A stretch of DNA of 64,000 nucleotides from contig JADHSL010000005.1 in assembly GCA_016776925.1 (NCBI GenBank), forward strand, positions 35,158-99,157, read 5' to 3'. The stretch is from Pirellulales bacterium. GTDB lineage: Bacteria > Planctomycetota > Planctomycetia > Pirellulales > UBA1268. This document shows, in pieces, positions 1 to 64,000 of the stretch; within the stretch, counting starts at the first letter, position 1, and the number at the start of each line of letters is the position of its first letter. The notes below the pieces were generated by a model. The model saw only the letters and a program-made list of their open reading frames with translations. It was not told where the DNA came from and ran no database searches. The position numbers and the translations under genes are program-made.

Positions 1-2
1 TT

Positions 3-1580
3 TCTTTAGCTACGGGTACCACAGCCGTAGGACTGGCGACACTCGCTGTGAGTGTACTTGTACCGATCAAAATGTTTGGCATCTTTTCAGCAATCGGTGT
101 TGTTGTGAGTTTCATCATTTTGATTACGTTGATACCTGCGTGCCTTGAACTTTTCCCACCAAAACTTCGTCTCGGTGCAGCAGGCAGTGAAGAAGACGGT
201 GACTCGTGGCGTCCTATTGAAGAGAGTCCGTGGTGGGGTGTTGGTGAATGGATCACACGACACAACGTTTCAGTCGCCACAATTTGTCTCCTCGTCATGG
301 CAGGCATTGGCTATGGCATGACCCGTGTAGAAAGTAGCGTTCAGCTCATGAGGCTATTTTCGCCTCAGGCTCGAATTCGACAGGACTATCGTTGGCTTGA
401 GAAAAAACTTGGGCCACTCGTTCCAATGGAAATACTCATTCGCTGTGATCAAGAAAAGTGTGATCTCAATTTCCTGGAACGAATGGAACTCGTAGATGAA
501 ATACAGCGGGAGATTGGTGAACTCGGTGAGGTAGGTAGTTCTCTCTCGACCGTCACCTTTGGCCGGAGTCTTGACGTCGGTGGTGGCGGAATTGGTGGCG
601 CTGCAGGCCGTGTATTCGGCCTGAATGCGCGAACACGACGGAGCGTTCTCAACAGAAGACTTGTCGCCCATCGTGATGAATTTCTTGATGGTGACTATCT
701 GCGTGAAGCAAAGGTAGTAAGTGACGAAGGAACTCGTGATCAGGAACTGTGGAGAATTAGTGCTCGTGTCAGTGCGACTAAAGAAGTCGACTACGCGGAG
801 TTCAAGCGTGACCTCCAGTCAAAAATCGACCCGATTCTGGCCAGCTACAAATCTGACGGCACGCACGGAATTTCTGTCGACTACACTGGTCTTGTACCAC
901 TGGTCTACAAAGCACAACATTCCTTGCTCGACGGGCTTATTGCTGGCTTCATTAGTGACTTTGCAATAATTGTTCTGGTCATGGTGCTTCTTTGCCGGGC
1001 TGCCTCCGCGGGGCTCGTGCTTCTACTTCCTGCTGCCTTTCCTGCTGTTGTTGTCTTCGGAGGAATGGGTTGGGGGAATGCGCTTCTAAAGAGTTTCGGA
1101 ACAGGAAACCTTCTTATCGATATCGGCACCGTAATGGCTCCTTGCGTTGCACTCGGTGTTACCGTTGACGATGTTGTTCATTTCATGCTTTGGTTCAGAC
1201 GTGGTATTTCTGATGGTATGGACCGTAAACAAGCAACTATGCTGGCCTACAAAGGGTGTGCTCGAGCGATGTATCAAAGCTGGGGTGTCATTGGTATTGG
1301 CCTGTCAGTCTTTTCGCTCTCACCGTTTGGGCCGACACAGCGATTCGGTCATATGATGCTCGCCATGCTCACTGTTGCATTGGTTGGAAACCTTGTGTTG
1401 CTTCCAGCACTCTTGGCCGGGCCACTTGGTGATATTTTTGGATGGAGTGTACTTCGTCTGAATCGCAAAAGGTCAGAAAAGCAGGATCAACGCCGGGTGA
1501 GGACTGAGGCTGGAACAGATGCTCTTCCACAGCCTCACGTGTTGCCTGAACCGGCGACGAAGCAGGTTGTTCATGCCTGA
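3..1580 (+). CDS. MMPL/RND-family membrane transporter, C-terminal part (5' end outside window)
   Basis: Frame stays open to the left edge upstream of the listed 48 start; multiple TM segments and RND-like C-terminal repeat (GTVMAPCVALGVTVDDVVHFMLWFRR). Confidence 0.8.
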   Translation, partial: SLATGTTAVGLATLAVSVLVPIKMFGIFSAIGVVVSFIILITLIPACLELFPPKLRLGAAGSEEDGDSWRPIEESPWWGVGEWITRHNVSVATICLLVMAGIGYGMTRVESSVQLMRLFSPQARIRQDYRWLEKKLGPLVPMEILIRCDQEKCDLNFLERMELVDEIQREIGELGEVGSSLSTVTFGRSLDVGGGGIGGAAGRVFGLNARTRRSVLNRRLVAHRDEFLDGDYLREAKVVSDEGTRDQELWRISARVSATKEVDYAEFKRDLQSKIDPILASYKSDGTHGISVDYTGLVPLVYKAQHSLLDGLIAGFISDFAIIVLVMVLLCRAASAGLVLLLPAAFPAVVVFGGMGWGNALLKSFGTGNLLIDIGTVMAPCVALGVTVDDVVHFMLWFRRGISDGMDRKQATMLAYKGCARAMYQSWGVIGIGLSVFSLSPFGPTQRFGHMMLAMLTVALVGNLVLLPALLAGPLGDIFGWSVLRLNRKRSEKQDQRRVRTEAGTDALPQPHVLPEPATKQVVHA

Positions 1581-2796
1581 GAATGACGTGGCTTCAGGGG
1601 CACTTTCAGAGGCCACTGTCTTTATTAAGCCAAAGCGTGCTCGCCCATTTTTCGGCCGTCATCCATGGGTCCTTGATTCGGCGGTGCTGCGTGTTCACGG
1701 TGAACCCACTGATGGAGCCGTGGTCGATGTTGTGACGCACGATGGCAACTTCATTGCCCGAGGCCTATGGAATGCATCAAGCCGAATTCGTGTTCGATTG
1801 TATTCCTTTGTACAGGACCAAGCTCTTGATGAAGTATTCTGGAATGCTCGTATCGAAAATGCAGTTGGCTTACGACAACAACTCGGCCTTCTTTCCAAAA
1901 AGACTGGCTGCCGGCTCATAAACAGTGAAGGCGATAGTCTCTCTGGCATCATTGTCGATCAATATGGCTCCTACCTCGCTTTACAAGTGACAGCCCTCGC
2001 AATGGCTGAACGGATCGACATGATCTGCGATAGCCTTGAACGCCTTGTACAACCAAAAGGTATCTTGCTTCGTGGCGCCGAACGAGGGCTGGGGAAACTT
2101 GAGGGGCTTCATTTGCCTGATCGACTGCTCCGTGGTGAATCACCTGTTGGACCAATCTTTGTTGAGGAACATGGCCTTCGCTTTGGTGTCGATCTTACCG
2201 AGGGACAAAAGACTGGCTATTACCTGGATCAAAAAGAAAACCGACAAGCTGCAGCGGCCTATGCTGCCGGGCGGCGAGTCCTTGATATGTTCTGCTACTC
2301 CGGAGGTTTTGGAGTAGCGAGTGCCGTTTCTGGAAAAGCTAGTTCAGTTCTTTCTGTTGATTCAAGCATCAAAGCGATTTCACTGGTACGGGCAAATGCA
2401 GAACTTAACAATGCAACAACAATGACGGTTGAGCAGGCCGATGCATTTGAAAAGCTCGCTTCTCTTGAAGAAGAGAATGCACAGTTTGGCATGGTCGTAC
2501 TTGATCCACCAAAGTTTGCCCGCAGTCGAGCATCTGCCTCTGACGCGCTTCGAGCATATCACCGAATAAATCGTCTTGGTGTCGATCTCCTTGAACCTGG
2601 TGGAGTTCTGGTAACGTGCAGTTGTTCTGGAGCGATCGCCCGTGATGACTTTCTCATGATGCTTTCAGCAGTAGCCCAACGAAGCGGTCGAACACTACAG
2701 CTTCTCGAGTACCGCGGCGCTGCTCCTGACCACCCGGTCAACCTCCACTGCCTGGAGGGTGAATATTTAAAGTGCGTTATCGCTCGAGTGCACTAA
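1573..2796 (+). CDS. Class I SAM-dependent rRNA methyltransferase, RlmI/PUA-like
   Basis: PUA-like N-term (KPKRARPFFGRHPWVLDSAV), GVDLTEGQKTGYYLDQKENR, VLDMFCYSGGFGV, VVLDPPKFARS motifs; ATG at 1573 overlaps the upstream stop. Confidence 0.85.
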   Translation: MPENDVASGALSEATVFIKPKRARPFFGRHPWVLDSAVLRVHGEPTDGAVVDVVTHDGNFIARGLWNASSRIRVRLYSFVQDQALDEVFWNARIENAVGLRQQLGLLSKKTGCRLINSEGDSLSGIIVDQYGSYLALQVTALAMAERIDMICDSLERLVQPKGILLRGAERGLGKLEGLHLPDRLLRGESPVGPIFVEEHGLRFGVDLTEGQKTGYYLDQKENRQAAAAYAAGRRVLDMFCYSGGFGVASAVSGKASSVLSVDSSIKAISLVRANAELNNATTMTVEQADAFEKLASLEEENAQFGMVVLDPPKFARSRASASDALRAYHRINRLGVDLLEPGGVLVTCSCSGAIARDDFLMMLSAVAQRSGRTLQLLEYRGAAPDHPVNLHCLEGEYLKCVIARVH

Positions 2797-2823
2797 GACA
2801 GGACAGTGACGTCCTACGTGACT

Positions 2824-3138
2824 TCAAACCTTCTTGATCCTGGTAAACTCGTCGATCGTAACGGTCGTTAACTCCCCGTCATCTCTGGCAAGGATGAGCA
2901 CATCACTATAAACCTTGTCGTCGGCATTTCGCCGAAAATGAAGTCCGTGCCGACGCCGCTCCCGCCGCAATACCTTTCCGACAGTAGTCGTACTCCACGT
3001 GGCACTTGAGCCAACAGTCACGCCATGGATTACCTCGACCCGATCTCCAGGCTTCAGGCCGTCATACACTTCACGTAATTCCTGCTCTGCTGTATTCATA
3101 CTCGTAACCCTAGCTGGTAGTAGCACGGACCGGACCAT
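2824..3138 (-). CDS. Conserved-looking small hypothetical protein
   Basis: 104-aa ORF filling a gap between genes; no family recognised; an internal Met (about 3099) may be the start. Confidence 0.5.
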   Translation of the reverse strand: MVRSVLLPARVTSMNTAEQELREVYDGLKPGDRVEVIHGVTVGSSATWSTTTVGKVLRRERRRHGLHFRRNADDKVYSDVLILARDDGELTTVTIDEFTRIKKV

Positions 3139-3177
3139 TTCATGTCGGTCCTGTTCATCAGAATCTACCGAATTGAA

Positions 3178-4182
3178 TCAAACTTCTTTTGAATCAATCC
3201 ATTTCATCATCTTCCTCAAATGGCGACCCGTTTCAGTCAACTTATGTTCCCGTTCACGACGACGCGTTGCCTTGAACATGGCGGCTCCGGCTCGATTTTC
3301 AAGAATCCAGTCTCTTGCGAATTCACCAGCTTGAATCTCTTCAAGAATCTTCTTCATTTCAGCTCGTGTTTCATCAGTAATCACACGATTTCCTCGAGTG
3401 TAGTCACCGTATTCTGCTGTATTGGAAACACTGTATCTCATGTATTCCAAACCACCCTGATAAAGAAGATCGACGATTAATTTCATCTCGTGAAGACACT
3501 CAAAATACGCCATCTCAGGCTGATAGCCTGCTTCTACCAATGTATCAAAGCCAGCTTTAATCAGTTCTGATACACCTCCACAGAGAACCGCCTGTTCACC
3601 GAACAGATCGGTTTCAGTTTCTTCCGCGATGGTCGTCTCTATAACACCACCACGAGTGCCGCCAACGCCTTTCGCATAGGCCAGCCCAATCTTTTTTGTC
3701 TCTTCTGAAGCTCCTTCACCGAGTGCAATAAGACAGGGAACACCACCACCTTTTTCGTACTCACTTCGAACCAGATGACCAGGGCCTTTCGGCGCAACCA
3801 GCAGAATATCATGGCCGGGAGGAGGTTCAACTTGATTGAAGTGAAAATTAAATCCATGACTCGCCATAAGAACCGCACCGGCCTTAAGGTTTGGCTTAAT
3901 TGAGGTCTTGTAGACATCACCCTGCAACTCATCTGGCAAAAGAATATTTACAACATCTGCCTGCTTCACTGCCTCTTCCACAGAGAGTGGATCAAAGCCA
4001 TGACTTTTGGCGAGATCGAAATTCGGTCCACCGGGACGTTGTGCAACAACGACGTTTAGGCCACTGTCACGAAGATTCTGTGCCTGAGCATGACCCTGAC
4101 TTCCATAACCAATGACGGCTATTGTTTTGCCTGAGAGAACGGCCAAATCGGCATCAGAATCGTAATAAATTGTGGCTGGCAC
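3178..4182 (-). CDS. ilvC: Ketol-acid reductoisomerase
   Basis: [76 protein letters not shown] motifs. Confidence 0.97.
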
Positions 4183-4288
4183 GGGGGGCTCCTTTTGAAC
4201 CAGAGTAAAATCGAAAGTTTAGTTTGTACGGTATTTGTGACATCTAAGAACCCTCATTCTTCGATGACGAGCAGGTTCTTAAGATACA

Positions 4289-4819
4289 TTAACTGGCGTC
4301 CGCTGACTCCGTATCGGACTGGTCGCAACTTGGGCTACTACCTCGGACCATTGCAATCCTGCCTGTTCGAACCAACTCAAGAATGCCCAATGGACGAATC
4401 ATATCGACAAAGGCTTCAATTTTATTTTCAGTCCCAGAAATCTCAACAATTACGCTGTCAGCAGCAACGTCAACAACTCGTCCACGAAATATTTCTGCCA
4501 AACCCCTGACGTTCGAGCGATCCTGTCCAGCCGAAGCAGATACTTTTACAAGCATCAGATCGCGTTCGACATAATTTCTTGAACTTATGTCATCAACGCT
4601 CACCACTGTGACAATTTTTTCAAGTTGCCGCCGAACCTGTTCCTGAACTCTATTGTCACCTCGCAGCACAAAAGTCATTCGCGAAAAACCGGGATTATCA
4701 GTCTCCCCAACTGCAAGGCTATCAATGTTATAGCCACGGGAAGCAAGCATTCCCGAGATGTGGGCAAGTACACCAGGAACATTCTGAACGGTTGCAGAAA
4801 GAACGTGTCGCATCAGCAT
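4289..4819 (-). CDS. ilvN: Acetolactate synthase small (regulatory) subunit
   Basis: [41 protein letters not shown] (ACT domain) and [11 protein letters not shown] extends to 4915 but Met at 4819 fits homologous starts better. Confidence 0.93.
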
Positions 4820-5111
4820 GGCCTCAGCCTGGGAGTGCCATGCCGGCCTGCTGGCGTCTACCCTACGGGTGAAAATTGAGTATTTGACCGAATTGCTCAG
4901 TCTAATTTCGATCATAGGCCGAATTCAAGCCACTTCCTTCATGAAAGCGTGCCGTCTGGAACTCAGCCAAAGCTCTAATGGATTGACAAATGACAGAAAA
5001 CACCGATATTTGCAGTACTCGCCGGATTTCATTATTGAATTTTGGCCAGTCGTACCACCCAATGCTGGTGTACGGATTTCTCAGATACCAACAGAAAGTG
5101 AACCTCTTACC

Positions 5112-5912
5112 GTGTCGAATGTCCTCGCTCAAGAATTAATCGAAGCTGGTGTCCACTTTGGCCATCGCTCGAGTCGCTGGAATCCAAAAATGCGGCCCTA
5201 CATATTTGGCCGCAAAAACCTTATTCACATCATTGACGTCCGCGAAACAATTCGTGGTCTTTTACGTGGTAAGAAGTACCTGAAGCAAGTTGCTGCAACA
5301 GGCAGCCTTGTTTTGTTCGTTGGAACAAAACGACAAGGACAAGAAGCCATTGCACGTGAAGCCAATCGCTGTGGAATGCCCTACGTAAGTGAGCGATGGC
5401 TTGGTGGCACACTGACTAATTTCCGAACGATTCGTAATCGATTGGCTCGGCTTGAGGAACTGGAGGAATTACTTCCTTCTGATGCCTTCCATAACTATTC
5501 CAAGAAAATGCAGTCTTCGTTGCGACGAGAGCACAGAAAAATGCTCCGTAATCTTGGTGGTATTCGCACACTTTCCCGACTACCAGAATGTCTGGTTATC
5601 TTTGATCCAAAGAAAGAAAAGAACGCGATCAATGAAGCTCGAAAGATGGGAATCACGACCGTCGCTCTTATTGATACCGATTGCGACCCGGACGTCGTTG
5701 ATCTTCCTATTCCTGGTAATGATGATTCCATTCGCTCAATCGAACTCGTCGCTTCTCGGCTGGCTGATGCCATCCTCGAAGGCAAGGCGGACGTCGCGGA
5801 GAAAAAACAGTCAAAGGATGAGGGTGCCAGTTCGGAAACCAAACCTGCGAAGCCTGCACCAAAAGCTCGCGGGAATGTCACACCACCTTCTCCAAATCCT
5901 GCAAAAACCTGA
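5112..5912 (+). CDS. rpsB: 30S ribosomal protein S2
   Basis: [59 protein letters not shown]. In-frame GTG at 5112 is the likely start rather than 4818. Confidence 0.96.
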
Positions 5913-6061
5913 CCCACGAGACCGCGTAACCGGTCTTGTGCTTTTGTAGCTACAAGAGGACGTGTGTACTCGGTTCCGAACGTCACACCACACTCCTTCG
6001 ACGAGTCGACTCATTTTGCTTTTCAACACAATCTCTCACACGACATGAGGACTTAAGAATA

Positions 6062-6910
6062 ATGGCAGCAGTCACAGCCGCCGCAGTAATGGCACTGCGA
6101 GAAAAAACCGGTTTACCAATGATGGAGTGCAAAAAAGCACTTACTGAATGTGGTGGCGATACAGAACAAGCCGTTGAATGGCTGAGAAAACAAGGCGTCA
6201 AAACGCAAGCGATGCGAGCTGATCGTGAAACTTCGATGGGCCGGCTTGCCATCTATACTGACCTTGAAAAGGGTGTTGGGACTCTTGTCGAACTAAAATG
6301 TGAAAGTGCACCAGTAGCGGGCAGTCCTGATTTCATGGATTTCGTGAATGATATAGCGAAGACACTTGCTCTTGGATCTGGTGCCAATTCGCCAGAAGAA
6401 CTCCTGGCCCAAAAAAGCCAAGCGCATCCTGATAAGACCCTTGGAGAGATCAAGGACGATCTATTCAATCGAATGCGAGAAGTTTTTGAACTCTCTCGAA
6501 TCTGCCGTATCGATGCTCCCTGTGGCGGATACGCCCATCATGATGGCTCAAAGGCAGCTCTTGTTGAGATCGCTGGTGAAACGGCTGGCCCACAAGCAGC
6601 AGAAGTTGCGAAGGACGTAGCAATGCATATTGTGGCACTCTCGCCGAAAGCGATTGTTAAAGAGGATCTGGATCAAGCAGTTGTTGATAAAGAACGTGAG
6701 ATTCTGACAGAGGCTGCAAAGCAGGAAGGGAAGCCAGAAAATATCATTCATAAAATGATTGAGGGCCGGCTTCGCAATTTCTTCAGCCAGTGTGTGCTCC
6801 TTGAGCAGCCTTTCGTAAAAGACGACAAACAGAGCGTTGGCAAACTCTTGAAGAGTGCTGGCCTGAGCGTCAAACGAATGGAACATTGGAAAATCGGCAG
6901 TGGAGATTAA
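6062..6910 (+). CDS. tsf: Translation elongation factor Ts
   Basis: ALREKTGLPMMECKKALTECGGDTEQAVEWLRKQG; ATG at 6062 follows rpsB. Confidence 0.97.
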   Translation: MAAVTAAAVMALREKTGLPMMECKKALTECGGDTEQAVEWLRKQGVKTQAMRADRETSMGRLAIYTDLEKGVGTLVELKCESAPVAGSPDFMDFVNDIAKTLALGSGANSPEELLAQKSQAHPDKTLGEIKDDLFNRMREVFELSRICRIDAPCGGYAHHDGSKAALVEIAGETAGPQAAEVAKDVAMHIVALSPKAIVKEDLDQAVVDKEREILTEAAKQEGKPENIIHKMIEGRLRNFFSQCVLLEQPFVKDDKQSVGKLLKSAGLSVKRMEHWKIGSGD

Positions 6911-7000
6911 TGTGTCGAGCGAATAGAAACGTGGCTCAACGTTTGATCTACCTCAACTTCCCCTCGGTTCTGAACATCCATTCAAAGTAAACTACATTTC

Positions 7001-7744
7001 ATGCCATCTGCTCCTTACCGTCGAGTGCTCTTAAAGCTTTCAGGAGAAAGCTTCTCTCATGCTGGTGAACGTGGTATTGCGATGGAAGAAGTTCTTCATA
7101 TCGCGAACCAGACCGTTCAGGCGGCTGCTCGTGGAACACAACTGGCCGTTGTCATCGGTGGTGGCAACATTCTTCGAGGCGCTTCCTTCACTGCAGGGAA
7201 CAGTGGTGTCCAGGAAGCAACAGCTCACTACATGGGCATGCTAGCAACCGTGATTAATGGCTTGGCACTGCAAGATGCAATCGAAACACTCGGTGTCGAA
7301 ACTCGCTTGATGACTGCTATTCGAATGGACGGAGTTGCCGAACCATACATTCGCCGCAGAGCCCGCCATCATCTCGACAAAGGTATCATTGTCATTCTGG
7401 CAGCAGGCACTGGGAGTCCATTTGTGACGACTGACACAGCCGCGGCTCAGCGTGCACTTGAACTGGAAGCGGATATCTTAATGAAAGCGACGCGTGTCGA
7501 TGGAGTTTATTCAGATGACCCTGAGAAAAACCCTCATGCAGTCCTTTATCGCGATCTTACTTTTCAACAAGTTCGAGAACAGAATCTAAGAGTTATGGAT
7601 GCAACTGCAATCTCACAATGCATGGAACACGACATGCCTATTCTCGTATTTAATTATCGTAAGGATGGCAATATTGAGCGAGCAGTTGCCGGTGAAAAGT
7701 GTGGCACGCTGGTAAGCAGCCGTGCCGAGGCTGCTTCGAGTTAG
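7001..7744 (+). CDS. pyrH: UMP kinase
   Basis: [49 protein letters not shown]. Confidence 0.97.
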
Positions 7745-7844
7745 CAAAAGCTTGCTTGCTGGTGGCAGGAGGGTGACAATCCGTGTCAACAAAAGGCCGT
7801 TTATAGAACCAGTTCGTCTTGTTTTGGGGTAAGGAGAAAAGAAA

Positions 7845-8405
7845 ATGGCAGCTGATGAAATTCTTCTTGGTGCAGAAGAACGGATGGAGAAAGCAGTCGA
7901 TGTCTTTCGGAACTCACTCACTGGAATTCGTACCGGCCGTGCGAATCCAGGGCTCGTCGATTCATTACGAGCTGAAGTCTATGGATCACCTACTCCAATC
8001 AAATCTCTGGCGAATGTCGGGGCGCCCGAACCAAATCAGATCGTTATTCGACCATTCGACCCGGGAACAATTAAGGACATCGAAAAAGCAATTCAGTCAA
8101 GTGACCTAGGACTCAATCCTCAGAGTGATGGGAGGGTCATACGTATTATCATTCCATCACTTTCGACTGATGTTCGTAAGAAAATGACTGCTCGCATTAA
8201 AGAACTTGCAGAAGAAGCCCGTGTCTCAATCCGCAACGTACGACGCGATGCAAACAAGGCTGCTGACGGTGAAAAAAGTAGTGGCGACATGACAGAAGAT
8301 GATTGCAACGGCACGAAAGAAGATGTTCAGGATCTTACGAAAAAGTTCGAGGGCCAGGTAAGCGATCTTGCAAAAGCAAAAGAAACCGAAGTAATGGACG
8401 ATTAA
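7845..8405 (+). CDS. frr: Ribosome recycling factor
   Basis: SLTGIRTGRANPGLVDSLRAEVYGSPTPIKSLANV; IRNVRRDANK; follows pyrH as in the canonical operon. Confidence 0.96.
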   Translation: MAADEILLGAEERMEKAVDVFRNSLTGIRTGRANPGLVDSLRAEVYGSPTPIKSLANVGAPEPNQIVIRPFDPGTIKDIEKAIQSSDLGLNPQSDGRVIRIIIPSLSTDVRKKMTARIKELAEEARVSIRNVRRDANKAADGEKSSGDMTEDDCNGTKEDVQDLTKKFEGQVSDLAKAKETEVMDD

Positions 8406-8447
8406 CTTGCTTCTATTCGGAGAGTTTTGAGTCAGACAAGCACCCAT

Positions 8448-9431
8448 ATGACAACTTCCGACGTTACCATTCCCGTTCGGCTAACTAATATTGTTAAGCG
8501 ATATGGACGACGAACTGTACTTGATGGTGTTTCAATCGATGTAACTCCTGGGGTGACTGGTCTTGTTGGACCCAACGGTGCTGGTAAAAGCACTCTTGTC
8601 CGATCAATTCTTGGTCTTGTCCGGCTTGCAAGTGGTCAGGCACGCGTATTTGGAAATGACCCATATCGGAAACCTCGTCGTGTTCGTCAGATTGTTGGCG
8701 TTGTTCCCGAAGATGAATGCACCATTCCGGGTTTATCTGGTGTTGAAATGGTTCGATATGCCGCCCGTCTGTCAGGTCTGCCAGGCACTGAGGCGCTTCG
8801 GAGATCCCACGAAGTGCTGGATTGGTGTGATGCTGGCCAAGAGCGTTATCGGCCGGTTGAAACACTCTCGGTCGGCACCCGACAAAAAGTCTCTTTTGCA
8901 GCAGCTATCGTTCATGATCCCGACATGGTGATTCTTGATGAACCGACAAACGGTCTCGACCCAATTGAGCGGCGGGCAATGCTTGGCCGTCTCACCACTC
9001 TTGCCAAAGACCACGGGAAAACAATATTTGTTTCAACCCATGTTCTTCCTGACGTGCAAGCCATTTGCGACCGCGTTATTGTGCTTGCTCAGGGCCGTGT
9101 ACAACTTGCAGGTACCATTGAAACACTTACAAAGCCTCCACAGCCTGAGCACCACCTAGCTGGTTCAGGCCCGCTTGAGCAACTTGCTACAAAACTTTCC
9201 GAGCGTGGTCTACCTGCTCGTGTAGAAGCAAATGAGACGGAATCAATCATCTCCCTTGTATCACCAAAACCAGAAAACATCCGTGATGTCTGGTCTGCAG
9301 CAGCCGAAGTTGGGGTGAGTATTCGTTCCCTCGCACCAGCAACTCGACCACTTGAAAAAATCTTTATCGATACACTGCGACGATCAGAACAACACCATGA
9401 CCAACACAACACCACGCAGGGGGACCGCTAA
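8448..9431 (+). CDS. ABC transporter ATP-binding protein
   Basis: Walker A GPNGAGKST, signature LSVGTRQKVSFAAAI, Walker B DMVILDEPTNGLD. Confidence 0.92.
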   Translation: MTTSDVTIPVRLTNIVKRYGRRTVLDGVSIDVTPGVTGLVGPNGAGKSTLVRSILGLVRLASGQARVFGNDPYRKPRRVRQIVGVVPEDECTIPGLSGVEMVRYAARLSGLPGTEALRRSHEVLDWCDAGQERYRPVETLSVGTRQKVSFAAAIVHDPDMVILDEPTNGLDPIERRAMLGRLTTLAKDHGKTIFVSTHVLPDVQAICDRVIVLAQGRVQLAGTIETLTKPPQPEHHLAGSGPLEQLATKLSERGLPARVEANETESIISLVSPKPENIRDVWSAAAEVGVSIRSLAPATRPLEKIFIDTLRRSEQHHDQHNTTQGDR

Positions 9432-10531
9432 TGCCACTGCAGGATGTTGGTTATCGTGCTTGGAATAATGAGCGATGTGGTCCTTCTTCAACAATCTGGG
9501 TTATTGCTTGGACTGGGATTCGCCTGGCTTGGGAAAGCCGCTGGCTTCGTCGGATGGTCTTTTTCGCATGGAGCCCGGCACTTCTTTTTGCAGCTAGTTT
9601 CTTTGCATTTGAACAGGCCGTCGACGAAGGACGACTGGCCTCACTTGGCACCGCTGCACAACGCGGTCGAAATCTTGATGGTATTGGGATGCTGGGTACC
9701 GTTCTTGCTGATGCACTAGGTGGCAATACCGATGAAGTGGATGTTGAAACAACCCGCCACCTTGTCTGGAGTCGTCTCTTATTAGCCTTCATGCGGGCGC
9801 CTCAGGCAATGCTTCTAGCGGCTGTCGTTGGCCTAGTTGCTCCAACACTGATTTCACGTGACTTAAGAGCAAAAGCATGGCTGATCTATTTCACGAGACC
9901 TGTGGGTCGCACAGAGTACATACTTGGCAAGTTCTTTATTCTCCTTTTGTTGGTTCTTGTTATCACCATGCTGCCGGCACTCGCACTATGGCTCACCGGC
10001 GTGCTTGTAAGTCCAAGCGTTTCAGTTGCATTTGAGACATGGGATCTACCAATTCGAATTGTCACCGCAAGCTTCATTCTGGCCGTTCCAACAGTCTTGC
10101 TGGCACTTGCTTATTCATCACTCACAACTGAAAGTCGAATTGCTAGTTTTGCATGGTTCGCAACGTGGGTTGCATGCTGGATTGCACATGGTGCTCTCAC
10201 AACGGCAGATCTTGTTGCCAGCACACAAGATGGTGGCGTTTATTCGATGGAAGGGACGCAAGAAGAGGAGGCGTCCCGTAGCCCAAAAGCAAAAGTCTCT
10301 CCGATCCGGCGCAACTTCCGTTGGTTTGCCCGTGCTGCGGGCATCGATGCCACGCTCGATCGATGGGCTTGGGTCTCTCCATATCATGCACTTGGTGCCG
10401 TCCAAGCGGCGATATTTGGAATTGATACAAGCCCACGTTCTTGGTGGCCATCATCAATGACATTGCTTGTAATGAGTGCTGGCAGTTTATGTATTCTCGC
10501 CTGGAGGATAACCGCTCCTGCGTCGAGTTAA
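9431..10531 (+). CDS. ABC-2 type permease
   Basis: Multi-TM protein overlapping the ATPase stop; APTLISRDLRAKAWLIYFTRPVGRTEYILGKFFILLLLV is ABC-2 permease-like. Confidence 0.75.
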   Translation: MPLQDVGYRAWNNERCGPSSTIWVIAWTGIRLAWESRWLRRMVFFAWSPALLFAASFFAFEQAVDEGRLASLGTAAQRGRNLDGIGMLGTVLADALGGNTDEVDVETTRHLVWSRLLLAFMRAPQAMLLAAVVGLVAPTLISRDLRAKAWLIYFTRPVGRTEYILGKFFILLLLVLVITMLPALALWLTGVLVSPSVSVAFETWDLPIRIVTASFILAVPTVLLALAYSSLTTESRIASFAWFATWVACWIAHGALTTADLVASTQDGGVYSMEGTQEEEASRSPKAKVSPIRRNFRWFARAAGIDATLDRWAWVSPYHALGAVQAAIFGIDTSPRSWWPSSMTLLVMSAGSLCILAWRITAPASS

Positions 10532-10558
10532 TCCAGATATTTCACCCATTCAACTACT

Positions 10559-11485
10559 ATGCTTTCTCTCCAGAACGTAACAAAGCTCTACGGCACTGTC
10601 ATTGGTGTCAATGATGTCTCGGCAGAACTTGGGCAGGGGGCTCATGGACTTCTTGGTCCAAATGGTGCAGGAAAAACAACGCTGCTCGGACTCATAACTG
10701 GGCAGCTCCGCCCCACTATTGGATCTGTAAATGTTTTTGGTGAGGCTCCTTTTGGAAACAGGCGAATTCTTTCCCGAATTGGATACTGTCCAGCCGCTGA
10801 CCTCACAGAACGTAATGCGACACCACGGGAATGGGTCACATACCTCATGCGATTAAGTGGCTTTGACGCCGCCGAAGCTCCCCGAAGAGCTGCACGTGCT
10901 CTCGACGAAGTCGGCCTTGGTGAGGCATGCACCCGTCCACTGTCAACACTTTCCAAAGGCATGCGACAACGTGCAAAACTAGCTGGTGCATTTGCACATG
11001 ATCCAGACCTACTGGTCCTCGATGAGCCATTTGATGGCCTCGATCCTGTTGCCCGGCATGACCTTGTTCATCTCGTGCGAATGTGGTCTCAAACTAGAAG
11101 TCTCATCGTAGCGAGCCACCTACTCCATGAAGTAGAAGCCCTACGAGCTGATCTCGCTGTCATCCTTGGAGGACGACTCGTTGCCAACGGTTCCGCATCC
11201 GAAATCCGTGAGCTTGTCGATGCGTTGCCTACAGAGGTCAAATTCAAAACATCATCTGTCGACAAACTTGCTCAGTTGGCGTGTGGAGCTGGTGTTGTGG
11301 AAACACTCTATATACCTAATGAAGACACACTTATTATCGGCACCAGACAAGCCGGTCGTCTTGCAGACATGGTTGCCAAAGCCGTTCATGACGGTCTAGT
11401 TGTCCGTGAAGTCATTGCTGAAGACAGAACACTCGAAGGCATTTTCAGTCGGCTGATGAAACTACACCGGGGAGTTGAGCAGTGA
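10559..11485 (+). CDS. ABC transporter ATP-binding protein
   Basis: GPNGAGKTT, LSKGMRQRAKLAGAF, LLVLDEPFDGLD. Confidence 0.92.
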   Translation: MLSLQNVTKLYGTVIGVNDVSAELGQGAHGLLGPNGAGKTTLLGLITGQLRPTIGSVNVFGEAPFGNRRILSRIGYCPAADLTERNATPREWVTYLMRLSGFDAAEAPRRAARALDEVGLGEACTRPLSTLSKGMRQRAKLAGAFAHDPDLLVLDEPFDGLDPVARHDLVHLVRMWSQTRSLIVASHLLHEVEALRADLAVILGGRLVANGSASEIRELVDALPTEVKFKTSSVDKLAQLACGAGVVETLYIPNEDTLIIGTRQAGRLADMVAKAVHDGLVVREVIAEDRTLEGIFSRLMKLHRGVEQ

Positions 11486-12309
11486 AAGATTCCCCACAAA
11501 CAGCTGATGCTTATGATCTCCCACACGGCCGTCCTCCTGAAGGGAATAATTTTGCAGCCATTCGGGCAGTCACAGGCTTTCAGCTCAATCGGTTAATGAC
11601 GAAACCTCGCATTGCTATGGGTCTGGTTGGTGCTCTTTTTCCTGCTGCAGTAATGTTCGCTGTTATTCGTACGGCGCCGATCAACCGAGACATGACTGTT
11701 GCCATGATTTACGCACTCATTCCTGAGGCTCTTTGTGTCCTTGGGCTCCTTGTAACAATGTGTCCGGTTGTTGCAGATGAGCTTGAGCGCGGAACATGGA
11801 TTCATGTGACCGTACGGCCGGGTGGCCGACAAAGTCTGCTTTTGGGCACATTCGCAGCTGCAGTCATTTGGACAGGAGGTGTTTCTCTCGTATCCCTTAT
11901 GCTGACGCTCCTTATTGCCCAACCAACTCAGCCAATTGGACTTGTTGTGATGTTTACCGTCCTCATTGGAATATCCTGTATTGGGCGGGCCGCCTTATTT
12001 GCTGTTCCAGCTGTTATTCTGCCAAAGCGGGCCCTTATTGCCAGCGTTGGAGTTGCCTTGGTCGTTGAGTATTTTGCCGGTCTACTACCGGCTGTTGTGA
12101 ATCAAGTTACAGTCAGCTTACGACTACGCAGTCTGCTCGTTGAATGGATGGCATGGCGTAAAGATCTACCCATCGAAATGACTCTTTTCGTGGATGATTA
12201 TTCAGCACCCGTCCAGATAGCGGCTGTTTGTATTCTAGTATGCATACTCCTTACAACTGCTGGATTTATTCTCAACCGCCGACAGTTTCCACCAAGTGTA
12301 GAGAACTGA
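11482..12309 (+). CDS. Putative ABC transporter permease
   Basis: 6-TM-like hydrophobic protein overlapping the ATPase stop by 4 nt. Confidence 0.65.
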   Translation: MKDSPQTADAYDLPHGRPPEGNNFAAIRAVTGFQLNRLMTKPRIAMGLVGALFPAAVMFAVIRTAPINRDMTVAMIYALIPEALCVLGLLVTMCPVVADELERGTWIHVTVRPGGRQSLLLGTFAAAVIWTGGVSLVSLMLTLLIAQPTQPIGLVVMFTVLIGISCIGRAALFAVPAVILPKRALIASVGVALVVEYFAGLLPAVVNQVTVSLRLRSLLVEWMAWRKDLPIEMTLFVDDYSAPVQIAAVCILVCILLTTAGFILNRRQFPPSVEN

Positions 12310-13083
12310 TTGATGGACAGAACACCCATAGACATGAATGATTCAGTCATCCAAATCAAAAACCTTGTAAAGGAATATAAGGGTAGTGATGGAACGATCG
12401 TTCGGGCTGTGAACAACGTCTCGATGTCTGTTGCCGCTGGCGAAATTGTTGGCTTACTCGGTGCAAATGGTGCCGGGAAAACTACAACTCTTCGTATGAT
12501 TGCAACTCTCCTGCAGCCAACATCTGGTCATGCGCAGGTCTGTAATCATGACAGTATCACCGACCCTGTCGGAGTACGACAGTCGCTTGGCTATGTATCA
12601 GCCACAACTGGTGTGCCTGATCGTCTGACGGCACGTGAATTACTCACTTCTTTTGGTCGGCTTCATGGTCTTGAAGAAGACACTATCAAAGACCGTCTCG
12701 AATGGCTTATTACGACACTCTCTCTACGTGATTACATAGATCGTCCTGCGGGAAGGCTTTCTTCCGGACAGCGCCAACGAATTTCTCTCGGCAGGGCACT
12801 CGTCCATAACCCCCCGGCACTTGTTTTAGACGAACCAACAAATGCTCTCGATGTTGTAGGTTCGCGTGACCTGCTTGACACACTTGATCATCTTCGAGAA
12901 AGCGGACATGCGATCTTGTTATCAACACATCGCCTGCATGAAATTGAACATCGATGCGATCGATTTGTCATCATTGACACAGGGCACATTGTCGCCGCAG
13001 GCACGCGCGATGAACTCGTTGGAGATTCTGGAGAGCTTGAAGATGCCTTTTTTCATGCCATTGAGAAGGGGGCACATACATGA
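12310..13083 (+). CDS. ABC transporter ATP-binding protein, NatA-like
   Basis: GANGAGKTTTLRMIATLLQPTSG, LSSGQRQRISLGRAL, ALVLDEPTNALD; paired with a NatB-like permease. Confidence 0.9.
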   Translation: MMDRTPIDMNDSVIQIKNLVKEYKGSDGTIVRAVNNVSMSVAAGEIVGLLGANGAGKTTTLRMIATLLQPTSGHAQVCNHDSITDPVGVRQSLGYVSATTGVPDRLTARELLTSFGRLHGLEEDTIKDRLEWLITTLSLRDYIDRPAGRLSSGQRQRISLGRALVHNPPALVLDEPTNALDVVGSRDLLDTLDHLRESGHAILLSTHRLHEIEHRCDRFVIIDTGHIVAAGTRDELVGDSGELEDAFFHAIEKGAHT

Positions 13084-16000
13084 ATCGTAATGCCAATCCT
13101 CTTAGGGCTGCCTTAGCACTCGCTCGTCGTGATTTACTTGAATTCTTGCGAGATCGAAGAACGGTTGCTGTCACACTCCTTTTACCAATGATCACATATC
13201 CGCTGGTCGCCCTATCAAGTTCTCTTGGTGTTCGGACTGGCTTAAAAACAACTGAAGAACGACAGTCAGCAACACCGCTGTCGCTTGTTCTCAGTGGACC
13301 GGAAGCTCCTCGTTTAGCAACTCGTCTCGGGATGGTTCTTCTCGCTGCAGAAGACAATGAGCCATCCGGATGGCCGAGTGATGTCTTCGCTGAAATTGAA
13401 CCGCCACGAAAAGCAAAGGAACTCCTTGAATCTGGAAAAGTTGATCTGTGGATTAACGTTCCGAATGGATTCACAAAAGAGCTGAAAAAATTCAATACAG
13501 TCAATCTAACTGCTCATGTTTCTGACAAGTATCCTGCAAGTGAAAAAACACGCTCGCAGTTTGAATCTCTCATTGAAAGCTTCGCAACACAGGTGCGTGA
13601 AGAACGAATGGGGGTTGCCGGAGTTCCCATAAGTCTTTTTGATCCCATTAAGTTGATGTTCGAAGGAAAAGATCCAGAGGCCGTAGTTGCTGACCGAAGA
13701 ATCATGGCTCCGGTTGCAGGAGCAATCCTCGTACTACTTTCTGTCCTGACAATGACTGGGTCTTTCTATCCCGCTATTGATGCCATTGCTGGTGAGAAAG
13801 AACGGGGCACCATCGAAACACTTCTCATCGTGCCGTGTCGAACGCAAGATATTGTCTTCGGCAAGTATCTTGCCATTTTTGGAGTCACACTTGCTACTCT
13901 TGCCGCCAATGTCATTTCAATTCTTCTTACGATTCTTGTCTCTCTGAAATATTTTCCAGATGGTTCTACCGATTATTACCTGCAAAATATTGGACTGGGA
14001 TCTCTGATAACCCTTCTTTCATTTATTGGTCTTTCATCAGTAGCATCAGCGATGAGTCTTGCTGTAACAACTGCTTCAAAAAGTATGAAAGAAGCACAAA
14101 ACACACTGACTCCTGTCATCCTACTTATCAGTGCACTTGCAGGAGTGTCGCTCATACCTGGAATCAGCCAGAATCGACTTGTGCCCATGGTGCCCTACAC
14201 GGGTCAGATTGTTGTTTCACAGAACGCCCTGACACCTCCACCCACGAAACAGGAAGTTATTTCTAAATCGAACCAAACTGACGGAGAGTCGTCTTCCGTC
14301 ATGATGAGTCCAATCGCCAGTATTTCGCCACTCCTGCTGACACTCTTTTCAAGCGTTGCAGTGACTTGGGTACTCCTTCGTGGAACAACAGCAATGCTGA
14401 CCGACGAAGACCTCCTGTTTCGTGGACCAGATGCCGCAAGTGGTTTTAGCCGTCCTGCACCTCGACTGATACCTGGGATTATCCATGGTGGCATTGCCCT
14501 TGTGCTTGGCCTTGCTGGTCTTTGGTATGTCCAAGGGCTCAGCCCAGAAAGCATTATCTTTGCAATACCCGTTCAACAACTCGCCGTTGTCGCTCCTCTA
14601 GCCATTCTTCTCTTGTGGCAACGGGTAAATATCAAAAGAACTTTTTCTCTTTACTGGCCAGGGTGCGGATTGAGTTGGCGATCTTTTCTCGGTGGCCTCA
14701 GTGCACTGATTGGTGGCCTCCTGACTGGTGGTGGACTTTTTATTCTTGGTGCTGCCGTCCTCTTGCAGCTGACAACGATTGAAATGTCACCGGCAATGAA
14801 ACAACTCTCCGAGAAGATACTTTCTCTCATGCTTGACCAACCCTGGTGGCTCGCCTGGGCTCTCATCGCAATACTTCCAGCATGCTTGGAAGAACTTCTT
14901 TTTCGTGGATGGGTCCTCTCTGCATTTTGTGGTGAGAAACCCAGTAAACAACGAATGGCTATTGCTGTTTTTGCCCAAGCTATTTGCTTTGCAATCTTCC
15001 ATCTTCTCCCTGAACGGATGCCACAGACATTTCTTCTTGGCCTCGCACTTGGAACAATCGTTCTTCTGACGAAGAGCATCTACCCCGCAATACTGTGTCA
15101 CATTGCAAATAACTCGATGCCGCTTCTTCTGCTCTATATGACTGGAATTCAAGACAAGGAATCTCTCCCCGAATCCGTGGCAACTGATGTAACCACTCTA
15201 TCGCTACCGCCAGAGGCCATTGCCGCAGCAGGGGGCACCGTTGTACTCGGTGGAATTCTTCTTGTTGTTTCCAACAAACTTCGAATGCGCTGTTCCTTGG
15301 CCAGAATCGCAACATTGATCCTGCTAACGATCTCTTGTTTTTCCAACAGTCAATCGAACCACCTACTGGCCCAAGAACCAACAACACAAAAAACAACTCA
15401 GCCGTTACAAGTTGGAGTTTTTCCGATGAAGGGGCTTGCCGAATATGGCGGAGAAAAACCTCGTGGCTACTCCATTGATCTTTGGAATGAATTGTCAAAA
15501 CGTATCAATGTACCGGCAGAGTTGATTGCAATATCGTCGATTGAGAAGCTTTTTGCTGCTACTCAAAATGGTGATATTGACGTGCTTCTTGGTCCACTCG
15601 CAATGACAGAACAGCGAGAGAAGTTGGTTGACTTCACACATCCCGTTGTGCATTCAGGGCTGCAGATCGCTGTTCCCCGTGAGCCTGATGGCCGTCTGCT
15701 TACAGCTCTCAATAACTTGATCTCATGGGAATTAGTATCCATCCTTGCTGGAGTGATCGGGACGATAGTCTTGACCGGACACCTTCTCTGGATTTTCGAA
15801 CGACGTCATAATGCCGAATCATTCCCGACTCCTTACCCCCGCGGCGCCTGGGAAGCTGTTTGGTGGAGCGTAAGTACAATCATCACTGGTGGCTGTGAAA
15901 ATAAAGTAATTTCGACTGTTACTGGAAGATTTATAGCAACCGCATCGATGATTGGTGGCATTGTCCTTGTTGCACTTCTCACCAGCACTCTCACTACGAC

Positions 16001-16397
16001 CATGACTGTTGATCAGGTAACCGGCACCATACGGAGCCCTCGTGACCTCTTCGGCAAGACCGTCGCCTGTCAAGAAGGTGGTGTTGTTGTTGTTGCAGTG
16101 GAAGAGTTTGGGGGCAGCCCCATACTCTATCCGGATCTTGAAGCCATGGTGGCCGCTGTTTCAAGCGAGGAATGCGATGCACTGGTCTCTGAATCACACA
16201 CGCTCATGCTTGCTTTGCATACTTCTAAATCAAAAGACCTTCGACTGATTCCGGGCATCTTTGATTCGTTTGACTTCGCGCTCGCACTTCCACAAGGAAG
16301 CACACTGCGTGAGCCACTGAACAACGCAATCTTACAGATGCGTGAAGCAGGACGACTCGATGAAATCAAAGAACGTTGGTTCGGTGAACACAACTAG
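13080..16397 (+). CDS. Composite protein: NatB-like ABC permease + CPBP intramembrane metalloprotease + ionotropic-glutamate-receptor-like (SBP_bac_3 + 2-TM pore) domain
   Basis: One uninterrupted 1105-aa ORF. N-term GEKERGTIETLLIVPCRTQDIVFGKYLAIF (NatB); CLEELLFRGWVLSAF (CPBP EExxxR); C-term VGVFPMKGLAEYGGEKPRGYSIDLWNEL...GDIDVLLGPLAMTEQREKLVDFTHPV (SBP) split by TM-pore-TM. Confidence 0.85.
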   Translation: MNRNANPLRAALALARRDLLEFLRDRRTVAVTLLLPMITYPLVALSSSLGVRTGLKTTEERQSATPLSLVLSGPEAPRLATRLGMVLLAAEDNEPSGWPSDVFAEIEPPRKAKELLESGKVDLWINVPNGFTKELKKFNTVNLTAHVSDKYPASEKTRSQFESLIESFATQVREERMGVAGVPISLFDPIKLMFEGKDPEAVVADRRIMAPVAGAILVLLSVLTMTGSFYPAIDAIAGEKERGTIETLLIVPCRTQDIVFGKYLAIFGVTLATLAANVISILLTILVSLKYFPDGSTDYYLQNIGLGSLITLLSFIGLSSVASAMSLAVTTASKSMKEAQNTLTPVILLISALAGVSLIPGISQNRLVPMVPYTGQIVVSQNALTPPPTKQEVISKSNQTDGESSSVMMSPIASISPLLLTLFSSVAVTWVLLRGTTAMLTDEDLLFRGPDAASGFSRPAPRLIPGIIHGGIALVLGLAGLWYVQGLSPESIIFAIPVQQLAVVAPLAILLLWQRVNIKRTFSLYWPGCGLSWRSFLGGLSALIGGLLTGGGLFILGAAVLLQLTTIEMSPAMKQLSEKILSLMLDQPWWLAWALIAILPACLEELLFRGWVLSAFCGEKPSKQRMAIAVFAQAICFAIFHLLPERMPQTFLLGLALGTIVLLTKSIYPAILCHIANNSMPLLLLYMTGIQDKESLPESVATDVTTLSLPPEAIAAAGGTVVLGGILLVVSNKLRMRCSLARIATLILLTISCFSNSQSNHLLAQEPTTQKTTQPLQVGVFPMKGLAEYGGEKPRGYSIDLWNELSKRINVPAELIAISSIEKLFAATQNGDIDVLLGPLAMTEQREKLVDFTHPVVHSGLQIAVPREPDGRLLTALNNLISWELVSILAGVIGTIVLTGHLLWIFERRHNAESFPTPYPRGAWEAVWWSVSTIITGGCENKVISTVTGRFIATASMIGGIVLVALLTSTLTTTMTVDQVTGTIRSPRDLFGKTVACQEGGVVVVAVEEFGGSPILYPDLEAMVAAVSSEECDALVSESHTLMLALHTSKSKDLRLIPGIFDSFDFALALPQGSTLREPLNNAILQMREAGRLDEIKERWFGEHN

Positions 16398-16548
16398 ATT
16401 ATTTTCCCAGAAGCCATGTACATTGTCTTCCAGGGGGAAACGTTATCGAATCAAAGAAGATTTTTTGAGTTGATTGGGGCCCTTTATTTATACGACCGTA
16501 CGGTAACGTGGCGTTTTCAGAGCGCATTATCTTTCAGGAAAGCGCACC

Positions 16549-18300
16549 ATGAAAAATTATCTATCCCTTCTGATGGCCTTGGTGTGCAATACAGGTGTCA
16601 TTCAAGCACTTGCAGCTGTACCGCCAAATGTCATTCTTATTATGACCGATGATCAGGGGTACGGTGACGTAGCATGTCATGGTAACCCGGTCATAAAAAC
16701 TCCCTGTATTGATCGGTTGCATGCGGAATCGCTTCGACTCACAAACTTTCATGTGAGTCCTTACTGCACGCCAACTCGTGCCGCACTGATGACAGGTCGC
16801 TATCCTGCTCGCACCGGGGCGTACCGTACGAGTAGTGGCCGTACAATGCTCCATCGTGATGAGCAAACGATTGCAAATATTTTTTCAGATGCTGGGTACG
16901 CCACTGGCATGATTGGCAAATGGCATCTTGGAGATAACGCACCGCACCGGCCGCAAGACCGCGGGTTTCAAGAAGTTCTCTGGCACCGCTGTGGTGGAGT
17001 TGGCCAAGCTTCGGACTACTACGGAAACGATTACTTTGACGACACGTATGAACGAAATGGTGTATTTGAGAAATTTACCGGGTATTGCACAGATATCTGG
17101 TTCAATGAAGCCAAAAAATTTGTTGAACGTCATCAAAAAGAACCTTTCTTTTTATATCTCGCAACCAATGCCCCGCACGGCCCGTACCGGGTCGATCCAG
17201 AGTGGAGCGAACCATACCGAGATTCGGTTCTCTGGGGGAACGGTGCCAATTTCTATGGCATGATCACAAATATCGATCATAACTTAGGACTATTACGAGA
17301 ACACCTCGAAGATCTGGGGCTTGCCGAGAATACCATTCTCATTTTCATGACAGATAATGGCACCTCCAATGGTATTCCGAAAGGTGAACTACCTGCGGGA
17401 AGTTTCCACGGCTTCAATGCAAACATGAGGGGGAAAAAGTCGACTGTGTACGAGGGTGGCCACAGAGTCCCCTGCTTTCTTCATTGGCCTGTCGGTGGAC
17501 TGAAAGAAGGGAAAGACTTCGATGGATTGACGGCTCATCTTGATCTCCTTCCAACTCTTCTCGATCTGTGTGAGATACAACTCCCTCAGGATCATGACCC
17601 CGATGGATTTTCATTCGCAGCAAACATCCATGATGAAAAAATACTGGCACATCGGCACCACTATATTGCACAACTCCATGGTGGTGCCGGGTTTCACCAT
17701 CCGGAAGAACCGTGGGACACATCATGTGTATGTAAAGGACCATGGCGGCTTATAAACGGCACTGAGCTTTATGATCTCCGTACTGACCACTCCCAACAAA
17801 ATAATATTGCTGAAGATCATCCAGACGTTATTACTGAACTTCGTAAGCTTTATGAAGCGTTCTGGAAATCTGTATCACCCCGCATGGAACCGGTCGCTAT
17901 CGATGTCGGCAACCCTGTGGAAAATCCAACTACTCTTTGCTCACAGGACTGGTATTTGCCATTTGGAAATCCACCATGGAATTTCAATTCAATCAATCGT
18001 AGACCATCTATCACAGGACCGTGGCACGTCATGGTTCAACAAGATGGAACATACCGAATCACCTTGCGGCAGCTTCCCAAAGAAGCAAATACGCCTCTGG
18101 TTGCAGAGCGCGCCTCCCTCACAGTTGCTGGTGAAACACACGAGGTGAATGTACTCGACGGGTCATCACACGTTCATTTCACTGTAAATTTGCCGGCTGG
18201 GAAAACTGAACTCATCACACGGTTCTGGAATTCAAATGAACCAGATGGTGGGGCGTACTTTACTGATGTTGAGTTCTTAGAGGCAAAACATGCACCATGA
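16549..18300 (+). CDS. Arylsulfatase (sulfatase family) with signal peptide
   Basis: PNVILIMTDDQGYGDVACHGNPVIKTP and sulfatase signature CTPTRAALMTGRYPARTG. Confidence 0.95.
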   Translation: MKNYLSLLMALVCNTGVIQALAAVPPNVILIMTDDQGYGDVACHGNPVIKTPCIDRLHAESLRLTNFHVSPYCTPTRAALMTGRYPARTGAYRTSSGRTMLHRDEQTIANIFSDAGYATGMIGKWHLGDNAPHRPQDRGFQEVLWHRCGGVGQASDYYGNDYFDDTYERNGVFEKFTGYCTDIWFNEAKKFVERHQKEPFFLYLATNAPHGPYRVDPEWSEPYRDSVLWGNGANFYGMITNIDHNLGLLREHLEDLGLAENTILIFMTDNGTSNGIPKGELPAGSFHGFNANMRGKKSTVYEGGHRVPCFLHWPVGGLKEGKDFDGLTAHLDLLPTLLDLCEIQLPQDHDPDGFSFAANIHDEKILAHRHHYIAQLHGGAGFHHPEEPWDTSCVCKGPWRLINGTELYDLRTDHSQQNNIAEDHPDVITELRKLYEAFWKSVSPRMEPVAIDVGNPVENPTTLCSQDWYLPFGNPPWNFNSINRRPSITGPWHVMVQQDGTYRITLRQLPKEANTPLVAERASLTVAGETHEVNVLDGSSHVHFTVNLPAGKTELITRFWNSNEPDGGAYFTDVEFLEAKHAP

Positions 18301-18465
18301 CTTTATTACTTTCTGGGCAGTGACTGTAGGTTTTACTCATACGATGCTCGCAATTGGAGAGAATCAATGGTTCTCATGAAGGCCTCTCCTCCACTTGATT
18401 TTCTGTCTGCAAATCAAAATCGACCACCCTGCCAATTATATTTTCACTTTCCTTCGCTTTAAATT

Positions 18466-19932
18466 GTGTACCTGGTGACCGCCGTGAGTGAAGACACTGC
18501 CAATCAATCTACTACACGCCCTTCTGCATATTCACTCGATGCAAGTCTTGGCTGTATTAGTATCGGAATTGCAACAGCCAGCTTTATTCACATGCTCTCC
18601 TTTCCGTGGTGGATGAGCATGATCACCGGACAGCTCCTTCTGGCCGCAACCTTACTTCTTTTGTTTTTTCCACGATCTATTCTTGTCCTCTGTCTTTTTC
18701 TTCTCTCCAGTCTCACGTTCTGGTTCCAAAGACTTCCCTTTGTGCCAAATCATATTTTTTTTGAAATGCTCATACATGCCTCCATGATAGGTACGGTTCT
18801 TGCCGTCACTGCATGCAATTGGAAGAAACGCCTACCGTCTGTCGAACTTCGTGCAGCCATTTATGAGCAGATGCGCCCTGTCATAATGAGTTCCTTGATC
18901 ATCATGTATCTCTTCACTGTGCTGCATAAGTTGAATTGGGACTTTCTCAACCCTGCGGTCAGTTGTGCTGTATCCATGCACAAAGAGCTTGCTGCATCAG
19001 TGCCCATCATTCCATCAAGCGAATGGACACAGTGGCCGACCATCATCGGGACGCTTCTCATTGAGCTTGCCATTCCAATTGGCCTCTGGTGGCGCACAAC
19101 ACGGGTTGCCACTGTCATTCTTGGGCTTCTCTTCCACTGGTTTCTTGCACTTCACCCACATGGAGGCATCTATAGCTTTTCCCACCTGCTCTACGCGCTG
19201 TATACCGTTTTTCTTTTTTCATCTCACGACAATCCATTTCAGGTCTGGCAACGAATGCCGAAGTTCGGTGTTCTTGCCGCAAAGTTAGCTGCCGTATTCA
19301 TCTTTGGACTTGCCTGCTTTTTGCAGATTCGTGCATATCGAACTGGTGGCAGTTTTTTTACTGCCAATGCTATTGGGTTTTATGCATGGCTTCTATTCGC
19401 TTTGTGGCTGACAGCCACATACGCGCCGATGCTCCGTAAGGCTGGCTGGCGAAGTGCACCGGTACCTATGGTTCGCCCTTTGCGAATCCTCTGGATATTC
19501 CCAGCTCTCGTTTTCTTCAATGGGTACTGCCCGTACCTCAGCCTCAAAACAACAACAGCTTTTTCGATGTTCGCAAACATACGAACCGAAGGAACCGGAA
19601 ACAATCATCTCTTCATGCATCGGCTGAAACTTTTTGGATATCAGGATGATCTTGTTGAGGTTCTTGGATCGAATGACCGGCAACTGCAACAATACGTGAA
19701 GACGAAGGACCTTCTCACCTGGTTCGAACTTCGAAGGATCACCTCTTCCCGGAAGCGGGAAAACCTTTTTGTAGAATACAAGCGGTCGAAAGATCCTGAG
19801 GATATTCTTTTCAAAAAGAAAGGTGCGCCGAAAGACGCTGAACTCTTAAAGCCACATCCTTGGTACCTCTCACGATTTCTTGTTTTTCGTGCGATCGGTA
19901 GACTCGACAAACCAATGCCGTGCAGACACTAG
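18466..19932 (+). CDS. HTTM-domain-like membrane protein
   Basis: Multi-TM protein with LHKLNWDFLNPAVSCA and IELAIPIGLWWRTTRVATVILGLLFHWFLALHPHGGIYSFS, resembling the HTTM (gamma-carboxylase-like) family. Confidence 0.6.
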   Translation: MYLVTAVSEDTANQSTTRPSAYSLDASLGCISIGIATASFIHMLSFPWWMSMITGQLLLAATLLLLFFPRSILVLCLFLLSSLTFWFQRLPFVPNHIFFEMLIHASMIGTVLAVTACNWKKRLPSVELRAAIYEQMRPVIMSSLIIMYLFTVLHKLNWDFLNPAVSCAVSMHKELAASVPIIPSSEWTQWPTIIGTLLIELAIPIGLWWRTTRVATVILGLLFHWFLALHPHGGIYSFSHLLYALYTVFLFSSHDNPFQVWQRMPKFGVLAAKLAAVFIFGLACFLQIRAYRTGGSFFTANAIGFYAWLLFALWLTATYAPMLRKAGWRSAPVPMVRPLRILWIFPALVFFNGYCPYLSLKTTTAFSMFANIRTEGTGNNHLFMHRLKLFGYQDDLVEVLGSNDRQLQQYVKTKDLLTWFELRRITSSRKRENLFVEYKRSKDPEDILFKKKGAPKDAELLKPHPWYLSRFLVFRAIGRLDKPMPCRH

Positions 19933-19954
19933 CACGTTACCTTTAAAAAGAATC

Positions 19955-21793
19955 ATGCCTGAACCTACTTCATCGAAAACAATTGCTCGCAGACATGATC
20001 TTGATGCCCTTCGGGCCGTCGCAATGCTTCTTGGCATCGTGCTTCATGGATTAATGCCATTCATGCCTGGGTTATCTGTGATTCGTGACACACAAACAGC
20101 GGGATGGGTATGGATTCTCTTTCTTGGTATTCATGGTGTTCGGATGCCGTTGTTCTTTCTTGTCAGTGGTTTTTTTACTGCCATGCTTTGGCACAAACGT
20201 GGCGTACAAAGCATGCTCCGGCAACGAAGCGTGCGAATTCTTTTGCCATGTCTTCTTGGCACTGTCACTATTGTTCCGCTCGATACTTATGTCGGCCGGT
20301 GGGCTACCAATTACGGCAAGAGAATTGCAGAGAAGAAGCAGTCGGCTGAAAGCAAGGAAAAGCCAGACAACCTCTACGATGCAATTCGCCGCAGTGACTT
20401 TTTGACGGTGAAGTCGTTTCTGGACAAAAAGAAGGTTGGTATCAACACTCCTGATCCAGAGTTCAAAATGCCACCACTCCACATTGCTGCACTCTACGGT
20501 AAAACCAAAGTGGCTGAACTTCTTTTGAATCGCGGCGCGAACGTTCAACAACGAGACGATGGGAATCGTACAGCACTACATGGTGCCGCCTTCCTTGGTC
20601 GCGTGGGTGTTGTCAGGCTCTTACTGGATCGCGGCATCGATGTCAGTGTTCGGGGAGATGATGATGATACAGCGATGGATTCAACAAATGCGGACTGGGA
20701 GATGACTCAGGGTATCGCTTCTTGGCTGAGAGTACCGGAGCTCGACCAGAAACGGGTTGAATCGGGCCGGGAACGTGTACGAAATCTTCTTCGTGAGGCT
20801 GGAACACCTTCTCAGCAGGACTCATCAAATTCAGAAAATAGTGTTGATACTTCTCAGGAAAAAGACGCTGGCACCCTTCAACAATCTCGTTTCAAGCAGA
20901 CTCTTGAGGCCATTCGTTCCGGATACGCCGGCTGGCTCAAATCGGACCGGTTTCAAACAGCTTTCAAAAAGAGCGATAAAAAAGAATCACGTGATCAAGG
21001 TATCTTTGGAAATCTCAAACCTCGTCATCTGATCTTTTCACGTGTGTTTGATCACCTCTGGTTCCTATGGTTTTTATGTTGGCTTATTCCCTTATTTGTC
21101 TGTGCCGAGTCACTCCTTCGCTGCTTTGGAATTTCCGTTGAAAAGCAATGGCCTTTTCGGCTCAATGCATCCATCTGGTGGATGGTTCCAGTCACACTTC
21201 TTCCACAACTACTCATGGGTACGATGACACCCAGAATGCACTTTGGACCGGATACAAGTCTTGGGCTTCTTCCACAGCCTCATCTTCTTGTGTACTACGC
21301 CATCTTCTTTGGGTTCGGCATGTCGGTATTCATCTCGGGTGAAAAAGCTGAAAGGCTTGGTCGTTGGTGGCCCTGGCATCTTCTTGGAGCTTGTCTTTGT
21401 TTTCCTGCCGCCCTCGCCACCATGGCCAATCCAGTCGTCACTGCAGTTCCACAGATACTTTTTGCATGGTTGATGTGTTTTGGATTCATTGGAATGTTCC
21501 GAAGATGGTTCTCAGCGGAAAGTAGAGTCATGCGCTATGTTTCTGACTCGTCCTACTGGCTCTATCTGATGCACATCCCCCTTGTGATCACACTCGCATG
21601 CTTGATGCAAACATGGAAGCTTCCAATCTTTCTAAAGCTCAGCATGATCTGTACGGGTACAACATTGATTCTGCTTGTGACCTATCAACTGTTTGTTCGA
21701 TATACATGGATTGGACGTATGCTCCACGGGCCGCGAGACAGGGGAGATCGTATTCATAGACATCGAGAATCAATGCCTGGCACGTCTGCCTGA
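19955..21793 (+). CDS. Acyltransferase-3 family membrane protein with internal ankyrin-repeat insertion
   Basis: RRHDLDALRAVAMLLGIVLHGLMPFMPG and C-terminal TM block (SSYWLYLMHIPLVI) are acyltransferase-3-like; MPPLHIAALYGKTKVAELLLNRGANVQQRDDGNRTALHGAAFLGRVGVVRLLLDRGIDVSVRGDDDDTAMD is ankyrin-like. Confidence 0.85.
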   Translation: MPEPTSSKTIARRHDLDALRAVAMLLGIVLHGLMPFMPGLSVIRDTQTAGWVWILFLGIHGVRMPLFFLVSGFFTAMLWHKRGVQSMLRQRSVRILLPCLLGTVTIVPLDTYVGRWATNYGKRIAEKKQSAESKEKPDNLYDAIRRSDFLTVKSFLDKKKVGINTPDPEFKMPPLHIAALYGKTKVAELLLNRGANVQQRDDGNRTALHGAAFLGRVGVVRLLLDRGIDVSVRGDDDDTAMDSTNADWEMTQGIASWLRVPELDQKRVESGRERVRNLLREAGTPSQQDSSNSENSVDTSQEKDAGTLQQSRFKQTLEAIRSGYAGWLKSDRFQTAFKKSDKKESRDQGIFGNLKPRHLIFSRVFDHLWFLWFLCWLIPLFVCAESLLRCFGISVEKQWPFRLNASIWWMVPVTLLPQLLMGTMTPRMHFGPDTSLGLLPQPHLLVYYAIFFGFGMSVFISGEKAERLGRWWPWHLLGACLCFPAALATMANPVVTAVPQILFAWLMCFGFIGMFRRWFSAESRVMRYVSDSSYWLYLMHIPLVITLACLMQTWKLPIFLKLSMICTGTTLILLVTYQLFVRYTWIGRMLHGPRDRGDRIHRHRESMPGTSA

Positions 21794-21832
21794 GTTTCTT
21801 TTTGCTTCGCTTCGTAAGGTAAACGAAGGCAA

Positions 21833-21863
21833 GAAAAAACCCGCCCCAACAGATAGGGCGGGC
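21833..21863 (-). terminator. Intrinsic terminator for the minus-strand LEPR-XLL gene
   Basis: On the minus strand GCCCGCCC-TATCTGTT-GGGGCGGG followed by TTTTTT, 30 nt after the 21893 gene end. Confidence 0.75.
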
Positions 21864-21892
21864 TTGATCGAGTGAATATTCTGCGCATCGCA

Positions 21893-23215
21893 CTACGCTT
21901 TGTCAGTTCCAAATGCACTCCAAACAGGAATTGGTGGCGTATATCCGGCTCTTTCACTGACGGCAGATCCTGCACCAAATGTATTCCAGGTACCATCTGT
22001 TGGAATGGGTGGTGTAAATCCTGCTTGTTCGCTTATCTGGTGACTCACGTTGGAAGCGGCACCTACTTCATCAGGAACAGGATTTATCACAGCATCGATA
22101 CTAAAGGCTCGCTCCCGTGGTTTTAAGCGACTCAACATTTCAGCTTTTGTAAGGTCGTAGACACCTTCACTTGGTTTTCTGAATTCAAGTTTGCCATCAC
22201 CCATAACCACATCAGGAACACCTCCCCATCCATTTTCTTCATTCGGTTGGCCATCGTCTCCACCTGTACCACTTGGTTCTTCAGGAAAAGCAAAAGTCAT
22301 GTGCACCACGTTTCCATTTTCATCCAGTTCTTCCGAGACTAGTACAGGCTGAGAGGACTCTGTTGATTCTGGTGCAGGATCGGATGAAGAACTTTCCCTT
22401 GAGTTAGATGACGTCTCTGTTGACGCCGGTGTTGAATCATCTTCGGATGACGCCGGTGTTGAATCATCTGTTGAATCTGATTGATCTTGATCATCAACAA
22501 AATCACAACCAAGTAATATGCCGGCACCAGCACCAGTTAAACCCGCACCAGCTACTCGAGCGTATGGGTGTGGGATTTTTTGCAGTGTCTGACCAACAAC
22601 CACGAGACCGGCTCCAAATCCACAACCGACTGACGCCTGGCTCTGCAACCTTCTTGCGGCGGTAGATGCACCTGGGATCATTGAGCCGGCAGCGGACCAA
22701 TCCCTCTGGGAGTCTCCCTGATACGTGCGTTCACCTGGACGGAAGAGACCATTACTGCCGCGACTATCCAACAAATCTCTAATTTTATCCCTATTGCCTC
22801 CAAGAATATCATTTGGGTTAAGCTCACCAGACTGATCAATGCCTGGAAATCCTGCTCGTGCACCGGGTCGACCAAGAAGGTTTTGCACACCTTTTACGAG
22901 TTCTGAAAAATCTGGGCGTATTCCCCTATCTCCAAGATGATCCATCATCTCATCAAGTGGTATTTTTCCGATGTTCACTCCAGGCTTCGCTGACTGCTCC
23001 TTTCCGCCGAGTCCACTGGCTCCTGAGTCACCGAACACTTTGGAGGCTACCTCCGTAAAAGATTGAACCGACATATCACTGGTGTGCTCGCTCTGACACT
23101 CAGTATGACCATCGGCAACCGCTGCCATGAGCTGGCGCGGTTCAAGTTGTTCGTTGTGAAGTGTGGTTGTTTGAGTTGATAGACGGCGTCTGTATTGTCT
23201 GGTAGCGGAAGTCAT
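21893..23215 (-). CDS. LEPR-XLL-type surface/hypothetical protein with Ser/Asp/Glu-rich linker and C-terminal short repeat
   Basis: LEPRQLMAAVADG near N-term; STPASSEDDSTPASTETSS linker; C-term ISEQAGFTPPIPTDGTWNTFGAGSAVSERAGYTPPIPVWSAFG. Confidence 0.7.
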   Translation of the reverse strand: MTSATRQYRRRLSTQTTTLHNEQLEPRQLMAAVADGHTECQSEHTSDMSVQSFTEVASKVFGDSGASGLGGKEQSAKPGVNIGKIPLDEMMDHLGDRGIRPDFSELVKGVQNLLGRPGARAGFPGIDQSGELNPNDILGGNRDKIRDLLDSRGSNGLFRPGERTYQGDSQRDWSAAGSMIPGASTAARRLQSQASVGCGFGAGLVVVGQTLQKIPHPYARVAGAGLTGAGAGILLGCDFVDDQDQSDSTDDSTPASSEDDSTPASTETSSNSRESSSSDPAPESTESSQPVLVSEELDENGNVVHMTFAFPEEPSGTGGDDGQPNEENGWGGVPDVVMGDGKLEFRKPSEGVYDLTKAEMLSRLKPRERAFSIDAVINPVPDEVGAASNVSHQISEQAGFTPPIPTDGTWNTFGAGSAVSERAGYTPPIPVWSAFGTDKA

Positions 23216-23352
23216 GAGAGCACCTTGTGGGTAGAAGTCTTGGGCAATACTCCTTCCCCAACGCAGACGGCATGCCAAAGAATGAATTTAGAAAAAACAC
23301 CATTATTTGCAGATGTTTTCTTACTCTTGCGCAGACTGCGTGAAAATCGCGC

Positions 23353-23390
23353 GTAGCAAAATGCAACAAGTCTTAGTTGCATTTTGCTAC
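23353..23390. other. Perfect 15-bp inverted repeat (stem-loop) downstream of DUF1501 gene
   Basis: GTAGCAAAATGCAAC-AAGTCTTA-GTTGCATTTTGCTAC read directly. Confidence 0.8.
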
Positions 23391-23406
23391 ATGTAACTGT
23401 TCGTGC

Positions 23407-24852
23407 TCAGGTAAAGAGAGCCTGAATCGGTGTCGCTGGTTCAACACCTGTCAGTTTTGTATCAAGCCCCTGATACTCAACTGAGAAACGGTTGTGGTCG
23501 ATTCCCAAGGAATGGAGCATCGTCGCGTGGAGATCACGCACATGCACAACGTTTTCAACAGCGTTATAGCCAAAGTCATCAGTGGCTCCATACGTCACCC
23601 CACCACGGATACCACCTCCTGCCAGTACGGTACTAAAACCTTTGATGTGATGGTCTCGTCCAATACTTGTATCCTTCCCTTGGCCCATTGGTGTGCGGCC
23701 AAATTCACCACCAATGACAACCAGCGTTTCATCCAACAGGCCTCGACGATCAAGGTCAGTGAGTAACGCAGCAGCTGCTCGATCGGTTGGCGGACAGATC
23801 TCATTCATAAAGCGATCAATACCACCATGGTGGTCCCAATCACTGTGGTAGAGGTGCACAAACCGCACGCCTCGCTCGATGAGTCTGCGGGCCATCAGGC
23901 AATTGGTTCCTACTGTCGCCTGACCAGGTTCTGCACCATACAACTCCAGTGTTTCCGCGGTTTCTCCTGAAAGATCTGCGAGCTGTGGCACACTTGTCTG
24001 CATTCGAAACGCAAGCTCATATTGTCGAATTCGAGTCGCAACATCTGGATCATTTATTTTCTGTAAGCGATGTTCTTCAAGAGCAGATACTGTTTGGATC
24101 ACATCTCGTTGTTGTTGTACTGAAACACCAGGAGGATTTCCTACGTAGTGAACAGGTGAACCACTCGTTGAAAATTCCACACCCTGAAACTGCCCTGGAA
24201 GAAATCCTGAATGCCACTGACGAGCAGCGATCGGCTGAGGGTTCCGTCCCATTTTACTCGTCATCACAACAAAACCGGGAAGGTCATCTGCTTCACTCCC
24301 CAGCCCGTATGTCACCCACGCACCCATACTTGGTCGGCCAGAAAGAGCCGTGCCACAATTCATAAAGGTGTGGGCTGGATCATGGTTGATCTGCTCGGTG
24401 ACCATGCTCCGAATAATCGTAAACCGATCGGCAAGACTCCCCAACTGGGCAAAGTGCTCGCTGATCTCTGCACCGCACTCACCAAACCGTCGAAAGGGTT
24501 TTCGTGGACCGAGGCACAAGAGTTTCTTGCCTTGCAATTGCGCAATCGGCTGTCCTGCCGTAATACTTTCTGGCATTGGTTGACCATCTTGTTCAGATAG
24601 GACTGGTTTGTGGTCAAACGTTTCAAGATGACTTGGGCCTCCAGCCAGGCAAAGGAAAATAACCGCTTTCGCACGAGGTGGATGATGCAGTGTTTGAATT
24701 GCCCCAAGGCTTGCCTGCTGGTGCAACCCACTTGGTGCCGCGAGGGCATCACGTGCAAGAAGGCCTGACAATGCTGCTGCACCTAGATTGAGTCCGCTTC
24801 GGGCAAGAAAGGTACGACGGTGAATATGTGATTCAAACTGCATGAAATGCAT
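23407..24852 (-). CDS. DUF1501 family protein
   Basis: RRTFLARSGLNLGAAALSGLLARDAL; KAVIFLCLAGGPSHLETFDHKP; VVIGGEFGRTPMGQGKDTSIGRDHH. Confidence 0.93.
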   Translation of the reverse strand: MHFMQFESHIHRRTFLARSGLNLGAAALSGLLARDALAAPSGLHQQASLGAIQTLHHPPRAKAVIFLCLAGGPSHLETFDHKPVLSEQDGQPMPESITAGQPIAQLQGKKLLCLGPRKPFRRFGECGAEISEHFAQLGSLADRFTIIRSMVTEQINHDPAHTFMNCGTALSGRPSMGAWVTYGLGSEADDLPGFVVMTSKMGRNPQPIAARQWHSGFLPGQFQGVEFSTSGSPVHYVGNPPGVSVQQQRDVIQTVSALEEHRLQKINDPDVATRIRQYELAFRMQTSVPQLADLSGETAETLELYGAEPGQATVGTNCLMARRLIERGVRFVHLYHSDWDHHGGIDRFMNEICPPTDRAAAALLTDLDRRGLLDETLVVIGGEFGRTPMGQGKDTSIGRDHHIKGFSTVLAGGGIRGGVTYGATDDFGYNAVENVVHVRDLHATMLHSLGIDHNRFSVEYQGLDTKLTGVEPATPIQALFT

Positions 24853-24921
24853 CCTGTTTTCAAAACTCGTTACTTGTTGGGGAACTCACTGCATCCGTTT
24901 TCAGTTGTCTTCTCTATTTAG

Positions 24922-27540
24922 TTAGTACCGACCAATTGTTTCGCGAAGGTTGAGCACTGCTCGTGCAGTTGCTGTCCATGCTGCATGTTCAATGGCGTCA
25001 AGCGTGTCATCCCTCGATGAAATTCCCACAGCAAGAAGTTCTCCTGCCGATTCCGGGCTTTCCTGATATTCCTGTCTGCTGTTCTGCAAAAGATTTTTCA
25101 GCTGCTTTCTCTCGAAAGTATCCGGTTTTCGCGAAACGGCATACCGCCACAATGTGGTCAGTCGGTCGTCGTCACTTTCGCTCTCATTCAAAACTCGTTC
25201 TGCAAGATTCCTCGCTGCCTCAATGAATGTTGGGTCATTCAGGAGGACAAGTGCTGCCTTTGGTGTGTTGGATCGCGGGCGTTGAGCCGTACATTCTTCT
25301 CGTGTCGGCGCATCGAATGCCATCAGTTGCGGATGGAGAAACATCCGCTGCCAATGGACATACAGACCTCGCCGCCATTGCCGGTCATCAGTGTCTTGGT
25401 TGTATGTCCGTTGGGGAAAATTAAGATGGCGGTAATACCCTGATGGCTGATACGGATGCACACTCGGTCCGCCAAGCCTTTCAACAAGTAAGCCACTCGC
25501 AAGCAACACGGCATCTCGTACACCTTCAGCGTGATATCGCCAGCGACCCTGCCGTGCGAGGAATCTGTTTTCAGGATCATACTTAAGCATATCTTCAGTG
25601 GCATCTGATGACATCCGATAGGCTCGACTGGTCACAATGCGCCGAATGAGATGTCGCACATCCCAGTCACTCTCAAAGAACTCCAGGGCGAGTCTGTCTA
25701 GAAGCTTTGGGTAGTCGGGTGGTTCACCCTGCCCGCCAAAATCATTTACCGAACGACACAAGCCAGCACCGAAGAAGATTGACCAGATTCTGTTGGCGAT
25801 CACTCGAGCTGTGAATTCTCCAATTCCACCGTCATCGGCTGGTGCCACCAGCCAACGCGCGAGATCCGCTCGTGTTGCACGACCATCAGTTTCAAGCGAA
25901 CCAAGAAAGGCTGGTATAGCAGGCTCTACAACCTCGCCAGACTCATCCATCCAGTTTCCACGGTGCTGTACTCGAACAATACGTGGTGTCTCAAGTTGTT
26001 TTGTGATCATGAGCTTCCGCTCAAGATTTTTACGTTTCAATTCAAGTGCTTTGAGATGCTTTCGGGCCTGAAGGATTTCTGGTGGTTCGACAACACCAGA
26101 CAGTTTTGTCTTTTCTGAAGACTGCGACTGGTTTTCCTTTTTTTCTTTATCGCTCCCTTCTTGAGCGGTTGCTTCTACCACTGGGAGTGGAAGGGGTGGG
26201 AGGCTTGCACGTGCCTGTTGAATTGTTGCATCAAGTGCAGAGGCTCGCTCGCGATCAAAGGGACCAACCACAGCCTGCTCAGGATCACGAGCGGTAGGAA
26301 GTGTGTTTGTTCCACCGCCACGGCCCGCGACACCCATGTGCTTCTCGTCATCGATATCAGCAAAGAACGCACCAAGTGCATAGAAATCTCGACTGGTGTA
26401 CGGATCGTATTTATGGTCATGGCACTGTGCACAACCAACCGTTGCTCCTAGCCAGACTCCAGACAGGTTGCGAATCCTATCGGCCTGATAGATCGTTCGA
26501 TATTCCTTGACCTGCAGCCCCCCTTCATGAGATGTCTGCAACAGTCGGTTATAGGCACCAGCAAGAAGGCGGTCCTCAAAATGCTCGTCAGAGTTTTTCA
26601 CAGAAAAATCACCGGCGATTTGCATTTCAGTAAATCGATCAAAATCTAGATTCTTTTGAAATGCTGCAATCACCCAATCGCGATAGGGCGATGCACTATG
26701 CGTTTGATCGCCGTGATACCCAACGGTATCAGCGTACCGAACCAGATCGAGCCACCAACTTGCAAGTCGTTCGGCATGCCGAGGAGAGGCTAGCAGCCGA
26801 TCGACAAGTTGTTCATATCGATCAGCTGATTTATTCGAAAGGTAGTCATCAATATCTGATGGCGTTGGAGGAAGACCTGTGAGATCGAATGTGACTCGAC
26901 GTACCAGCGTAATTGGATCAGCATCAGTTGCTGGTGAAATACCTTTCTCGTTCAACCGCTGGAAAATAAAGTGATCGATCCAATTCAAACACCATTGATC
27001 GTCAATGGTGTTTGGAACCTTGTGCTTCTCTGGAGAAACATACGCCCAGTGCGGCTGGTATTCCGCACCACCAGCTACCCAGGCACTGAGGATCTCTTTT
27101 TGATCCTGTGTCAGTACGTGATTGCTCTCTGGTGGAGGCATGATGACATCTGGGTCTGAATCCAAAATGCGTGCGACCAGTTCACTCTCTTCTGGTTTGC
27201 CAGGAACAATGGCACGCCTGCCACTTTCGAGTTCTTGAAGTGCGTTCGTACGGATATCCAGTCGCAAACCAGCCTGTCGATCATGGCTGTCCGGGCCATG
27301 ACATGCAAAGCAGTGACGGCTGAGAATCGGCCGAACATCATGATTAAATGACAGTGTTTCAGGCTGCACTGCAAGGCAGGTCCCGTGAGAAACACAACCA
27401 AGGAAAAGCAGAAGTCCTAGGAAGCAAACCCTTACTGTGTTTGCTTTCCCTCGTTTTTGATGCAGAAATCCAAAATCGCCTGCACTGTAAGCAGGGATGA
27501 AAGAGCATCGTGCAATGAGCCATGTGGGCGAGGGTTCCAT
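24922..27540 (-). CDS. PSD1 (planctomycete cytochrome c + DUF1549 + DUF1553) protein
   Basis: RPILSRHCFACHGPDSHDRQAGLRLD; AERLASWWLDLVRYADTVGYHGD; FVVERLGGPSVHPYQP-type C-term. ATG at 27540 lies in the conserved leader. Confidence 0.92.
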   Translation of the reverse strand: MEPSPTWLIARCSFIPAYSAGDFGFLHQKRGKANTVRVCFLGLLLFLGCVSHGTCLAVQPETLSFNHDVRPILSRHCFACHGPDSHDRQAGLRLDIRTNALQELESGRRAIVPGKPEESELVARILDSDPDVIMPPPESNHVLTQDQKEILSAWVAGGAEYQPHWAYVSPEKHKVPNTIDDQWCLNWIDHFIFQRLNEKGISPATDADPITLVRRVTFDLTGLPPTPSDIDDYLSNKSADRYEQLVDRLLASPRHAERLASWWLDLVRYADTVGYHGDQTHSASPYRDWVIAAFQKNLDFDRFTEMQIAGDFSVKNSDEHFEDRLLAGAYNRLLQTSHEGGLQVKEYRTIYQADRIRNLSGVWLGATVGCAQCHDHKYDPYTSRDFYALGAFFADIDDEKHMGVAGRGGGTNTLPTARDPEQAVVGPFDRERASALDATIQQARASLPPLPLPVVEATAQEGSDKEKKENQSQSSEKTKLSGVVEPPEILQARKHLKALELKRKNLERKLMITKQLETPRIVRVQHRGNWMDESGEVVEPAIPAFLGSLETDGRATRADLARWLVAPADDGGIGEFTARVIANRIWSIFFGAGLCRSVNDFGGQGEPPDYPKLLDRLALEFFESDWDVRHLIRRIVTSRAYRMSSDATEDMLKYDPENRFLARQGRWRYHAEGVRDAVLLASGLLVERLGGPSVHPYQPSGYYRHLNFPQRTYNQDTDDRQWRRGLYVHWQRMFLHPQLMAFDAPTREECTAQRPRSNTPKAALVLLNDPTFIEAARNLAERVLNESESDDDRLTTLWRYAVSRKPDTFERKQLKNLLQNSRQEYQESPESAGELLAVGISSRDDTLDAIEHAAWTATARAVLNLRETIGRY

Positions 27541-27642
27541 TGATGTAACTTCAAAGAGTTCTTTGGGAACACCCACGTCGCCGCTTGCCAGGGAAAGCCT
27601 TCAAGCGCGGATCCGAGAGGGGATCGATCAGCGGGGTCTATC
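27525..27642 (-). promoter_or_regulatory. Conserved leader element, copy A, overlapping PSD1 start codon
   Basis: Ungapped match of 118 nt to plus-strand 50371-50488 (about 14 differences by hand count). Confidence 0.75.
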
Positions 27643-27989
27643 AACTCTATCTTACTTAGTGACACTTTTTGAAAAAAGGCAAGGAATTCTCAGCACACGT
27701 CAGCCAGGAACAAACCAAGAAATTTTTCTCAACTGGGCCAATTAGGGCTCTTAACAAAGTCAATCTGGCCTATTTTGCCCTAGGTCCCTTCAGTCTCTTC
27801 AGCATCTGGTTCCGTCGCTTGAAAACTGCTAAAAACATAGGCTGGATGCACATACATGTCGCTAGAGAGTAGCTCGTTGACGCTCCTGACGTCTGACCGT
27901 AGATTTTCTGTCGTTTGATTGAAAACATGCGTTCTGAGTTGGGGCTTTCAGCTCACTCGATCCCTCACCATGAAAGGTTCCATACCCTG

Positions 27990-30770
27990 ATGGCCAAGAA
28001 GCTTGCCAAGAAAAAAACTGCTAAGAAAAAAATCGTCCGCAAAGCTGTGAAAGCGAAGAAAGCTGGTCGGATGATTTACTACTTTGGCCAAACAAAGTGT
28101 GACGGTGATGGAACCATGCGGGATCTGCTTGGTGGCAAAGGTGCGAACCTGGCTCAGATGGTGAAAATCGGTCTGCCAGTGCCTTCAGGGTTCACTATCA
28201 CAACGCAGACGTGTATCGACTACTACGCAAATCGCCAGAAGTTTCCTGCCGGTCTTGAGGATCAGATTCTTCGAAACCTCAAAACAATTGAAAAAGAAAC
28301 AAAGAAGAAGTTTGGCGACCCAAATAATGCATTGCTTTTAAGTGTTCGTTCCGGTGCTCGTGACAGCATGCCTGGCATGATGGACACAATTCTGAACCTT
28401 GGCCTGAATGACGAAACCGTTGTTGGGCTCGCCAAAGCAACTGGCAATCCCCGTTTTGCCTATGACTCATATCGCCGATTTATTCAGATGTACGGCGATG
28501 TTGTTATGGGTGTCCAGAAGCGGCACGAGAATGAAGACGAGCCTTTTGATGAAGTTATGGATGGACTGAAGCATCAACTCGGCATCGAAAACGATACAGA
28601 GCTTACAGAGGAAGCACTCCGCGAACTCATCAAGCGATACTTCCGTCTCATCAAGGACCGTACCGGGAAAAATTTCCCTCAAGATCCATTCAAACAACTG
28701 ATCGGTGCGGTCGGATCCGTATTCGGAAGTTGGATGAACGAACGAGCCATTCTCTACCGTCGGAAGTACAAAATTCCAGATGAGTGGGGAACCGCGGTCA
28801 ATGTCCAGACCATGGTGTTTGGCAATATGGGTGATGACTGCGCAACGGGTGTTGCCTTTACCCGAGATCCCGCGACTGGTGAAAATATTTTCTATGGTGA
28901 ATACCTTATAAATGCCCAAGGTGAAGATGTTGTTGCTGGTGTCCGAACACCTCTTCCCATGACAGCCATGGCGAAAGATCCTGTCTTCAAAGACACCTAC
29001 AAACAGCTCGTTAAAGTTCGTGAACGGCTCGAGAAGAAATTTGGCGATGTGCAGGACTTTGAATTCACTATTGAAAAGAAAAAGCTGTACATGCTTCAAA
29101 CTCGTAACGGAAAGCGAACAGCGATTGCCTATGTGAAGATTGCACACGATATGGTGAAGCAAAAACTGATGAAGCCAACGCATGCCCTGAAGTCGGCTGA
29201 TCCAGATGCATTATCACAACTTCTTGCGCCAATCTTTGACCTCAAGGCTTACGCCGCCGCGAAGAAAGAAGGGCGTCTCCTGACTACCGGACTCCCTGCA
29301 GGCCCCGGTGCTGCGGCTGGCCAACTTGTCTTTACTGCAGCCAAGGCAGAAGAACTTGCCGAGGCTGGCGAACGTGTTGTCCTTGCCCGTGTTGAAACAA
29401 GCCCTGAAGACCTTCGTGGGATGATTGCCGCAGAAGGAATCCTGACAAGCCGAGGTGGTGTCTCAAGTCACGCCGCTTTGGTAGCACGTCAGATGGGTAA
29501 AGTGTGCGTCGCAGGTGCTGGTGAAATCTCCATCGATTACAGCAAAGGCACACTGACTTGTGCCGGGCACACGCTCAAAGAAGGTGATGCAGTTTCAATT
29601 AATGGCAGCAACGGTGAAGTCTTTGCTGGCAACATTGAAACCGCTGACAGTGAACTCAAGCAGGTACTGGTCAGCAAGACCATGAAGCCAAAGCAGTCAA
29701 AAGTCTTCCAGTACTACGACTTCATCATGAAACTGGCAGATAAGCACCGAAAACTTGGCTTGCGAACAAACGCAGACACACCAGAACAGGTGCGTCAGGC
29801 TATTGCCTTTGGTGCAGAAGGAATCGGTCTTACCCGAACCGAGCATATGTTCTTTGAGGGTGATCGTATTGACGCGATGCGTGAAATGATTCTTGCCGAG
29901 AGTGAAGATGTTCGCCGTGCCGCTCTGAAAAAGCTTCTGCCGTATCAGCGGGAAGACTTTGAGGGGATCTTCAAGGCGCTTGAAGGACGTCCGGCAACTA
30001 TCCGGCTGCTTGATCCACCACTTCACGAGTTTGTTCCGCATGATGAAAAATCCCAGGCGGACCTGGCCAAGAAGCTGAAGATAAGTCCTGAAGTGGTTGC
30101 CAAGCGAGTTGCATCGCTTCATGAGTTCAACCCCATGCTTGGGCATCGTGGCTGTCGTCTTGGTATCAGTTACCCAGAAATCTCAGCGATGCAGGCCCGT
30201 GCAATTTTTGAGGCCGCTTCCAAAGTTCAAAAATCTGGCATTCAGGTACGGCCTGAGATCATGGTGCCGCTGGTTGGGTTTAAAAAAGAACTGGATAATC
30301 AGGTAGCTGTTATTCACGACGCTGCGGAACAGGTTCAGAAAGAAACTGGGCAGAAAATCAAGTATCTCGTTGGTACCATGATTGAAATCCCACGTGGGGC
30401 TCTTACGGCTGACGCAATAGCTGAGACCGCTGAGTTCTTCTCATTCGGTACGAATGACCTCACGCAAACGACTCTTGGTATGAGCCGAGATGACATGGGT
30501 TCATTTCTTAACAAGTACACCGAAGAAGGAATTTTCAAAGCAAACCCATTTGCATCAATTGATATCGCTGGTGTTGGCCAGTTGATGAAAATTGCTGTTC
30601 AAAAGGGTCGCGAAAGTCGTCCGAAGATCAAACTTGGCATCTGTGGCGAGCATGGTGGTGATCCACACTCAGTCCACTTCTGTCATGAGCTCGGTCTTGA
30701 TTATGTAAGCTGTTCACCTTATCGGGTACCAGTTGCCCGATTAGCTGCTGCTCAAGCCGCGGTTCAATAA
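27990..30770 (+). CDS. ppdK: Pyruvate, phosphate dikinase
   Basis: [75 protein letters not shown]. Confidence 0.96.
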
Positions 30771-30816
30771 CATCGATCGATTCGGTCAGTACCTCTCCAA
30801 CGAGTAACGTATTGGT

Positions 30817-32229
30817 ATGGAACTTTCCTACGAGGCCACCGCGCTTGCCTTTATTCTGGTAGGCGTGGTGACCCTCTGGGTTACAGAAGCGCTGCCTCTC
30901 CCGGTGTCTGCACTTCTAGCGGCGGCTGCCTGTGTCGTAGCAGGTGTTGCGCCTGCGAGTGAGGTGTTTCGGCCGTTTTCTCAGCCACTCGTCTTTCTTT
31001 TTATTGGATCCTTTATTTTAGCGGAGGCTATTCGCATTCACCGGCTTGATCGTCGGCTTGCATTTGCAGTGCTTGCGCTGCCAATGGTTGGTGAACGCCC
31101 ACTTCGAATAATGCTTGCAGTAGCCATCGTTTCTGGTGTCGTAAGTGGCTTTATTTCCAACACAGCAACGACGGCAATGATGGTAGCGATCGTTGCGGGT
31201 ATGCTCTCTGCTGTTGAAGAAGCCGGCCGAAAGGCCAATTGCTGCCCCAAGCCAGAATTTGCAACCGGCTTATTTCTCTGTGTTGCATTCGCTGCATCAA
31301 TCGGCGGCCTGGCGACACCGATCGGTACGCCTCCGAATGTTATAGGACTTGCTTTCATACGAGAACAGCTTGGTGTTCACATTAGTTTTTTTGAGTGGTG
31401 CCTTGTCGGAGCACCTGTCTCTATCTTTCTCATCATTATGTCGACACTCTTACTCGCTGTGAGTTTTCCATCTGGTGTGCGTCATATTGAAGGCATGAGT
31501 CAGTTGGTCGCCAATGAAAGGCGACAGCTCGGTTCATGGACAACTGCCCAGCGGTCTACGGCCTTAGCCTTTGGTGTGACGGTAGGTCTTTGGGTAACAC
31601 CTGGGTTTCTCACACTCACACTCGGCAGTGAGCATCCGTTGTGCCTATGGTTCCGCGACCACATTCCAGAAGGTGTTGCTGCAATTCTCGGAGCAATGCT
31701 TCTTTTTATTCTTCCCGGTGATGGTCAAACAAAGCAATCATCACGTGTTCTGCAGTGGCAACAGGCTGCAGGAATCGACTGGGGTATTATTCTTCTCTAT
31801 GGTGGTGGCATGGCTCTCGGGTCTCTGGCGTTTCAGACTGGGCTCGCGGAGGCCATTGGGAAAGGCCTCACTGCATGGCTTCCGAGTGACACAAGCGGAT
31901 GGGTTCTTATCGGAGCTGCCGCAGTTGTAGCTGTTTTCACCAGTGAGTTTACGAGCAACACCGCGAGTGCGAACATGGTTGTACCTGTTGCAATTGCTTT
32001 GGCATCTGCTTCCGGGGGTGACCCATTATCAACCGCAATCGCTGCCACACTTGCTGCGAGTCTTGGCTTTATGATGCCGGTCAGTACCCCATGCAATGCA
32101 ATTGTCTACGGCACTGGACGTGTCCCACTTCGATCGATGATGCGGGCTGGTATAGGACTCGATATCGTGGGTGCTGTCACTGTGACTCTTGTAGTGACGA
32201 TTCTTGTACCTCTGATATTTCAGTCATAG
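30817..32229 (+). CDS. SLC13/DASS-family anion transporter
   Basis: WVTEALPLPVSALLAAAACV; GFISNTATTAMMVAI; ATPIGTPPNVIGLAF; EFTSNTASANMVVPV; FMMPVSTPCNAIVYGTG. Confidence 0.9.
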   Translation: MELSYEATALAFILVGVVTLWVTEALPLPVSALLAAAACVVAGVAPASEVFRPFSQPLVFLFIGSFILAEAIRIHRLDRRLAFAVLALPMVGERPLRIMLAVAIVSGVVSGFISNTATTAMMVAIVAGMLSAVEEAGRKANCCPKPEFATGLFLCVAFAASIGGLATPIGTPPNVIGLAFIREQLGVHISFFEWCLVGAPVSIFLIIMSTLLLAVSFPSGVRHIEGMSQLVANERRQLGSWTTAQRSTALAFGVTVGLWVTPGFLTLTLGSEHPLCLWFRDHIPEGVAAILGAMLLFILPGDGQTKQSSRVLQWQQAAGIDWGIILLYGGGMALGSLAFQTGLAEAIGKGLTAWLPSDTSGWVLIGAAAVVAVFTSEFTSNTASANMVVPVAIALASASGGDPLSTAIAATLAASLGFMMPVSTPCNAIVYGTGRVPLRSMMRAGIGLDIVGAVTVTLVVTILVPLIFQS

Positions 32230-32283
32230 CAGGGCACAGGTTTTTTAAGACCTACCCTCCATACACACCGAAATCGATATCTC

Positions 32284-32748
32284 TCAATGATAGTACGGAG
32301 GCATGACAAGTGGTGCAGGAGATGGCAATCTGCCAGTATGCCGCCATGCTTCGAATTTAGGAAATGCTGGAGGCAGTTTCACACATTGAGATTTTGCCTC
32401 ATCTTTTGCTCTCAGTTGCCCAGATGCATCAGCATGGAAATGTGTCGGCGGTGGACAACAGGGACGGTTGCAGCAACGGCCTTCAACACTCCCATGCCAA
32501 GGAGGCTGGCGATTTCCTTCGCAATTGCATGATGCACTTGGCATGCTCGGTTGGCCAAAAGTGATTGCATCGGTATGCATCACATATTCACCAGCGTGAA
32601 CAGATAGACAAAAAAATGACACAACCATGAAGAAAAAACATGCTGGCATCAGATGGAGTTGTGCTTTCTTAGATGGTACAAGGTGCAAACTGCTCATCGG
32701 TCCAACTCCAAATCTATCGAAATAGCGTGTAAAAATAATCCCAGACAA
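32284..32748 (-). CDS. Putative small secreted Cys-rich protein
   Basis: Signal-peptide-like segment MPACFFFMVVSFFCLSVHAGEY then CNCEGNRQPPWHGSVEGRCCNRPCCPPP; no family recognised. Confidence 0.4.
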   Translation of the reverse strand: MSGIIFTRYFDRFGVGPMSSLHLVPSKKAQLHLMPACFFFMVVSFFCLSVHAGEYVMHTDAITFGQPSMPSASCNCEGNRQPPWHGSVEGRCCNRPCCPPPTHFHADASGQLRAKDEAKSQCVKLPPAFPKFEAWRHTGRLPSPAPLVMPPYYH

Positions 32749-33119
32749 ATTTTATGAGTCTCAAGTACTTCTCCCACATAAAACAGCATCGCTGTCACGT
32801 GAGATTTGTTTCAACTCCAACTTCAACTATCGACGTTAGAACAGGGAAAGATAAGCGATGCCGCAAGTAAGTCACTCAGTACCACTTACAACGAATGCAC
32901 CAACAAACAAACCTGTGCCGGTCAAATTGGTCATGCTTAATAAAAAAACTGTTAGCGCATGAACCACTTTTTTTTCTGATTGATACCTATTTTTAATTTC
33001 CTTGAGTTCTGTAATTCTCCACTAGCGTTACCTCGGCAACCGCTTTTGTTCCGACGAAAGAGCAATGATCTAGAATTTAATTCCAAATCGGCTTACGTTT
33101 TTCATACACATCCACTGAA

Positions 33120-34379
33120 TTGACTCTCAAATTCGAGAATACTTTGAAAGTTCATCTGAACTACGGTAGAGACAACCCGCTTGTCATTGATTGCCAACCA
33201 TCTACTGAAATAGTAGAAATGCGAGGCCCTGAAGGTGTTGACATTGATGCATCAGTTGATGTTGTACGAGATGCTCTGTTGCAGCCTGTTGCTGGCCCCG
33301 CCTTGCCTGACCATGTCGTTCCGGGTGATCGAGTTGTTATTGCTCAAGCCGGAAATCTACCCGGTGGCCAAGTCCTTTCAGATGCAATTTACCGTGCCAT
33401 TCTTCAAAGTCTGCAGGCTGGTGGAGTGAGTCCTGATGATATTCAACTTGTCATTGCACGACCGACTATTCAATCAGATGATCCATCCCTCACCGATGAT
33501 TCCTCTTGCACGACGAACCAACCATTTCCTGTCAACGTCTTCGATCCACTTAACGATGGTGAAACAGCATATTTACTTGCTAATGAAAGTGGTGAACCAC
33601 TCCACCTCGCTCGCAGTCTTGTTGACGCTGATGTCGTACTTGCTGTTGGAAGCTTTGGTTATGATGCAAGCCTCAGTGGACGTTCTCCTGAGGGTGAACT
33701 CTGGCCAAGTTTCGCACGACAGAATCGCCGCCAGGCGTTGGTCACGTCACTCCTGCAGAATCGACGACAGGCTCTCCGTCACTGGCGAGATGAAGCAGAA
33801 CAAATCACAGCACAGTTGGGTGTCCTTGCATCATTGCATCTCGTAGCTGGAAACAATCAAACATTGGCCGGTGCAGCGTTTGGTTTTCCTGCTGCTTCAG
33901 TTACGCAGGCCAGATTACTGGCAAAACAATGGCGACCCTCTCCTAAATCTCGTTCAACACTTACAATTGCAGGTATAACTGACCAACCGTGTGGCTTTGC
34001 TGATCTTACTCGAGCCCTTGCTGCTGCTGCTCGTGTCACAAGCCATGACGGAACAGTCTGCGTAGCGTGTACTATGCATGAAGAGCCCGGGCTCATTTTT
34101 ACTCGCTGGCGACAAGGAATTGATTTACGGATGCTTCTCCATGAGGCCTCTGACTCTGATGACATCAGATTGCACATGGATGCTCTCCAAACCTCACTTT
34201 TTGCTCGGGCTCTGGGGGATCGACGCCTTGTTCTTTTATCTCAACTGGAACAAGAATTAGTCGAAGACCTTGATATCGGCCATGCAGAGACTCCTGATGC
34301 AGTTAATCGTCTGGCTCAGCAAGCTGATTCGGTATGCGTGCTTCATGAAGCCAACCGACTGTGCCCTCAGAAAATCTGA
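33120..34379 (+). CDS. LarA/DUF2088-like (lactate racemase N-terminal domain) protein, divergent
   Basis: LNYGRDNPLVIDCQPSTEIVEMRGPEG...PGDRVVIAQAGNLPGGQVLSDAIYRAILQSLQAGGVSPDDIQLVIA layout. Start codon uncertain (TTG at 33120). Confidence 0.55.
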   Translation: MTLKFENTLKVHLNYGRDNPLVIDCQPSTEIVEMRGPEGVDIDASVDVVRDALLQPVAGPALPDHVVPGDRVVIAQAGNLPGGQVLSDAIYRAILQSLQAGGVSPDDIQLVIARPTIQSDDPSLTDDSSCTTNQPFPVNVFDPLNDGETAYLLANESGEPLHLARSLVDADVVLAVGSFGYDASLSGRSPEGELWPSFARQNRRQALVTSLLQNRRQALRHWRDEAEQITAQLGVLASLHLVAGNNQTLAGAAFGFPAASVTQARLLAKQWRPSPKSRSTLTIAGITDQPCGFADLTRALAAAARVTSHDGTVCVACTMHEEPGLIFTRWRQGIDLRMLLHEASDSDDIRLHMDALQTSLFARALGDRRLVLLSQLEQELVEDLDIGHAETPDAVNRLAQQADSVCVLHEANRLCPQKI

Positions 34380-34422
34380 TGGTTCTCTGTACGAAGCTCA
34401 TATCCCCTTTCACACAACTGTT

Positions 34423-35580
34423 TCAGTCTTGATGCAAGCGGAAAGGAAATAATTCACCAGGTGACGGCTGGAGAACCGTTCCTTGTATCGCATCAATGGG
34501 AAGAGGCCCCCAGTGCCTGCTGTCTCTACTTGCGGCTGGGCAGTCACCTAATACAAAAACATGCCCCACCGGAACGGACCATTCACTCTTATTTGGCGTT
34601 GCGAGCCACTGTGTATCACGCCATACCAGTAATTTCTCAGCGGTGACCGTGCAGATTTCTTTTGCAGAAACCTCCTCTCTCTCCGTAAGAAGTTTGATCC
34701 CAAGACCGAGTGACGCTACGTCTCGCGGCTGATGGTCCTCATGTGCCACCTCTGATTCAACAGACCACTCTTTAGGAACCTCATAGGCAAGAGACACGCT
34801 GACAGCACTGTGGCCTTCAAGAAATTCTTGATGACTTTGAGGTATCGGCCATGCCGTCACGACAAATTGGCCATCAAGCCTTCCTGCAATGACTGCAAGT
34901 CGCCCTTGCTTCCTGACTACAAGTCGTGCCATGTGTTGGTTCTTTCCAACCACTATCTCCAGCCCGCACTCTTCATCAAGATCTATATCAAGCACAACTG
35001 AAATCCCAACATCTTGAACTATATTGAGACGTCGGGTTTCCTTTGACAACCATGACACATCATCATAGATACGCACGCCATCGATAGCTGGAACTACACC
35101 CGGTGATAATTCTGGATGAAACGTTAACCATGCAGTGTGTTTTGGACTCACATGTTCACACACCCAGGTATTGTTCAATTGCCTCCATGATTGCGTTGCA
35201 TCTCGCCATGAATCCGTCTTCCTGTCAACAATGAGACCGAACTGCTGTAGTAGGCGAGGAGTCTTTCTCAGTATCTCTCCATCTTTAACAAGTTCGCCAT
35301 CCGCAATTCGAATAGACTCTCCCGCAAGTCCTATGATTCGTTTTGTGACCAATTCATCTTCACGTTTACATACGACAGGTACATATCTTTGATAAGCATC
35401 CACCTGTGCAGGCAGCCACGAGATGGCCTCACCATCTCGTAACCCAGGAGTCATCGACACACCTTTGACTTGACCTGAGAAAGGTGTGACACGTGGTGTG
35501 TCACAACCAGCCAGTGACACACAGAACAAGATGGTGACGACAAACCGGGTATTCACAACGAGGTTGTCACCCAAGTTCAT
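34423..35580 (-). CDS. S26-family signal peptidase with predicted lipoprotein N-terminus
   Basis: GVSMTPGLRDGE (Ser box), ELVTKRIIGLAGESIRI (Lys box), GHVFVLGDCPAASRDSRHWGPLP (C-terminal box); N-term FCVSLAGC lipobox. Confidence 0.85.
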   Translation of the reverse strand: MNLGDNLVVNTRFVVTILFCVSLAGCDTPRVTPFSGQVKGVSMTPGLRDGEAISWLPAQVDAYQRYVPVVCKREDELVTKRIIGLAGESIRIADGELVKDGEILRKTPRLLQQFGLIVDRKTDSWRDATQSWRQLNNTWVCEHVSPKHTAWLTFHPELSPGVVPAIDGVRIYDDVSWLSKETRRLNIVQDVGISVVLDIDLDEECGLEIVVGKNQHMARLVVRKQGRLAVIAGRLDGQFVVTAWPIPQSHQEFLEGHSAVSVSLAYEVPKEWSVESEVAHEDHQPRDVASLGLGIKLLTEREEVSAKEICTVTAEKLLVWRDTQWLATPNKSEWSVPVGHVFVLGDCPAASRDSRHWGPLPIDAIQGTVLQPSPGELFPFRLHQD

Positions 35581-35618
35581 CTTCGAACTCCTGACTCGCT
35601 GGAAATTGCCTTTTGACC

Positions 35619-36758
35619 TCAGTCCAAAACACCCTTCACAGGCCCCGGCTTTCCAGGGTCTCTCGGAGGCCGTGGAGGTGGCTTTTCTCCAATGTTATAT
35701 CCACTAGATAGACTATGGAGGTAACTGTCTGGGTCAATGATTGTCCAGCCTGCATAAAAACCACTGCTGTCTGTCACCTTTCGCATCGCCATATACGTCT
35801 CAAAAGAGTCTGGTTCAACTAAGTACCTGAGATACCATTTTCCCTGCATATTGCGAAGGACTGTTCCAAAAATCCCGCGCACTGCTTCTTCAGGCTCTTC
35901 GCCACATTCTTCAGTCGGAACAATCTCCACCCTTATTTGCCTCCCAGCGCGAACCAGTTTCAGATCAAAATATTTATTTTTTGCTGGATCTTTATTGAAT
36001 TCATCAATCAATTTCATTGCTTGTGCTTCATTCGAAATGTAGTTCCCCTCTCCTACATTTATCTTGTTCTTATCGATGATCATCTTCAACCGATTTTTGA
36101 TTGCCGTCTCCATTTGCTTGCCTGGGTCAACAAATGGAATAACTTTTCCATTACTAACAAGGACTTTTCGCTCCTGAAGAAGTGCATTCCCGTCTTTGTT
36201 TCGGGGAATATCTTTGGGCGTCGGCGGCCGAACTTCTTTAGGAGGTGGTGCGTTGAGAGTTGGCATGTTTTCCAACTTTGCTAACAAGTCTGTCTTAGCA
36301 ACGGTAAATTCTTTCTCTTTTTCTTCGAGCGTAGCAAGTTGAGCCATCAGACTCCTTCGCAGTTTTTCTGCTGCAAGTTTTTTTTCTTCTGCTTCCTTCT
36401 CTGCTGCCTCAGCCGCAAGCAAATCCTTTTTTGCCTTCAACTCCGCCGCGGCAATATCATCTTGGAGCATGGCCAGTAATTTCTCTGGATCAATTTTCTC
36501 CTTGTCGGACTCTGTCTGAAGGGCTAACTTCATTTCTTCCAGCTTTGCCTCTGAATCTTTTGCTGCCTGCTTTATTCGCTCCTGCTCAGCTGGATCGATC
36601 TGGGCAATCATCTCTTCCATACGTCTCGCGGCTTCTTGACTCGACAGCTGGACGGCGACAAGAACGATCACGAGAATACCAACAACATTTGTGAGAGCAT
36701 CAAGCAAAGAATCCATGTTCGCACCGGTTGCTGACGTGTTACTTTTGCGTCGAGCCAT
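35619..36758 (-). CDS. ExbD/TolR-like single-TM coiled-coil protein
   Basis: MARRKSNTSATGANMDSLLDALTNVVGILVIVLVAVQLSS then long Glu/Lys/Ala coiled coil; located with ExbB-like gene. Confidence 0.6.
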   Translation of the reverse strand: MARRKSNTSATGANMDSLLDALTNVVGILVIVLVAVQLSSQEAARRMEEMIAQIDPAEQERIKQAAKDSEAKLEEMKLALQTESDKEKIDPEKLLAMLQDDIAAAELKAKKDLLAAEAAEKEAEEKKLAAEKLRRSLMAQLATLEEKEKEFTVAKTDLLAKLENMPTLNAPPPKEVRPPTPKDIPRNKDGNALLQERKVLVSNGKVIPFVDPGKQMETAIKNRLKMIIDKNKINVGEGNYISNEAQAMKLIDEFNKDPAKNKYFDLKLVRAGRQIRVEIVPTEECGEEPEEAVRGIFGTVLRNMQGKWYLRYLVEPDSFETYMAMRKVTDSSGFYAGWTIIDPDSYLHSLSSGYNIGEKPPPRPPRDPGKPGPVKGVLD

Positions 36759-36807
36759 AATTCACTCCTTGATGTACATGCCAGTATTGGCTTGAGATTA
36801 TACGTCT

Positions 36808-37704
36808 TCAGTCAAGCAGAATTTTTCCCTCACCAGGCAGAGGTGCCTTGCCACTCAGTGCGTCCAGCACGGGTGCGCCATTTGGTAAAACGCCAACAAC
36901 AAGCCGCTTTTCATTCGTCTTTTCGTATTGATCAACTACCTTCTTGGCCACCCGATATGAATTCACTCCCTCCGGACGAACAAGAAACGTGATAATCGTA
37001 TCACGTCGTCTTCGAAGAAGCCCTGTCTTCCCCAAATGGGTCAAAACATAGTCGAGTAGCTTCTTGAATGACTTATCACCGGCCATTTTGGCAACAGGCA
37101 CCTTGATTGGTTTCTCCGTGTCGAAAAGATTTTTATAGTCAAGTTCATTCGGAAGTAACACCAGATTATCTTTTTTTACTTCGACAAAAAATGGACGGCG
37201 GACACCACCCCTTCCTTTATTTGCGTAAAGAATTGAAATCGTCTGATCGGGCTTCTTCTTTTTATCTGCAATCTTTGCTTCAATTCTCTTCATTTCCGCG
37301 ATAATTTCTTGAATCTCAAGATTTCTTTTCTTGAGCTCTGCAGTGTCTTCATCATCTGGTGGAGGCGGTGGCGGCGGCACATCCAACAATCGCCCTTTAG
37401 CCTCACGCTGCGCGCGTTCCGCTTCTACCAGTTGCTGCTGAGCTTTTTGGACGCGACTATCACTTGAGTTGCTGTCTTGTTTGAGCTTTTCGAGTCTTTC
37501 CTCAAGTCCACGAATAGTCGCGAGATTTTCTTCTGTTTGCTTCTGAATAGCTTCATTTTGAAATAAATCAGCGAGCTTGTCAGTGTCAACAGATTCAAGA
37601 ACAACAGCCGTAATTATTAGAATCAAGTTTCCAATAACGCATGCCAGAATATCGAGAAACGGAAAAAGTGAAATCTCCTGTTTCTTTTTTTTCCTACGGG
37701 CCAT
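36808..37704 (-). CDS. ExbD/TolR-like single-TM coiled-coil protein
   Basis: MARRKKKKQEISLFPFLDILACVIGNLILIITAVVL; coiled coil; adjacent to ExbB-like gene. Confidence 0.65.
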   Translation of the reverse strand: MARRKKKKQEISLFPFLDILACVIGNLILIITAVVLESVDTDKLADLFQNEAIQKQTEENLATIRGLEERLEKLKQDSNSSDSRVQKAQQQLVEAERAQREAKGRLLDVPPPPPPPDDEDTAELKKRNLEIQEIIAEMKRIEAKIADKKKKPDQTISILYANKGRGGVRRPFFVEVKKDNLVLLPNELDYKNLFDTEKPIKVPVAKMAGDKSFKKLLDYVLTHLGKTGLLRRRRDTIITFLVRPEGVNSYRVAKKVVDQYEKTNEKRLVVGVLPNGAPVLDALSGKAPLPGEGKILLD

Positions 37705-37777
37705 GACATTGATTCCATGTGATTACACAGCCTGCCACTTTGCACGGACACATGAACAGACACAATCGACGAGCACT

Positions 37778-39388
37778 TTAGGTTCGATACTTTATTTTAC
37801 TATTTTCTTCGGGCTTCTTTTTCTTCCCACCACCGAAACCAAACCAACCACGCTGCATCATTTCAACATTAATGGTTTGACCATTGAGTCGTTCCATTGT
37901 CTCTGCAAGCTCTGACAGACTTTTTTGTAGCGACTGAGTGTACTCCTGCACGCTACTTGCAGCCTCTGACATAAGGTCAGTGGACCGTCCCCTCGCGTCC
38001 TGCGCAGTGGATGCCATGGCTGCTATTTCATCGCGTGTTGACTCAACCATTTTCCCTAACTGCTCGACCTGTCCGGCATTTTTTTCATACAGCCGATCGT
38101 GGGCGTTACTCCAACCCTCCTCGACTTTTACAGCAAGTTTCTCACCCATTCCATCAAGTCTTCCAACAAAATTTGATAATGACTGTTCCGTCTGCGTAAT
38201 TCGCTCAGTCTGCTTCTCATCGATTTTTTTCCATGAGTCAAAGAGATCCGCAGAGACGCCCTTCCCAAGAGTCTTGAGCTGACCGATCCAGCCCTCAAGC
38301 TCTGCCCTATGCACTTTTAGAGCAGCTTGCACAACATCCTGCATGTCATTACGACTTGCAGAAGGCAGGCGATGATCCTCGGAATTCCTGCCATCTTCAA
38401 GTCGACGTAAAAGATATTCATTGGTGTACTCATCAACTTCACCAATAACGTCGCCCTCGAGTTTCTGAAGCGCACTTACTGGAAATGTAAGAATCATCGC
38501 CATCGCAAGAGCAACCAGTGTGGTATCGAATGATGTACCAAGACCACCTGTAATACTTTTTAGACCAACCTTCAGTGACTCCATATCGCTTGAACTACTC
38601 AGCGTATCGGTAAATCCACCAACAGCGGAACTCACACCGATAACAGTTCCAAGAAAACCGAGAATCGGAATCGCCCAAATGAAAACATGGAACATTGTGT
38701 AACTCGAGTCGACACTGCTGGCATCGAGATCTGACTGACTCGAAAGCATCGTGGCCGTATCAGCCGCACTTTTTCGGACACGAAAGTGCTCAAGACCTCG
38801 CACACATCGAGTGACAAGAAAACTGCCGACGGCATTTTTGGGGAGTTCACTAATGTACTCAAGAAACTTATCAAGGTTTCTTTCTGTAATCTTCTCTCCA
38901 ATATCACTTGGTAGAACATCAAATAACATGGCTCGCTGCTGGCGACGAATCTTTCGAAGCTTGCCAACGAGCATGGTCGCTGCCCAGAAGAACAAGAATA
39001 CTTCTGTGTATGGAACCCACTGGCCGGTCGCAAGAGTCGAACCCTCTCCACCCATGAAGAGACGGCCCAGATATGAGCGATCATCTGCTGGTCCAGCAAA
39101 AGGTAAAAGTAGGAGATAGAAGACAACTGTGGCTGCGAGACCAAATAGGGCATAAAGTCCTACGTTTACATTTGTATTCGCAGTGACCGACAGCACTCGG
39201 GCACGCGCTACTGACTCTGGAGTTTGTGCAACTCCACCTTCTTTTGTTGCCTGCCCTGCTTTTGTACCACCTGCCGGTTTTTCAGGCCGTTTGACGGTTA
39301 TCGAACTGCGACAATGCGGACAACGTGCGGTCTTGCCAACAAGTTCGTCACGAACTTTGAGGCTTTTATCACAGTCTGGGCAGGACAT
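37778..39388 (-). CDS. MotA/TolQ/ExbB proton channel family protein with N-terminal zinc ribbon
   Basis: MSCPDCDKSLKVRDELVGKTARCPHCRSS; VFIWAIPILGFLGTVIGVSSAVGGF...GLGTSFDTTLVALAMAMILTFPVSALQKLEGDVI. Confidence 0.88.
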   Translation of the reverse strand: MSCPDCDKSLKVRDELVGKTARCPHCRSSITVKRPEKPAGGTKAGQATKEGGVAQTPESVARARVLSVTANTNVNVGLYALFGLAATVVFYLLLLPFAGPADDRSYLGRLFMGGEGSTLATGQWVPYTEVFLFFWAATMLVGKLRKIRRQQRAMLFDVLPSDIGEKITERNLDKFLEYISELPKNAVGSFLVTRCVRGLEHFRVRKSAADTATMLSSQSDLDASSVDSSYTMFHVFIWAIPILGFLGTVIGVSSAVGGFTDTLSSSSDMESLKVGLKSITGGLGTSFDTTLVALAMAMILTFPVSALQKLEGDVIGEVDEYTNEYLLRRLEDGRNSEDHRLPSASRNDMQDVVQAALKVHRAELEGWIGQLKTLGKGVSADLFDSWKKIDEKQTERITQTEQSLSNFVGRLDGMGEKLAVKVEEGWSNAHDRLYEKNAGQVEQLGKMVESTRDEIAAMASTAQDARGRSTDLMSEAASSVQEYTQSLQKSLSELAETMERLNGQTINVEMMQRGWFGFGGGKKKKPEENSKIKYRT

Positions 39389-39566
39389 TGTGAAGTACAT
39401 TGAAATATTCTCACAAAATTACGGCGTACTGCAGAAATTATGCTCATAAACAGTACGACTCGGAAACAAAATCACACGAGCAACGGCACCCCAACAAGTC
39501 GTTCGAAATCTTCCTAATCAGCCTATCGCGACCCGTACAGCAAAGCAACTCATATGAAAACGACAG

Positions 39567-40706
39567 CTAGCCATTCACTTTTGACCATGCGTGACTTTTC
39601 GCGCTCGCAAGTACTGCATCACACACTCGTTGTGTTTCAAGTGCATCCCGAAAGGTTGGATGACACGGTTCGCCCTTTGCGTAGCAGGTCAAAAAATCAG
39701 CTACCTGATGCACAAATGAATGCTCATAGCCAATTGCCAGACCTGGCACCCACCAGTTGCCCATATAGGGGTGCTCCCCATCTGTGACATGGACACTCTT
39801 CCAGCCACGTTCTGGACCTTCGTCACTGTAGTCAAAGATTTCTAAACGATGAAGATCATGAAGATCCCACTTGATGCTCATATTTTCACCGTTGATCTCA
39901 AAGGTATACAACGCCTTGTGACCACGGGCATATCGCGTGCTCTCAAAAAGACCAAGTGAACCGTTTTCAAAATGACAAAGAAACGAGCAGGCATCATCGA
40001 TTTCAACTGGCTCTTTTTTACCAGTCAGTTGATGCGTTCGTTCCTTCACAAATGTTTCGGTCATGGCCGTCACATCAGAAACTGATCCATTCAGCCAAAG
40101 AGCAGTGTCGATGCAGTGGGCAAGTAAATCACCCGTTACACCACTACCCGCGGCCTTTGCATCAAGCCGCCAAAGCGCTTCACCACCCTGGGGCAAATCA
40201 GCACTGATCGTCCAATCCTGAAGGAATTCAGCTCTGTAATGAAAGACTCGACCAAGCCGGCCGTCGTCAATCAATTGTTTGGCGAATGTTACAGCTGGAA
40301 TTCTTCGATAGTTGTACCAGACCGTATTTGGCACCCCGGCTTTCTCTACAGCCTCACACATTATCTCGCCTTCTGCGGTATCCATTGACAGAGGCTTCTC
40401 ACACAAAATTGCCTTTCCGTGCTTGGCTGCTTCTATCGCTATGTCAGCATGAAGGTTGTTCGGGGTACAGATATCAATGACATCAATATCATCGGAGGCG
40501 ACAAGTTTTCGCCAATCATTTTCAACACGTTGATACCCCCACTTATCAGCGAAGGCTTGCGCTTTCTCTGCATTTCGTGCAGCAACGGCCTGAAGAACTG
40601 GTACATACTCAAGGTCGAAAAAATTCTTTACACGGTTGTAGCCGTTGGAGTGTGCACGAGCCATAAAGCCGTAGCCAATCATGCCAATACGGAGTGGTTT
40701 TGCCAT
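39567..40706 (-). CDS. Gfo/Idh/MocA family oxidoreductase
   Basis: [58 protein letters not shown]. Confidence 0.94.
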
Positions 40707-40731
40707 CAATCTCTTCCTTTCGCAATCTTTT

Positions 40732-41763
40732 TTAGTTCCAACCATGTGCATCGCGCACGGCAATCATTGTCTTCAGAATTGTGTTCCATGTTGCCGGGTT
40801 TTCAAGCGTTTCATTCGGAAACATGCAGCCATCCCAGCAGATGTGTTCGATGCATCGAGAAGAAGCATCCTCAAGCCAGTACCCAGAACATTTCACAATG
40901 TCGAGTTTTCCGTTGGGGTCATCTGCTGGACAGTGTTTTCCAGTTTTATCGTGTGAACCCGCTTCCTGAATTTCACCATCATTTTGTGCAACATGAAAAT
41001 CAATAGTCCACGGTCGCAGTCTGTCCGTCATCTGCTTATATGCAGCGTAGAACTCTTCAGTCGTACAATCTGAGTTGACCAAGGCATGCTCGGGGGCGTT
41101 ACAGCCGAGCATATAGAGATAGGTGTGCGCCAAGTCGGCCTGAAATCCAAGCGTTTCCGGCATACCAACTCCTTCAAGAACATCAAGCATATCTCGCCAC
41201 GAATGCATGCCGGCCCAGCAGATCTCTCCTTCCGCTGCAAGCCTCTGTCCATTATCGGCAGCGATGCGAGCAGCCTCTTTAAAGGTCTCAACTATTCTTG
41301 CGGTACCTGCCTTGGCATCTTCTCGCCACTTGGCAACACCAAACTCGGCTGAGTCTATACGGATGACGCCATATTTCCTGACTCCGTGCTGCTCAAATAC
41401 TCTGGCGATACGACACGCCATTTTCACCGCTGACAAGAACTTTTCTCGTGACTCAGCATCACCCATTGCCGAATCGCCAACTGTACCTGGCCAAACTGGT
41501 GCTACGAGTGAGCCAACCGCAAAACCATGACTCGCGATTTTATCAGCGATCTTGAAGAGTTCGTCATCGGTCGCTTCGGGATTGGTATGTGGTAAGAAAA
41601 GGAAATAGTCAATTCCATCAAATTTCTGGCCATCAACTTCTGCTGCTGCTGTGAGCTCCAACATTCGGTCCAACGATATCGGTGGCTCCTGACCCTCGTC
41701 AGTCCCCTTTCCGACAAGGCCTGGCCACATTGCATTATGAAGTTTTGGACTCGCGTAAGACAT
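40732..41763 (-). CDS. Sugar phosphate isomerase/epimerase-like TIM-barrel protein
   Basis: [42 protein letters not shown]; next to oxidoreductase. Confidence 0.8.
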
Positions 41764-42054
41764 TTAGGTGTTCCTTCCATTCATGGGCAAATCTTCGTGG
41801 ACATCTGGGACGAAATAGCGAAGTGCTACAAGCGGTTCAGGGTCGGTATTTTCAACTGGATAGCCACCTGCTGCGGCTTCTGCAGAGATAACCAACTCAT
41901 CTGCAGTCATCTTTCTGAAGCGGATACGTGTAGATGGCACTAATGTAGGTGATCGTCGGGAAATGATTTGCCCAGCACCCAAAGCCTTTTTGACAGTATC
42001 ACTCGCGTCTTTTGATTGAAGGAGAATTGCCAACGAACTACTCACTGCAGTCAT
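41764..42054 (-). CDS. Small hypothetical protein
   Basis: 96-aa ORF ending directly before the TIM-barrel start; no family recognised. Confidence 0.35.
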   Translation of the reverse strand: MTAVSSSLAILLQSKDASDTVKKALGAGQIISRRSPTLVPSTRIRFRKMTADELVISAEAAAGGYPVENTDPEPLVALRYFVPDVHEDLPMNGRNT

Positions 42055-42309
42055 AAATCTGGGTACCCCTACGTCAATTGAATCTACAGTACGATTCTTA
42101 AAGATTACGTTGTACGACCCGACGTCGAGTGCTGCAAGGAGCAGAAAACACCGTTTCTTGCTGTTTTCGTACCAAATAGTGTCTCATCGTCACCAGTACC
42201 GGTAGAAACCTGATACTTCAACACATTTAAGGCCGTCTATTGGCTGGACTGATGGCTTGGTATCTCATGATCTAGGGATGAAAAAACATTCACCACTCAA
42301 GGAAAGAAA

Positions 42310-43017
42310 ATGGCCAAAGATTTTGAGGGATCACCGTTTGACATCCGCGCTGCTGTTTTTGATCTTGATGGCCTACTCGTGAATACAGAAGAACTCTACC
42401 AGGAAGTAGGGACCGATTTATTACGTCGTCGAGGGAAAACCTTTGATGCGGAGCTTCTCGATGCAATGATGGGCCGTCCTCAGCACAAGGCATTGTCAAT
42501 TATGATTGAATGGCATGGGTTGGATGACACTGTTGAGACTCTTGCTGATGAAACAAAAGCGATCTTCCAAACACTTCTTTCCACACGACTCGCACTCATG
42601 CCGGGTGCTAAAGAGCTGATCGAACACATTCGGCAACTGGACATCTCACTCGGTGTTGCAACAAGTAGTGGGCCGGAGTTTGCCCACGACGTACTCTCTC
42701 GTGTTGGTCTAATCCACCACTTTCACTTTATCCTGACGTCTGCCGATGTCACTGCAGGAAAGCCTAATCCGGAAATCTATCAATTGGCTGCCAAAAAAGC
42801 TGGCGCACAAACTGGGAACATGCTTGTTTGTGAAGATTCGGAAAATGGATGCAAAGCTGCTGTTGCCGCAGGTGCGATTACCGTAGCCGTGCCATGCGGC
42901 CACAGCCTACGGCATGCTTTTCCTGGTGCGCAAATTGTTGCCACATCCCTTGCTGATCCTCATATTTATGAGTTGCTTAATTCTCGCGCTGATAGAAAAA
43001 GTCCTGATGAGGCTTGA
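42310..43017 (+). CDS. HAD-superfamily phosphatase (beta-phosphoglucomutase-like)
   Basis: IRAAVFDLDGLLVNTEELY; GVATSSGPEFAHDVLSRVGL; AGKPNPEIYQLAAKKAG; VCEDSENGCKAAVAAG. Confidence 0.93.
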   Translation: MAKDFEGSPFDIRAAVFDLDGLLVNTEELYQEVGTDLLRRRGKTFDAELLDAMMGRPQHKALSIMIEWHGLDDTVETLADETKAIFQTLLSTRLALMPGAKELIEHIRQLDISLGVATSSGPEFAHDVLSRVGLIHHFHFILTSADVTAGKPNPEIYQLAAKKAGAQTGNMLVCEDSENGCKAAVAAGAITVAVPCGHSLRHAFPGAQIVATSLADPHIYELLNSRADRKSPDEA

Positions 43018-43018
43018 C

Positions 43019-43780
43019 CTACTTTTTCTTTTCTTTATCGGTCGGCTCGGGATTCATCACATCGAACAGGTCCCTACGTTTGTTCCACGATCGCCTGACC
43101 TGTGATCGAATCTTCCAGATCGACACATTGTCCAACTCAACCGTTCCATCTTTTGGTCCTGCAAGACCAAGTCCGTTGCCGCCGCTAGGGTTTGCCTTTG
43201 CCAGACAATCATGCTTGACATACCAGGTTGGCCCATCGACAAACTGAATAACAAACTCATCACCCTTGAGCTCTGCTAATGCGTGATACCACGTTCCAGG
43301 TGCATATTTAAATTCGTCCGACTCGGCAACTTTGAGTGTCTCGTGGTCAACGATCACAAACGTACCCTTGCTACTAAATTTTACTCGACAGACATGGTGA
43401 CCAAATTCAATGAAGGGAACGATGTCTGTTTCCTCACCACCGACGAAGCGAAAGGAAAAACCTGCAAGAAACTCTGGTGGAGTGACTGGCACACTCACAC
43501 GGGGCTCATATCCATAGTGGTGTGTTCGACTTGCCTGATATTCCTCTGAAGAGGGTCGGCCTCGCAAGACTCCATCTTCTACAGACCAACGCGTACCCTG
43601 TCGGTTCTGCCAGTTCGTTTTCTTGACTGGCCCACTTTTCGAAAATGTTTCCTGCAACACAACCTTGTCAGGAATCACCATAAGTGGCTGCAGTGCACTC
43701 CACTCTGCTGCTGAACAGGCTGTGACGACAGAAAACAAGTTCAGGCTTACAAGGAACATCCTGATTGCGATCATTCTCAT
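43019..43780 (-). CDS. Secreted DUF1080/LamG-like hypothetical protein
   Basis: Signal peptide plus TFSKSGPVKKTNWQNRQGTRWSVEDGVLRGRPSSEEY...GLGLAGPKDGTVELDNVSIWKI, beta-sandwich-like layout. Confidence 0.6.
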   Translation of the reverse strand: MRMIAIRMFLVSLNLFSVVTACSAAEWSALQPLMVIPDKVVLQETFSKSGPVKKTNWQNRQGTRWSVEDGVLRGRPSSEEYQASRTHHYGYEPRVSVPVTPPEFLAGFSFRFVGGEETDIVPFIEFGHHVCRVKFSSKGTFVIVDHETLKVAESDEFKYAPGTWYHALAELKGDEFVIQFVDGPTWYVKHDCLAKANPSGGNGLGLAGPKDGTVELDNVSIWKIRSQVRRSWNKRRDLFDVMNPEPTDKEKKK

Positions 43781-43921
43781 TGCGCTTCTTCCTCTTTAAT
43801 GCAATGCTTCTGTGTCCTGTTTTGTGCAGACACACATTGCTCATCGATAAGAACATAGTAACCGGACCATGTTACAACACATTATGTATTTACCATCTCT
43901 ATTCAGAATGCTGAAATCGTG

Positions 43922-46900
43922 TCACTGAGTACTCAGGCTCAGACTCTGTGATCTCGCAGAAAATTCTGGTGCATACCGGCTGCGAATGGTCGCGAAACCA
44001 CTTGATGATTGCCCTCGGTGTGCGACACGTAGTGAATACTCAAGGACGTGAGTCCCTTGAGGTAATTGTTCGAAGAAAAACTGCGTGCTTGCGTCTCTCG
44101 TTACCTGATACCAACCAACACCATCTGCCCAACGCCAGCCTGAAAGGACATCCATTGGTTCCGTCACACAGGGCCGATGGTCTGTAAGTTCAAGAAACTC
44201 GTATGTTCGATCACTTGTGATTTTCAACCGCACAACAAGTTCTTCACCCACGCCTACTTTTTCTAATGCCACCACTGGTTCAAGTACAGGGCCTGACTTT
44301 GTCATTGTTCTGATAAAAAGTTCTTTTGTGACTGCAAGTTCGTCTCGTCCAGAAGCTTCAACATTCTCAATGTGATCGAGATACTGCCAATGAACGCCGC
44401 CGAACGCCAATCCACCACCTTCGGCTTTCTGAAAAATTATTTCTGCCATCGATGGCGTAATTTCTCTGCGCACAAATCTGTTCTCGAAAAAGCCGGTGCC
44501 GGCTTCTACCTTGCTTGCTCCATTCTCACCGGGCTTTATTGACTCTCCACCAACTGTTACCTCAACGAGTGAAGAATCACCAAGAAGATCGTCCCCTCGA
44601 CCAAGGAGCACACCGACAGCATTTGCAGTTGCCGGACTTCCAGGCCAACGGCTCGTTCTCTTCTGCTGAACAAGCCAGGCCTTCATTGCTTCAACTGATT
44701 CTGTATCCCCAACAATTTCATCAAATGCCTCGATCATAAGCGACTGTGTTTCGATCGGGGCCTGGGCCCAACTCCACCACATTGGATGTCGGTTTCGCCA
44801 CCACATACCTTGCCAATTATCTTCCTTTCGGTCAGCAGCCTGCTCACCTCGCGGCCCACCAACAGCTCGTTGCTTAAGGCTTTCAATAATCGACTCTGCT
44901 GTTACACGCTCACCGCCACGAAAAAGTGCAATCGCCAACTGACCCTGACTACGATTATGCGAAAGTTCCGTCCAACTCTTTTGTCCTACCCGCATGCACC
45001 ATGCATGGGCTTCAGCTGCCTCCCCGGCAGGTGGAGAATCAGCCAGGAAAAAACTTCTTGCATAGAGAGCGAATACACCCAGCTGAGTAAGCACTGGCTC
45101 CGAGGCTAATGCGAGGTTGCCAGCTTTGTGAGCTCGCTCCTGACGTTGTTCAGCCAAACGCTTTTCTTCAATGAGACGAGCATCGATCCACGGCAAAGTA
45201 GATTGCGGCAGAGTCATATCAATGTTGACACCATTGGCGCGAAGTCGACCAAAGCCCGAAACAATAGATAGCGTAATCGTGTCACTGGAACGACCTCCCG
45301 GAAACCACGGCCATCCTCCGTCAGGATTCCGCAGGCTTTGAAGGCGTTCGATTGCTGAAGAAACCTCCGACCGGACACGGCTCTCATCAAAAAGATTTGC
45401 AACGCGAGCCCTCGCCTCAGTTTCACTCGTGGCATCACGAACCCATGGTGTCTCTGCAAGAAGAGTCTTCACAAGAACTTCATTGTTTTCAAGCGGACTT
45501 TTCAGTGTGTTTGTACCTCGCCATTGCTCAAAGATCTTTTCAATTCGCGGATCACTTGTAACAAGATGCTTTGCATACGCATTTGCATACAGTCGATAGA
45601 AAAGTGCATCAACACTTTCATCATTTCGTTCCATCAGGTAGGGAAGAGCCATCACGGCATACCATGCTGGGTTTGACACAGCCTGGATAGCCAGTGACTC
45701 ATTCTGAATCGCAGACGAACCCTTTTGCTTACTCTCTAACAGTTTTTCTAAAATAACTGTACGTTGCTCACCACCACGCACCGTAATGGGAATCGTCTCA
45801 GTGACGAGTACTTTTCGAGGGAGCACCGGCAGTGTCGCCTCCTCTCCATCCGAAAGACGACGAGCTGATCCAGTCGTTGTTCCTGTCGCACGATACCGAA
45901 GTACATCTGTTCCGTCCGTGATAGACACTGTAAAAAAGACTGCCTCGGATGCCCCAGCTGGCAAATCAAAAGACTGTTCCTTCGTATCTTGTATCAATGC
46001 ATCGCGGTTGTCATTTGTGCGTGCATCGAACAAAGCGAATCGCACTGTTCCCGACAGGCGTCCGCTCGATGTATTGCTCACTTTGACTGGAATCTGAACG
46101 GTATCACCTTCGCGTAAAAACCGAGGTGGCATGGGCTCCACCATTAAGTCCTTTGATGTCACACAGGTATCAAGAAGGTTTCCACTTCGAATCTGTTTGT
46201 CATGTACAAAGGCTTTGAATTGCCAGGTTGTCAGTGTGTCAGGCAGAACAAACTCAAGCGTGACACTTCCGGCCTTATTCGAAGTAACTGTCGGCATAAA
46301 AAAAGCAGTTTCCGCCATGTTGGTGCGCGGTGGGGGTGAAACTGCACCCTTTCCTTTCTGTGAATTCTCATCTCTACTGTTTGCTGTTTCTTTTTGGGCA
46401 GAGTTAAAATTCGCTTGTGTGTCTGCACTCGTATCAGCCATCATCATTTCATCAGAGGCAGCAAAAGCCACCGCCCCTTTGGCCATAGCCCCTTCAGGCA
46501 CTCCCATTGCTGCCGCTGGCATCGATCGCATTCTTACCATACCTCCACCACCTAGCATGCCTCCAAAGCCACCATTGACTGGTGATCCGAAGGGGCGACG
46601 AAACTGATGATACGAGATACGAACACTTTGATGATCTCGTGCCCATGATCCATAAATCTGCCGCATAGCACTCGCAGAATTTGTAAACCTCAGCTGCCAA
46701 CGACTCGAATCGCGCGCGAAGAGAGCAAGGGTTGGCCATTGGTGTGATGCGAGTGCATCAAGTGATTGGTCGTAAAGCGTTGCGGTCATCTCTGCAAGAG
46801 CTGCTCGTGCTGGACCAGCGAGTGGATCAGCCTCTGTTCGAATGGTCGCCTGCCAGACTTGCTCCGTTGCAGGTTCCAATCGTCTCGTGAACTGTTCCCA

Positions 46901-49900
46901 TTGGACAGATAGCTTTTTATCCGTCCATGGCACATCAATCCTCTGCGATTCATGATAAAGACGACCCTCACGAACCATCCATGCGCGAAGTGTGACACCA
47001 CCTCGATGAGCATCTTCTATCTTGAATGAAACTGGCATCTGTGTTCGCTCATTATTTGTCCAACCACGCTTGAGCACACGGCCAGATTGCACAATCTCGA
47101 CTAAAAAACTGCCTTGGCTATATCCCGTTCCCACAATCGCGTGCAACTCATCTGCAACTTCAACTGTTGAATTCTCAACTCGTAATACAAAAGGCCGTTT
47201 TATTTCATACTTTTTGGCCTTTGGGTTGTTCACCTCGACAAGTCGTGTTGCGATGACTTCGGGACAATCTGCAGTAGCCGGGATCGTAAATGTTGCTCGG
47301 TAGATACCGGGCTGAAGCAGCACTGTGGCTTTGCCTTTCCCACTGGAGACATCCGTCACAATTTCATTGGTTGTCACCTGTTTTCCTTCGGCCCATGTTT
47401 TTGGATCATCATCTTGCGGCTCTGGAAGAAGAGACGACCCTCTGCTTTTTTGTCTTCGCAACACGTCATATGGAACCGTACGAGCTGTGAGATCAATCCG
47501 GGCAACACGCTTCGGCTGAATCAACTGATTGAGTCGGAGTGTTCCAGCTATCCCTCGGGGCGCGGCATCAAGCGATAGGGTTGAGACATGAATTGTGACT
47601 GAAGCAACATTTTCATCATTCGTGACCTGCCAATCATCAACATCCAGAGTTGCTTCCACATCAACATATCCAGCCAAAACTCGCGTATCTGTAGACCGTG
47701 TTTCACCACCTGAATCAGTCACATCAGCAGTCACGTGATACGTGAATGTCGGAAGCGACTCTGGTGGTGACACTCGATCAGGTACAGCTGGAAACGTAAT
47801 ACTGAACGTTCCGTCGGCATCTGTTATCGAATGCCCGCGGGCTATGCGTCGTGTTCCGCCGTCAAAGGGTAGCCACGGGAAACACCACCGACACCATATC
47901 GGAAACCGAACCTCTCGCTTCACATTCCAGACAACCTTTGCACCTCCAACTGCTAAGCCGGTATACGTCGAAGCGGTTCCCGAAAGCGTTACAAGTTTTT
48001 CAAGTTGGACAGACTCTGTCGGTGAGGCCAGCTCAACCTGAAATTTGGGTCGCTTATATTCTTCAATGCGAACACCCGTCGCACCTGTTGCACCACTTCC
48101 TTGAGCACGCACCGACCATCTACCAGGAAGTGAGCCTGTTGGAATTGGAAAGGTGCCTTGAAAAGATCCAAAGCCATTTGTTTTCAAAGAGAGTTTTGAA
48201 ACTTGCCTCCCATTCGCATCCTGAAGGAATGCCTCGACTGACGCTTTCGATATTGCAGTCGCGCCGCGACGATCAGCTGCTTGCTCAATCAGAATACCTT
48301 TGAAATGGAGCTGCTGACTTGGTCGATAGATCCCACGGTCTGTCATCAACACGATAGACCGTTTGGGCCGTTGTACGTTTTCACGATGCCACAATCGTTC
48401 CGGCTCGGTCAATACGTGGTGAATCTGACCATCGATCGCAGAAGACACAACAAAGATAGTTTCCTGTCCTGAATGAGCCTTCAACGTGTACTGGCCATCC
48501 TCGTTGGTCTTTATTGTTTCTTGCTTCACCATCTTTCGTGGGCGTGATCTCTGATCACGTTGCCATGCTGTCACTTCGGCTCCGTGAATCGGCTTCCCAC
48601 TTTCCACATCAACGACGTATCCGGTGTGTTGTGGAAGTTGTGCCTGATAGTCCGTTGTATTCACAGCAGATATTCGACTGACCCAGACAAGTGTTGTCGA
48701 AACAATATTATCACCATCACTAAAATCTCCACGATGACTGCATACGACCCAGTACGCACCAGGACTAATCGTTTCTGTTACGAATACTGAATCGACAGAA
48801 AGTTCTTCAATGGAAGATCGGTAATCATCGGTTTGTGGAAGAACAACAGTGGCGTCTTGAATGCTTGGAAGCGAAAGAATCCGCTCACGATCTTTTTGAT
48901 CAATCCCGCGCCCATACGGCTTTCCCTCAAGCAGTCGCTCTTCCCAATCTTCCTTCACAAGTCGCAGATGCATTTGCTCAATGTTACGATAGGTGACATG
49001 GAGTGCCGGCCAGGGCTTGGCCCAGGTGCGTTCTGTTGCAACAGCCAATTCCTTGGCTTCAATCAGGGCAATCAGGTTGTGACATTGTTTTCCACCAATG
49101 GTTGTCGGGTAGCGATCAACTGCTTTGAGTGCAATCATTCGAGCTTCGGCTGGGCTTTCAGAACGAATGATCTCTGCGAGCTGAAATCTCGCCATCGCAC
49201 TGATCTCATGATCCCCACACTGCTCAATAAAACTTCGTAATGCCTTACAGAACTCCTCGTCTGGTTCAGCCTCTGCGTTAGCAACTGCCACACCGCGCGC
49301 CCAGATAAGACGGTCAAGATCTGCCGAGTGAAAGGCTGTCTGGTCTTCATCATCTGCATGAAAATCCAAGATTTGTTGATAGAGACTGATGACCCGCAGT
49401 ACTGGTGAATCTTTATCCGTTACTGATTCCTTGTCTGCTTCAGCTTGGGCTGGCTTCCACTTGCGGAAGATATTGACGCCTTGGAGAGCTGGGCTCGATG
49501 CCTCAAACTCAAATGCATCCTCGGGATCAACCAGACCCCGTTCACCTGTCTGATGAAATGCAATTGCATCGCGCGCCACAACATCCCAGAGAGTCGGCCG
49601 GTACGCTTTTCCCATCGAACCGGCTTCGATCAGCATGGCCCAGTCGTCGACAGGTAAATCTTTGAGTCCTCTATCATCAGAAAGCGCTTTCTCGAATTGA
49701 TCGTGTATTTCAAGAACAATCTGTCGAAGGTCCCACGAACTTATTTCTGAAAGATTTCGATCTGCATTACTCTTCACTTGAGTTGTTCGCTGAGCAAATC
49801 GCCATCGATTCATTTGGAAAAACGTCCATGTCCAGTTGGCCTGAATGGCTTGCAGCGCGCCACGAGTTTGCACGGGTGCAGTTTCCGTTGCTGCATCCAG

Positions 49901-50191
49901 ATCAATCAAACGTTGTGGGTCATCTGCTGGTCGATCTGTATTTTCAAGTAACACACGGGTCGCAATCGCGCGAGCAACCTCATCCCATACCCGCTCAGTG
50001 ATGGCTGCCTGCTCTATTCCTCTGAGCACATCCCTGCCGGTCTTTGGCTTTCTTTCATCAATAGCTTTGGTAACACGCTGCCACTCTTTCTGACGAGGCA
50101 CTGGAGGATCTGCTGCATGAAGTGTGGTAACACAGCAACTGACAAAACAGAGCACGTGCAGAATGTGACGAGTCATTTTTCGATTTCCCAC
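43922..50191 (-). CDS. Alpha-2-macroglobulin family protein
   Basis: MG-domain motifs VLMTDRGIYRPSQQLHFKGI; FMPTVTSNKAGSVTLEFVLPDTLTTWQFKAFVHD; SNPAWYAVMALPYLM...SLRNPDGGWPWFPGG. Confidence 0.92.
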   Translation of the reverse strand: MGNRKMTRHILHVLCFVSCCVTTLHAADPPVPRQKEWQRVTKAIDERKPKTGRDVLRGIEQAAITERVWDEVARAIATRVLLENTDRPADDPQRLIDLDAATETAPVQTRGALQAIQANWTWTFFQMNRWRFAQRTTQVKSNADRNLSEISSWDLRQIVLEIHDQFEKALSDDRGLKDLPVDDWAMLIEAGSMGKAYRPTLWDVVARDAIAFHQTGERGLVDPEDAFEFEASSPALQGVNIFRKWKPAQAEADKESVTDKDSPVLRVISLYQQILDFHADDEDQTAFHSADLDRLIWARGVAVANAEAEPDEEFCKALRSFIEQCGDHEISAMARFQLAEIIRSESPAEARMIALKAVDRYPTTIGGKQCHNLIALIEAKELAVATERTWAKPWPALHVTYRNIEQMHLRLVKEDWEERLLEGKPYGRGIDQKDRERILSLPSIQDATVVLPQTDDYRSSIEELSVDSVFVTETISPGAYWVVCSHRGDFSDGDNIVSTTLVWVSRISAVNTTDYQAQLPQHTGYVVDVESGKPIHGAEVTAWQRDQRSRPRKMVKQETIKTNEDGQYTLKAHSGQETIFVVSSAIDGQIHHVLTEPERLWHRENVQRPKRSIVLMTDRGIYRPSQQLHFKGILIEQAADRRGATAISKASVEAFLQDANGRQVSKLSLKTNGFGSFQGTFPIPTGSLPGRWSVRAQGSGATGATGVRIEEYKRPKFQVELASPTESVQLEKLVTLSGTASTYTGLAVGGAKVVWNVKREVRFPIWCRWCFPWLPFDGGTRRIARGHSITDADGTFSITFPAVPDRVSPPESLPTFTYHVTADVTDSGGETRSTDTRVLAGYVDVEATLDVDDWQVTNDENVASVTIHVSTLSLDAAPRGIAGTLRLNQLIQPKRVARIDLTARTVPYDVLRRQKSRGSSLLPEPQDDDPKTWAEGKQVTTNEIVTDVSSGKGKATVLLQPGIYRATFTIPATADCPEVIATRLVEVNNPKAKKYEIKRPFVLRVENSTVEVADELHAIVGTGYSQGSFLVEIVQSGRVLKRGWTNNERTQMPVSFKIEDAHRGGVTLRAWMVREGRLYHESQRIDVPWTDKKLSVQWEQFTRRLEPATEQVWQATIRTEADPLAGPARAALAEMTATLYDQSLDALASHQWPTLALFARDSSRWQLRFTNSASAMRQIYGSWARDHQSVRISYHQFRRPFGSPVNGGFGGMLGGGGMVRMRSMPAAAMGVPEGAMAKGAVAFAASDEMMMADTSADTQANFNSAQKETANSRDENSQKGKGAVSPPPRTNMAETAFFMPTVTSNKAGSVTLEFVLPDTLTTWQFKAFVHDKQIRSGNLLDTCVTSKDLMVEPMPPRFLREGDTVQIPVKVSNTSSGRLSGTVRFALFDARTNDNRDALIQDTKEQSFDLPAGASEAVFFTVSITDGTDVLRYRATGTTTGSARRLSDGEEATLPVLPRKVLVTETIPITVRGGEQRTVILEKLLESKQKGSSAIQNESLAIQAVSNPAWYAVMALPYLMERNDESVDALFYRLYANAYAKHLVTSDPRIEKIFEQWRGTNTLKSPLENNEVLVKTLLAETPWVRDATSETEARARVANLFDESRVRSEVSSAIERLQSLRNPDGGWPWFPGGRSSDTITLSIVSGFGRLRANGVNIDMTLPQSTLPWIDARLIEEKRLAEQRQERAHKAGNLALASEPVLTQLGVFALYARSFFLADSPPAGEAAEAHAWCMRVGQKSWTELSHNRSQGQLAIALFRGGERVTAESIIESLKQRAVGGPRGEQAADRKEDNWQGMWWRNRHPMWWSWAQAPIETQSLMIEAFDEIVGDTESVEAMKAWLVQQKRTSRWPGSPATANAVGVLLGRGDDLLGDSSLVEVTVGGESIKPGENGASKVEAGTGFFENRFVRREITPSMAEIIFQKAEGGGLAFGGVHWQYLDHIENVEASGRDELAVTKELFIRTMTKSGPVLEPVVALEKVGVGEELVVRLKITSDRTYEFLELTDHRPCVTEPMDVLSGWRWADGVGWYQVTRDASTQFFFEQLPQGTHVLEYSLRVAHRGQSSSGFATIRSRYAPEFSARSQSLSLSTQ

Positions 50192-50370
50192 AGATTCAGA
50201 AAGAAAAGACTATTGGAAGAAGAAGTACATACCAGAACCTAAAAAACGTTTGTGTCGATGGAACACCGTTGCTTTCTGGTATGAAAACAATGTTTTTTTG
50301 TACTTTTCCTCCCTCTTCTACGCTGAGACTTTCTTGCCGTTACGGAAAAAAAGTGCTATTACTAAGTATA

Positions 50371-50488
50371 GATAGACCCCGCTGATCGATCCCCTCTGGG
50401 ATCCGCGCTTGTACGTTTTACACTGCAAGTGGCGACGTGGGTGTTCCCAACGGACTCTCTGGAGTTACATCGATGGAACCCTCGCCCA
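50371..50488 (+). promoter_or_regulatory. Conserved leader element, copy B, overlapping PSD1 start codon
   Basis: 118-nt ungapped match to minus-strand 27642-27525. Confidence 0.75.
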
Positions 50489-53400
50489 TGCGGCTACCAA
50501 TACAACGCGGTTCGTTGACCCTGCGTTTTGCAGGGTTTGCAATCGCTTTGGTTCAAATCGGCCTCACTCCTGAGATCGTTCGAGCTGAGGAGCCACTTTC
50601 GTATAACGAACATATTCGCCCAATTTTGGTTGAAAACTGTTTCTCCTGTCATGGAGCAGACTCGGCGAGCCGAAAAGCTGACCTTCGCCTCGATCGTCGA
50701 GATGATGCCATTGAATATGGAGCCATCATTGCTGGTGACCCCGACTCAACAGTTCTGCTCGACCGAATTTATTCTGAAGACCCCGAAGAGGTCATGCCTC
50801 CACCGGAGATCAAGAAAACACTTTCTGCTCAGCAGAAAGCCCTTCTCACCCAGTGGATCAAACAGGGTGCCGAATACGAGCCGCACTGGTCATTCATTCC
50901 ACCAACGCGGGTACCAGTTCCAAAAGTGAAAAAACAGGATTGGGTTCGCAACCCTATCGACTCCTTTATTCTTTCAAAGCTTGAAGCAGAAGGACTTCTT
51001 CCGGCTGCAGAAACTGATCGTAGAACACTCGCTCGACGTCTGTCATATGACCTTACTGGCCTTCCACCAGAACCCGCAATTGTTGAGGCGTTTGTTCTTG
51101 ATCCGCATGCCGATGCCTACGAAAGACTCGTTGACTCATTCCTCTCGAAACTTGAGTGGGGTGAACATCGTGCTCGCCATTGGCTTGACTATGCTCGATA
51201 TGCTGACACCCATGGCATTCACTTTGATAACTTCCGTGAAATCTGGACATACCGCCAGTGGGTTATTAATGCGTTCAACCGCAATATGCCATTTGATCAA
51301 TTTACGATCCTGCAACTTGCAGGAGACCTGGTCACTGATCATGGACCGGGTGCGACGCCTGATCAGATTCTTGATAACAAGATTGCCACTGGCTTCAATC
51401 GCTGCAATATGACGACCAATGAGGGTGGCATCATTGATGAGGAATACATTGTCCTCTACGCAAGGGATCGCACTGAAACCACAGCGCAGGTTTTCATGGG
51501 GCTCACTGCTGGTTGTGCCGTCTGCCATGACCATAAGTTTGACCCACTGTCACAAAAAGAGTTTTACGAACTCTCCGCATTCTTTAATAACACAACGCAG
51601 CGTGCAAAAGACGGTAACGTCTATAACACCCCACCTGTTCTCGCCGTACCACTTGCTCAAGATAGAACTCGATTTCGTAAAATTCAGAAAGAATTGCCTG
51701 TTGCACGAGCAGCTTTGGCAACCCGCAAGAAGAATGCGAAAACCGAATTCCACACATGGGTTCAATCACTCACGGAGGATCAGGTCCTTGCAGTACGGCC
51801 TCAAGAGACGCCACTTGTCGATATTGCATTTTCTGAGGGTGAGGGAAATAAAACAAAGGCATCTTTTTTAGGGAAACAAACCACCATACCGCTTTCAGAC
51901 TCGACTTCATGGCTGCCAGGTCCCAGCGGCATGCCTGCTGCATTAGTGAATGGAAAAGCTCTCGAACTTTCATCAGCTGGTGACTTCGAACATGATCAGC
52001 CCTTTACTATTTCCTGCTGGGTCAAACTTCCCAAAGAAGATGGGAATAAAAATTTTTCCATTGCTTCTCGGATGGATGAGTCCAACGCACACCGAGGATG
52101 GGATCTATGGGTTGAAGACCGCCGTGTCGGCATGCACCTGATCCACAAATGGCCTGAAGACGCATTAAAAGTTGTCGCAAAAAAACAACTCAAGCCAGAT
52201 GTCTGGACACTCGTCACGCTGTCATATAACGGCAGCGGGAATCCTGGTGGCATCAAAATCTATTACGATGGTGTTGTGCAGCAAAAGCCAAAGGTCGCAA
52301 ACAACAAATTTAAGAAAAATACAACACGTACTGAGACAGCGTCATTTGTTATTGGGAGTCGAACAAAGGGATCGCCTGCTAAAAACCTTGGTCTTACCAA
52401 TGTTTCTATCTGGGGCCGAGCTCTTACTCAAAACGAAGTCGAACGTATTGCAAAAGCCGATCTTCTGATTGATATCGTCAAACTTCCGAAGGATGAGCGG
52501 CTCCAGGCTGCGAATCGTCTGTATGATTGGTGGCTCATGGCTTTCGATAAACCGTTTCAGGCAGCCAAGGCTCGAGAGAACGCATTGGTCGGCGAAGAAG
52601 CAGCCATCAAAAACCGTGGCACCATTGCTCATGTCATGCAAGAAAAGCCAGACATGGCCAAAGCTTTTGTCCTCGATCGAGGAGAGTACGACAAACGTCT
52701 TGATGAGGTGGCTCCTGGAACTCCAGCCGCACTTCCGGCCTATCCAGAAACGCTTCCAAAAAATCGACTGGGATTAGCGCAGTGGCTCCTCCTGCAAGAT
52801 CACCCACTTACAAGTCGTGTTACCGTCAATCGATTCTGGCAAGAAGTCTTTGGGACTGGCCTTGTTCGCACGAGTGGTGACTTTGGCATTACCGGAGAAC
52901 TCCCAAGCAATCAGGAACTCCTCGATTGGCTTGCCGTCGAATTCCGTGAAAGCGGGTGGGATGTGCAACATCTCTTCCGACTTTTTGTGACGAGTGCAGC
53001 CTACCGACAGGCTGCAACGGCTACGCCTGCAAAACTACTTAAGGATCGCGAGAATCGTTTGCTGTCACGAGGTCCTCGTTTCCGAATGGATGCCGAAATG
53101 ATTCGTGACACGGCCTTGGCAGCAAGTGGTCTGCTTGTCCAGAAAATTGGTGGTCCAAGCGTCAAGCCATACCAACCCGATGGCGTCTGGAAAGCGGTTG
53201 CCATGCCACAAAGCGACACAAAAAAATATGCCGCAAGTACCGGCGCTGATCTGTATCGCAGAAGCATGTATTGGTTCTGGAAACGATCGGCTCCGCCAAC
53301 CTCGATGGATATTCTTGACGCGCCGTCACGTGAAGTCTGTACGGTGAGGCGAGACAGAACGAATACTCCATTGCAGGCACTTGTAACGTTAAATGATCCG

Positions 53401-53706
53401 CAGTTTGTGGAAGCGTCCAGGGCACTAGCCGACGATGCACTGTTCTTAGGTGGGAGCAATGACGACCAACGTATCGATTACATCACAAACAGGTTGTTAT
53501 CCCGGCCACTGACTGAAGCTGAAAAGCCTGTTGTTAAAAACTCACTGGCTGATTTGACGACCTGGTACAAGGAACATCCTGACGATGCACAAGCCGTCAT
53601 CTCAGTCGGACAATCACAGCCTCGTCATGAAGATGCCGTGACGTTAGCAAGCTGGACCATGCTGACAAATCAACTCATGAATCTGGACGAAGTACTTTCC
53701 AAATAA
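50473..53706 (+). CDS. PSD1 (cytochrome c + DUF1549 + LamG-like + DUF1553) protein
   Basis: RPILVENCFSCHGADSASRKADLRLD; GEHRARHWLDYARYADTHGIHFDNFREIW; LamG-like QPFTISCWVKLPKE...WTLVTLSYNGSGNPGGIKIYYDG; DAPSREVCTVRRDRTNTPLQALVTLNDPQF. Confidence 0.94.
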   Translation: MEPSPMRLPIQRGSLTLRFAGFAIALVQIGLTPEIVRAEEPLSYNEHIRPILVENCFSCHGADSASRKADLRLDRRDDAIEYGAIIAGDPDSTVLLDRIYSEDPEEVMPPPEIKKTLSAQQKALLTQWIKQGAEYEPHWSFIPPTRVPVPKVKKQDWVRNPIDSFILSKLEAEGLLPAAETDRRTLARRLSYDLTGLPPEPAIVEAFVLDPHADAYERLVDSFLSKLEWGEHRARHWLDYARYADTHGIHFDNFREIWTYRQWVINAFNRNMPFDQFTILQLAGDLVTDHGPGATPDQILDNKIATGFNRCNMTTNEGGIIDEEYIVLYARDRTETTAQVFMGLTAGCAVCHDHKFDPLSQKEFYELSAFFNNTTQRAKDGNVYNTPPVLAVPLAQDRTRFRKIQKELPVARAALATRKKNAKTEFHTWVQSLTEDQVLAVRPQETPLVDIAFSEGEGNKTKASFLGKQTTIPLSDSTSWLPGPSGMPAALVNGKALELSSAGDFEHDQPFTISCWVKLPKEDGNKNFSIASRMDESNAHRGWDLWVEDRRVGMHLIHKWPEDALKVVAKKQLKPDVWTLVTLSYNGSGNPGGIKIYYDGVVQQKPKVANNKFKKNTTRTETASFVIGSRTKGSPAKNLGLTNVSIWGRALTQNEVERIAKADLLIDIVKLPKDERLQAANRLYDWWLMAFDKPFQAAKARENALVGEEAAIKNRGTIAHVMQEKPDMAKAFVLDRGEYDKRLDEVAPGTPAALPAYPETLPKNRLGLAQWLLLQDHPLTSRVTVNRFWQEVFGTGLVRTSGDFGITGELPSNQELLDWLAVEFRESGWDVQHLFRLFVTSAAYRQAATATPAKLLKDRENRLLSRGPRFRMDAEMIRDTALAASGLLVQKIGGPSVKPYQPDGVWKAVAMPQSDTKKYAASTGADLYRRSMYWFWKRSAPPTSMDILDAPSREVCTVRRDRTNTPLQALVTLNDPQFVEASRALADDALFLGGSNDDQRIDYITNRLLSRPLTEAEKPVVKNSLADLTTWYKEHPDDAQAVISVGQSQPRHEDAVTLASWTMLTNQLMNLDEVLSK

Positions 53707-53728
53707 CCCATCCGCAAGAGATGAATCC

Positions 53729-55228
53729 ATGAATCCACCAATTCGATCACCTCTGGACGAACTGGGGCTCAACCTCACACGACGACGTTTCTTTGAACAA
53801 GGAAGCCATCTCCTTGGTGGTGCGGCGCTTGCATCGCTTCTACCAGGTGGACTTACGCACGGCGCACCGAGTGCCCAAAACAATTCAAACATTGAGATAC
53901 CACGCGTACCGGGCGCCATCGGACCTCACTTTGCCCCGAAAGCAAAACATGTCATCTATCTGCATATGGTTGGTGGACCACCGCAGCAAGATATGTATGA
54001 CTACAAACCCGTGATGGATGACTGGTATGACAAAGAATTGCCTGAAAGCATTCGTAACGGCCAACGACTGACAACCATGACATCTGGTCAGAAGCGATTT
54101 CCGATTGCACCTTCCAAATTCAAATTCAAGCAGCACGGTGAAAGTGGCATGTGGGTGACTGAACTCTTGCCATGGACTGCAAAAATGGTTGATGAGATGT
54201 GCTTTGTACGAAGCATGCATACAGAAGCGATCAATCATGAGCCTGCTATTACCTACATGCAGACTGGGAATCAAATTACGGGACGTCCCTGTCTGGGCTC
54301 ATGGACAAGTTATGGCCTTGGAAGCTTGAATGAAGATTTACCAGCGTTTGTTGTTCTTGTTGCCCAATCGACAAAGCCAGCACAGGCGCAGGCCATTGGA
54401 GCGCGACTCTGGTCGAGTGGATATCTTCCGGGTGAATATGCCGGCGTAAGCTTTCGTTCGAGTGGTGACCCCATTCTTTACATTAATAATCCACCAGGGG
54501 TTTCCGATGCCGTTCGTCGAAAAACACTTGATGGACTGCAGGCTTTAAACCAGCAGACGTTTGAGAAAATTGGTGACCCTGAAATACGAACACGAATTGC
54601 TCAGTACGAAATGGCCTATCGGATGCAGACCAGCGTGCCTGACCTCACTGATATTTCTCAGGAGTCTGAAAGTACGCTTGCGTTGTATGGTGATCAGGTA
54701 AAAAACGCAGGGTCGTTCGCGAACTCTGTGCTCATGGCACGTCGCATGGTGGAGCGTGGCGTACGGTTTGTCCAGCTGTACCTCAATCATTGGGATACAC
54801 ACAGCGACGTTGCGAACCGCCTCCCGAATGGCTGTCGAGATATTGACCAGGCCTGTTACGGATTAATCAATGACTTGAAGTCTCGTGGGCTTCTTGATGA
54901 CACGCTCATCGTCTGGGGTGGTGAATTTGGCCGTACGGTTTATTCGCAGGGTGGTCTGTCAAAAGAAAACTATGGACGTGATCATCATCCACGTTGCTTC
55001 ACGATGTGGATGTGTGGTGGTGGAGCCAAGCCTGGGCAGATCTATGGTGAAACAGATGACTTCTCATACAACATCGTGAAAGATCCTGTGCATATTCGAG
55101 ATTTTCATGCCACGGTGCTTCACCTGCTTGGCTTCGACCATGAGCGATTTACATATCGTCATCTTGGTCTGGATCAGAAACTGACAGGTGTTGAGCATGC
55201 CAAGATCATTCATGACCTGCTTGCCTGA
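53729..55228 (+). CDS. DUF1501 family protein
   Basis: TRRRFFEQGSHLLGGAALASLLPGG; KHVIYLHMVGGPPQQDMYDYKP; LIVWGGEFGRTVYSQGG...YGRDHHPRCF. Confidence 0.93.
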   Translation: MNPPIRSPLDELGLNLTRRRFFEQGSHLLGGAALASLLPGGLTHGAPSAQNNSNIEIPRVPGAIGPHFAPKAKHVIYLHMVGGPPQQDMYDYKPVMDDWYDKELPESIRNGQRLTTMTSGQKRFPIAPSKFKFKQHGESGMWVTELLPWTAKMVDEMCFVRSMHTEAINHEPAITYMQTGNQITGRPCLGSWTSYGLGSLNEDLPAFVVLVAQSTKPAQAQAIGARLWSSGYLPGEYAGVSFRSSGDPILYINNPPGVSDAVRRKTLDGLQALNQQTFEKIGDPEIRTRIAQYEMAYRMQTSVPDLTDISQESESTLALYGDQVKNAGSFANSVLMARRMVERGVRFVQLYLNHWDTHSDVANRLPNGCRDIDQACYGLINDLKSRGLLDDTLIVWGGEFGRTVYSQGGLSKENYGRDHHPRCFTMWMCGGGAKPGQIYGETDDFSYNIVKDPVHIRDFHATVLHLLGFDHERFTYRHLGLDQKLTGVEHAKIIHDLLA

Positions 55229-55400
55229 CGGTGCTGCGGTCTCAAAATAGACTGCACCATCTGTTTCCAGATTCACTCAGCAGCAACAGGCTAATTACCT
55301 GTTTTTTCCGCGATGTTTTCGTAACGCTTGGCAGAACGAGAACATCTGCTCATCATGCAGGTTGAAAGTGTGGTGTTCTTTTCAAAGAGGGGTCTATCTG

Positions 55401-56819
55401 ATGATCAAGTATTTTTTAGCAGTTGTACTCAGTCTGCACTGTGCATGTGCCTATGCTGAGAGTCGTCCAAACGTTCTTTGGATTTACCTCGAAGATGTGA
55501 GTGGGTGGCTCAGTTGTTATGGCGAGACACTCATTGAAACACCGAACTTTGACCGGCTTGCTGCACGTGGTATTCGCTTTGATCGATTCTACACGCCAGC
55601 TGGTGTCTGCTCAGCAACTCGTTCTGCCACGATTGTTGGCGCAATGCAGACGAGTTTTGGCATTCACAACCACCGTAGTGGACGACCAGATTTTCGTGGT
55701 CAGGCCATGGGCGCAGCCTTTGATGACATCCGATTGCCTGCAGGCGTCGAACCTCTTCCAGTTTTGATGAAGAAAGCCGGGTACTTTACGTTTAATCAAT
55801 CTGGCAAAGATGACTACAACTTTAAATGGAGTGCAGAAAATTTCTATAGCCCGAACAGCAAAACAAATCTTTGGCGGAACCGCGAAGATGGCCAACCATT
55901 TTTTGGGCAGGTTCAACTTCGTGGCGGCAAGCTTGGCAAGCGGGCAAAGCCAGTGATTGATCCTGCAACCGTACCTGTTCCGCCGTACTACCCAGACATT
56001 CCTGAAGTGCGTGAAGAAATTGCGCATCACTACGACTGTCTTCTGAAGACTGATCAGGAAATTGGCAACCTGCTTGACCAGCTTGAAAAGGATGGACTCA
56101 CTGATTCAACGTATATCTTCTGCTTTAGTGACCATGGCTACAAACTTCATCGCCACAAACAATTTTTATACGAAGGTGGTATTCGCATGCCACTGCTTGT
56201 GGCTGGCCCTGGAATCAAATCAGGGCAAGTACGTGATGATCTTGTCAGTGGTATTGATATCGCGCCGGCAAGCCTTGCAGCTGCTGGGCTTTCTATTCCT
56301 TCTTTTATGGAAGGGCGAGATTTCTTAGCAAAAGATTACACACCACGTGAGTATCTTGTCGCTGCTCGTGATCGATGTGATTACAGCATTGAAAAAATTC
56401 GGGCAATCGTCACGCCACGATTTAAGTATCTGCGCAATTATTTGACAGACCGTCCTTTTATGCAGCCGAGTTATAAAGATCCGTGGCCTGTTTCCATACG
56501 ATTTCGAGAGATGATGGCCAATAATGAGATGAATGAGACACAACTCATTTTCTTTGGTCCAGAAAAGCCGCCTGAAGAACTGTATGATCTGGAGAATGAC
56601 CCACATGAAATTCATAATCTTGCTGAGGATTCTGCATTTCAGAAAGAGCTTGAAGAGCATCGTGCGATGTTGAAAGACTGGATTGCAGAAACTGGTGATC
56701 AGGGCCAGGCAACCGAAAGTGATGCTGGTTTACTTGCAGCCTTGAAGCGGTGGGGAGACAAGTGCGTCAACCCGGAATATGATCGTGTACGATCGCAACT
56801 CAACGAATCCAAAAATTGA
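55401..56819 (+). CDS. Sulfatase with signal peptide
   Basis: RPNVLWIYLEDVSGWLSCYGETLIETPNFDRLAARG; CSATRSATIVGAMQTSFG sulfatase signature region. Confidence 0.92.
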   Translation: MIKYFLAVVLSLHCACAYAESRPNVLWIYLEDVSGWLSCYGETLIETPNFDRLAARGIRFDRFYTPAGVCSATRSATIVGAMQTSFGIHNHRSGRPDFRGQAMGAAFDDIRLPAGVEPLPVLMKKAGYFTFNQSGKDDYNFKWSAENFYSPNSKTNLWRNREDGQPFFGQVQLRGGKLGKRAKPVIDPATVPVPPYYPDIPEVREEIAHHYDCLLKTDQEIGNLLDQLEKDGLTDSTYIFCFSDHGYKLHRHKQFLYEGGIRMPLLVAGPGIKSGQVRDDLVSGIDIAPASLAAAGLSIPSFMEGRDFLAKDYTPREYLVAARDRCDYSIEKIRAIVTPRFKYLRNYLTDRPFMQPSYKDPWPVSIRFREMMANNEMNETQLIFFGPEKPPEELYDLENDPHEIHNLAEDSAFQKELEEHRAMLKDWIAETGDQGQATESDAGLLAALKRWGDKCVNPEYDRVRSQLNESKN

Positions 56820-56861
56820 TTCCGTAATTTGCTTCAGTTCTACTAGTGTCACCCATCAAAC

Positions 56862-56934
56862 GCCCTCGTAGCTCAGGGGATAGAGCACCGCTTTCCTAAA
56901 GCGGGAGTCGCAGGTTCGAATCCTGCCGGGGGTA
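56862..56934 (+). tRNA. tRNA-Arg (anticodon CCT)
   Basis: Acceptor GCCCTCG/CGGGGGT, anticodon arm CCGCT-TTCCTAA-AGCGG, T-arm GCAGG-TTCGAAT-CCTGC folded by hand. Confidence 0.93.
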
Positions 56935-57179
56935 CTACCTTCTCCAGACGTATAGCGTTTTTTTGCGATTTGTATCCGCTGGATACAGATATGGATACAG
57001 AACCGCTCAACTGACTATCCCAATCCCCGCTCAAGATGGGGTCTAAAAGGGCCAAGTTTCAGCACAGATTTCGGGCCAGTTTCAGGTAATGCAAAGGGAA
57101 AAATATGGCTATTAATTTGGGCCTATAAATATAGGGTTAATATCTATGCAAAATATCTATGCAAATTTGCATTTAAATC

Positions 57180-57208
57180 TTGACAACAGAATGCCGATAC
57201 TGTATAAT
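57180..57208 (+). promoter_or_regulatory. Consensus sigma70-type promoter TTGACA-N17-TATAAT
   Basis: Exact -35 (57180-57185) and -10 (57203-57208) hexamers with 17-nt spacer. Confidence 0.75.
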
Positions 57209-57263
57209 AAGAGCATACAAAGGACGGATGAGACTATTTTTTAGGACTTTTGGAGGATTAGAC

Positions 57264-57821
57264 ATGGGATGGCAAGTTTACTCGCGAACGAACATTTGGG
57301 GCAGTGAAAAAGCAATCAAGCAAATTGAAGAACTAATAAGCAGCCCAGAAGCACTTGAAGCAAAGTTTCCATGTGTCTCGACCTTCGGCCTACCTTATGT
57401 CTCCTACAAAACAGACAGAGACAATAATCCCTGTGGATATATCCAAGTTGTGTTCGACACTCGGAAAGAAGTTCCAGAAGATCTATTTGCTTGGTGCGAA
57501 AGCCTCGAATGCCGTATTGATGCGGTATCAAACTGCGAAGGAGACAATGACGAGGAGCATTATGATTCCGAGACAATCAAAGAAGACCGTGAATACAAAC
57601 TGGAACACCTAGAGGAACGTCTAGAGGCTCAAAAAGAAAAACTCGCTGAAGCACAAGCCGAAGAGGAAATGGGTATAGGAGTGCAAAATAACTCCAACGG
57701 TGGTGTTACTTTCTCAGCAGCAGATATGGCCAAGGCCATGGTACAGACAACAGAAGGTAATATTGCCAGACTACGACAGCAAATTGCTGGAGACATTTGG
57801 ACACAAGCATTAGAGGACTAG
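57264..57821 (+). CDS. Hypothetical element protein with C-terminal coiled coil
   Basis: TGGAGG ribosome-binding site before ATG at 57264; no family recognised. Confidence 0.65.
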   Translation: MGWQVYSRTNIWGSEKAIKQIEELISSPEALEAKFPCVSTFGLPYVSYKTDRDNNPCGYIQVVFDTRKEVPEDLFAWCESLECRIDAVSNCEGDNDEEHYDSETIKEDREYKLEHLEERLEAQKEKLAEAQAEEEMGIGVQNNSNGGVTFSAADMAKAMVQTTEGNIARLRQQIAGDIWTQALED

Positions 57822-57964
57822 TTGGAGATGGTTGGTGGTGGCTGGGACATTTAAAACTAAGTAGATGATTCAATACATCATCGGGCCTAGTGTTCGATTC
57901 AAACCAGTATCATCTATTTTTTGTCAGGCCACCGCTGACCGGATCCAAATTTGAGGATGAAATT

Positions 57965-58615
57965 ATGAGTGATTTGGAAAAGAAAATTGAAGCAATAGAC
58001 GACATGACGCGAGAAATTGCTGCAATCCAACACAACAATTACTTCATTCTTGAACAATACCGACTCGTTGAAGAACAAATAAACAAAGTTCGCACCAAAT
58101 ATGAAAAGAAATTCAGTGGAAAATTAGCCAGTGACGACCTGCTAAACAAAAAAATAAAGCAATATCGGGAGGAATTAGAACTAAGAAATGAGGTTCTTCC
58201 TCAAAGTAAAAAGAAATTGGTACTAAGAATTACAGGCCAATTAAAAGTACAGTTCTTAAAGGCAATGCTTCAGGACTTCGCCGCCAATGATATTGAGACT
58301 GTGACGCTAGACGACATGGTTAATTGGTGCAGCAGGAAAAGTAGAAGTAAAGGAGCGGCAAAGATCTTGAATGAATTGGGTATTGGGGATATTTCCATAC
58401 CATCAACACAGTTCTTTCAAACCACTATCAATGGAAACAATATTCGTCTGTACCCAACAGAAGCATATGTAACCAAGAAACCACCAGAACCAGCACACTT
58501 TATTGTCAAGAAATGGAAGACATGGTTTGACAAAGAAGAAGACAGAATGCTCGCTGGTAAACAAAACAAAGAAGACAAGACAACGGCTCGAAATCGTAAG
58601 GTGCATTCCAAATGA
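57965..58615 (+). CDS. Hypothetical coiled-coil element protein
   Basis: MSDLEKKIEAIDDMTREIAAIQHNN...; internal Met preferred over 57890; no family recognised. Confidence 0.6.
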   Translation: MSDLEKKIEAIDDMTREIAAIQHNNYFILEQYRLVEEQINKVRTKYEKKFSGKLASDDLLNKKIKQYREELELRNEVLPQSKKKLVLRITGQLKVQFLKAMLQDFAANDIETVTLDDMVNWCSRKSRSKGAAKILNELGIGDISIPSTQFFQTTINGNNIRLYPTEAYVTKKPPEPAHFIVKKWKTWFDKEEDRMLAGKQNKEDKTTARNRKVHSK

Positions 58616-58890
58616 CGAAGGCCGAAGCAAAACAAAAAGTGAAACAGGAAGGTGGCTGGGAGATGGTTAAAGTCTTCGACACCTACCACCTAATGGCTTG
58701 GTACAACTGGAGCGAAGGTTACGTCAAAAAGATGAGGAATGAAGGAATGCCGACTTGGAAAGATGGACGCCGAAACAGGTATGACCAACAGGAAGTACAG
58801 GCTTGGCTCAACACTCATAATTTTTTTGTGCCTTCCGGACAGTCTCTAGACTATTGTGATAATAAATATGTAAGGGTAACTATACTATGA
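58612..58890 (+). CDS. Excisionase-like small HTH DNA-binding protein
   Basis: DTYHLMAWYNWSEGYVKKMRNEGMPTWKDGRRNRYDQQEVQAWL resembles MerR/HTH_17 excisionases; directly upstream of integrase, 4-nt overlaps both sides. Confidence 0.65.
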   Translation: MTKAEAKQKVKQEGGWEMVKVFDTYHLMAWYNWSEGYVKKMRNEGMPTWKDGRRNRYDQQEVQAWLNTHNFFVPSGQSLDYCDNKYVRVTIL

Positions 58891-60173
58891 AATCCCGACC
58901 ATGTTCTAAGAACCCAAAGTTGTGGACGTTTGAGATTGATTTGGGAACGGACCACAGACGTAAGCGGTTCTCCATTCGCAAAAGATTCTTGAACTCGAAA
59001 TTGCAAAGAGCCTGTGAAGCAATGTTTGAGGAGATAGAAGAACACTATCTAAGCAAAGAACCACTAAGCAAAGATAGCAAGGAAACTTTGCTGACAATTA
59101 CAAACCATGGTGAAGATTGGGAACACAGACTTCAAGCACTTGGTGCTATTGCCGAAATCAAACAAAGAATATCCGACTATACAGTTGACCAAGCATGGAA
59201 CTCCTACACGGCTCGAAGAGGTGTGGAAGAAACATGGGCCGACGGAACATACAAAAACTGGAGGAACTGTTGGAAAAGAATACAGGCTGGTGGCTTCGAC
59301 CCAAATAAAAAACTGAGTGAAGTAACCGGAATATATTTGTTGGAATGTCTTGAGGCTCTTCGGCTGACCTATAGATATGAAACACTCGACAAAGACTGCA
59401 AGAACTTTGTGCAGATGTTCACATGGTACGCCAACAAAGGACGATTCGAAGATAATGAACTAGAAGGAATTACCTTCAACGAGAAGTTTGTAAAAGGTGA
59501 ATCGATCCAAGGTGGCAATCCAAAAGAGACAGAAGAAATCACAGAGGAAATGTTCTGGGATGCCTTCGAGAAGATCACTCTTGTTCCTCTTCACTACGCT
59601 CGAACAACTTATGACAGACAACCATCACTAGAACACCAAACATTGTTTGCATATTGGTTCTGGCTTGGTGCGAGAAAGATGGATCCCGTGGGTGATAAAT
59701 GGGCGGACATCGACTGGGAAAAAAATACTGTCAATAGATTCTGTGGCAAAAAGAAAAGGAAACTAAAAGACCCATGCCCAATTCCTTGGCAGTTTTTGCC
59801 GACACTCACCAAGTGGCGGGACGAAGTAATCGAAAGAAATGGTGAGGCAAAGGGAAGAATTTTCCCTTACCTATCGGAGGTAGATGGTTCTGCTGTTTAC
59901 AACTTCTACTTCGACCGACTCAAAGTAAGAACTACTCACAACGGCAAAGAATGTTGGATAGATCCTTGGAAGGGTTTAATCCAATCACTTCGAGTGACTC
60001 GCTCAAAGAGACTTCGAACGGATCTTCCAAATGGTCGCTATCTAGAAAGTATATGGATCGGACACGCTCAAGATGTTGCCGACGCCAACTATGACTTCAC
60101 GAACTCCGAAGACTTCCGTTTGATAACAGAATCAAAGGCTGGACGAATAACTAGGGAAAGTGGTGCAGCATGA
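58887..60173 (+). CDS. Tyrosine recombinase (phage-type integrase)
   Basis: WFWLGARKMDPVGDKWADIDWEKNTV (Arg I box) and SLRVTRSKRLRTDLPNGRYLESIWIGHAQDVADANYDFTNSEDF (box II with WIGH and Tyr). Confidence 0.85.
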   Translation: MKSRPCSKNPKLWTFEIDLGTDHRRKRFSIRKRFLNSKLQRACEAMFEEIEEHYLSKEPLSKDSKETLLTITNHGEDWEHRLQALGAIAEIKQRISDYTVDQAWNSYTARRGVEETWADGTYKNWRNCWKRIQAGGFDPNKKLSEVTGIYLLECLEALRLTYRYETLDKDCKNFVQMFTWYANKGRFEDNELEGITFNEKFVKGESIQGGNPKETEEITEEMFWDAFEKITLVPLHYARTTYDRQPSLEHQTLFAYWFWLGARKMDPVGDKWADIDWEKNTVNRFCGKKKRKLKDPCPIPWQFLPTLTKWRDEVIERNGEAKGRIFPYLSEVDGSAVYNFYFDRLKVRTTHNGKECWIDPWKGLIQSLRVTRSKRLRTDLPNGRYLESIWIGHAQDVADANYDFTNSEDFRLITESKAGRITRESGAA

Positions 60174-60187
60174 AAGGAGATATGTAG

Positions 60188-60235
60188 ATGTTTGTGGTAA
60201 TGATTTTCATTTTGGTTTTTTTACTAACGAGGTGA
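60188..60235 (+). CDS. Tiny hydrophobic peptide MFVVMIFILVFLLTR
   Basis: 15-codon ORF with AAGGAG 8 nt upstream of ATG; not in the supplied ORF track because of size. Confidence 0.35.
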   Translation: MFVVMIFILVFLLTR

Positions 60236-60238
60236 CTT

Positions 60239-60418
60239 ATGTTTTTTGATGACTTTTTGGATGACGTACCGGAACTAGAAGCGGTGATGCCTGGCATCGT
60301 ATTTGGAACAGTAGATGTTGTCTGTGATGGTTGTGGAGAAATCCAAACCCATAGAGAAAATCCAGACGGATCCAATCAATACTGGTGTTCGAAATGTGAA
60401 ACAGTAACGGAGATATAG
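60239..60418 (+). CDS. Small CxxC...CxxC zinc-ribbon protein (59 aa)
   Basis: MFFDDFLDDVPELEAVMPGIVFGTVDVVCDGCGEIQTHRENPDGSNQYWCSKCETVTEI*, GAGGTG upstream; below the track's length cut. Confidence 0.6.
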   Translation: MFFDDFLDDVPELEAVMPGIVFGTVDVVCDGCGEIQTHRENPDGSNQYWCSKCETVTEI

Positions 60419-60420
60419 GG

Positions 60421-61677
60421 ATGATAGTTCTTCTTCCTGAATCAATATGGCTTTCACCATTTATGAATGACCTACAGGCTTTGAAAATTGTTTCGATGGT
60501 TGCTTGTCAACAAATAAAGCAAGTACACAAGTGGCGAAGCAAAAACGAAATCAAAGGAAGACCAAGAACTCAAGCCGAAGTTTTAAATGAGTGGGCAAAT
60601 ATATGGTCTAAGAATTTAAAAAAGGTAACGCCGACATACAAAACAAAAATTGATGAGTTGGTAGACAAAAACATACTGGAGAGAAACCCAATCTACTCCA
60701 ACTTCAAAGGAAAGAAATTCCCTAAATCATTCCGGTTCCACGAAAACCTTAGTACTGACAATCTGTTCCTCATGCAAATTAAACAACGCAAGAAGCCGAG
60801 GAGACACAGAAGAAAGACAGGAGCATTTTCTAGTTATCACGAAGCGGCCATGAGTTGGATCGACTGTTTTGATTTACCAGAAAAGTTTTTGCAGGAGTAT
60901 GAAACTATATGTGAAGAATCAACATGGCCAGATTATGAAAGACTACAGATAGTAGAACTAAACAATAAAAGTTGGTGGCATACCGTTGATAAATTTGGCC
61001 GCTATCACACACCATTAACCAACATGAATAAGAAACTGAGAATGTTTCTATGTTGCAAAGGTTCAGGGATCGTTGGTTTTGATTTTGCCAACTTTCAACC
61101 AGCACTATTGGAACATTTCCCAACCAATAGCATTGCAATACAAATACCTGACAGAGAAAGAGAGCATTACAAAACACTCTGCAAGACAGGAACCATCTAC
61201 CAATACATGCTGGAGCAAACTTCCCACAGAACCAAAGCGAAAGCAAAGGAAGAATTTTTGGCCATGCTTAACAAACCAAATAACAGCATGAAAAAAATGG
61301 AAATGTGGACAGCATTTGACCGCAATTTTCCACACTATTCGAAAGTTATACAGGAAATAAAAGTAGGTAGTGGAAAAGATCCACACAAACAAATGGCAAG
61401 TTTTTTAATGAGCAAAGAAAGCCAAATAATTTTTGGACATGTCGTTAAAAATTTCCAAGAAATGACCTCGGACTCCATACCATTTTTCACAATACATGAT
61501 GCCGTTTACACAATTAAAAACTCCAAGAAATTACTAAAGCAATCAATGGAGAAAGCAATCACCAACTGTAAAATTTCTACCTTCTGCAAGGGGGAAGAGG
61601 GTTCTACTACCTGTTATCCATCCCAACCCACAAATGTGGCAATGAAACCAGAGCAAAATTTATGGCTCACTTTCTAG
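60421..61677 (+). CDS. Divergent family-A-polymerase-like protein (putative replication/repair polymerase of element)
   Basis: GRYHTPLTNMNKKLRMFLCCKGSGIVGFDFANFQPALL (motif-A-like), RTKAKAKEEFLAMLNKP (motif-B-like), FDRNFPHYSKVIQEIK, LMSKESQII, FFTIHDAVYT (HD motif-C-like). Confidence 0.55.
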   Translation: MIVLLPESIWLSPFMNDLQALKIVSMVACQQIKQVHKWRSKNEIKGRPRTQAEVLNEWANIWSKNLKKVTPTYKTKIDELVDKNILERNPIYSNFKGKKFPKSFRFHENLSTDNLFLMQIKQRKKPRRHRRKTGAFSSYHEAAMSWIDCFDLPEKFLQEYETICEESTWPDYERLQIVELNNKSWWHTVDKFGRYHTPLTNMNKKLRMFLCCKGSGIVGFDFANFQPALLEHFPTNSIAIQIPDREREHYKTLCKTGTIYQYMLEQTSHRTKAKAKEEFLAMLNKPNNSMKKMEMWTAFDRNFPHYSKVIQEIKVGSGKDPHKQMASFLMSKESQIIFGHVVKNFQEMTSDSIPFFTIHDAVYTIKNSKKLLKQSMEKAITNCKISTFCKGEEGSTTCYPSQPTNVAMKPEQNLWLTF

Positions 61678-61752
61678 ATTTTCTTTTGGAAAAAATGTTC
61701 CGTTTAAGAACTCACGGTGTATTCATAAGAAGAACATTAAAAGGAGAAACAT

Positions 61753-62046
61753 ATGCGGCAACAAACAAAATATGAAGGAATTGTTTACGAACATATCCAT
61801 AGACACGCCAACAAAGACTATTGGCCGTTTCATGACTTAGCGTCATTCCTAAACAGCCAAATTGATAATGAGCCACTTCTTGGAAAAGAATTCCTATTTG
61901 TATGGCAAGACGAAGATGAAGTTTTCGTGAAAGAAGTTAGTTGTTTCGATGAGTTTCTAAACCTGCCCGATAATGCAACACAATTTTCCAAACATGAAAT
62001 AGAAATGGAATGGTATGAGCAAAATAGAACCCTTGTCGAATGCTAG
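61753..62046 (+). CDS. Hypothetical small acidic element protein
   Basis: 97 aa; AAGGAGA upstream of ATG. Confidence 0.6.
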   Translation: MRQQTKYEGIVYEHIHRHANKDYWPFHDLASFLNSQIDNEPLLGKEFLFVWQDEDEVFVKEVSCFDEFLNLPDNATQFSKHEIEMEWYEQNRTLVEC

Positions 62047-62314
62047 ACACAATGTGACCCAACTAATCAAAAACATCCACAAGATAAAACCCGACGCAAC
62101 AAATCATGAAATCAAAGAAGTTCTACTCGAACATCACGGTTTGGATTGTGGATCCAATCTAATCATACAGGCTATTGGAAGTGAACGAGACCGACTTCCG
62201 TTGATGCAAAGAAGAGACAAACTAATCCCAAAGGCTATGGACTTATTGGAAAGTTGTAATGGAAATACAGTGATCGCCCATAATGTTCTTAATCATGTGG
62301 TGAAACATGTATGA
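62015..62314 (+). CDS. Hypothetical element protein
   Basis: 99-aa ORF overlapping upstream ORF by 32 nt and downstream ORF by 8 nt. Confidence 0.5.
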   Translation: MSKIEPLSNARHNVTQLIKNIHKIKPDATNHEIKEVLLEHHGLDCGSNLIIQAIGSERDRLPLMQRRDKLIPKAMDLLESCNGNTVIAHNVLNHVVKHV

Positions 62315-63041
62315 ACATATGGAGTTTGCAAAACCTAATCATGTAAGAAAGGGAATGACTCCACAGGAATCTTATTGGTTGGAGAAAATTGAAAGTGAAA
62401 TAGAAAGAGACAAGAGAAACCAAAGAATTAGTGGTGGTTGTGGTTTAGGATTTCTTAATTTTGTGGAGCAGATGAAGAAGATTTGCAAATTAGGAAGTGA
62501 AACAAAAGCCAATATTCCCTGTAGTTATTTATTCCCAAGAGAAGATCCGAAAGCAGTAGCACAAATAGAAAAGGTGGAGTGGAGTGGAGTTCCAAAAAGT
62601 CGTGGTTCACTTCTTTATCTGACAAAGTTATTTGTTCTCGATACAGAAAGAGACAATGGTATTGGGACAAATTTTGTGCAAGAAATAAAAAGAATAGTTG
62701 ATGAAACTGGTATGGTTTTATTTTTAAGGGCGGAGAGTTTTAGTTTTAGTAATGAAGAAGGTGGACTCCCATATTCCTTCTACAATATGGACGACCTGCT
62801 CCAAAGTTGGGAGGCGGAAAAACTTACCTCAAATGATGGCGATATGGTTTTAATAGAATGGTACAAGAGACTAGGATTTTTAAACGCCTGCACCCATGAT
62901 GGAGATATTTGGCCAGTTAAGGATTACCACAAACTTGACAAACAATTTCTATATGTTGGTGCCAAGAATCCAGACCAAGATTTATATCTAAATCGGACCA
63001 ATGAATCTGGTATGTGTGCATTTTGTAGAAATCAAAAATGA
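62307..63041 (+). CDS. GNAT-like N-acetyltransferase
   Basis: LTKLFVLDTERDNGIGTNFVQEIKRIVDETGMVLFLRAES ... LIEWYKRLGFLNA: GNAT motif A and terminal YxxxGF pattern. Confidence 0.65.
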   Translation: MYEHMEFAKPNHVRKGMTPQESYWLEKIESEIERDKRNQRISGGCGLGFLNFVEQMKKICKLGSETKANIPCSYLFPREDPKAVAQIEKVEWSGVPKSRGSLLYLTKLFVLDTERDNGIGTNFVQEIKRIVDETGMVLFLRAESFSFSNEEGGLPYSFYNMDDLLQSWEAEKLTSNDGDMVLIEWYKRLGFLNACTHDGDIWPVKDYHKLDKQFLYVGAKNPDQDLYLNRTNESGMCAFCRNQK

Positions 63042-63138
63042 AAACGTAAGGCCAACGAACAACTTGTAACTGCTGAAAAGCTGCTGCAAAATGGTTGTAT
63101 TGGGTAGTTGTTTGAGCGGCTTATGGGAGTACACGAAA

Positions 63139-63854
63139 ATGGAAAATTTTGAAATCTTCCGGGATATTGCTGCGAATAAGCAGCGCAGCGATATTCGCAA
63201 AAGGCTGGAAGCATTAGAAGAGCAAGGCAAGGGGGTAGCAGAATGTCCTCACTGTGCAGGACTGCTTCCAAAATCGGGGTCAGTAAGTGCCGTCACTGCG
63301 GTTCAGATCTTGTCTGGCACGGCGAGGGGGTAGCGAAAGCAGGTGAGCTTGAGGTTGCGAAGAGAATGGATTCGGAAATTCAGCTTGCTCGCCAGAGGTC
63401 TAAAGAAGAGGCCGCCAGGCTGAAAGAGAAAGAGGCACTCGCCAACGCGAGAGCCATCAAGTGGGTCGGGGGTGGACTTGTTGTTTTTGTCATAGCGGTT
63501 GGTTCGTGTGTGCAGGCAAGCAAGTATGCCGAACATCGCCGCGAGCTAGCACAGCGTCAGGTTGAGGCGAGAGTGGCTAGGGAAAGACGTGAGAAGCAGG
63601 AACAAAAGAAAGCTCGCAGGGAGGCCTTCGAAGCGGACAAAGACAACGTACTAAGGCTAGCTGGCAACTTCTACAGTGCGAGTCGACCTACAAAAGAGCA
63701 GGCCCTCGCTTGGGCAAAAATGGTGAGCGCGAAAGGCTGGGACGATAAGAGCCAGTTCCCTACTGGCAAATTTTTCAACATGACGTACCTCGACAGCGAA
63801 GTGGCAGAAATCATTGTTGACACGGCCGCAGGTGAGTTTGGCGGTGGGTGCTAA
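63139..63854 (+). pseudogene. Zinc-ribbon + TM protein split by a -1 frameshift (pseudogene, sequence error, or recoding)
   Basis: Frame 1 MENFEIFRDIAANKQRSDIRKRLEALEEQGKGVAECPHCAGLLPK continues in frame 3 as IGVSKCRHCGSDLVWHGEGVAKAGELEVAKRMDSE...; shift at CCAAAATCGGGG. Confidence 0.6.
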
Positions 63855-64000
63855 TAATCATCATCTTTTTATGTTTGCTATTTGCAAATAACTCAAAAGG
63901 GATAGCCAGAACTCATGCTAATGAACATTCTCTAGAAGATGACGTCGAAGATTTTCTCATCATGGACTATCTCTCTGATGAAGAGATCAATGGGCATTAG
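63848..64000 (+). CDS. Small ORF with signal-peptide-like N-terminus (50 aa)
   Basis: GTG at 63848 overlaps upstream stop; (M)LIIIIFLCLLFANNSKGIARTHANEHSLEDDVEDFLIMDYLSDEEINGH*; ends exactly at window edge. Confidence 0.35.
   Translation: MLIIIIFLCLLFANNSKGIARTHANEHSLEDDVEDFLIMDYLSDEEINGH

Follow-up and report, generated by a model that had tools for sequence, protein, structure and literature searches.

Why would a small integrative element carry, next to its integrase, a gene that resembles a DNA polymerase? The question is raised by a 418-aa protein encoded towards the end of the window, as we call the whole stretch of 64,000 nucleotides of planctomycete DNA analyzed here. A first-pass annotation, made from the sequence alone, had described it as an element-encoded, divergent family-A-polymerase-like protein. 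The features of the locus are collected in Table 1.

Table 1. Features of the tRNA-Arg element and of its polymerase gene (window coordinates)
Feature	Position	Strand	Basis
tRNA-Arg (CCT), attachment site; element begins at its 3' end (left border)	56862..56935	+	ARAGORN, Rfam tRNA
Element ORF, 213 aa	57180..57821	+	No family match; relative beside degraded copy in L034
Element ORF, 241 aa, first gene of the integrase-polymerase run	57890..58615	+	Conserved in L033
Small helix-turn-helix protein, excisionase-like	58612..58890	+	phrog_66 excisionase/regulator E=0.009, HTH_17 E=0.06; conserved in L033
Tyrosine recombinase (integrase)	58887..60173	+	phrog_1 integrase E=1.2e-10
59-aa zinc-ribbon-like ORF (CxxC...CxxC)	60239..60418	+	Translation; stop 2 bp before polymerase ATG
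Divergent PolA-like polymerase	60421-61677	+	ORF, ATG start, 418 aa
N-terminal domain, residues 1-119, winged-helix-like	60421..60777	+	AlphaFold residues 1-135, Foldseek
Palm and fingers, residues 186-393	60976..61599	+	AlphaFold, Foldseek, profile alignment
D190xxGRYHxxxT200 block, equivalent of PolA TGRxSS / RNAP DxxGRxY	60988..61020	+	Conservation, 38 sequences
Motif A GFD221FANFQ226P, Gln at steric-gate position	61075..61101	+	D221, Q226 38/38
Motif B / O-helix K272xxxK276xxxLxxxN284	61234..61275	+	K276 38/38
Motif C FFTIHD360A	61483..61503	+	D360 38/38, H359 37/38

Predicted fold and active site

Searches with the single polymerase sequence (PDB by sequence, Pfam, PHROGs and viral proteins) returned nothing usable or weak matches. 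A Pfam match to DUF5663 (E=6e-4, below the cut-off) was set aside because it covers 39 residues at the O-helix and the other homologues are without it. PADLOC, which recognizes defence systems, gave no match for the polymerase, and its interpretation as part of such a system was therefore dropped.

An AlphaFold2 model of the protein was built with a 38-sequence alignment (pLDDT 86, pTM 0.82). Past residue 186 the elements of the model follow one another as in a PolA palm into which fingers are inserted: the palm strand 215-222 ends with D221 of motif A, the helices between residues 225 and 315 include the O-helix (272-284), E333 sits in the long helix 321-348, and D360 of motif C lies in the hairpin 355-365, which is followed by helix 366-382 and strand 389-393. 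The best 50 PDB matches listed by Foldseek, with E values between 2e-6 and 2e-4, are without exception DNA polymerases of family A, among them Klenow, T7 DNA polymerase, the apicoplast polymerase and Pol theta. The two analyses agree with the proposal of a divergent family-A-like protein, giving PolA palm and fingers, and the right-hand palm whose prediction had been suggested as a check is present. Judging from the fold match, D221 and D360 would come close together.

Conservation was evaluated on 38 homologues from planctomycetes, Bacteroidota and huge phages. R194, D221, Q226, Y260, K276, E333 and D360 are invariant (38/38), and in the GRYH block R194 is accompanied by H196 (37/38), T200 (36/38) and D190 (34/38). 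All the PolA-like blocks named in the first-pass annotation are present, in the order given, and conserved. One correction concerns the O-helix: the block is there, with its invariant lysine, but the position of its arginine, four residues before K276, is that of K272 in the window protein (R in 31 of the 38 homologues) and not that of the R which starts RTKAKAK. Aligned with hhalign, the family profile is collinear with PolA over 152 columns with a score of 44.2, against a best score of 28.8 in 120 column shuffles used as a control.

The protein shares with family-A polymerases (PF00476; Klenow, T7 gp5) the palm/fingers topology, the motif A Asp, the O-helix Lys, the His-Asp of motif C and also the F..YP-like and Q-helix blocks, in order. 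It differs from them in its length of 418 aa, in having no exonuclease domain and no recognizable canonical thumb, and in the Pfam result, since DNA_pol_A (PF00476) found no match, at the thresholds applied, in the window protein or in any of the 38 homologues; with the same model the PolA of the host reaches 498 bits. We consider the fold and the active site to be well supported, and the sequence suggests a catalytically competent, template-dependent polymerase of family-A fold.

Concerning the N-terminal domain, residues 1-135 were folded alone (pLDDT 85.5); the model starts with helices, after which come one strand, a pair of helices and several strands. Foldseek gave no match below E=0.001 for this domain; its best matches are weak throughout (E >= 0.067), and most of them are winged-helix DNA-binding proteins such as MarR, the plasmid Rep-DNA complex 5kbj and ORC; in one homologue there is a weak match to a Crp-type HTH. 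From the model, the domain is likely a winged helix.

Residues at the sugar-gate positions

E710 and Y766 are described as a universally conserved pair of family A, joined by a hydrogen bond in the closed enzyme (PMC4882331), and E710 is the residue that blocks ribonucleotides (PMC9324360). The window family departs from family A at both positions. Gln (Q226) takes the place of E710 in 38/38 homologues, and at the Y766 position (284) we counted Phe in 31 sequences, Tyr in 4 and Asn in 3, these last being the three sequences of the window's own clade. The E883 position, in motif C, is also changed, to Ser or Ala. Tt72, an active phage family-A DNA polymerase, has a motif-C Ser too, in an HDS motif (PMC9324360), therefore this Ser does not by itself point to an RNA polymerase. 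DNA-specific synthesis should nonetheless not be assumed for the window protein, since Gln and Asn occupy the positions of E710 and Y766; what we infer about the sugar choice of the family comes from these residues.

Homologues and relationship with divPolA2

A bacterial family with the layout 'IDIxNSQP...FTIHDS' had been named in the first-pass annotation; this family exists and was recovered by our search. The profile found 27 loci in bacterial genomes, mostly of Bacteroidota. Planctomycete homologues have about 40% identity with the window protein and those of huge phages 20-30%. The phage collection yielded six matching records, metagenomic genomes 595-735 kb in length, and the plasmid collection contains a single carrier, one Hymenobacter plasmid. 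Of 294 Planctomycetota genomes sampled, only 2 possess a homologue, a rare and patchy distribution, as expected for a mobile gene. A decayed copy, with the frame split by a stop and the N-terminal part missing, was observed near a tRNA-Val (L034:7938-8681).

The type is not wholly unknown. In 2024 Yutin et al. described divPolA2, a protein of barbaviruses and other phages with an active-looking palm, without a known thumb and with an N-terminal domain of unknown kind; it occurs besides a regular polymerase and is possibly a repair enzyme or an RNA polymerase (PMC11348598). Our literature search found divPolA2 named only in that paper and its preprint. The model protein AUR84708 corresponds to phrog_4756 (E=1.8e-91). 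Comparing the window family with divPolA2 by hhalign gave a probability of 97.3% and a score of 93.5 (shuffle maximum 30.1); the window protein alone matches phrog_4756 with E=0.0028, and its best-scoring homologue matches phrog_4756 with E=3.4e-10. A tree of the palm, in which branches are long and the root is unknown, separates divPolA2 (100/99) and the window family (95/94) as two clades. On these sequence comparisons the window family is a sister clade of divPolA2. The phrog_4756 profile, which is centred on divPolA2, had no match in 199 Planctomycetota genomes.

Like divPolA2, the window family is compact (about 400-435 aa), joins a PolA palm without known thumb or exonuclease to an N-terminal domain of its own, and is found in addition to a regular polymerase; the two N-terminal domains gave no sequence alignment with each other. 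Several divPolA2 members share with the window's clade a Pro at D+6 of motif A and the Asn at the Y766 position, which in the hhalign alignment is frequent in divPolA2. The gate position, on the contrary, is an invariant Gln in the window family and E, H or W in divPolA2, and motif C is mostly HDS in the former versus FDE, YDE, HDE or HDS in the latter. The setting differs too: the window family occurs in huge phages and in integrative elements of two phyla, Bacteroidota and Planctomycetota, and the divPolA2 records that we found are gammaproteobacterial phages of 80-140 kb. The setting of the window family is new, and through it divPolA2, so far described from phages, gains a sister clade in culturable Bacteroidota, open to genetic tests. 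We also observed that in Vibrio phage ICP1 (records MW794156.1 and others) divPolA2 is an unannotated hypothetical protein, and that phrog_4756 matches more than one place in some phage genomes.

Among viral proteins, the 'DNA replication protein' of Zamilon is a weak structural match (E 1.6e-4). It belongs with transposon and virophage polymerases, which we take to be PolA-like polymerases of mobile elements. With 778 aa, however, it is much larger than the window protein, and a close sequence match to the latter was not found.

The element in the tRNA-Arg gene

That the polymerase is element-encoded can be followed on the left side of the element. The GC content falls from about 0.49 to 0.38 across the region, and the chromosome of a relative of the same genus (L033) matches the window with 87.5% identity as far as 56936, at the 3' end of the tRNA, and then diverges. 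The right edge is past the end of the contig, where the window also ends, and the element is seen from its left border only. A second copy of the attachment site was not found, the tRNA itself being the sole exact copy in the genome (right border beyond the contig end); the tRNA is also the only RNA element found. In a further relative (G007) this tRNA is occupied by the element seen in the window, with 96% identity over the 1.3 kb available and 91% in the flank.

The helix-turn-helix gene overlaps both the 241-aa ORF and the integrase gene, by 4 bp each. The zinc-ribbon-like ORF, of 59 aa, is below the 60-aa cut-off of the ORF list and was hence missed there. Because of this gene spacing, the polymerase is probably co-transcribed with the integrase. 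Besides the polymerase, no recognizable replication gene was found in the part of the element that lies in the window, the right end being beyond the contig.

Past the tRNA, the chromosome of L033 continues with a different element, in which the 241-aa protein, the helix-turn-helix protein, the integrase and the polymerase each have a relative. Its integrase is a close relative of the window integrase, and both score with the integrases found beside other homologues. Two planctomycetes of one genus have different, distantly related integrase-polymerase elements in the same tRNA-Arg gene (L033:3350-7213 and window:56862-61677). The two sequences also share an 82-bp stretch with 85% identity (window:62985-63066 and L033:7276-7356); in the window it spans the end of a GNAT-like ORF, of which L033 has just the tail. 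As far as can be told, this stretch is not an attachment site.

Neighbourhoods of the homologues

The pairing with an integrase noticed in the window recurs across two phyla. An integrase is encoded near the polymerase gene in 15 of 28 loci and by the next gene in about ten (the integrase call in L046 is weak, E=6e-4), and a tRNA is present within the retrieved stretch in 12 of 27. The order tRNA-integrase-polymerase within a few kb was found in L038, L040, L046 and L058. When the Pfam domains of 106 neighbour proteins were counted, integrase domains, HTH_17, DUF3871 and AAA_24 were at the top. In three loci (L041, L044 and L047) genes for AAA_24 and DUF3871 proteins adjoin the polymerase gene upstream, in divergent orientation, and this pair may be a recombination or replication partner of the element. 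In another (L048) a DUF3987 gene is directly upstream; DUF3987 proteins are helicase/primase-associated in mobile elements. Overall, the neighbours of the polymerase do not form a uniform replication module.

In the huge phage LR756511 (595 kb) the polymerase gene overlaps by 4 bp the gene of another compact PolA, which has 428 aa and matches PF00476 with E=1e-20. The same overlapping pair is seen in two phages (L074:5921-8367, LR756511.1, and L019:5557-8006), with a window-family protein of 387 aa; the first proteins are 59% identical between the two. PolB is encoded elsewhere in the genome in four further huge-phage records. Since the huge phages checked possess a second PolA or a PolB, the window-family protein is an extra polymerase there. 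What emerges is a palm-type polymerase clade outside Pfam, repeatedly linked with integrases in two bacterial phyla and present also in huge phages, where it accompanies a regular DNA polymerase, sometimes as its direct neighbour.

Possible roles of the polymerase

The reading that we prefer, with a probability of about one half, is that the element encodes a polymerase of family-A fold for the synthesis of its own DNA or primers. In an active element, integrase and polymerase would be produced jointly. The N-terminal winged-helix-like domain of the polymerase would probably dock it on a site of the element DNA or replace the missing thumb, palm and fingers would then extend the strand, and the enzyme would most likely act on the excised element before reintegration, in origin or priming synthesis or in second-strand synthesis. 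If the protein is active, integrative elements of this kind carry their own polymerase, and it offers a natural family-A-like site with a replaced sugar-gate pair, useful for studying the divergence of DNA and RNA polymerases. A more specific version, which we consider quite improbable, is a polymerase that is anchored on DNA, makes primers and is relaxed in its choice of sugar: the winged helix would sit on the element origin, and the Gln/Asn or Gln/Phe pocket would start or extend strands with both NTPs and dNTPs. Were it true, a small integrative element would need no classical primase for priming and copying its own DNA. No convincing origin-like repeats were seen 5' of the polymerase gene.

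A live rival, although in our opinion less likely, is that the protein is a compact single-subunit RNA polymerase, with the winged helix reading a promoter and the palm transcribing the element genes. With T7-type enzymes (PF00940) its family shares the palm fold, the HDS of motif C and the DxxGRx[YH] block, whose DxxGRxH has the same spacing as DxxGRxY of T7 RNA polymerase; the invariant Y260 could match, by eye, Tyr571 of T7, one of the 38 homologues matches Pfam RNA_pol (E=0.0011, below its cut-off), and Yutin et al. raised the same option for divPolA2 (PMC11348598). However, the similarity to the profile of T7-type/phage RNA polymerases is little, 30 columns with a score of 26.8 (shuffles up to 22.6) compared with the 44.2 obtained for PolA, and RNA polymerases are absent among the best 50 PDB matches listed. 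In addition, the gate residue is Gln instead of Gly, no large N-terminal promoter domain of the T7 type is seen in the window protein, and the HDS motif occurs in Tt72 as well.

A second live rival, about as likely as the first, is that the enzyme takes no part in replicating the element and instead works in repair or gap filling, on element or host DNA. Repair is common among PolA enzymes, and it was suggested for divPolA2 because its phages have another replicative polymerase (PMC11348598), as do the huge phages with a window-family protein. Against it, the window family combines a DNA-binding-like N-terminal domain with the lack of a nuclease domain, and the host already has its PolA. Moreover, the mechanism of tyrosine recombinases leaves no gaps that need filling. 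We give very little credit, finally, to the idea that the protein has lost catalysis and is retained to regulate the element by binding DNA. Such a role would fit the integrase linkage, the winged-helix-like domain and the two non-canonical sugar-gate positions, but the catalytic Asp pair, the O-helix Lys and the Arg of the GR motif are invariant in 38 homologues from two bacterial phyla and phages, and this makes a dead enzyme unlikely.
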